Shown here piece by piece: positions 1 to 32,380 of a stretch of 32,380 nucleotides of DNA. A program made the position numbers and the translations under genes. The DNA comes from Clostridia bacterium (GTDB lineage Bacteria > Bacillota > DULZ01): positions 1 to 32,380 of the forward strand of contig JAAZDD010000123.1 in assembly GCA_012512955.1 (NCBI GenBank), in the 5' to 3' direction. The notes beneath the pieces were generated by a model. The model searched no databases. It was not told where the DNA came from and saw only the letters and a program-made list of their open reading frames with translations. Each line of letters starts with the position of its first letter. Position 1 is the stretch's first letter.

Positions 1-93
1 AATCCCTATTATATGTTCTTCCAGAAGGCAAGTCAATTGCAATTTAACGAATTTTCGCTCATAACTGTTAATTCCGTTTATTTTTTCTGGAAC

Positions 94-123
94 AAAAAAA
101 GTGCCTGGCGGCAACAGGCACTA
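94..123 (-). terminator. Rho-independent terminator of the FeS/cytochrome b operon
   Basis: Minus strand GTGCCTG-TTGCCGC-CAGGCAC followed by TTTTTTT, directly after the stop codon at 124. Confidence 0.8.
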
Positions 124-783
124 TCAGGCTCTATTTTCCTGGGAACTTTTTTTGACCACTTCGCTCCAAAAGGGATGTCTCTTGCGAGCATATTCTTCAC
201 TGACTTTTCCGGTAAACATGCTGGGGACCAAAGGCCAGTTGGGTTTTAAGAGAAAAGCCCCTAGGTGAGCCACAATACCCAACAACAAGAAAATCATGGC
301 CAGATTGTGCAAATGAGTGTTTAAGGCAATAAAACCTGCCGGCAACTCCACACCGGGCAAGTTTTTTATGGTCTTAACCAGACCGGAGATGATAATAACG
401 GCAAACCAGAAAACCATATAGGCATAAGCAACCCGCTGTTCCGCCAAGTATTTGGCCGAAGGAGGCTCCTTACCTAACCCGAACATGGATTTAATAATCA
501 GAAAGCTCTCTTTTACATCCCCCTTTTTGGGGAGGATATCATATTTTTTGGAAAAAATCAGATAACAAAGATGAAATACCGCAGCAAAAACCAGTACCAA
601 AGCAGCTCCGTAATGAAGTGCTACCGTAATGCTGTAATCGGAGCTCCAACCCAGACCGGGCAGCTGATCCACCATGTAGCGTTTATAAACAGGCATTTGG
701 CCAATGCCGGTGAAAATCAAGATAAACGTAGACAGGGCTACCAACCAGTGCTGCAGCCTGACTGCCCAATTATGGCGTTCCAC
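124..783 (-). CDS. Membrane cytochrome b subunit (formate dehydrogenase gamma / Ni-Fe hydrogenase cytochrome b type)
   Basis: 219 aa, 'RHNWAVRLQHWLVALSTFILIFTGIGQ' start typical of di-haem cytochrome b subunits, several hydrophobic helices with His residues; follows the FeS gene by 3 bp. Confidence 0.8.
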   Translation of the reverse strand: MERHNWAVRLQHWLVALSTFILIFTGIGQMPVYKRYMVDQLPGLGWSSDYSITVALHYGAALVLVFAAVFHLCYLIFSKKYDILPKKGDVKESFLIIKSMFGLGKEPPSAKYLAEQRVAYAYMVFWFAVIIISGLVKTIKNLPGVELPAGFIALNTHLHNLAMIFLLLGIVAHLGAFLLKPNWPLVPSMFTGKVSEEYARKRHPFWSEVVKKSSQENRA

Positions 784-786
784 TGT

Positions 787-1797
787 TTAATCCTCTCCCT
801 TCATGGTTTTAACTGCCGCATAACCGGCGGCAAAGATCCCGGCGACCGGGGCCACCAACAGTCCTTTCGCGATGCCGTTTGGGGTCTCCAGGTAGTTTTC
901 CACTGCCGGCTTCATACCCGGCATCGATTGTTGTTCTTTCAATGCTCGGTCAATTTTCGCAAAAGGTACCGGTGAAACATAAAAAGTAGAAGTCCCACCG
1001 TTTTCTTTCTCTCCGTAAACATATCCGTTGATACCCTCAGCCCTTCTCCTGGCCTCAATTCGCATCTCCTCTTTAGGACCGAATACAATTGCCTCTTTCG
1101 GGCAGGCTGCCACACAGGCAGGCACCCCACCTGTTTTGACCAGATCATAGCAGAGGTCGCATTTGTACATGACTCCCCCGCCCACATATTTGGGAGCCAC
1201 CTTGGTGTACAGACCTACTCCCGCCTGCCGCTGGGGAATCTGCCAGGGACAGACATCCCGGCATTTAGCACCGCCGAAGCAAATATTGGGATTAATCAAA
1301 ACCGGACCTTCCGGTGTCTTTTCCTGGGCGCTGAAAGGACATAAATGGGCACAGGGTGGGTTATCGCAATGCATACAGCGACGCTGGATATGCAGTTCAT
1401 GCAGTTTTCCTTCATGTTCCACCTGGACCGCTTGCACAAAAGTCCAGTTGTAAGGTGTCAAGCGGTTGATCACCTGCTGTTTTTGCGACCAGTCCTCATG
1501 CTTCTTTTGGGGCCAGTAGTCTTGAATCTCACCCTCCACTTTGGGAAACTTCTCTTTGTTCTTGGTGCGGCAGGCTTCCACACATGCAGGCATCTCCCGG
1601 CCCGGACAGCCGTCACATTTGGTCAAGTCTATTATAGTGCCTACTTGCCCGGTGGTTTTTGCCTGAGCTCCTAACATTTTAGGAGCTCCCGATAATACCA
1701 ATCCGCCTACAACACCGGAGGCAATACTCCTTTTTAAAAAGCTTCGCCTTGAGATATTTGGCAACTTCCTCTCCCCCTGCTTTCTTGATACCCCCAT
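787..1797 (-). CDS. Tat-exported 4Fe-4S ferredoxin-type electron transfer subunit (HybA/FdnH/DmsB-like)
   Basis: Twin-arginine motif SRRSFLK; cysteine motifs CxxC(x7)CxxxC, CMHCDNPPCAHLCP, CFGGAKCRDVCPW, CDLCYDLVKTGGVPACVAACP. Likely true start is TTG at about 1764, preceded by GGGGGAGAGG; the ATG at 1797 has no visible SD. Confidence 0.85.
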   Translation of the reverse strand: MGVSRKQGERKLPNISRRSFLKRSIASGVVGGLVLSGAPKMLGAQAKTTGQVGTIIDLTKCDGCPGREMPACVEACRTKNKEKFPKVEGEIQDYWPQKKHEDWSQKQQVINRLTPYNWTFVQAVQVEHEGKLHELHIQRRCMHCDNPPCAHLCPFSAQEKTPEGPVLINPNICFGGAKCRDVCPWQIPQRQAGVGLYTKVAPKYVGGGVMYKCDLCYDLVKTGGVPACVAACPKEAIVFGPKEEMRIEARRRAEGINGYVYGEKENGGTSTFYVSPVPFAKIDRALKEQQSMPGMKPAVENYLETPNGIAKGLLVAPVAGIFAAGYAAVKTMKGED

Positions 1798-1865
1798 GGG
1801 GTTTATATTTTAATTTTACAGTCATTATTGTTCGCTGTCAATATTATTTTGCGAATAAAATAACC

Positions 1866-1899
1866 AAAAAAAAGGAGGCTCCTCGCCCCCTTTTTATTC
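1866..1899 (-). terminator. Putative terminator downstream of aconitase
   Basis: Minus strand AAAAAGGGGG-cgaggag-CCTCCTTTTTTTT (one G.U pair). Confidence 0.6.
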
Positions 1900-3825
1900 T
1901 TTTTGAGCGTTCCTGACATAGTTCAGCAAGCCACCGGCCAGGACCAGTGCCAATTCCCGCTCTGACAAATGATGCCTCATGGTAATCTCCACATCTTTGG
2001 AGAGATTCTTAACCACCACTTTGTTTCCCTGGCTGATTTGCTCCCGCAATTCCACAAGCTGCAGTTCATCCTCCTGCCCGATTAAATCGTAATCCTTGGC
2101 ATCTTCGAAAGTCAGCGGCAGGATTCCCATGTTGATCAGGTTGGAGCGATGAATGCGGGCAAATGACTTGGCCAGCACCGCCTTGATGCCCAGGTACATT
2201 GGTGCCAAAGCAGCATGTTCCCTGCTGGAACCTTGTCCGTAGTTTTCACCCCCGACGATAAAACCTTTGCCTGCCGCTTTAGCCCTTGCGGCAAAGGAGG
2301 GATCAATGCCGGAAAAGGTATATTCGGAGATGGCCGGAATATTGGAGCGCAAGGGTAGCACTTTGGAGCCGGCAGGAACAATATGGTCAGTAGTAATATT
2401 GTCTCCCACTTTGAGAATGACCGGTGCCTTTATCTCTTGTGGCAATGGTTCATTAAGAGGAAGAGGTTTAATATTGGGCCCCCTGATGATTTCCACTTCC
2501 TCTCCTTCCGGAGCCGGAGGCAGGATCATGCTGTCATCAATGACAAATTTCGTAGGCTGGGGGATCACTTCATATTCACCCAAAGACCGGGGATCAATTA
2601 ACTTTCCCGCCAAGGCTGCCGCTGCCGCCACCTCCGGACCGGCCAGATATACCTGTGCGCTTTTCGTACCGCTTCTCCCTTCAAAGTTGCGGTTAATGGT
2701 CCTGACAGAAACAGCTCCCGTGGCCGGTGCCTGACCCACTCCCACACAAGGGCCGCAAGCACATTCCAAGATCCGTGCCCCAGCCATGATAAAATCACTT
2801 AAAGCACCGTTATCAGCCAGCATTTTCAGCACCTGCCTGGAACCGGGTGCTACCACCAGGCTCACATCAGGATGGATCTTCTTCCCCCTGAGGATAGCAG
2901 CAGCTTGCATCAAATCCTTGTAGGAAGAGTTGGTACAACTGCCGATCACTACTTGGTCCACTTTGATTTCCCCTAATTCCGCAACGGGACGTACGGCATC
3001 GGGACTATGGGGACAGGCCACCATGGGAACCAGCTCATCCAAGCGAATGGTCAACTCCTCCCCATAGACGGCATCAGCATCGGCCGCCAAAGGCACCCAG
3101 TCCTGCTCCCGGCCTTGCGCTTTAAGATATAACCTGGTCATTTCATCACTGGGGAAAATAGAGGATGTAGCGCCCAGTTCAGCACCCATATTGGTAATAG
3201 TCGCTCTTTCCGGAACGGACAAGTACTGCAATCCCTCGCCACAGTACTCAATGATCTTCCCAACACCGCCTTTTACCGTTAAGCGGCGCAATACCTCCAG
3301 GATGATATCCTTCGCCGACACCCAGGGAGCCAGCCTACCCACCAGTTCCACCTTCACAATGGTAGGCATCCGCAAGTAAAAGGGTTCCCCGGCCATGGCG
3401 GTGGCAATATCCAAGCCCCCGGCACCGATGGCCAACATGCCCATCCCACCGGCGGTAGGAGTATGGCTGTCAGCGCCCAGCAAGGTTTCTCCCGGTTTGG
3501 CAAAACGCTCCAGGTGAACCTGGTGGCAAATGCCGTTTCCTGCCTTCGAATAATACAACCCGTACTTGCGGGAAAAAGTCTGCAAAAAGCGGTGATCATC
3601 GGCGTTCTCAAAACCGTTTTGCAGCGTATTATGATCCACATAACTCATGGAAAGTCTGGTTTTAACCCTGTCGATGCCCAGAGCCTCAAACTGCAGGTAA
3701 GCCATCGTCCCCGTGGCATCCTGGGTCAGCGTCTGATCTATCCTGATGGCTATTTCTTCTCCGGGAATCATGGTTCCCTTAACTAAATGTTCACTGATAA
3801 TCTTCTCCGCCAGTGTTTTACCCAT
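1894..3825 (-). CDS. Aconitate hydratase
   Basis: About 645 aa; GADSHTPTAGGMGMLAIGAGG, GSCTNSS, CACGPCVGVG, GGENYGQGSSREHAAL. Start ATG at 3825 (spacing from AGAGGAGAG) favoured over 3831. Confidence 0.93.
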   Translation of the reverse strand: MGKTLAEKIISEHLVKGTMIPGEEIAIRIDQTLTQDATGTMAYLQFEALGIDRVKTRLSMSYVDHNTLQNGFENADDHRFLQTFSRKYGLYYSKAGNGICHQVHLERFAKPGETLLGADSHTPTAGGMGMLAIGAGGLDIATAMAGEPFYLRMPTIVKVELVGRLAPWVSAKDIILEVLRRLTVKGGVGKIIEYCGEGLQYLSVPERATITNMGAELGATSSIFPSDEMTRLYLKAQGREQDWVPLAADADAVYGEELTIRLDELVPMVACPHSPDAVRPVAELGEIKVDQVVIGSCTNSSYKDLMQAAAILRGKKIHPDVSLVVAPGSRQVLKMLADNGALSDFIMAGARILECACGPCVGVGQAPATGAVSVRTINRNFEGRSGTKSAQVYLAGPEVAAAAALAGKLIDPRSLGEYEVIPQPTKFVIDDSMILPPAPEGEEVEIIRGPNIKPLPLNEPLPQEIKAPVILKVGDNITTDHIVPAGSKVLPLRSNIPAISEYTFSGIDPSFAARAKAAGKGFIVGGENYGQGSSREHAALAPMYLGIKAVLAKSFARIHRSNLINMGILPLTFEDAKDYDLIGQEDELQLVELREQISQGNKVVVKNLSKDVEITMRHHLSERELALVLAGGLLNYVRNAQKE

Positions 3826-3911
3826 CTGCATCTCTCCTCTTTTAACCTTCCCTCGGTCATTACTTGTCCATATCAGTATACTAAAAAGTGGCTCAAGATA
3901 AAAGAGGATTG

Positions 3912-3942
3912 AAAAACCACAGCCCCGCAGAGCTGTGGTTTC
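3912..3942 (-). terminator. Terminator downstream of the CAP-domain gene
   Basis: Minus strand AAACCACAGC-tctgcggg-GCTGTGGTTTTTC. Confidence 0.75.
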
Positions 3943-3951
3943 ACGAACAGT

Positions 3952-4668
3952 TTACCTGCCGACAAACATTTGGGTCCAGTAATGACCGTAACTGCCTCCC
4001 GCCACATAGCCTACACCGATATGAGTGAAATTGGCGTTAAGGATGTTGGCCCGGTGGCCGGAACTGCCCATCCAAGCTGCTACGACCTGAGCCGGTGTCC
4101 TTTGACCGGCAGCAATGTTTTCCCCTGCGGTCCGGTAGCTGATCCCATATTGTTTCATCATTTCAAAAGGAGATCCGTAAGTGGGGGAAGTGTGAGAGAA
4201 ATATCCTTTATTCGCCATGTCCTGTGATTTCAACCTGGCTACCTGGGACAACTGGGGATCGTGGATCAAGGGTTTCAGACCGGCTTTGGCCCTTTCCTGG
4301 TTCACCAAATCCACAACCTGCTGTTCAAACTGGCTGTTGCTTGCCGGTGCTGAAGGAGCAGGCTGGGTCGGTGTGGGAGCAGGCTTCTCTTGTGCCGGCG
4401 GATTGGCCGGTTGTGCAGGTTGGGACGGTTTTGCAGGGGTCCCGGTAGAAGGCTGCTGTACCAAGTAGTATTTGCCGGTTGCCCGGTCATACTTCAAAGT
4501 ATAAATCACCTTAGTAGTGGTGGTATTTGCCGGTTTTGAATAGGAGTAATTCGTGGTATACCTGTAAGTGTACTTGCTTGCTGCATCGGCTCTGTCTGCA
4601 GGCAGTACGGGAAGTACCACCAGAGAGAGCGCTATCGCCAAAGTTACAAGGTTCTTTGCCAGTTTCAT
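3952..4668 (-). CDS. Secreted CAP/SCP-domain protein (YkwD family)
   Basis: Signal peptide MKLAKNLVTLAIALSLVVLPVLPADRADA, Pro/Ala/Gln-rich linker, C-terminal 'VVDLVNQERAKAGLKPL...GENIAAGQRTPAQVVAAWMGSSGHRANILN...HIGVGY...YWTQMFVG'. Start trimmed from 4758 to 4668. Confidence 0.92.
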   Translation of the reverse strand: MKLAKNLVTLAIALSLVVLPVLPADRADAASKYTYRYTTNYSYSKPANTTTTKVIYTLKYDRATGKYYLVQQPSTGTPAKPSQPAQPANPPAQEKPAPTPTQPAPSAPASNSQFEQQVVDLVNQERAKAGLKPLIHDPQLSQVARLKSQDMANKGYFSHTSPTYGSPFEMMKQYGISYRTAGENIAAGQRTPAQVVAAWMGSSGHRANILNANFTHIGVGYVAGGSYGHYWTQMFVGR

Positions 4669-4916
4669 TGTCTTACCCCTTTCGTTGTCTGGATCAAAGT
4701 TCATAATCTTACCCCATGCTTTCCCACCCACTCCCCAAACAACACTCACCCCCTTCATCTGTTCCTGATATGCACCTTGCAGACAGGACTAGAGTGAACA
4801 GGAAAAAATGGGAAGCACAGATTATACATCAATTATACTTGCCATCACAAACCCATGTATAGAGGTAAATTGTTCCTGTCTACGGCAGGCCCCGCCAAGC
4901 CTGGGAGAATGCTAAC

Positions 4917-4941
4917 AAAAAAAGGACCGGAACGGTCCTTA
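4917..4941 (-). terminator. Terminator of the MFS gene
   Basis: Minus strand AAGGACC-gttcc-GGTCCTTTTTTTT overlapping the end of the CDS. Confidence 0.75.
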
Positions 4942-6156
4942 ACTTACCTGACCCAAATACTTCTTTTGCACCGAAGCAAACAGAAAAGTTAGCATCAACC
5001 CCAACAAAGGCAAACAAGCCAGGATAATCATGGTAACATCGATACCAACCCGATCCGCTACTACCCCTAAAAGGACGGCCCCAATCCCCCCTGTGCCGAT
5101 GGCAAATCCCAGCATCAGGCCGGAGGCAACACCTACGGAGTCCGGCATGAAAGACTGCCCCAGAACAATCGTCGTCGAAAAAGTGGAAATCAGCACTGCC
5201 CCGGTCAGACCCAAGGCAATCATACTGAGCCAAGGGGGGGAATAGAGGAACAATAAAATCAACGGGGGCATTAAACCCATAGAAAAACCTAACAATCTGG
5301 TTTTACCGTAACGATCCGCCAGGGGACCTCCGATAACCGTGCCTACGGCCCCTGCCAGTAAAAAGATGGAAACCAGAGTGCTGCTGTAAGTTTCCTGAGC
5401 TCCCAAATAAGTAACAACATACAAAGGGATAAAGGTGATCAAACCCGTCTGAATGAAAGAACGGAGTACCACAATAATACATAAAACCACCAGTGGTAAC
5501 CATTTTATGCTATTCTTGGCAGGATTAAGCCCAGCGGCAGCCGCTTTCTTACGGCTACCGGAACCGGACGAAATCTGCGGCAAGAAATGCCACAAAAGAC
5601 CGGCCACCAGGACACCGGGTATCAATAAATAAATAGAACCTTTGATACCACCTATTGCCAGGAAACCGGCCATAATGACCGCCCCTAAACCAAAACCCAA
5701 ATTGCCTCCCACGGAAAAGATGGACATGGCGGAAGCCTTGGCGGCCCCGCTGGCGTAATGGGCGGCCTTGGAACCTTCCGGATGATAGCTGGCGACACCG
5801 ATGCCGCTCAGCATAACCAAAGCCATGATTAGGATAAGATTGGAAGCCAGGCCCATCATGGCCATACCGAATGAGGCCAGGAAAACACCGGCAGGCAATA
5901 ACCAGAGGGCACTTTTTTTGTCACTGTACCAGCCAAACAAGGGTTGGATAATGGAGGAGCCAAAATTAAAAACCATCATAATGGTACCTGCCAACGTATA
6001 GGATAAGCCATATTCAGTAAACAGTCGCGGCAACAGCACGGGTAAAGCTCCCTGGTTAATATCGGCTGCCAAATGGCCTAAACTCAACAAAAACAGAATA
6101 CGATAATCAGGTCGTACTACCGCATCGGTCCTGATCAAATCCGGATTGGATGCCAC
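4939..6156 (-). CDS. MFS transporter, fosmidomycin-resistance (Fsr)-like
   Basis: 405 aa, 12-TM pattern, 'LFLLSLGHLAADINQGALPVLLPRL', 'GWYSDKK', 'GGPLADRYGKTRLLGFS'. Confidence 0.85.
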   Translation of the reverse strand: MASNPDLIRTDAVVRPDYRILFLLSLGHLAADINQGALPVLLPRLFTEYGLSYTLAGTIMMVFNFGSSIIQPLFGWYSDKKSALWLLPAGVFLASFGMAMMGLASNLILIMALVMLSGIGVASYHPEGSKAAHYASGAAKASAMSIFSVGGNLGFGLGAVIMAGFLAIGGIKGSIYLLIPGVLVAGLLWHFLPQISSGSGSRKKAAAAGLNPAKNSIKWLPLVVLCIIVVLRSFIQTGLITFIPLYVVTYLGAQETYSSTLVSIFLLAGAVGTVIGGPLADRYGKTRLLGFSMGLMPPLILLFLYSPPWLSMIALGLTGAVLISTFSTTIVLGQSFMPDSVGVASGLMLGFAIGTGGIGAVLLGVVADRVGIDVTMIILACLPLLGLMLTFLFASVQKKYLGQVS

Positions 6157-6253
6157 TTATTCTTCATCTCCTTCTCCCACATTACAGAGATCTTAGCCCT
6201 GAGGAACCGCTTTGTCAAGAGTTGGCTTAAAGCCCTTTAATTCCCCTCCCCTA

Positions 6254-6282
6254 TTGACAGCCGCCCGGTAAACCCTTAATAT
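6254..6282 (+). promoter_or_regulatory. SigA-type promoter for the 6311 gene
   Basis: TTGACA (6254-6259), 17-bp spacer, TAATAT (6277-6282), about 28 bp upstream of the ATG. Confidence 0.6.
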
Positions 6283-6310
6283 GATTGAAAATATAAAAAA
6301 GGACTGAAAC

Positions 6311-7024
6311 ATGGTGTATCCCTTAAGTCATCTTTATGTATCTTCGCAAATCCTGGGCCACATGGATACCTCCCTGGCTTTGGGCAGTGTCCTGCCTGAC
6401 GTTCTGGTAGGCTCGGGTGTCGTCTGGCGAAAAGCCCACCACAGTACCGGCCGGCCTTTCCGTGAACACCTGGTAACCCCGTCATTGCGGGTCGGCGCCG
6501 CCCTGCACGGCATCGATCTCCCTGGCCTCGATTATGACAGCGACGTTTCCTTCGGAGAAGGCAGAGGTTATGCTTATCAGAAAGCAGTTCATATTGAGGA
6601 GGATCTCCTCCGGCTGGGAGTCGAACCTGAGCACGCCTTATGGCGGGGACATAATTTTGTCGAGATGGCCATCGAAATTGAGTTGAACCGGCATCACTCT
6701 CATCTTTGGCAATATTTAAATGAAGGACAGCAAGACCCCGCCCTTATGACCCAGATTACCCAACTGGCAGAGAGTCTTGAGGCAACCAGACCCGAAGCAG
6801 CCACGGCGGTATTGGATCGTTTTCTGAATATCAGGGGTGAGCAAGAACGCCTGGCCCGTGATTATGCCGCAAAACTCAACAGGAGTTATTCCCTGGCCCT
6901 TGAACCGGACCAGATCGAACAGGTTATTGCTAAAATTGCCGTGATTATTGCCTCTGATTACCGGGATTTTTTAGACCGCTCTATTCACCGTATTCGACAG
7001 GCTTTGGCCGATTCACCCTTTTAA
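6311..7024 (+). CDS. Conserved hypothetical protein, possibly of a zinc-dependent phospholipase C-like fold
   Basis: 237 aa ORF with terminator; conserved-looking His/Asp/Glu residues (PLSHLYV, GSVLPDV, AHHSTGRPF, ALHGIDLPG, GHNFVEMAIE). Family assignment is tentative. Confidence 0.7.
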   Translation: MVYPLSHLYVSSQILGHMDTSLALGSVLPDVLVGSGVVWRKAHHSTGRPFREHLVTPSLRVGAALHGIDLPGLDYDSDVSFGEGRGYAYQKAVHIEEDLLRLGVEPEHALWRGHNFVEMAIEIELNRHHSHLWQYLNEGQQDPALMTQITQLAESLEATRPEAATAVLDRFLNIRGEQERLARDYAAKLNRSYSLALEPDQIEQVIAKIAVIIASDYRDFLDRSIHRIRQALADSPF

Positions 7025-7046
7025 GCTCCTCGGGAGCTTTTTTTCT
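7022..7046 (+). terminator. Terminator of the 6311 gene
   Basis: AAGCTCC-tc-GGGAGCTTTTTTT. Confidence 0.85.
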
Positions 7047-7114
7047 TTAAGCACAAATAGCATTAATTGCCATAATATATAGCAAAACCCAATTATGTCG
7101 TAGGAGGTATATTT

Positions 7115-7300
7115 ATGGCAACCAACCGGATTACCGATTATCAACCGGGACCCGGACCAATTGGACGTCCCCCGCAGATGAGATTAGCCAGGGCCTATGT
7201 CCCGTGGCAACGATACGGACGCACTTTCTCCCCCAGAGAAGCTTTGATGAAGGGCACTTTGTTTCCTGACCTTTACTTTCCTTACAGACCCTATAGTTAA
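7115..7300 (+). CDS. cotJA: Spore coat associated protein CotJA
   Basis: Small Pro-rich protein with 'LARAYVPWQRYGRTFSPREALMKGTLFPDLYFPY'; first gene of the JA-JB-JC order; SD TAGGAGG. Confidence 0.9.
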   Translation: MATNRITDYQPGPGPIGRPPQMRLARAYVPWQRYGRTFSPREALMKGTLFPDLYFPYRPYS

Positions 7301-7314
7301 AGGGAGGCTTGTTT

Positions 7315-7563
7315 ATGGACAGAAAAAGAATGGAATTATTGCTACAGATTCAGGAACTGGAATTTGTTGCCGTAGAGTTGACCTTGTTCATGGATACCCA
7401 TCCGGAACAAAGACAGCCCCTGGCAGACTATAACCAGGTTACGGAACGTTTACAGAGCCTCAAACAGGAATATGAAAAATTATACGGCCCATTAATGGTC
7501 TTCGGGGAAAGAACCACGGACCGCTGGTCCTGGATCGACGAACCATGGCCCTGGGAGATGTAA
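7315..7563 (+). CDS. cotJB: Spore coat protein CotJB
   Basis: 'LLLQIQELEFVAVELTLFMDTHPE...YEKLYGPLMVFG...WSWIDEPWPWE'; between cotJA and cotJC. Confidence 0.9.
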   Translation: MDRKRMELLLQIQELEFVAVELTLFMDTHPEQRQPLADYNQVTERLQSLKQEYEKLYGPLMVFGERTTDRWSWIDEPWPWEM

Positions 7564-7577
7564 AGGAGGCACAGCCC

Positions 7578-8150
7578 ATGTGGATTTACGAGAAAAAACT
7601 GCAATACCCGGCTAAAGTGAGCCGGCCCGATGCGAGAATGGCAAAGCTGCTGCTGGCCCAATACGGTGGTCCCGACGGGGAATTGTCAGCTTCATTACGT
7701 TACCTCACCCAACGTTATACAATGCCCACCGGCAGGACCAAAGCTTTACTGACGGACATCGGAACGGAAGAGCTAGCCCATCTGGAAATCATTGCTACCC
7801 TGGTCTACAAACTCATGAAAAATGCGTCCCTGGAAGAAATAAAGGAAGCCAGCGCGGCAGGGTATTATGTACACCATGACCGGGCCCTCTATTATACCGA
7901 TGCCAACGGGGTGCCCTGGACCGCCGCCTACATCCAATCCACCGGGGATCCGGTGACGGACCTTCATGAAGACATGGCCGCCGAGCAGAAAGCCCGCACC
8001 ACTTACGAGCATCTAATCCAGATGACGGACGACCCGGATGTAATTGATACCCTCAGGTTCCTCCGGGAAAGGGAAGTGGTGCACTTCCAGCGTTTCGGCG
8101 AAGCCCTCAACCTGGTGCAGGAGCATTACGCTCACCGGCATGTCTTCTAA
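7578..8150 (+). CDS. cotJC: CotJC, manganese-catalase family spore coat protein
   Basis: 'MWIYEKKLQYPAKVSRPDARMAKLLLAQYGGPDGELSASLRYLTQRY...LTDIGTEELAHLEI...REREVVHFQRFGEAL'. SD AAAGGAGG before the ATG at 7578. Confidence 0.95.
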   Translation: MWIYEKKLQYPAKVSRPDARMAKLLLAQYGGPDGELSASLRYLTQRYTMPTGRTKALLTDIGTEELAHLEIIATLVYKLMKNASLEEIKEASAAGYYVHHDRALYYTDANGVPWTAAYIQSTGDPVTDLHEDMAAEQKARTTYEHLIQMTDDPDVIDTLRFLREREVVHFQRFGEALNLVQEHYAHRHVF

Positions 8151-8154
8151 TAAA

Positions 8155-8183
8155 CAAAAAACTGCCCTGAGGCAGTTTTTTTC
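8155..8183. terminator. Bidirectional terminator between convergent genes
   Basis: AAAAAACTGCC-ctga-GGCAGTTTTTTTC, with a U-tract on both strands. Confidence 0.85.
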
Positions 8184-8729
8184 TTAAAACTCGCGAGGCT
8201 TGCAGATGATCTCTTTAATTTTGGTCTCAAAAAACTGGTGGGAATGGGCCGGTTGAATGACCAGGGCCGTATCGGCACCCCGGCTGGTACCTCCGATAGC
8301 CACAATCTCCTGCCCGTAGGGAATCAAGCCCGCATCCAAAGCCATCCCGGCTATCTCCACGGCCACTTTGATTCCCTGACCCATCATCCGTAAACTGGCG
8401 GCAATGATTTCTGCCGGGTACAAGCCACCGAATTTCATCCGGACGGCCCGATCCAATCCTGCCATTAAATGGGTGGTCGTCAGGCATTTTACCCCTTTTT
8501 TCTCCAACTCCCGCCTGACTTCCTCCGGCATCTCGTTTTCACCGGGATTTCTGAACCCTGAATGATGAGTTACACAGACCACCTGAAAACCTTGGTCCAG
8601 GCAAAGCCGGGCAGTGTTACCGGTGTTGGACGCAACCACCACATACTCAATCCCTAACTCTTTGGCCCTTTTTAAGGCCAGTTCTATCGTCTGTGCCGTA
8701 TTGGCTTCACCTTTTCGTTCCCAGTACAT
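8184..8729 (-). CDS. Stand-alone pyruvate kinase alpha/beta (C-terminal)-like domain protein
   Basis: 181 aa 'NTAQTIELALKRAKELGIEYVVVASNTGNTARL...GLIPYGQEIVAIGGTSRGADTALVIQPAHSHQFFETKIKEIICKP'. Confidence 0.8.
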   Translation of the reverse strand: MYWERKGEANTAQTIELALKRAKELGIEYVVVASNTGNTARLCLDQGFQVVCVTHHSGFRNPGENEMPEEVRRELEKKGVKCLTTTHLMAGLDRAVRMKFGGLYPAEIIAASLRMMGQGIKVAVEIAGMALDAGLIPYGQEIVAIGGTSRGADTALVIQPAHSHQFFETKIKEIICKPREF

Positions 8730-8744
8730 AGTGCACCTCCTCGG

Positions 8745-9482
8745 TTAAAGCAGCTTTTTCAGGAATTCACGCGTACGAGGATGCCGGGGATCAGAGAAAA
8801 TTTGACTGGGTTTGCCGTCTTCCAGGATTTTCCCCTCATCCATAAACAAGACCCGATCGGCTACCTCTTTGGCAAAACTCATTTCATGGGTGACCACCAT
8901 CATGGTCATCCCTTCCTTAGCCAGGTTTTTCATCACTGCCAGAACTTCCCCCACCAACTCCGGATCCAGCGCGGAAGTGGGCTCATCAAATAACATTATT
9001 TTAGGCTCCATGGCCAGAGAACGGGCAATGGCCACTCTTTGTTGCTGGCCTCCCGACAACTGCCCCGGATAAGCGTTAGCTTTATCGGCCAATCCTACTT
9101 TATCCAGCAGCCGTAGTCCTTTTTCCACCGCTTCCTCCCTGGGTGTTTTCCTGACGGTAATGGGTCCTTCAATCACATTCTCCAGGGCCGTCATGTGGGG
9201 AAACAGGTTAAACCTTTGGAATACCATGCCTATGCCTTGCCGTAACCGGTAAATATCTTTGGACTTTAGGTAATTGACACCGGGCCTGACTGCCTGCCCG
9301 TCGATATTGATGAGACCGTCATCTACCTGCTCCAGGCAATTAAGACATCTGAGCAAAGTGCTTTTCCCGGAGCCACTGGGTCCGATGATTACTACCACTT
9401 CCCCGGACTGAACCTCCAGTGATACATCATCCAATACTTTCAGTTGTCCAAAACTCTTTGAAACATTCGATACCTGAATCAC
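8745..9482 (-). CDS. Polar amino acid ABC transporter ATP-binding protein (GlnQ family)
   Basis: Walker [18 protein letters not shown] signature, Walker [15 protein letters not shown]. Confidence 0.95.
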
Positions 9483-9502
9483 GATTTTCCCTCCGGCTTA
9501 GA

Positions 9503-10156
9503 TCACTCTGGCAAGGTCAGCTTTTTCTCCAAATAACCTACCACAACGGTAAAAATACTGGTAAGAATGAGATACAGGACAGCTACCGTAGCATATAGTT
9601 CAAAAGGACGGAAATAAGTCTGATTGAGCAATTGAGCAGAACGCAACAAATCAACCATGGTAATTACCGACACCAATGCTACGTCTTTCAATAGGGTAAT
9701 AAACTCATTGCCCATGGGCGGCAATAACCGCCGGTAAGTTTGCGGTACAATGCCCCTGCGCATGGCCTGCCCGTAGGACATGCCCAGAGATAAAGCTGCT
9801 TCCATTTGCCCTTTTTCAATGGACTGAATACCGGCCCGGATAATCTCCGCAATATAGGCTCCGCCGCACAGGCTGAGCCCAATCACGGCCGCCATATAGG
9901 GAGTAAGCACAATTCCCACCGCAGGCAAACCGTAATAAAGAAAGATCAGTTGAACCAAAAGGGGGATTCCCCTAAAAAACCAGGTGTATAATCCCCCAAA
10001 CCAGTTCAACAGAGGCCGATGATCAATTTTCATTAACGCAATTATTAAACCGATGATCGTACCGAAAATGATGGCCAGTACCGCCAGTTGGACGGTCATC
10101 ACCAAGCCTTTTAAAAGAACGGGCAGTACTGACCAAATAAATGAAAGGGAATCCAT
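9503..10156 (-). CDS. Polar amino acid ABC transporter permease (GlnP/HisM family)
   Basis: 'RGIPLLVQLIFLYYGLP', 'GAYIAEIIRAGIQSIEKGQMEAALSLGMS'; between ATPase and SBP genes. Confidence 0.95.
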   Translation of the reverse strand: MDSLSFIWSVLPVLLKGLVMTVQLAVLAIIFGTIIGLIIALMKIDHRPLLNWFGGLYTWFFRGIPLLVQLIFLYYGLPAVGIVLTPYMAAVIGLSLCGGAYIAEIIRAGIQSIEKGQMEAALSLGMSYGQAMRRGIVPQTYRRLLPPMGNEFITLLKDVALVSVITMVDLLRSAQLLNQTYFRPFELYATVAVLYLILTSIFTVVVGYLEKKLTLPE

Positions 10157-10177
10157 CTTAACTCACCAAGCTGTTGT

Positions 10178-11038
10178 TTATTCTGGAACCACGTTTTCTC
10201 CGAACCATTTCATGGAAATATCATATAAAGTACCGTCAGCCTTCATTTCCGCAATAATACGGTTCAACTCATCCAGCAGTGCCGTATCCTCCTTGCGGGT
10301 GGCAATGGCAAAGAATTCTTCATTGAGAGGAGTAGCAATTTCAAATACTCCGGGGCGAAGTGCCAGGAAGTGAGCAGCAACTGTAACGTCTACAATCCCT
10401 ACGTCAATACGGCCAATTTCCAAATCGGACAGGCACTCGGGGAATTGCTTGTATCGCTTAACTTCCTTGAGCCCTTCCAACTGCTCCACTACGTTTTCAC
10501 CGCTGCTGCCGCCTTGAATACCTACGACTTTGCCGGCCAAATCATCGGCTGTTTTAACGGAGTCGTTACCTGCCTTCACTAAAGCCACTACCCCTGCCAC
10601 CACATAGGGCTCGGTAAAGTTTACCTGTTCCGCTCTCTCAGGGGTAATGGTCATACCGGAAATAATCACATCAAATCTTTTCGTCTGCAAGGCGGAAATC
10701 ACTCCATCCCAGTCGGTGGGTTGCCATTCAATTTCGATGCCCATTCTTTTGGCAATTTCGGCACCCATATCAATATCAAAACCTACCAGCTCGTTGTTTT
10801 CATCCCGGAAGCCCATTGGAGCAAAGGAATCATCCAATCCGGCCACCAGAACGCCTCTTTCTTTAATCGCCTCCAGGGCGTTAACCTCTTTCTGCTGTTC
10901 ATTTCCCCCACTGCTCTCTGCCTGGGACTGCTGGTTTTCAGCCGGCGGTGCTTCTGTCTGGCCACCACATCCGGCGGCAAAAACAGCCAATCCCACAACA
11001 AGCAGTAAAATAAAAATCCCCTTATACTTTTTGCTCAT
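10178..11038 (-). CDS. Polar amino acid ABC transporter substrate-binding lipoprotein
   Basis: Lipobox VFAAGC; 'GVLVAGLDDSFAPMGFRDENNELVGFDIDMGAEIAKRMG', family 3 SBP. Confidence 0.95.
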   Translation of the reverse strand: MSKKYKGIFILLLVVGLAVFAAGCGGQTEAPPAENQQSQAESSGGNEQQKEVNALEAIKERGVLVAGLDDSFAPMGFRDENNELVGFDIDMGAEIAKRMGIEIEWQPTDWDGVISALQTKRFDVIISGMTITPERAEQVNFTEPYVVAGVVALVKAGNDSVKTADDLAGKVVGIQGGSSGENVVEQLEGLKEVKRYKQFPECLSDLEIGRIDVGIVDVTVAAHFLALRPGVFEIATPLNEEFFAIATRKEDTALLDELNRIIAEMKADGTLYDISMKWFGENVVPE

Positions 11039-11193
11039 TTCTCTCTCTCTCCTTAAAGTTAGTATAATTTTCAGCTGTTACCATTTTAACTTGTTAAAGG
11101 AGTGATAGTCAAGCCCTCCTTTTGAAGCACTACTGAAATCGCAAGAATTGGGGAAGAATCTGAAACAGATGCGAAAGCAAAGGATGGGTTGCC

Positions 11194-12174
11194 ATGAAAA
11201 TGTTGACTTCTCAGGTTCTCGAAGCTTCCCGGGGCTATCCTGAACTGCTGTTGGTAGAAACAAAACTGGAAGCGGAATTAAACAAAAACCGGGGTCCGGT
11301 ACAGGAAATATCCCGCTATTTGCTCAGTGCAGGTGGCAAGCGAATTAGACCTTTATTAGCCTGTATCAGCGGTCGCTTATTTAAAGCCAAGCTTGATGAA
11401 ATCATTACTTGTGCCGCTGCCATTGAATTGATCCATATGGCTTCATTAATCCATGATGATATTGTTGACAATTCGGATATGAGACGGGGCCTCCCGTCAG
11501 TCAATGCCTGCTGGGGGAATCATGCCGCCGTTCTGGTGGGCGATTTTCTCTTTGCCAAAGCTTTTCAACTGTTATCGTTCTCCCGTTTATTACCGGTGTT
11601 GGAAAAAGTAGTAGAGGCCATCAGTGCCATGTGTGACGGAGAAATTGAACAATCCCTCCAAAGAGGTAAAATCAGCCGGTCGGAACAAGATTACCTGGAA
11701 AGAATCAACAAAAAAACCGGCAAACTGATTGCTGCCAGCTGGTCCGTAGGTGCCCTGCTGGAAAGAGGTGACCCGGTAAAAAGATTATCTCTGGAGAACT
11801 ACGGTCAATGTCTGGGTTATGCTTTTCAGATTGTCGATGATGTGCTGGATTTCCGGGGGGACAGTCAAGCTATGGGTAAACCTGTCTGGCTGGATTTGAG
11901 CCAGGGAAATATAACCCTGCCCATCATCAAGTTGTTGAACCATCCGAAATACAGCGCCCGGGTAGAGGAAGTTTTAGCGGAGTGGCCCCTAACCCCCGCC
12001 GGAACCCAGGAAATAATTCAGGCTCTCAATGAATCCGGAGCTCTTGATGCTTCTTTGGAGCAAGCCCGGTCTTTTATTGACAGGGCCAAAGAGCAGTTGA
12101 CCGTTTTCGGGTCTTCTGCGCCGGTTACCGAATTGTCCCTCATAGCGGACTATGTATTGGCACGCATTAATTAA
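11194..12174 (+). CDS. Trans-polyprenyl diphosphate synthase (long-chain, HepT/component II-like)
   Basis: 'GGKRIRPLL', first Asp-rich motif DDIVDNSDMRRG, second motif QIVDDVLDF, GKPVWLDLSQGNITLP; Ala at the fifth position before DDxxD, consistent with a longer-chain product. Confidence 0.9.
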   Translation: MKMLTSQVLEASRGYPELLLVETKLEAELNKNRGPVQEISRYLLSAGGKRIRPLLACISGRLFKAKLDEIITCAAAIELIHMASLIHDDIVDNSDMRRGLPSVNACWGNHAAVLVGDFLFAKAFQLLSFSRLLPVLEKVVEAISAMCDGEIEQSLQRGKISRSEQDYLERINKKTGKLIAASWSVGALLERGDPVKRLSLENYGQCLGYAFQIVDDVLDFRGDSQAMGKPVWLDLSQGNITLPIIKLLNHPKYSARVEEVLAEWPLTPAGTQEIIQALNESGALDASLEQARSFIDRAKEQLTVFGSSAPVTELSLIADYVLARIN

Positions 12175-12217
12175 CAAAGCATTGGACGCCTAAAGACTTA
12201 GACGTCCAATGCTTTGT
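12174..12217. terminator. Large inverted repeat between convergent genes, probable bidirectional terminator
   Basis: 20-bp arms ACAAAGCATTGGACGCCTAA / TTAGACGTCCAATGCTTTGT with one mismatch and a 4-nt loop; no strong U-tract. Confidence 0.6.
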
Positions 12218-12242
12218 AAAAAGCTACTGCGTTTCCGGTTAA

Positions 12243-13574
12243 TTATTTCAGTTTCCCGAGGTCAAAACTTTGATTATTCAATTGACCTCTCAGTTTCATT
12301 GCTTCGTAAATTCGCTGGACTGCCAACTGGATCGCAGCTTCCGTGGGACTAATTTTCTCATCGGTGGCGATTTTGTTGAAGCCCCGGAAGCTGGCCTTAA
12401 TCCGCTCACCGACGAATTCCAACACCTCTTCTTGTTTAGCCGGCTTGGCGCTTAGAGAAGTCGCATACTCCAGATAGGAAGCGACAACACCGCCGCAATT
12501 GGCCACAATATCCGGGAAAATGTAAACTTGTTTTTCTTCCAGAATCGCCATTCCTTCTGGAGTAGCAGGCATATTTGCCGCCGAAACGACAGCTTTGGCA
12601 TTAACTCCGGGGGATGTTTCCTTATTCAATACATGTCCTCCTGCAGCCGGAACCAAAACATCTACCGGCAGCTTGAACAATTCTTCATTGGTGAGAGGCT
12701 GACTGTTGAAACCTTTCACTGTACCATGCTGGCCCACGTACTTAAACAAGGCGGGAACATCGAGTCCCTCGGGATCCTGAACGCCGCCGAAAATATCGAC
12801 AACGCCAATGATCTTGACCCCTTGCTCTGCCAAATACAGACCCGCATAAGAACCTACATTGCCAAAACCCTGAATGGCTACTTTGGCCTGGTTGGCAGGA
12901 ATGCCCAAATAAGCCAGGGTCTCCAGGACGGCAGTAGCTACCCCGTAACCGGTAGCTTCCCTTCGACCGGCCAGCCAGCCGTTAATACCTTCCGGTTTCC
13001 CGGTAACCGAAGCAGGCGCGCCGGTAATGCTGCTGATTACCGCCATTTCCGGTCCCCCGGTACCCATGTCAGGAGCAGGTACATAAGTCAGGCTCCGTAA
13101 CAATTCCCTATGTAAGGTGGCATACTTGGCAATAATGGCTCTCTTGATGATACACTCGAATTCAAGATTGCGCTCTTTAACACCGAAAAGCCGGTAAAGA
13201 GCATCCATGTCTACCCGGATTCCGGATTTGCCCCCGCCGAATTCAATGCCGGCAATGGCTGTTTTTAAGGACATGAGCCGGGCCAATTCACTGGTTTCCC
13301 AGACATCCACGTCATTGGCCATCCGGATGCCACCCTTGTAGGGTCCCCGGGCATTATTATGCAGCACAATACAACCATAAGGGCTGATCACCTTACCGAA
13401 AATTTCCACAGGCAGCCGGAAAATTAACACCTGATCCGGTTGGATCAACTGGGTGATCACTTCGGCAGGATAGCCCAGCCGTTCTCCGGCCCGCTGCACT
13501 AACTCACTGGAAACATTTTCCGGTTCCTTGCTGCGAAGTACTTGTTCAACGCCCATCAATTCTTCATTGCTCAT
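12243..13574 (-). CDS. Glu/Leu/Phe/Val dehydrogenase family protein (glutamate dehydrogenase-like)
   Basis: 'VSPYGCIVLHNNARGPYKGGIRM', 'FGGGKSGI', 'VPAPDMGTGGPEMA', 'GRREATGYGV', 'VAIQGFGNVGSYAG'. Start trimmed to ATG at 13574. Confidence 0.88.
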   Translation of the reverse strand: MSNEELMGVEQVLRSKEPENVSSELVQRAGERLGYPAEVITQLIQPDQVLIFRLPVEIFGKVISPYGCIVLHNNARGPYKGGIRMANDVDVWETSELARLMSLKTAIAGIEFGGGKSGIRVDMDALYRLFGVKERNLEFECIIKRAIIAKYATLHRELLRSLTYVPAPDMGTGGPEMAVISSITGAPASVTGKPEGINGWLAGRREATGYGVATAVLETLAYLGIPANQAKVAIQGFGNVGSYAGLYLAEQGVKIIGVVDIFGGVQDPEGLDVPALFKYVGQHGTVKGFNSQPLTNEELFKLPVDVLVPAAGGHVLNKETSPGVNAKAVVSAANMPATPEGMAILEEKQVYIFPDIVANCGGVVASYLEYATSLSAKPAKQEEVLEFVGERIKASFRGFNKIATDEKISPTEAAIQLAVQRIYEAMKLRGQLNNQSFDLGKLK

Positions 13575-13696
13575 AATGACTGTAAACCCCCTTGCGCCAT
13601 TTCTTGGATTAAAATTCTTGCTTAATATTCTACCGAAAAGGATTAAGCTAAACAATACAAAATTGTGTATACTTGAGGTCAGTCTTTAATTCCGGG

Positions 13697-14758
13697 TTAC
13701 AACTTGCCTTTTTGCCGCAGTTTTTGGCAAACCCAATGAAGGAGCTTTACCCTTGTACCTCCCAACCGGAGCAAGCTAAGACTTGTTTCCCTTTTACTGC
13801 CCTGAAAAGCCTTAGGATCGGACAGGTACATGGCCAGCAAACCTTCCACCACAGAAATATGGAACAAAGGGTTGGCCAGTTTTGCCGCTTGAGTAAAAGC
13901 CTGCTCCAGAAACAAGCATAACCTTTCCTCACATTCTCGAGGATCGCGGTAGTAAAAAACGAAATTCAAATCTCCCCCTGTCCTGTCTTCTTCCTGGTCA
14001 ATAAAGTAGTCCAAGAGAATATGAAGCCCCGTAATCCAGGGGAAATAGGCAGTGCTGATCTGTTGGACTTGATGCTCCTTCAGATCAGGCCGGGCAGCCG
14101 CCGCGGCCAGCATAAACATCCCCAAGGTAGAGCCGGTCGCCGCCCCAAACTCCCAAGGAGACAGATCAGGGGGCTTATGTATCTCAGCCCACGCCAGTAA
14201 TCTTTCCTCCCGAAGGTCTAAAGCCAGGTGTTTTAGGCTCTGCAATTCTGAATACAGCCTGGCAAAACGAAGCACCTCCCCTTTAACCTGTTGATAACCG
14301 GGAAGATGCTGCCGGATGATCTCCCGGCAGTTATGAACCAGAAAAGGCAGATAACCGCCATCCTCTTGATAGGGATAATATTGATAATAATCCCGGCGGG
14401 CTTCCCGATCAGGATCCAGCGCCACCTCCATAGCCAGGTGAAGCTGCCGGAAGGCCTCCTCATTACAGACTCCGGCCCGGTCACACAGATTGTCCAAATA
14501 ATCACTGATGGTCTGCAGGGATACGACAAAGCTGACAAAGGGTTCTTTGTCGACGCCGGGATATAAGGCATAAATACTGCCTCCCTGGGCGTGAAACCGC
14601 TTGCCCCTGATACTGGCCTGTGCCTGGGACTTCAGTTCCTCATCAGGACAGTATTCCAACAGGAGCAAGTATTTCTGCAGTTCTCCATCCACCAAGGGAA
14701 AGACGGTTCCTACAAAGTCCCGGATCAATTTATACTGTTGTTGCCAATCTTTGAACAT
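13697..14758 (-). CDS. ytpB: DUF2600 family protein, tetraprenyl-beta-curcumene synthase (YtpB)-like large-terpene synthase
   Basis: Two Asp-rich motifs DYLDNLCDRAG and DYFIDQEEDRTGGDLNFVFYY; C-terminal ALANPLFHISVVEGLLAMYLSDPKA-type region. Start ATG at 14758 with SD CGGAGGA. Confidence 0.88.
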   Translation of the reverse strand: MFKDWQQQYKLIRDFVGTVFPLVDGELQKYLLLLEYCPDEELKSQAQASIRGKRFHAQGGSIYALYPGVDKEPFVSFVVSLQTISDYLDNLCDRAGVCNEEAFRQLHLAMEVALDPDREARRDYYQYYPYQEDGGYLPFLVHNCREIIRQHLPGYQQVKGEVLRFARLYSELQSLKHLALDLREERLLAWAEIHKPPDLSPWEFGAATGSTLGMFMLAAAAARPDLKEHQVQQISTAYFPWITGLHILLDYFIDQEEDRTGGDLNFVFYYRDPRECEERLCLFLEQAFTQAAKLANPLFHISVVEGLLAMYLSDPKAFQGSKRETSLSLLRLGGTRVKLLHWVCQKLRQKGKL

Positions 14759-14832
14759 ACCCGTCCTCCGTTTAGTCAGGGCTTGACTAATATTGTTACC
14801 CTGATGGCAAAAGTTAAACAAAAGGCCGCGCC

Positions 14833-15951
14833 CTACACCCTTACCCGGCGACCTTCCCTGTCCACTTGGTAACTCATTCCCCGCCAGGTCAAGACACCGG
14901 TACGTAAAGTCTGCAGATAAACATAAAGGAATATACCGTCCATTACCGGTAACAAAAGTGTTTCAATACCGGAGGTACCTGCCCGGCGGGAAATCAAAAA
15001 AGCCGTCAACATTTTCCCGAACAGGTGAACGGTTCCTGCCCAGAACAATATGGGCTTCATCAAAACAAGACCCAATAAGATCAAAGGAAAATAATAATAG
15101 GCTACAAACAAATAAGGTACTTCCAAGGCCAGGTGTAACATTTTCCGGTAGATAATGGCTCCCCTGGCCAACAGGCTAATGGCATCTTCTTTCGTCTTGG
15201 CCCCTACCGGCGAGTAAATTTCCGGTCCGATGGCCAACTGATAACCTGCTTCTTTGACCAGAAGGCCCAGTTTCACATCTTCAACCAAATAATCACCGAT
15301 GGCCTCCATTCCGCCAATTTCCTCAATGACCTGTTTTTTGATAGCGATGGTGCCTCCGGCTACTCCTAACTTGAATACGGTGGCATAAGGAAGCCACTGG
15401 GCAAGAATGGTGGCATTGAGCTGGAGCATGTAAATTAATCCCCAGAATCCCCTGGCTCCCACATGGATGGGCAGGGCAGACACCAAGCCAAGTTTGGGAT
15501 CATTCAGTTGAGAAGCAATCCGGGCGATGAAATCCGGCTGCACCCGCATATCGGCATCGCTCAAAATCAAACAGTCATATTTTGCCATTTGAATCCCATA
15601 ATGCAGATTGCTTGATTTGCCGGTCATGGGAGCTTTGACCGGATTGACAGTAACCCGGATTTCAACCTGGGGATATTCCTCTTGTAACCTCTTGACCAAA
15701 GGCAGAGCGGGGTCTTCCGGATCCTGGAAGGAAAAAATCAATTCATAAGGCACTGACAGCTCTTGCTTGCAAAAGGAGGCAAAGTTTTCATAAGCGCCGT
15801 CATCCAAACCTTTTACCGGCTTGATGACCGAAATACCCCGGGGCTCCCGGCCCTTTTTGATGGAACGGCAACGGTTAAGACCGTAAGCAAAAGCAAAATA
15901 ATGGGCAAAAATAAAGCTTCCCAATACAAGTCCCAAAATAACAAACATCAT
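14833..15951 (-). CDS. Membrane glycosyltransferase, HpnI / ceramide glucosyltransferase (GT21)-like
   Basis: 'ISVIKPVKGLDDGAYENFASFCKQ', 'FQDPEDPA', 'LILSDADMRV', 'LVSALPIH', 'LVEDVKLG', C-terminal TM helices. SD AAGGGAGGG before the ATGATG start. Confidence 0.85.
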   Translation of the reverse strand: MMFVILGLVLGSFIFAHYFAFAYGLNRCRSIKKGREPRGISVIKPVKGLDDGAYENFASFCKQELSVPYELIFSFQDPEDPALPLVKRLQEEYPQVEIRVTVNPVKAPMTGKSSNLHYGIQMAKYDCLILSDADMRVQPDFIARIASQLNDPKLGLVSALPIHVGARGFWGLIYMLQLNATILAQWLPYATVFKLGVAGGTIAIKKQVIEEIGGMEAIGDYLVEDVKLGLLVKEAGYQLAIGPEIYSPVGAKTKEDAISLLARGAIIYRKMLHLALEVPYLFVAYYYFPLILLGLVLMKPILFWAGTVHLFGKMLTAFLISRRAGTSGIETLLLPVMDGIFLYVYLQTLRTGVLTWRGMSYQVDREGRRVRV

Positions 15952-16079
15952 TACCCTCCCTTTTTTGGAAAATTGCACTTATTTTGTCATTACCAGAAGG
16001 AATTCTACTTTGCCGGGCGAATACCTTTTTATAAATTGAATTTAGATTCATTTCTTTGTTTAATGAAGGAGGGATGCTG

Positions 16080-16967
16080 ATGCTTAAGACTTGGTTTTTG
16101 GCGGGGCGGCCATGGTCCCTTACGGCTGCGGCCATTCCGGTCACTTTGGGCTCCGCCATCGCCTGGAATCAAGGTTATTTCCACCCTGGCTTGTTTTTAC
16201 TATCCTTGATTGGAGGTGCAGCCATCCAGTTAGGCACCAATTATACCAATACCTACGGGGATTACATTTCCGGAGTGGATACCATTGAATCAAACCAGAC
16301 TTCCCCCCAATTGGTGCAAGGTATCCTGCAACCGGCCCACATGCTGAGAGTCGGCCTGGGTGCTTTCGCTTTTGCTTCAGCCATCGGTCTTTACCTGGTC
16401 TACCTGCGAGGCTGGCCTCTACTGCTCATCGGAGTGCTGGGTATTCTCGGCGGCTATGGCTATACCTTGGGAATCGCTTATAAATACCGGGGATTGGGCA
16501 CCCCTTTGGTTTTCTTTCTCATGGGCCCCATGATGGCTTGGGCTGCTTATTTTGTTCAAACGGGCTTCAGCAGTTGGGTCCCGGTACTGGCTTCTGTACC
16601 TATTGGTTTTTTGATTTCCGGCCTGTTACACGCCAATGACTTCAGGGACATACCCCATGACCGGGAAGCCGGCATCATTACTTTAGGTACCATCCTCGGC
16701 TTTGATCGGAGCCTGCCCTTCTATTATTTTCTCAACCTGGGCGCATATCTTTCCCTGGTTCTGTTGGTGATAACCGGTGTGCTGCCCCTGGTGGGGTTAA
16801 TCCCCCTCCTGTTGGTACCCCGTTTCTGGCAGTTGATGAAAGACGCCCGGGCAGGCTGGTTGGGTGACAAGGAGAAACTGATTTGGCTGGAGAAAAATCA
16901 TGCCCGGCTTCACTTCCAGTTTGGGATCCTATTTATCGGCAGCCTGCTGATTCACTTAATCTATTGA
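16080..16967 (+). CDS. UbiA-superfamily prenyltransferase, MenA-like
   Basis: 'LAGRPWSLTAAAIPVTLGSA', NYTNTYGDYISGVD, HANDFRDIPHDREAGIITLGTILG; multiple TM helices. SD AAGGAGGG and start ATG at 16080. Confidence 0.88.
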   Translation: MLKTWFLAGRPWSLTAAAIPVTLGSAIAWNQGYFHPGLFLLSLIGGAAIQLGTNYTNTYGDYISGVDTIESNQTSPQLVQGILQPAHMLRVGLGAFAFASAIGLYLVYLRGWPLLLIGVLGILGGYGYTLGIAYKYRGLGTPLVFFLMGPMMAWAAYFVQTGFSSWVPVLASVPIGFLISGLLHANDFRDIPHDREAGIITLGTILGFDRSLPFYYFLNLGAYLSLVLLVITGVLPLVGLIPLLLVPRFWQLMKDARAGWLGDKEKLIWLEKNHARLHFQFGILFIGSLLIHLIY

Positions 16968-16978
16968 GGGAGGATTTT

Positions 16979-17605
16979 ATGGCTTACCGCAATATAGGTA
17001 CATATCAAGTAATCTTTACCCTTTGCCTGGCGGCAGTTTTCTGGTACTTGATCTTTGGCGTTCAAATGGCGAATTTTTGGCTTTCCATGGCTGTGGCTGC
17101 TACTGTACTGGCAAGTCTCTCCGTTTTGTTTCAGGGTTTGCCTTTCACCGGTAAAGATCTGAATGCCAGGGCAATTATTGCAGGTCTGGTTTCGGCTGCA
17201 ATCCTCTACCTGTTGTTCTGGCTGGGCAACACTGTCTCCCAGTGGATTTTTCCCTTTGCCCGGGGACAGGTAGCTTCCATTTATGAGATTCGCACCCAGG
17301 GCCAAGCCATGGTCATTGCCCTGGTACTCCTTTTCATTACCAGTCCGGCGGAGGAAATCTTTTGGCGAGGCTTTATCCAAAAATGGGCCATGGAAAAATA
17401 CGGCGATCTCCGCGGCTGGCTTCTGGGGTCCTGCATCTATGCAGGAGTTCATCTTGCCTCCGGTAATTTCATGCTGGTAATGGCGGCACTGGTAGCTGGT
17501 TTGTTCTGGGGCTATCTCTACAAGTGGGAAGGGAATCTGGTGTCCTGTATCATTTCCCATTGTATTTGGACGGTAGGCATTTTTCTCCTGATTCCCGTGA
17601 TGTAA
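16979..17605 (+). CDS. CPBP family intramembrane metalloprotease (Abi/CAAX protease-like)
   Basis: EEIFWRGFI, IYAGVHLASGN and SHCIWTVGIF motifs in a multi-TM protein; SD GGGAGG. Confidence 0.88.
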   Translation: MAYRNIGTYQVIFTLCLAAVFWYLIFGVQMANFWLSMAVAATVLASLSVLFQGLPFTGKDLNARAIIAGLVSAAILYLLFWLGNTVSQWIFPFARGQVASIYEIRTQGQAMVIALVLLFITSPAEEIFWRGFIQKWAMEKYGDLRGWLLGSCIYAGVHLASGNFMLVMAALVAGLFWGYLYKWEGNLVSCIISHCIWTVGIFLLIPVM

Positions 17606-17618
17606 CCGGCTACAAGGT

Positions 17619-18731
17619 TTACTCCCCGGGGACATGATTATGCAAAAACTGAATAATATCTTTTGCCTTTGGCGGACACCCGGGCAGGAAGGTCTCAAAT
17701 CCGGCTGTACAGGATCCGATGCCTATTCCCGTGCCCTGTTGCTTTTTGAAGCCTTGTCCGATGGCAATACCCTTGGGAAGGTTCTCCAGCCTTCCCTCTT
17801 TTTTCAGCCGCATTAAAGCATAAACAAGACTGCCGAAGCAGGGAGAACAAGCATTGTCATCATTAATCCAATGACGCAGGTAATCTACCTCCATTCCCGC
17901 TTCGATGGGTCCTATGGTAGTCTCTTTATCGCCAGGATTAAGCTCCACCGGCACATCTTCCGACAGCTGATCCGACCCCACCCCCAATTGAGCCGCCAGC
18001 CCGATGTAGGGAATGTCCTTCCCTTCATAACCCAGTAATTCCGCCACATAGGCATCAATAAGGACCGGATCCCCACCGGCCAACATCAGTCCCATTCTCA
18101 CCGGGTTTCCCCCTTCTTCGTGAGTCAAATCCCCAATCAGACCGTCTACAATGGTTAGATGGGGACGCAAAGCTTTGCTCAGGCAGGCAATGGGCCGGTG
18201 CAGACCCAGGCGGTGAAATCGTCTTTTTTCCTGATCAGGAATGCAGCCTTTAAGATTCTTAAGAGCGCATGTTATCTTGGTTTGGCAGTGCGCCTTTAAC
18301 ACCGGCAGATTGATCAGATAATCTACCCGTAAAGGTTCCCGGCAAACCTTTACCGGCAATCCGTCTACCTCTATTTCTTCATAAGCGTCTTCCTTGAGAT
18401 CAATCAAAGGAACGTCAAATTCCTGACTCAGTGCCTCATAGCCGCAGAACCGGAAAGCATCGGCCGTCTGTTCGCCCACCCAGGAACTCTCCATAATGGC
18501 GATCTTGGTAAAACCATGTTCCTTCAGATAACGCAGAACCCCGCGCACCAGTTCCGGGGAAGTGGTGGCTCCCCAGTGGGCAGGTTGGGCCACTACCAAA
18601 TTGGGTTTCAGGCCAATGTAAGGGTCTTCTTTCCCTATCCTCCGTATTTCCTGAGCAATGTGCATAGCCTCCATCAGGCTTATGGCCATTCTTTCGGCGT
18701 GATGGCCGTAAATAACCGTAACCTCACCCAT
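17619..18731 (-). CDS. DUF362 domain-containing protein
   Basis: 'LKPNLVVAQPAHWGATTSPELVRGVLRYLKEHGFTKIAIMESSW', 'LPVLKAHCQTKITCALKNLKGCIPDQEKRRFHRLGLHRPIACLSKALRPHLTIVDGL'. Confidence 0.88.
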   Translation of the reverse strand: MGEVTVIYGHHAERMAISLMEAMHIAQEIRRIGKEDPYIGLKPNLVVAQPAHWGATTSPELVRGVLRYLKEHGFTKIAIMESSWVGEQTADAFRFCGYEALSQEFDVPLIDLKEDAYEEIEVDGLPVKVCREPLRVDYLINLPVLKAHCQTKITCALKNLKGCIPDQEKRRFHRLGLHRPIACLSKALRPHLTIVDGLIGDLTHEEGGNPVRMGLMLAGGDPVLIDAYVAELLGYEGKDIPYIGLAAQLGVGSDQLSEDVPVELNPGDKETTIGPIEAGMEVDYLRHWINDDNACSPCFGSLVYALMRLKKEGRLENLPKGIAIGQGFKKQQGTGIGIGSCTAGFETFLPGCPPKAKDIIQFLHNHVPGE

Positions 18732-18779
18732 AAACCCTGAATACTCCTCTCCTAGCCTTTAGAAATACTGGAAAAGACC

Positions 18780-18809
18780 TTGACGCAATCCCACCAATCA
18801 TGCTATAGT
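18780..18809 (+). promoter_or_regulatory. Extended -10 SigA promoter for tRNA-Leu
   Basis: TTGACG (18780-18785), 18-bp spacer ending TGC, TATAGT (18804-18809). Confidence 0.65.
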
Positions 18810-18843
18810 ATCTGGTGTGGCAGTAATTTAATTGTGATTTCAG

Positions 18844-18928
18844 GTCGGAGTGGCGGAACCGGCAGACGCGTACGTTTGAGGGGCGTATGGTACACACCGT
18901 GAGGGTTCAAGTCCCTCCTCCGACACCA
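18844..18928 (+). tRNA. tRNA-Leu(GAG)
   Basis: Acceptor GTCGGAG/CTCCGAC, anticodon loop TTGAGGG (anticodon GAG), long variable arm, GGTTCAAGTCC T-arm, encoded CCA. Confidence 0.95.
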
Positions 18929-18937
18929 GTATGAATT

Positions 18938-18971
18938 AAAGCGTGGATTTTGTCCACGCTTTCTTTTTTTC
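18938..18971 (+). terminator. Terminator of the tRNA-Leu transcript
   Basis: AAAGCGTGGA-ttttg-TCCACGCTTTCTTTTTTT. Confidence 0.88.
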
Positions 18972-18973
18972 TG

Positions 18974-19765
18974 TTATTTCAGTTCCGGCAGCAGGCTGAG
19001 AGCACCGGGGCCTGTCCCATAATAACCGGGTATACCGGTCAACGCCCAGATTAAGGCCACCTGGCCGGGAACGGTGTTGATATGATCGATAATAATATCG
19101 GCATTCCTGCGGTAATAAGGTATATAGGAGTAGGGTGTACCCGAGACTTCGGCAGCAGCAACAATCAAGCCTAACTCCTTGAAACGGGCAATCAGGGGCA
19201 GATCCAACCGGTCAACCAAAAATGCTTCCTGAGAGTCAGCACCACCAATCAAGATGACCGCATCGATTGTTACTACCCCGTCTTCCGTTTTTCTTCCGGC
19301 GCAAATCTGATCCGCAATTTTGACTACTTCCTCCGAGCCGGAAGATTTTTTGTTGGGCCAGCCGGTTTGAGACAAGTCGGGAAATTCCATCAGATTTGCT
19401 GCACATACTACCTCCGCCCCGGCCGTTTCCAGGTTTTCCAACAGCCCTTCCGGAATACCCTGCCCGTTAGTCTGAAGGACGGCAAGACGGCGATTGGCCA
19501 GACGGCCCTGAATTATCGGCAATAACGCTGTTTGGGAGAACTGCTCCCAAAGTTCCAGGGTTTTCTTGTACTCAGCTATTTCCAGCCGGACAAGATTATT
19601 TTGTTCTCTCAAATATTGAAAATCCTGTTCCAACCGGTTGATCAAATAGTTTTGCTCCTTAATCAGGGCATCATCATCCACCATAATGATACCCACCAGG
19701 ATGCCCAAACCCAAAGCCAGAAAGACTGCTGTCAAAGAGGTAATATGGTACCGCAAATCAAACAT
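18974..19765 (-). CDS. MctB-like 'copper transporter' family protein (DUF3186)
   Basis: 'MFDLRYHITSLTAVFLALGLGILVGIIMVDDDALIKEQNYLINRLEQDF', then coiled coil and Rossmann-like region. SD AGGTGA, start at 19765. Confidence 0.8.
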   Translation of the reverse strand: MFDLRYHITSLTAVFLALGLGILVGIIMVDDDALIKEQNYLINRLEQDFQYLREQNNLVRLEIAEYKKTLELWEQFSQTALLPIIQGRLANRRLAVLQTNGQGIPEGLLENLETAGAEVVCAANLMEFPDLSQTGWPNKKSSGSEEVVKIADQICAGRKTEDGVVTIDAVILIGGADSQEAFLVDRLDLPLIARFKELGLIVAAAEVSGTPYSYIPYYRRNADIIIDHINTVPGQVALIWALTGIPGYYGTGPGALSLLPELK

Positions 19766-19854
19766 GAGCATTCACCTATTAACCCGTTTACCAGGTAGTA
19801 TCCTGCCTAGGGGCATACCTTATACACAAGGCAGGATCTTTTGCTGTGGGCCTG

Positions 19855-21468
19855 TTACCGGAAACATTTCTCCCAGGCGACAAGCCCCAGGGGCAACAGC
19901 TCAAGTCCCTGCACATTCTCCTGGACCAAAATACATCTTTTGACAGCAAAGAGGGTAATCATCACCGCCTCCTCCTGGACCAGTTCCTCAATTTCCAGGA
20001 GACCGGCCAGGCGCTCCCGTTCCGATTCAGCTATATTTTGGATGAAAAGCAGGCGATCATCAACAACGGGATGGGCAAAACCGCTCCAGTTAGCCGTTCC
20101 CCAGGAAGCAAAGCGGGATTCCAGGAAAAACTCAGGAGCAGGCAACTTGTATTGCCATTTAGTCAGAAAGAAACCGGCCTGACCGTTTTTCACCGCTTGT
20201 TGGTATTGGGCAGAAGGGAGAATCTCCAGATTAACATGGAAACCGGCATTTTCCAACTGGGATTGGACCTGCCCGGCCAGGCTCGCCCATTCTTCTCCTT
20301 CGGGAACAGTCAAAGTCAAGGGCTCCTCTAAGACCTTCTCCCCTTCTTCATTCTGCAACAGGTCTCTGACCTCCGGCGAATCATACCGGTAGCCGGCCGG
20401 AAGTGAGCTGTTCCCCAGTAAAGAAGGGGGTAGCAATCCTTCCCAGGGAACCCCCCGGTTATGTTCCGCCAGAAAGACGCGATCCAGGGAAAAGCCAACG
20501 GCTTTCCTGACCTGGGGATCATCAAAGGGTTTGATCTTCGGATTCATGCCGAGATAGTAAAATTCCGTTCCCGGCAGACTGAGTACCCGGTCTTCAGCCA
20601 CCTGTGCTTCCTCAACCAAACCGGGGGCAATGACCAGATCCAGGTATTCAGCCTGGAAATCCATCAACAGGGCATCCAAGTCAGGATACTGGGAAAACTC
20701 CAACCGGTCAATTTGCGCTGTTTCACCATGATACTGCTCAAAAGCCTGCAGGGTAACCTGGTACCCCCCAATCCATTCCACGATGGAAAAAGGCCCCGTA
20801 CCTGCGAGGACCACCGCTGGTGATTGATAGGTTCCCGGCTTTCCATACTGATCCCCTACCAGTTGAACTACCTGCATATCCACAATGGCTGCCCCGGGAT
20901 GAGCCAAGGCCCACAAAAACTGCCCGGACGGCTGGGTCAGGGAAACCTGGAGGGTATGAGGGTCAATTACCTGAATCCCGGCAATCTGATTCGTTCTTCC
21001 TTCCGCATAGTCCCTGGCTCCCCCAATCAGCATGAACTTGCCGGCCAGGTCATCCGGGCTGCCGTAAGCCACCACCCGCTGCCAGGAAAACTTCACGTCT
21101 TCAGCGGTCAGGTCCCGGCCGCTGTGAAATTTAATGTCCTTCCGGAGACGAAAAGTGTAGATTTGCCTGTCGGGGCTTACCTCCCAATGTTCTACCAATA
21201 AAGGAATCAATCGTTCCGTGTCCGGCTCAATGATAAACAATGTCTCATAGAGGGTACGGGCCACGGTCAATTCTCCATAAGTAGTAACCCCAATGGGATC
21301 CAAAAAAGCAATATCTTCCATTAAACCTACCCGGAAATAGGTATAATCTACGATTGCAGTGCCATCTTCCCTATGCGGTTCAACCCCCTGCTCCCGGCAG
21401 CCACAGGCCGCAGTTAACAGGAAGAAAAAAATGAGCAATAAAGAAACGATATTTTTTCCTTTAGCCAC
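19855..21468 (-). CDS. Family 5 ABC solute-binding lipoprotein (peptide/nickel type)
   Basis: Lipobox LLTAACGC; 'LVEHWEVSPDRQIYTFRLRKDIKFHSGRDLTAEDVKFSWQRV'; GTG start. Confidence 0.92.
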   Translation of the reverse strand: MAKGKNIVSLLLIFFFLLTAACGCREQGVEPHREDGTAIVDYTYFRVGLMEDIAFLDPIGVTTYGELTVARTLYETLFIIEPDTERLIPLLVEHWEVSPDRQIYTFRLRKDIKFHSGRDLTAEDVKFSWQRVVAYGSPDDLAGKFMLIGGARDYAEGRTNQIAGIQVIDPHTLQVSLTQPSGQFLWALAHPGAAIVDMQVVQLVGDQYGKPGTYQSPAVVLAGTGPFSIVEWIGGYQVTLQAFEQYHGETAQIDRLEFSQYPDLDALLMDFQAEYLDLVIAPGLVEEAQVAEDRVLSLPGTEFYYLGMNPKIKPFDDPQVRKAVGFSLDRVFLAEHNRGVPWEGLLPPSLLGNSSLPAGYRYDSPEVRDLLQNEEGEKVLEEPLTLTVPEGEEWASLAGQVQSQLENAGFHVNLEILPSAQYQQAVKNGQAGFFLTKWQYKLPAPEFFLESRFASWGTANWSGFAHPVVDDRLLFIQNIAESERERLAGLLEIEELVQEEAVMITLFAVKRCILVQENVQGLELLPLGLVAWEKCFR

Positions 21469-21504
21469 GGGGGGCCCCCCATTCCTTATGTCAGTTATGA
21501 TGGA

Positions 21505-21533
21505 AAAAGACCGGTAATCCGGTCTCCTTTTAT
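21505..21533 (-). terminator. Terminator of the 21530 gene
   Basis: Minus strand AGACCGG-atta-CCGGTCTTTTTCC. Confidence 0.7.
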
Positions 21534-22579
21534 AATATCCTGGATAATCGTTCTGTCACAGACAGACCTGGCAACCGGCCTCTTTTTGCCACCGGTTTGC
21601 CGTCAACCATTTTCAAATCCATCGTCATGTCAATTGGAGAAGCGGCGGAAATATAACTGCCTACCCCAAAAGCGGAAGCACCGGCCTCTGACAAAAGCTT
21701 AATCCGTTCCGGAGATAATCCTCCGGAGACAAAAATGCCTACATTATTAAACCCTTCCGCATCCAAACGGAAACGAACTTCCCGAACCAAATCAGGAGTC
21801 ACTCCCCCTCTTTCGCTGGGTGTATCCAAACGAATCCCATCCAGGGCATCCTTTAATTCCCTGGCCAACCGGAGGGATTCCTCGGCTTCATCTTTAAAGG
21901 TATCGACCAGCATAATTCGCTTGGCCTCAGGAGGCATCAATTGGTGATAAGCTTTAGCCGTCTCCAGGGTATCACCAATGATCAAAAAAACAGCATGGGG
22001 AACTGTCCCCTGAGGTTCTCTCCCGGCCATCTTGGCCGCCAAAATACAACTGGCCCCGTCGGCGCCCCCAATCAAGGCAGCCCTTTCCATTACCGGCGCC
22101 ACCGCCGGGTGGACATGACGGGCCCCAAAACAGATCACCGGCTTATCGCCGGCGGCTTCCTTAACCTCCCTGGCCGCGGTAGCCCAGCCGCTGGAACTGG
22201 CCAGCATTCCCAGCAATACAGTCTCAAAAGCGCCGAACTCGCAATAAGGTCCTTTAATCCGCATGATCACTTCTTTTCTCTCAAAAGAAGCACCTTCCGG
22301 CAGGGACCATACTTCGATCGGCTTTCCCTTCAGCAAATTTTTTACTTCCTCTACACCCGCCACAATGCCGCTCCTACGCCCAAACACTTCACCAACAACT
22401 TCAGTATCGGATAAACCCAAATGGGAGAGGATTTCCAGGGTCCTGATAAAGTAAATGTCCGTCGTGGCACCGGATTCAATTTCGTCGTGCTCAGCTGAAA
22501 AAAACTTGCGATCCGGGCTGCACTTTATGGCATTGACTTGCTCCAGTGTAGTTATTTCTTTGCCCTTCAATACTTCCAC
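21530..22579 (-). CDS. Nicotinate phosphoribosyltransferase-like protein
   Basis: 'FSAEHDEIESGATTDIYFIRTLEIL', 'GPYCEFGAFETVLLGMLASSSG', 'FGARHVHPAV', 'SERGGVTPDLVREVRFRLDAEGFNNVGIFVSGGLSPE'. Confidence 0.87.
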   Translation of the reverse strand: MEVLKGKEITTLEQVNAIKCSPDRKFFSAEHDEIESGATTDIYFIRTLEILSHLGLSDTEVVGEVFGRRSGIVAGVEEVKNLLKGKPIEVWSLPEGASFERKEVIMRIKGPYCEFGAFETVLLGMLASSSGWATAAREVKEAAGDKPVICFGARHVHPAVAPVMERAALIGGADGASCILAAKMAGREPQGTVPHAVFLIIGDTLETAKAYHQLMPPEAKRIMLVDTFKDEAEESLRLARELKDALDGIRLDTPSERGGVTPDLVREVRFRLDAEGFNNVGIFVSGGLSPERIKLLSEAGASAFGVGSYISAASPIDMTMDLKMVDGKPVAKRGRLPGLSVTERLSRIL

Positions 22580-22582
22580 CTC

Positions 22583-23218
22583 TTAACTATGCATCTTTAC
22601 AAAACTCCTATTCGGTATTGTTCCCCAAAAACCTCCTTTTCCCGCGAAATTTGGATACCAACCGTAAATTCTGCGGTACGTATCATGATCCTTTAACACC
22701 CTTCGGACAAAATCCCTGGTTTCCTGAAAGGGAATATCATCGACGGTTTCCAATTCCCCGTTCCATTTCCCCTCCTGGAGCCATTGTTTGACGTTATTGG
22801 GACCGCCGTTATAAGCTGCCAAAGCGGCAGGCAAATTCCCGTCGAACTCTTCAATCAGGCTGGCCAAATACCAGCAGCCGATTTTGGTATTGTACACCAC
22901 GTCAAAGAGAAGATCCGGGCGGTATTCCTCACCCATCTGCCCGGCGGCCCACCGGGCCGTCTCCGGCATCAACTGCATCAGTCCCTTTGCCCCCCGTACC
23001 GAGAGAGCCTTGGGACGGAATTTACTTTCCACTCTGATTACAGCCATCACCAAATAAGGATCCACTCCTGCCGCTTCTGCCTGGGCAAAGATGGTATCCC
23101 GGTAGGGCAAGGGATAAAACACCCGCCACAACCAGGGCAAAAACAAAACTCCTATGGCCATGATGACCAAAAAAATGATCATCATCACCCCAGATTTAAT
23201 AACGCCGTATTTAAACAC
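22583..23218 (-). CDS. Lytic transglycosylase (SLT/Slt70-like)
   Basis: N-terminal TM; 'GVDPYLVMAVIRVESKFRPKALSVRGAKGLMQLMPETARWAA...LAAYNGGPNNVKQWL'. Confidence 0.93.
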   Translation of the reverse strand: MFKYGVIKSGVMMIIFLVIMAIGVLFLPWLWRVFYPLPYRDTIFAQAEAAGVDPYLVMAVIRVESKFRPKALSVRGAKGLMQLMPETARWAAGQMGEEYRPDLLFDVVYNTKIGCWYLASLIEEFDGNLPAALAAYNGGPNNVKQWLQEGKWNGELETVDDIPFQETRDFVRRVLKDHDTYRRIYGWYPNFAGKGGFWGTIPNRSFVKMHS

Positions 23219-23828
23219 CGCTTCCCTCCAGGATTGTTTTTAACCGCCGCCATTCCTGTTCCACCTGCTGCCGCACTTCTGCCAGGCTTTTTCCGGCGGA
23301 GATCTCCACCTGGCTGTATTGCAGCCTTTCTTCATTGGTCATCTGGCTCTCTACCCGCCGCAAAGCCGCCTCATAGTCTAGTTTATCCCGCTCCATCACT
23401 CTCTTAACCTGTATCCCGGGCTCAACCGTAACCACCCAGATCTCATCCACCATCTCCGTCATACCCGCTTCAATCAAAAGGGGCGCCTCGATGATGACCA
23501 CCGCCTGGGGATCTGCAGCCTGGATTTCTTCCAGGTGCGTGGCAATTTCCTCTTTGATGACCGGGTGAGTGATCCTATTGAGGAGCTTTCTTTTATTTTC
23601 ATCCTGAAAAATAATGGCACCCAGGACTGGGCGATTGAGCGTCCCGTCGGGGGACAACACTTGCTCACCGAAATGCTCCACAATGGCAGCCAGGGCTTTG
23701 CCTCCGGGCCGGACCACCTGCCTCGCCACCTGGTCAGCATCGATGACCACCGCCCCCAGTTCCCGCAACATGGCAGCCACCGTACTTTTGCCGCTGCCGA
23801 TGCCCCCTGTCAAACCGATTACATACAT
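23211..23828 (-). CDS. coaE: Dephospho-CoA kinase
   Basis: 'MYVIGLTGGIGSGKSTVAAMLRELGAVVIDADQVARQVV', 'EAPLLIEAGM'. Start trimmed to 23828. Confidence 0.95.
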   Translation of the reverse strand: MYVIGLTGGIGSGKSTVAAMLRELGAVVIDADQVARQVVRPGGKALAAIVEHFGEQVLSPDGTLNRPVLGAIIFQDENKRKLLNRITHPVIKEEIATHLEEIQAADPQAVVIIEAPLLIEAGMTEMVDEIWVVTVEPGIQVKRVMERDKLDYEAALRRVESQMTNEERLQYSQVEISAGKSLAEVRQQVEQEWRRLKTILEGSGV

Positions 23829-23845
23829 AAGTTCACCCCAAAGCC

Positions 23846-24676
23846 TCAAACTTTTGGTTGGCAGTTGGGACAATAATAAGTACCCCGTCCCTGCACCTTC
23901 GTTTTCCCAATGGGACTGCCGCAACGAACACAAGGTTCGCCCCGGCGTCCATAGACCTTCAGCAATTCCTGAAATCCTCCCTGCCTGCCGTCTCCGTCCA
24001 CATAATTTCTGATGGAGGTACCACGGTGCTCAATCCCCAGGTTCAGCAGTTTGACGGTGGCCTGCCACAACTGCCGGACCTGGTCTTCCGTCAAATTACA
24101 GGCGATGGTTTCGGGATGAATTCCTCCTTCATAAAGAATTTCATCGGCATAAATGTTGCCGATCCCGGCAATTATCGTCTGGTCCAACAACACATTCTTA
24201 ATCGACCTGTTCTTATTCTGGAGCATTTGGTCCAACCATTGGACGGTAAAATCCCCGGATAGGGGTTCAACGCCCAGTTGGGCCAATCCCTTCAGTTGGG
24301 GCAATTCGGACAACGGAATTAAATCAAAAGTGCCAAATTTCCGGAGGTCTGCATAACGGAGCTCCATCCCGTCTGATAAGGAAAACACCAAATGGGTATG
24401 TTTGTCTTTGGGAAAAGCAGCATCCACATACAGGAGTTGCCCTGTCATGCGCAGGTGCACTACCAGGGCCAAATCTTCCGAAAGAGTAAAGATGAGATAT
24501 TTTCCTCGTCTGTCAATCCCCAGAAATTTCTTCCCCCGGATCATTTCCCCCATCAGTAAGGGATCGGGCCGGCGAATATTACCGCTGAAATAAATCTCCA
24601 AATCACGAATTTCTTTGCCGATCAATTTGCCACTTAAAGAACGTTTTACTGTTTCCACTTCCGGTAGCTCAGGCAT
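23846..24676 (-). CDS. mutM: Formamidopyrimidine-DNA glycosylase
   Basis: N-terminal PELPEVETVKRSL, 'GIGNIYADEILYEGGIHPE', zinc finger CVRCGSPIGKTKVQGRGTYYCPNCQ. Confidence 0.97.
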   Translation of the reverse strand: MPELPEVETVKRSLSGKLIGKEIRDLEIYFSGNIRRPDPLLMGEMIRGKKFLGIDRRGKYLIFTLSEDLALVVHLRMTGQLLYVDAAFPKDKHTHLVFSLSDGMELRYADLRKFGTFDLIPLSELPQLKGLAQLGVEPLSGDFTVQWLDQMLQNKNRSIKNVLLDQTIIAGIGNIYADEILYEGGIHPETIACNLTEDQVRQLWQATVKLLNLGIEHRGTSIRNYVDGDGRQGGFQELLKVYGRRGEPCVRCGSPIGKTKVQGRGTYYCPNCQPKV

Positions 24677-27341
24677 TCTGATTCTCCCTCTCCATTACTC
24701 TCATATCATACCAGTTGGGTCCCACTTTTACTTCTACCACCAACGGAACTTGCAACGGCAGAGCATTTTCCATGGCTCCTCCGATTATTTTGGCAGCCAG
24801 GGACAATTCCGCTTCCGGCACCTCGAAAATCAATTCATCATGGACCTGCAGGATCATCTCTGTCTCCATGTCATGAGCTCTCAGCTGCTTTTCCACCTCA
24901 ATCATAGCCAGTTTGATAATATCGGCAGCCGTTCCCTGGATGGGTGTATTCATGGCCGTTCGTTCCCCGAAGGCCCGGATATTGCGATTGGAACTGAACA
25001 GATCCGGCAAGTATCGCCTGCGATTCAAAAGAGTGGCCACATAACCTTTTTCCTTGGCTTCCAGGATGACCCGGTCAATATAGTTCTTCACTCCGGGATA
25101 GCGGGAAAAGTAGAGATCGATATATTTTCCCGCTTCTTTCCTGGAAATGCCCAGATCCCTGCTCAAACCATAATCACTGATCCCATAAACAATCCCGAAG
25201 TTGACTGCTTTGGCCTGTCGCCGCATTTCGGGGGTCACTTCTTCAATGGCTACCCCAAAGACTTCGCTGGCTGTACGGGTATGAATATCTTGTCCTTTAA
25301 TAAAAGCATCGATCAGATTGGCATCTCCGGAAATGTGAGCCAGCACCCGCAATTCAATCTGGGAATAATCAGCGGCCAGAATAAGCCTTCCCTTCCCGGA
25401 GGGGATAAATGCTTTCCGGATTAAACGGCCCAGTTCCAACCGGATAGGGATATTCTGCAAGTTGGGCTCCTGACTGCTGAGGCGACCGGTGGCCGTAACT
25501 GTTTGATTAAAGGTCGTATGTACTTTTCCTGTCTGAGGGTCCGCCAAGGACCTTAGTCCCTCAATATAGGTGCTTTGTAGCTTAACCAATTGCCGGTAGT
25601 GAAGTATATTGGCTACAATGGGATGGCGCGGGGCCAGTTCCTCCAAGACCTCCGCATTGGTAGAATAACCCGTTTTCGTCTTTTTCACGGGAGGTAGACC
25701 CAGCTTATCAAACAGAATCCTTCCCAACTGCTTAGGCGAATTGATATTAAACTCTTCTCCGGCCAATAGATAAATATCTTTCGTAACCTGGTCAATGCTT
25801 TGGGCCAGCCGGCTGCCCATTTCCTCCAACTGGGGCAGGTCAAGCTTGACTCCCCTGGCTTCCATGGCCGCCAAAATTCCCACCAGGGGCAGTTCAACCT
25901 GCCGGTATAACTCCAGCATTTCCGTTTCCTTCAGCTTTTCCAGTAAAACGGGATGGAGGCGGAAAATCTGGGCAGCTTTTCCGGCAGCAGCAAGGGCGGG
26001 GCTTTCTCCAGCCACCAGGGGCAAATTCAAGTGTTCCAGCACTATTTGCTCCAGAGTCTGCTGACCTGCGCCGGGGTTCAGCAAATAAGCTGCCACCATG
26101 GTATCCCCGGCTAATTCAAACAGGGGAAAATTCCTGTAACGGCAAAAAGCTAACAACTGCTTCCCATCATGAAGGATCAATTGCCTGCCGGTCCCTCCCA
26201 GGAACTCTTTTAGAAAATCCAATACCAGGCCTTCTTCACCGGGCTTTAATTCATAGCCAAGGGCCTGCTCTTTGCCGGCAATACCAACGGCTTTGAGACT
26301 GCCTTTCAGGTAATGGGAACCCTCAATATCCCATTCCACCGCCAGGTAAGTTTGCTCGGCCAATTCCAGGCAACAATCCTTAAAATCCTGAAGGGTCATC
26401 AATTCCCTGACATTGCTTCCCTCTTGACCCGGTTCTTCGGCTACAGGTGATTGCTGGGTTTCTTTCATTTCCGCCAGAACGCCGGGTACCAGGCTATTAA
26501 ACTCCAGTTCTTTATATAAATCCAGTAAAGCAGGGTAATCGGGTTTTTGGTAGAGACATTCGTCAAAACAGAAATCTAGCGGTGCATCGCAAACGATGGT
26601 AGCCAGTTTTTTGCTTAACAAAGCTTGTTCTCGATATTGATCAAGGTTTTCCCGCAGTTTGGGACCGTTGATTTGCTCTATATTTGCCAGTACCTGCTCA
26701 AGATCGCCAAACTCTTTAATTAGCTTTACCGCCGTCTTTTCTCCCACTCCCGGAACGCCTGGAATGTTATCGGAACTGTCGCCCATCAAACCTTTTACAT
26801 CAATTAACTGGGCCGGTGTCAGCCCATATTTTTCTTGGATTGCATTTTCATCGTAGCTATCTATTTGGCTGATGCCTTTTCTGGTAAGCAGCACTTTAGT
26901 TCGACCGGATACCAAGTGCAGGGCGTCCCTGTCCCCGGTCAAGATCAGTACTTCGAAACCTAAACCCTCTGCCTTTTTGGCCAAGGTTCCGATTAAATCA
27001 TCGGCCTCATAATTATCCAGCTCATAACTGGGGATCCGTAACGCTGCCAGCAGGTCTTTGATGATGGCAAACTGGGGTGCCAGTTCGGGGGGTGTTGCCT
27101 TACGATGCCCTTTATAAGCCGCATATTGCTCCGTGCGGAAAGTAACCCGTCCCTTGTCAAAGGCAACACCGATATAATCGATGGGTTCACTGGCCAATAT
27201 TTTAAGTAACATGGTCAAAAAACCATAGGCAGCGTTGGTATAAACTCCTTGGCGGTTGGTCAACAGTGGTAGCGCGTAAAAAGCCCGATGGGCCAGGCTG
27301 CTGCCGTCAATGATTAATAACCGCTTTCCTTTATAGGTCAA
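24669..27341 (-). CDS. polA: DNA polymerase I
   Basis: 890 aa; 5'-nuclease 'LLIIDGSSLAHRAFYALP', polymerase motifs 'DYSQIELRVLAHISGD', 'RRQAKAVNFGIVYGISDYGLS', 'LQVHDELIFE'. Confidence 0.97.
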   Translation of the reverse strand: MTYKGKRLLIIDGSSLAHRAFYALPLLTNRQGVYTNAAYGFLTMLLKILASEPIDYIGVAFDKGRVTFRTEQYAAYKGHRKATPPELAPQFAIIKDLLAALRIPSYELDNYEADDLIGTLAKKAEGLGFEVLILTGDRDALHLVSGRTKVLLTRKGISQIDSYDENAIQEKYGLTPAQLIDVKGLMGDSSDNIPGVPGVGEKTAVKLIKEFGDLEQVLANIEQINGPKLRENLDQYREQALLSKKLATIVCDAPLDFCFDECLYQKPDYPALLDLYKELEFNSLVPGVLAEMKETQQSPVAEEPGQEGSNVRELMTLQDFKDCCLELAEQTYLAVEWDIEGSHYLKGSLKAVGIAGKEQALGYELKPGEEGLVLDFLKEFLGGTGRQLILHDGKQLLAFCRYRNFPLFELAGDTMVAAYLLNPGAGQQTLEQIVLEHLNLPLVAGESPALAAAGKAAQIFRLHPVLLEKLKETEMLELYRQVELPLVGILAAMEARGVKLDLPQLEEMGSRLAQSIDQVTKDIYLLAGEEFNINSPKQLGRILFDKLGLPPVKKTKTGYSTNAEVLEELAPRHPIVANILHYRQLVKLQSTYIEGLRSLADPQTGKVHTTFNQTVTATGRLSSQEPNLQNIPIRLELGRLIRKAFIPSGKGRLILAADYSQIELRVLAHISGDANLIDAFIKGQDIHTRTASEVFGVAIEEVTPEMRRQAKAVNFGIVYGISDYGLSRDLGISRKEAGKYIDLYFSRYPGVKNYIDRVILEAKEKGYVATLLNRRRYLPDLFSSNRNIRAFGERTAMNTPIQGTAADIIKLAMIEVEKQLRAHDMETEMILQVHDELIFEVPEAELSLAAKIIGGAMENALPLQVPLVVEVKVGPNWYDMRVMERENQNA

Positions 27342-27384
27342 GGTAAGTCCCCCTTACATTTCATTCAAAATTTATGCCCAAAAT

Positions 27385-27425
27385 GAAAATTCGGTATGCA
27401 AGAATTAATCTCCTGCATACCAAAT
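27385..27425 (-). terminator. Possible terminator between the anti-sigma gene and polA
   Basis: Minus strand GGTATGCA-ggagattaattct-TGCATACC followed by GAATTTTCATTTT. Confidence 0.5.
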
Positions 27426-27443
27426 ATTAGTTACTAGATTACT

Positions 27444-28682
27444 TTATTTCACCAGTATCACCTTAATAGAGGTAGGCCCATGTTCAGCTTCCAATTCAGT
27501 TATCTGCGCCGCTATCTTCTCCACTTCCTCTGTTACGGCGGATAACTCTTGTCGCCAAGCCTCCATGTTTTCCGGAGTGCCTCCGTTACTGATCAATGCC
27601 CTCAATTCAATTTGCTGCTGAACCAACTCTCTTTTCCCGCTAATCAAAGCAGCTATTTTCCTGCCCAAATCCGGATCCGAAGCAGTTTCCCCGGTTACAT
27701 GTCCCAGACCTTTGAGTTCCTCCAATACCTCTCCTTGTTGGGATATGGGTACAACAACCTCCAAGAGTAACACCTGGTCATTTTCCTGGGACAATACCTC
27801 CAATTGGTGAACTTGGGCAATCCTTTCTATGGCTTTATGGGTCTGTGACAAATCCTGGGTCTTTAACTCCAGTTCCAGTCGCAGCCCCTGCCCGGGAGGT
27901 AAGACACTCATAGTCATCATTCTGCTCGCTTCCGCTTTAGCTTTCTCATCCTCAAGGGGTGAAGCTTGACCGGCTTTACCTGCTCCTACAGATGCAATAG
28001 ATATTTCTTCCGCTTCAGCCGGGGTACTTCCCACACCGTAGTCGTATTGTCCGGTCAGACTAACCTGCTCTGGTGGCGCAGTCTCCTTACCGTTTTCACC
28101 GGGCAACAGTTGCCCGGCTGGGTCCGGAACCACATCAGCATCTACGCCGCCGGTACCCCCCTCCAAGGTCTCTTGAGGAATACTTAACGAAGCCTGTTCC
28201 TCAGGAGGTATCCCCGCTTCCGGCGCTGCCATCGTAAAAGGCTCTGCCATTAATTCTTCCTTAACAGCATCCCTTTCCTCGGAAGCGGGCATTTCCATGG
28301 CAATTTCCTGGGTTCCGGCAGTATCCGCCGGGAATTTGGCCAAACCACCGTCAAACAGGAAGTTCCACGACCCTAATAACAATAAAAGACCGGCTGCTAC
28401 GGCACCAAAGGAATACCATTTAACTCTTTTAATCCTGGAAACAGGATTACTAACCCCTTCGTTCAATAATCTCTCTTTAACCCGTTCTTTAATAATTCCC
28501 GGAGGAGGCTCTATTTCACTCAAGGAGCGCATGATTGTAGCAGTTATGAGTAATTCCGTATATTCTTTATTGCAAACCTGACATGTCTGCAGGTGATGCT
28601 GAATCTGCCGTCCTTGATCCGAGTCCAGTTCCTCATCAATATAAGCTGACAGGTTCTCTTGGACAAATCCACAATCAATCAT
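27444..28682 (-). CDS. Zinc-finger anti-sigma factor with transmembrane segment and extracellular DUF4349-like domain
   Basis: N-terminal 'CGFVQENLSAYIDEELDSDQGRQIQHHLQTCQVC' (HxxxCxxC), TM 'WYSFGAVAAGLLLLLGSWNFLF', Pro/Glu-rich linker, C-terminal coiled-coil domain; lies next to the ECF sigma gene. Confidence 0.85.
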   Translation of the reverse strand: MIDCGFVQENLSAYIDEELDSDQGRQIQHHLQTCQVCNKEYTELLITATIMRSLSEIEPPPGIIKERVKERLLNEGVSNPVSRIKRVKWYSFGAVAAGLLLLLGSWNFLFDGGLAKFPADTAGTQEIAMEMPASEERDAVKEELMAEPFTMAAPEAGIPPEEQASLSIPQETLEGGTGGVDADVVPDPAGQLLPGENGKETAPPEQVSLTGQYDYGVGSTPAEAEEISIASVGAGKAGQASPLEDEKAKAEASRMMTMSVLPPGQGLRLELELKTQDLSQTHKAIERIAQVHQLEVLSQENDQVLLLEVVVPISQQGEVLEELKGLGHVTGETASDPDLGRKIAALISGKRELVQQQIELRALISNGGTPENMEAWRQELSAVTEEVEKIAAQITELEAEHGPTSIKVILVK

Positions 28683-28696
28683 GCTTCTCCCTCCCT

Positions 28697-29299
28697 TCAT
28701 TCCACTAGACGTGAGGTCCCTTCAAAAAGTTCCTTATTGCCGGCGATTAGATCTCTCATGGCCTTTCTGGCTCTGTTGATCCTGGATTTAACAGTACCTA
28801 ATGAGCATTGCAGAATGTTAGCTATTTCTTCATACGTGAAACCTTGAATCTCCCTCAGTACCAGTACCTGCCGGTACTCAGGTATTAATTGATTTAATAA
28901 TTCTTGAATAGTCTCTTGCAACTCCTTACTCTCATAGATCCGCTCAGGGGCGAGAGACCAATCCTCCTGCTCCCTGTTAATATACCCATCATCGGTAGCA
29001 ATAGGACTGTCAAGGGAAACAACGCTCTGTTTTTTCCGTTTCCGCAGCTCATCCCGGCAAACATTGGCGACAATATGATAAATCCAAGTCTTGAAAGAGG
29101 CTTCTCCTCTAAAGCGACCAATGGCTTTAAAGGCCCTGACAAAGGCCTCCTGAGCCAAGTCGCAGGCGTCTTCGGGATTGCCCATAAAACGATAAGCAAC
29201 TGTATATACTTGTTTTTGATAAATAGTTACCAATTCTCCAAAGGCCTCTACATCGCCGTTTTGGGATCTTGCAATAAGCTTTGTTTCATCGCGTTCCAC
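28697..29299 (-). CDS. ECF RNA polymerase sigma factor (SigW-like)
   Basis: 'YTVAYRFMGNPEDACDLAQEAFVRAFKAIGRFRGEASFKTWIYHIVANVCRDELRKRKK' (region 2), 'LIPEYRQVLVLREIQGFTYEEIANILQCSLGTVKSRINRARKAMRDLI' (region 4). Confidence 0.95.
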   Translation of the reverse strand: MERDETKLIARSQNGDVEAFGELVTIYQKQVYTVAYRFMGNPEDACDLAQEAFVRAFKAIGRFRGEASFKTWIYHIVANVCRDELRKRKKQSVVSLDSPIATDDGYINREQEDWSLAPERIYESKELQETIQELLNQLIPEYRQVLVLREIQGFTYEEIANILQCSLGTVKSRINRARKAMRDLIAGNKELFEGTSRLVE

Positions 29300-29342
29300 G
29301 GCCCGGCCTCCTTCACTATTCGTACTCTCTCAAACCAATCCT

Positions 29343-29381
29343 TTTGGACTAACTGTCATTATATCACAGGGCCAGTCCAAA
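29343..29381 (-). promoter_or_regulatory. Candidate promoter (-10 TATAAT, minus strand 29358-29363) flanked by an 8-bp inverted repeat
   Basis: TTTGGACT (29343-29350) / AGTCCAAA (29374-29381) around the putative -10 box upstream of the sigma gene. Confidence 0.45.
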
Positions 29382-29420
29382 CTAAATAGCCAATCAGGAA
29401 TGCCAAAGAACACCTGGCAA

Positions 29421-29446
29421 AGAAAAAATGACCAGTTGACGGTCAC
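29421..29446 (-). terminator. Weak terminator of the ArsR gene
   Basis: Minus strand TGACC-gtcaact-GGTCATTTTTTC at the stop codon. Confidence 0.55.
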
Positions 29447-29817
29447 TCATGACGAATGTGATCCAGTCCCTGGTCAAAAAGGAGTACAATATGCTCATCA
29501 TCCAATGAATAATAGACATTTTTGCCGGACTTGCGGAATTTAACCAAGCGTAAATTTCGCAGTACCCGCAATTGGTGGGACACCGCAGATTGGCTCATCC
29601 CCAGCACACAAGACAGATCGCAGACACACAGTTCCTCATGACGGAGAGCTTGGATAATCCTAATCCTGGTAGGATCCCCCAAAGCCCTGAAGGTGTCCGC
29701 CAGTTTGTTCACTTCATCGTCCGTCAATTGTTGTTTTTTTGCTTTAAGGACAGCTTCCTGGTCAAAACAAAATTCTTCACAAAGGGGTACCTCTATAGAG
29801 GACAAACAGCTCACCAC
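29443..29817 (-). CDS. ArsR/SmtB family metal-responsive repressor, CadC-like
   Basis: 'LADTFRALGDPTRIRIIQAL', ELCVCDL metal-site motif, 'MSQSAVSHQLRVLRNLRLVKFRKSGKNVYYSLDDEHI'; N-terminal CEEFCFD. Confidence 0.92.
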   Translation of the reverse strand: MVSCLSSIEVPLCEEFCFDQEAVLKAKKQQLTDDEVNKLADTFRALGDPTRIRIIQALRHEELCVCDLSCVLGMSQSAVSHQLRVLRNLRLVKFRKSGKNVYYSLDDEHIVLLFDQGLDHIRHE

Positions 29818-29859
29818 CTACGGATCCTGTTGTAGCTCCTGCACTACCCTTATTATACC

Positions 29860-30645
29860 TTATTTACCCCTAAAAGTTGCCGCCCTCTTTTCCAAAAATG
29901 CCGTAGCCCCTTCATTTTTGTCCTCGGTATCCATCGTTAAACCAAATAACCGGGCCTCCAGTTCCTGACCTTCCCGGAGGGGCAATTCCCAGCCTTTATC
30001 AATGGCTTCCTTAGCTAGCCTTACTGCAATGGGTGCTCTGGTCAAGATCACCTCTGCCAGCTTGATGGCCTCCTCCAGGGCTCGTCCTTGGGGTACCAGC
30101 CGGTCCACCAGACCGATCCGGTAGGCTTCGGCTGCATCAATGGTCTCTCCGGAAAAGATCAGCTCTTTAGCTTTGCCCAACCCAACCAGCCTGGGCAATC
30201 TCTGGGTGCCACCGTAGCCGGGCATTACGCCCAGATTCACTTCCGGCTGCCCCAGTTTGGCATTTTCCGCGGCAACCCGGATATCGCAAGCCATGGCTAG
30301 CTCGCAGCCACCACCCAAAGCAAAACCGTTAATAGCCGCAATGACGGGCATTTTCAAAGCAGCGATCTTATCAAAGATCTGCTGGCCCCACTCGGCCATT
30401 TTCCGCCCTTCTTCTTGCTTCAGGTGAGGAAACTGGCGAATATCAGCACCGGCTACAAAGGCCTTTTCCCCCGCACCGGTAATGATCAAGGCCCAGACAT
30501 CCTCACTACCGCTTAATTCATCTACAGTATTTTCCAGTTCAATCAAGACCTCTTTGGTCAGGGGATTGACCGGAGGGTTATTGATGGTGATAATCGCCAA
30601 TCTGTCCCGTATTTCCAATTCCACCAATTTAGCCTGATTGCTCAT
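29860..30645 (-). CDS. Enoyl-CoA hydratase/isomerase (crotonase) family protein
   Basis: 'ITINNPPVNPLTKEVLIEL', 'AFVAGADIRQF', 'AAINGFALGGGCELAMACDIRVAAENAKLGQPEVNLGVMPGYGGTQRLPRLVG'. Start trimmed to 30645. Confidence 0.93.
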   Translation of the reverse strand: MSNQAKLVELEIRDRLAIITINNPPVNPLTKEVLIELENTVDELSGSEDVWALIITGAGEKAFVAGADIRQFPHLKQEEGRKMAEWGQQIFDKIAALKMPVIAAINGFALGGGCELAMACDIRVAAENAKLGQPEVNLGVMPGYGGTQRLPRLVGLGKAKELIFSGETIDAAEAYRIGLVDRLVPQGRALEEAIKLAEVILTRAPIAVRLAKEAIDKGWELPLREGQELEARLFGLTMDTEDKNEGATAFLEKRAATFRGK

Positions 30646-30819
30646 TGCACCTAGTCCTCCTTCTGTTTTACTGAACAGTCTGATAGAATAGAATTCTCGA
30701 AAAACTATAAAAAACCTTTTTCTGCCGGAGTTTTTTAGTTTGGGTTGCGAAGTTATTCTTAAATAGTTAAACTTATAATGGTAACCAGAATTCTTTGTAT
30801 CTTGAGGCAGGGAGAAATT

Positions 30820-31398
30820 ATGTTGTTTGTTTGTCTGGGAGACAGCATCACTTATGGATATCCTTACGGACCGGCTTCTTCTTGGGTATACCTGTCCCAG
30901 GCTTCCGTAAACGTAACGTTGGTCAATAAAGGCCATAACGGGGATACCCTGGGAGACATGCTGTCCAGATTTAAATCGGATGTATTAGCGTTGACACCTA
31001 CGGATGTACTTGTAATGGGTGGAACTAACGATGCCTGGAATTCCATACCTTTAAGAACTGTGCAAGAAAATGTAACGACCATGTTTAATATGGCCCGCGC
31101 CAATCACATCAGATTTCATTTGGGACTGCCCATACCCATCAATATTCATGCCTTTGACGACCCATATCTTGAGCAGGCGATCAGGACCGCTCCCTTTCTG
31201 GACCGCTACCGGGATTGGATGCGCCTCTTTGCCGCAAAAAATAAGGTGAATTTAGTCGATTTTTATACACCGATGCTGGGTTCCGACGGCACCGCCAATC
31301 CGGATTATTATTCAGATTCCGGCCATCCCAATCGTAAAGGTTACCGGATCATGGCTACCACCGTTATCGGGTACCTGCAGAATACCAACCTGTCCTAA
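30820..31398 (+). CDS. SGNH/GDSL-type esterase/lipase
   Basis: Block I 'CLGDSITYGYP', block III 'VMGGTNDAW', block V 'DSGHPNRKGYRIMA'; SD GGGAG before the ATG at 30820. Confidence 0.92.
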   Translation: MLFVCLGDSITYGYPYGPASSWVYLSQASVNVTLVNKGHNGDTLGDMLSRFKSDVLALTPTDVLVMGGTNDAWNSIPLRTVQENVTTMFNMARANHIRFHLGLPIPINIHAFDDPYLEQAIRTAPFLDRYRDWMRLFAAKNKVNLVDFYTPMLGSDGTANPDYYSDSGHPNRKGYRIMATTVIGYLQNTNLS

Positions 31399-31496
31399 CC
31401 GGTATCGACTGGTTGGCTTGGTGCCAATGTACTGCCTTTACTTTTTGGGGCTCCTTATCCACCTCTAAATAAGCATCTGCCTTGCTTGTAAATCCT

Positions 31497-32243
31497 TTAA
31501 TCAGAATTGTAAATGATAATCTGGGCTTTACCCCTATCTTTGGCCAGGTACAATACGGCATCCGCTTTTTTGAAAATGGCTTCATATGATTCTATATCAC
31601 CAACCATAGCGATACCAATGCTGACGGATAAATCAGCATCTTCAGCAGTATTTTTAATCAAAGTACATAATTTCCGGCATTTTTCATTAACAAAGGTAAC
31701 AGAGGGTACATCTTTCATATAGACACAGAACTCGTCTCCGCCAAGACGTCCAAGGATATCGGTGTTTCGAAAGGTTTGCTTCATTACTGCCGCGATATGT
31801 TTTAATGCCTGATTACCGGCCAAATGACCTTGGGTATCATTGATGTTTTTGAAGTTGTCACAGTCCATCAGGATGAAGGCATCTGTAATATGGTTTTCTT
31901 TTTGCTGGAGCCTGGCAATAATCAGGTTTCTTGTTGTGGCCGCGTTATAGAGGCCGGTCATCTCGTCTATTTGTGACTTAATAAGCAGTTCTTCCTTTTC
32001 AGCTATTTCTTCGCTAACATCGATTAGTTTTCCGATGATACATTCTGTTCTTCCTCGAGGGTCGTAGATATAGGAGTTAATCGCCTTGAAAGCCCCCGTT
32101 CTCCCTCCCGGTAAAAGAAGTCTGATAATGTCATCCGGCCAGTCGATGTTGTGTTCGGACAATGCATCTTTCAGAAGGCGGGCTATTTCATCGGTGCTCT
32201 CCGGAGTATCAAACAGCTCATTAAATTTGTCAGATAACCTCAA
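31497..32243 (-). CDS. Diguanylate cyclase (GGDEF) with N-terminal PAS-like region; N-terminus probably disrupted by frameshift
   Basis: 'QIDEMTGLYNAATT', 'FILMDCDNFKNINDTQGHLAGNQAL', 'LGRLGGDEFCVYM', 'LSVSIGIAM', 'KKADAVLYLAKDRGKAQI'. The called TTG start sits inside a PAS-like segment that continues upstream. Confidence 0.82.
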   Translation of the reverse strand: MRLSDKFNELFDTPESTDEIARLLKDALSEHNIDWPDDIIRLLLPGGRTGAFKAINSYIYDPRGRTECIIGKLIDVSEEIAEKEELLIKSQIDEMTGLYNAATTRNLIIARLQQKENHITDAFILMDCDNFKNINDTQGHLAGNQALKHIAAVMKQTFRNTDILGRLGGDEFCVYMKDVPSVTFVNEKCRKLCTLIKNTAEDADLSVSIGIAMVGDIESYEAIFKKADAVLYLAKDRGKAQIIIYNSD

Positions 32244-32380
32244 ACGTTTTTCATTTGGAAAGTATTCATACAGGTACTCGTTGGATATTTGAGACAGGAT
32301 TACATACTTTCGTTTTGTTCTCTCAGTTTGTTACTGACACGTATATGAGCCTTTTGCAATAACGCTAGTCCTTATAATTC

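Follow-up and report, generated by a model that had tools for sequence, protein, structure and literature searches.

A conserved gene pair of a prenyl diphosphate synthase and a YtpB-family enzyme in spore-forming Clostridia, and its predicted monocyclic terpene

Genes related to isoprenoid metabolism lie close together in a clostridial genome, which raises the question of which of them belong to one pathway and what that pathway would make. The window, i.e. the whole stretch of 32,380 nucleotides analysed here, is contig C62 of a draft genome of 2.04 Mb and 81% completeness. Its family, order and class are represented by three genomes (G000-G002), the two relatives of the window genome being 93% and 97% complete. 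An initial annotation had recognized genes for a trans-polyprenyl diphosphate synthase (IDS), a YtpB-type DUF2600 protein, a glycosyltransferase (GT), a UbiA prenyltransferase and a CPBP protein, and had proposed a branch point with menaquinone whose terpene would be glycosylated, possibly into a spore lipid.

The locus and its terpene synthase

All five genes were found again by open reading frame listing and family scans (Table 1). The glutamate-dehydrogenase-like gene that separates the IDS from the DUF2600 gene was missing from the title of the initial annotation. It is also encountered in locus L004 and does not lie between the pair in L084 or most other loci; it is a putative bystander, inserted at the genus level.

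Table 1. Features of the locus, with positions in the window
Feature	Position	Strand	Matches and remarks
Promoter-like block upstream of IDS, CACTACTGAAAT...GGGGAAGAATCT	11127-11161	+	Resembles a block in L004 and L084; tentative
IDS (trans-polyprenyl diphosphate synthase)	11194-12174	+	PF00348, 224 bits; core member of the unit
Glu/Leu/Phe/Val dehydrogenase-like (glutamate-dehydrogenase-like) gene	12243-13655	-	PF00208/PF02812; between IDS and DUF2600
DUF2600/YtpB-family terpene synthase, likely extent	13697-14758	-	PF10776, 418 bits; core member of the unit
GT21/HpnI-like glycosyltransferase	14833-15978	-	GT21, 106 bits; HpnI model, 200 bits
UbiA prenyltransferase, second MenA-like paralogue	16074-16967	+	PF01040, 105 bits
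CPBP (Rce1-like) membrane protein	about 16979-17605	+	PF02517, 61 bits
DUF362 protein	17619-18731	-	Adjoins GT in relative G001

The DUF2600 protein covers the entire PF10776 profile (1-328 of 328), far above its cut-off of 25 bits. Its longest frame spans 13697-14821 on the minus strand, the likelier start being the ATG at 14758 behind a ribosome-binding site (cggagga). Over 326 residues it is homologous (E=1.5e-70) to the tetraprenyl-beta-curcumene synthase of PDB 5yo8, the Bacillus alcalophilus large-terpene synthase BalTS. The two aspartate-rich motifs of BalTS, DYLDNLxD and DY(F,L,W)IDxxED (review PMC7839719), both have a counterpart in the window protein: DYLDNLCD for the first, which 83 of its 85 relatives match exactly, and DYFIDQEED for the second. 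Unlike BalTS, the window enzyme is of clostridial lineage and is known here from its sequence. It is a YtpB-family protein resembling tetraprenyl-beta-curcumene synthase, with a predicted activity of cyclizing a linear C35 diphosphate.

A conserved pair with its own class of prenyl synthase

DUF2600 is present in 125 genomes of an even draw of 349 from the phylum, and in all three genomes of the window's order and class. Gene neighbourhoods were compared at 56 DUF2600 loci from about 55 families, and a second set of 80 loci was retrieved from the genome contig collection. An IDS lies within about 3 kb of DUF2600 at 39 of the 56 loci, and within 3 kb at 23 of 33 loci of the contig collection. 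By chance a nearby IDS would be expected at ~1% of loci (about three IDS genes in 2.8 Mb), that is, at about one locus or fewer. The remaining 17 of the 56 loci show no neighbouring IDS, one of them being at a contig edge. Adjacent pairs are convergent (40) or tandem (16) and never divergent, and 10 of the 40 convergent pairs overlap by 4 bases. No third gene common to many families was found beside the pair in the neighbourhood comparison. In the contig collection, Bacilli loci display the known ytpA-ytpB order and Clostridia loci mostly an IDS adjoining DUF2600. Cultured bacteria with the pair include Syntrophomonas wolfei (L037) and Dethiobacter (L018). The functional pairing of IDS and YtpB-type synthase in the initial annotation is thus borne out by a linkage kept over dozens of families; the linkage of GT and UbiA to them is not conserved. 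It is well supported that IDS and DUF2600 constitute a genuine two-gene unit kept by many spore-forming Clostridia.

Each of the three family genomes harbours three full-length IDS genes. One is HepT-like (378 bits in G001) and neighbours succinate dehydrogenase-type genes, menG also being close by in G001; another is of the FPP-synthase type, beside xseA; the third is linked to DUF2600. A tree of 99 IDSs resolves the DUF2600-linked class, which includes the window IDS, the quinone-type (HepT-like) class and the IspA-type class with hardly any mixing. When long-branch and near-duplicate rows are excluded (70 rows), the linked IDSs fall on one side of a single branch with a support of 97/86; with few or no rows removed, so that long branches stay in, the SH-aLRT support for this single group is only 57-81. 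Because quinone and short-chain precursors come from the two other paralogues, the linked IDS is predicted to be dedicated to the DUF2600 route.

The sequence of the linked IDS points to a long product rather than to an exact chain length. The window IDS carries AS ahead of LIHDD, which resembles the long-chain quinone group (mostly AS or AT), whereas IspA-type proteins carry YS or YT at this position; small residues before LIHDD-type motifs accompany long prenyl products. The best NCBIfam model is HepT, at 247 bits and under the cut-off of 456. No HepS gene lies beside the linked IDS at the locus, and L185, a candidate for a small subunit encoded close to the quinone genes, has only weak matches to IDS models.

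The HepT match and the long-chain motif common to the quinone group would also suit an enzyme supplying mainly quinones or other polyprenyl compounds, placed beside DUF2600 only by virtue of a shared substrate; B. subtilis HepST serves MenA, YtpB and PcrB alike. We regard this as unlikely, since the linked IDSs group apart in the tree and a separate quinone-type IDS is encoded in the same genome; in some genomes the linked IDS is the sole non-IspA one (of the 20 paired genomes examined, 8 carry just one IDS gene besides the linked one, and it is IspA-type by tree in 6 of these 8).

The branch point with menaquinone finds no support because the window genome carries all three IDS types, the HepT-like one beside succinate dehydrogenase-type genes, and encodes MenA elsewhere. 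The window UbiA belongs to the same superfamily as MenA (1,4-dihydroxy-2-naphthoate polyprenyltransferase) and is MenA-like, but it stays under the TIGR00751 cut-off (97.1 against 102.15), whereas another UbiA of the genome, L182, passes the MenA cut-offs (370 against 264; 249.9 against 102.15 for TIGR00751) and is the predicted bona fide MenA. Futalosine menaquinone genes (PF02621) were found in none of the three family genomes.

The second cyclase, sporulation and the predicted product

The initial annotation saw no squalene-hopene-type cyclase (SHC, SqhC in B. subtilis) at the locus, and the absence extends to the genomes: PF13243 is found neither in the window genome (81% complete) nor in its two relatives (93% and 97%). 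Full-length matches occur in only 6 of the 349 phylum genomes; weak matches in about 80 genomes were discarded as partial. Five of the six full-length carriers have DUF2600, and therefore 120 of the 125 DUF2600 genomes are devoid of the B. subtilis partner SqhC; none of the six is an IDS-paired genome. A pathway ending with a monocyclic product would not be unreasonable, since in crust-defective B. subtilis spores hydrophobicity is due to tetraprenyl curcumene itself and not to sporulene (PMC11708026).

The clostridial unit and the B. subtilis HepS/HepT-YtpB-SqhC pathway to sporulene and baciterpenol have in common a DUF2600 enzyme with both motifs, a supplier of long-chain trans-prenyl diphosphate and spore-forming hosts. 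They differ in the prenyl synthase, which in the clostridial unit is a distinct paralogue adjoining DUF2600 and has no HepS subunit next to it, and in that the unit has neither SqhC/SHC nor a ytpA neighbour. The unit is a variant of this pathway that has a prenyl synthase of its own and lacks the final cyclase. In the proposed route, the linked IDS would extend an allylic diphosphate with IPP into a long all-trans chain of about C30-C40 (C35 if like B. subtilis). The DUF2600 enzyme would ionize this chain and close one ring, which would give a monocyclic, tetraprenyl-beta-curcumene-like hydrocarbon. Because there is no SHC, this hydrocarbon would probably be final, or else be altered by an enzyme encoded elsewhere. 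Expression would probably be tied to sporulation and the product destined for the spore or its membranes. We consider it likely that the locus encodes such a route: two enzymes dedicated to a long-chain terpene with a single ring, probably a lipid of the spore and not glycosylated.

The spore lipid, already raised as a possibility by the initial annotation, is made plausible by two observations. SpoIVA is present in 120 of the 125 DUF2600-positive against 173 of the 224 DUF2600-negative genomes (odds ratio 7, p=1e-6, uncorrected for descent), an association confounded by descent because most of the phylum is spore-forming. In addition, sigma-F/G-like (forespore) promoters are enriched upstream of linked IDSs: of 46 non-redundant loci, 18 have one. 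The controls gave 48 hits for 540 other genes, 4 for the opposite strand of the 46 loci and a mean of 4.1 (maximum 9) for shuffles; with re-chosen start codons the count is still 18/47 against 4/47. Six promoter patterns were tried, taken from the B. subtilis consensus. The combined sigma-F/G p of 2e-7 is optimistic because the test was chosen after the first results, and more weight should be given to the opposite-strand and shuffle controls. Before DUF2600 the sporulation-promoter signal is not enriched (8/71, the opposite strand giving 5/71); neither gene is preceded by a clear excess of sigma-E, sigma-K or sigma-A patterns, and a de novo search for 5- and 6-mers before the IDS left nothing after multiple testing. 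The window's own IDS misses the formal sigma-F/G pattern and carries a resembling block conserved in its family. Given the lack of enrichment before DUF2600 and this block of the window IDS, we take forespore expression of the linked IDS as a lead.

The ytpB gene of B. subtilis is controlled by sigma-M and sigma-E (PMC11708026), which stand for stress and the mother cell and not for the forespore. A broader proposal is that many endospore-forming Clostridia use a dedicated two-enzyme pathway, its prenyl synthase being activated in the forespore, to make a monocyclic long-chain terpene that is not cyclized further; this spore lipid would be distinct from sporulenes and would arise in another compartment than in B. 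subtilis. The proposal is tentative, and we rate it as less likely than not. The pair might instead act in envelope stress, by managing polyprenyl diphosphate pools or the properties of membranes during growth, given that the bacitracin sensitivity associated with B. subtilis ytpB is due to heptaprenyl-PP accumulation and that ytpAB are under sigma-M (PMC8144471). This role seems improbable to us: the substrate would be produced by a dedicated IDS just to be consumed again, and sigma-F/G-like promoters lie upstream of the IDS.

Neighbouring genes and significance of the pair

The GT shares the GT21 family with HpnI, the bacteriohopanetetrol glucosamine glycosyltransferase, whose model TIGR03472 is its best NCBIfam match at 200.4 bits, all the same under the cut-off of 310. 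It differs from HpnI in that the (Q/R)xxRW motif was not found in it and in that the window genome has no SHC and therefore no hopanoid acceptor for an HpnI-like enzyme. Orthologues (E below 1e-30) occur in only 7 of the 349 genomes, against 125 with DUF2600, and are absent from 120 of these 125. The seven comprise the three of the window's family, G021 and G333, where DUF2600 is absent, G113, where the GT (62% identical) lies 880 kb from DUF2600, and G128, where the two genes are on different contigs. Linkage is seen only in the three-genome family, within about 5 kb in each member. The two genes are direct neighbours on one strand in the window, where about 75 bp separate the GT from the DUF2600 start downstream of it; they are separated by a Hydrolase_2 (SleB-like) gene in L004 and by a PHP gene and two inositol-phosphate genes in L084, and the GT directly follows DUF362 in G001. 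The GT is thus probably outside the IDS-DUF2600 unit and linked to it at the family level only. As for UbiA, a CPBP gene follows it in all three family genomes (L180, L181). In the window this pair is flanked by DUF362 and GT, in G002 it adjoins DUF362, and in G001 it is located elsewhere, beside purine genes; UbiA is probably no part of the unit either. GT and UbiA therefore occur independently of it; together with CPBP and the glutamate-dehydrogenase-like gene, they look like passengers, lineage-specific neighbours of the unit.

A glycolipid locus, in which the GT modifies the terpene of IDS and DUF2600, UbiA and CPBP take part and the IDS also feeds menaquinone, is very unlikely: the closeness of the GT in the family speaks for it, whereas the rarity and dispersal of the GT, the separate HepT-like IDS and MenA, the distant UbiA-CPBP pair of G001 and a YtpB product that, being a hydrocarbon, lacks a hydroxyl group for glycosylation in the absence of some additional step, speak against it.

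Terpenes of Clostridia and of clostridial spores are little described. In a literature search the sole paper naming DUF2600 was a domain-to-EC data-mining study, and no paper combined 'curcumene synthase' and 'Clostridia'. If the dedicated route to a monocyclic spore terpene is correct, the third prenyl synthase class of Clostridia would gain a function and a YtpB-type lipid would be present, without SqhC, in the spores of many anaerobes. A tetraprenyl-beta-curcumene feature has been described in groundwater (PMC10033605); groundwater compounds taken as Bacillus intermediates may then be end products of anaerobes.

Arrangement and number of IDS-DUF2600 pairs

Many loci conserve a tail-to-tail order of the polyprenyl diphosphate synthase (IDS) and DUF2600 genes, which is unusual for pathway genes and could mean antisense coupling; in ten convergent pairs the two genes share exactly 4 bases at their stop codons. 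Genome G235 holds two separate convergent pairs (L134, L135), each lying a few kb from a homologue of the same window gene (table).

Neighbouring genes

The stand-alone PF02887 gene, found about 5 kb from DUF2600 in the window's family, directly precedes DUF2600 in three other genomes (L113, L133, L157). In G001, a relative of the window genome, the genes between the glycosyltransferase and DUF2600 include a fusion and an inositol-phosphate synthase (table); the fusion belongs to the bifunctional inositol-phosphate type, with a score of 272 bits out of 580. Relatives of Syntrophomonas carry a conserved tandem series of GT4, MurT-like and GatD-like genes, labelled by sequence appearance, with IDS and DUF2600 as its last members.

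Features and loci (L, DUF2600 neighbourhoods)
Feature	Position or loci
Window gene with homologues in G235	window 1894-3831
Stand-alone pyruvate-kinase C-terminal-domain protein (PF02887)	window 8184-8729
Fused NTP-transferase/CDP-alcohol phosphatidyltransferase and inositol-phosphate synthase, G001	L084:6587-9027
Syntrophomonas-type series	L021, L022, L025, L027, L032, L033, L037, L117, L159
Cyanobacterial DUF2600, then flavoprotein	L030, L041, L042, L046, L049, L055, L056, L060

DUF2600 variation and a putative reduced product

In family f9 (G010, G056, G094, G183; L114), DUF2600 has a predicted insert of some 60-90 residues close to the first catalytic motif, since the PF10776 profile matches in two halves (1-95 and about 99-328) within a single open frame.

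In Nostocales and related cyanobacteria, a geranylgeranyl-reductase-like flavoprotein gene follows DUF2600 in the same orientation, its product scoring 149-152 bits against TIGR02032, under the cut-off of 158.8. This co-oriented neighbour suggests that the terpene product of the cyanobacterial loci would be reduced.
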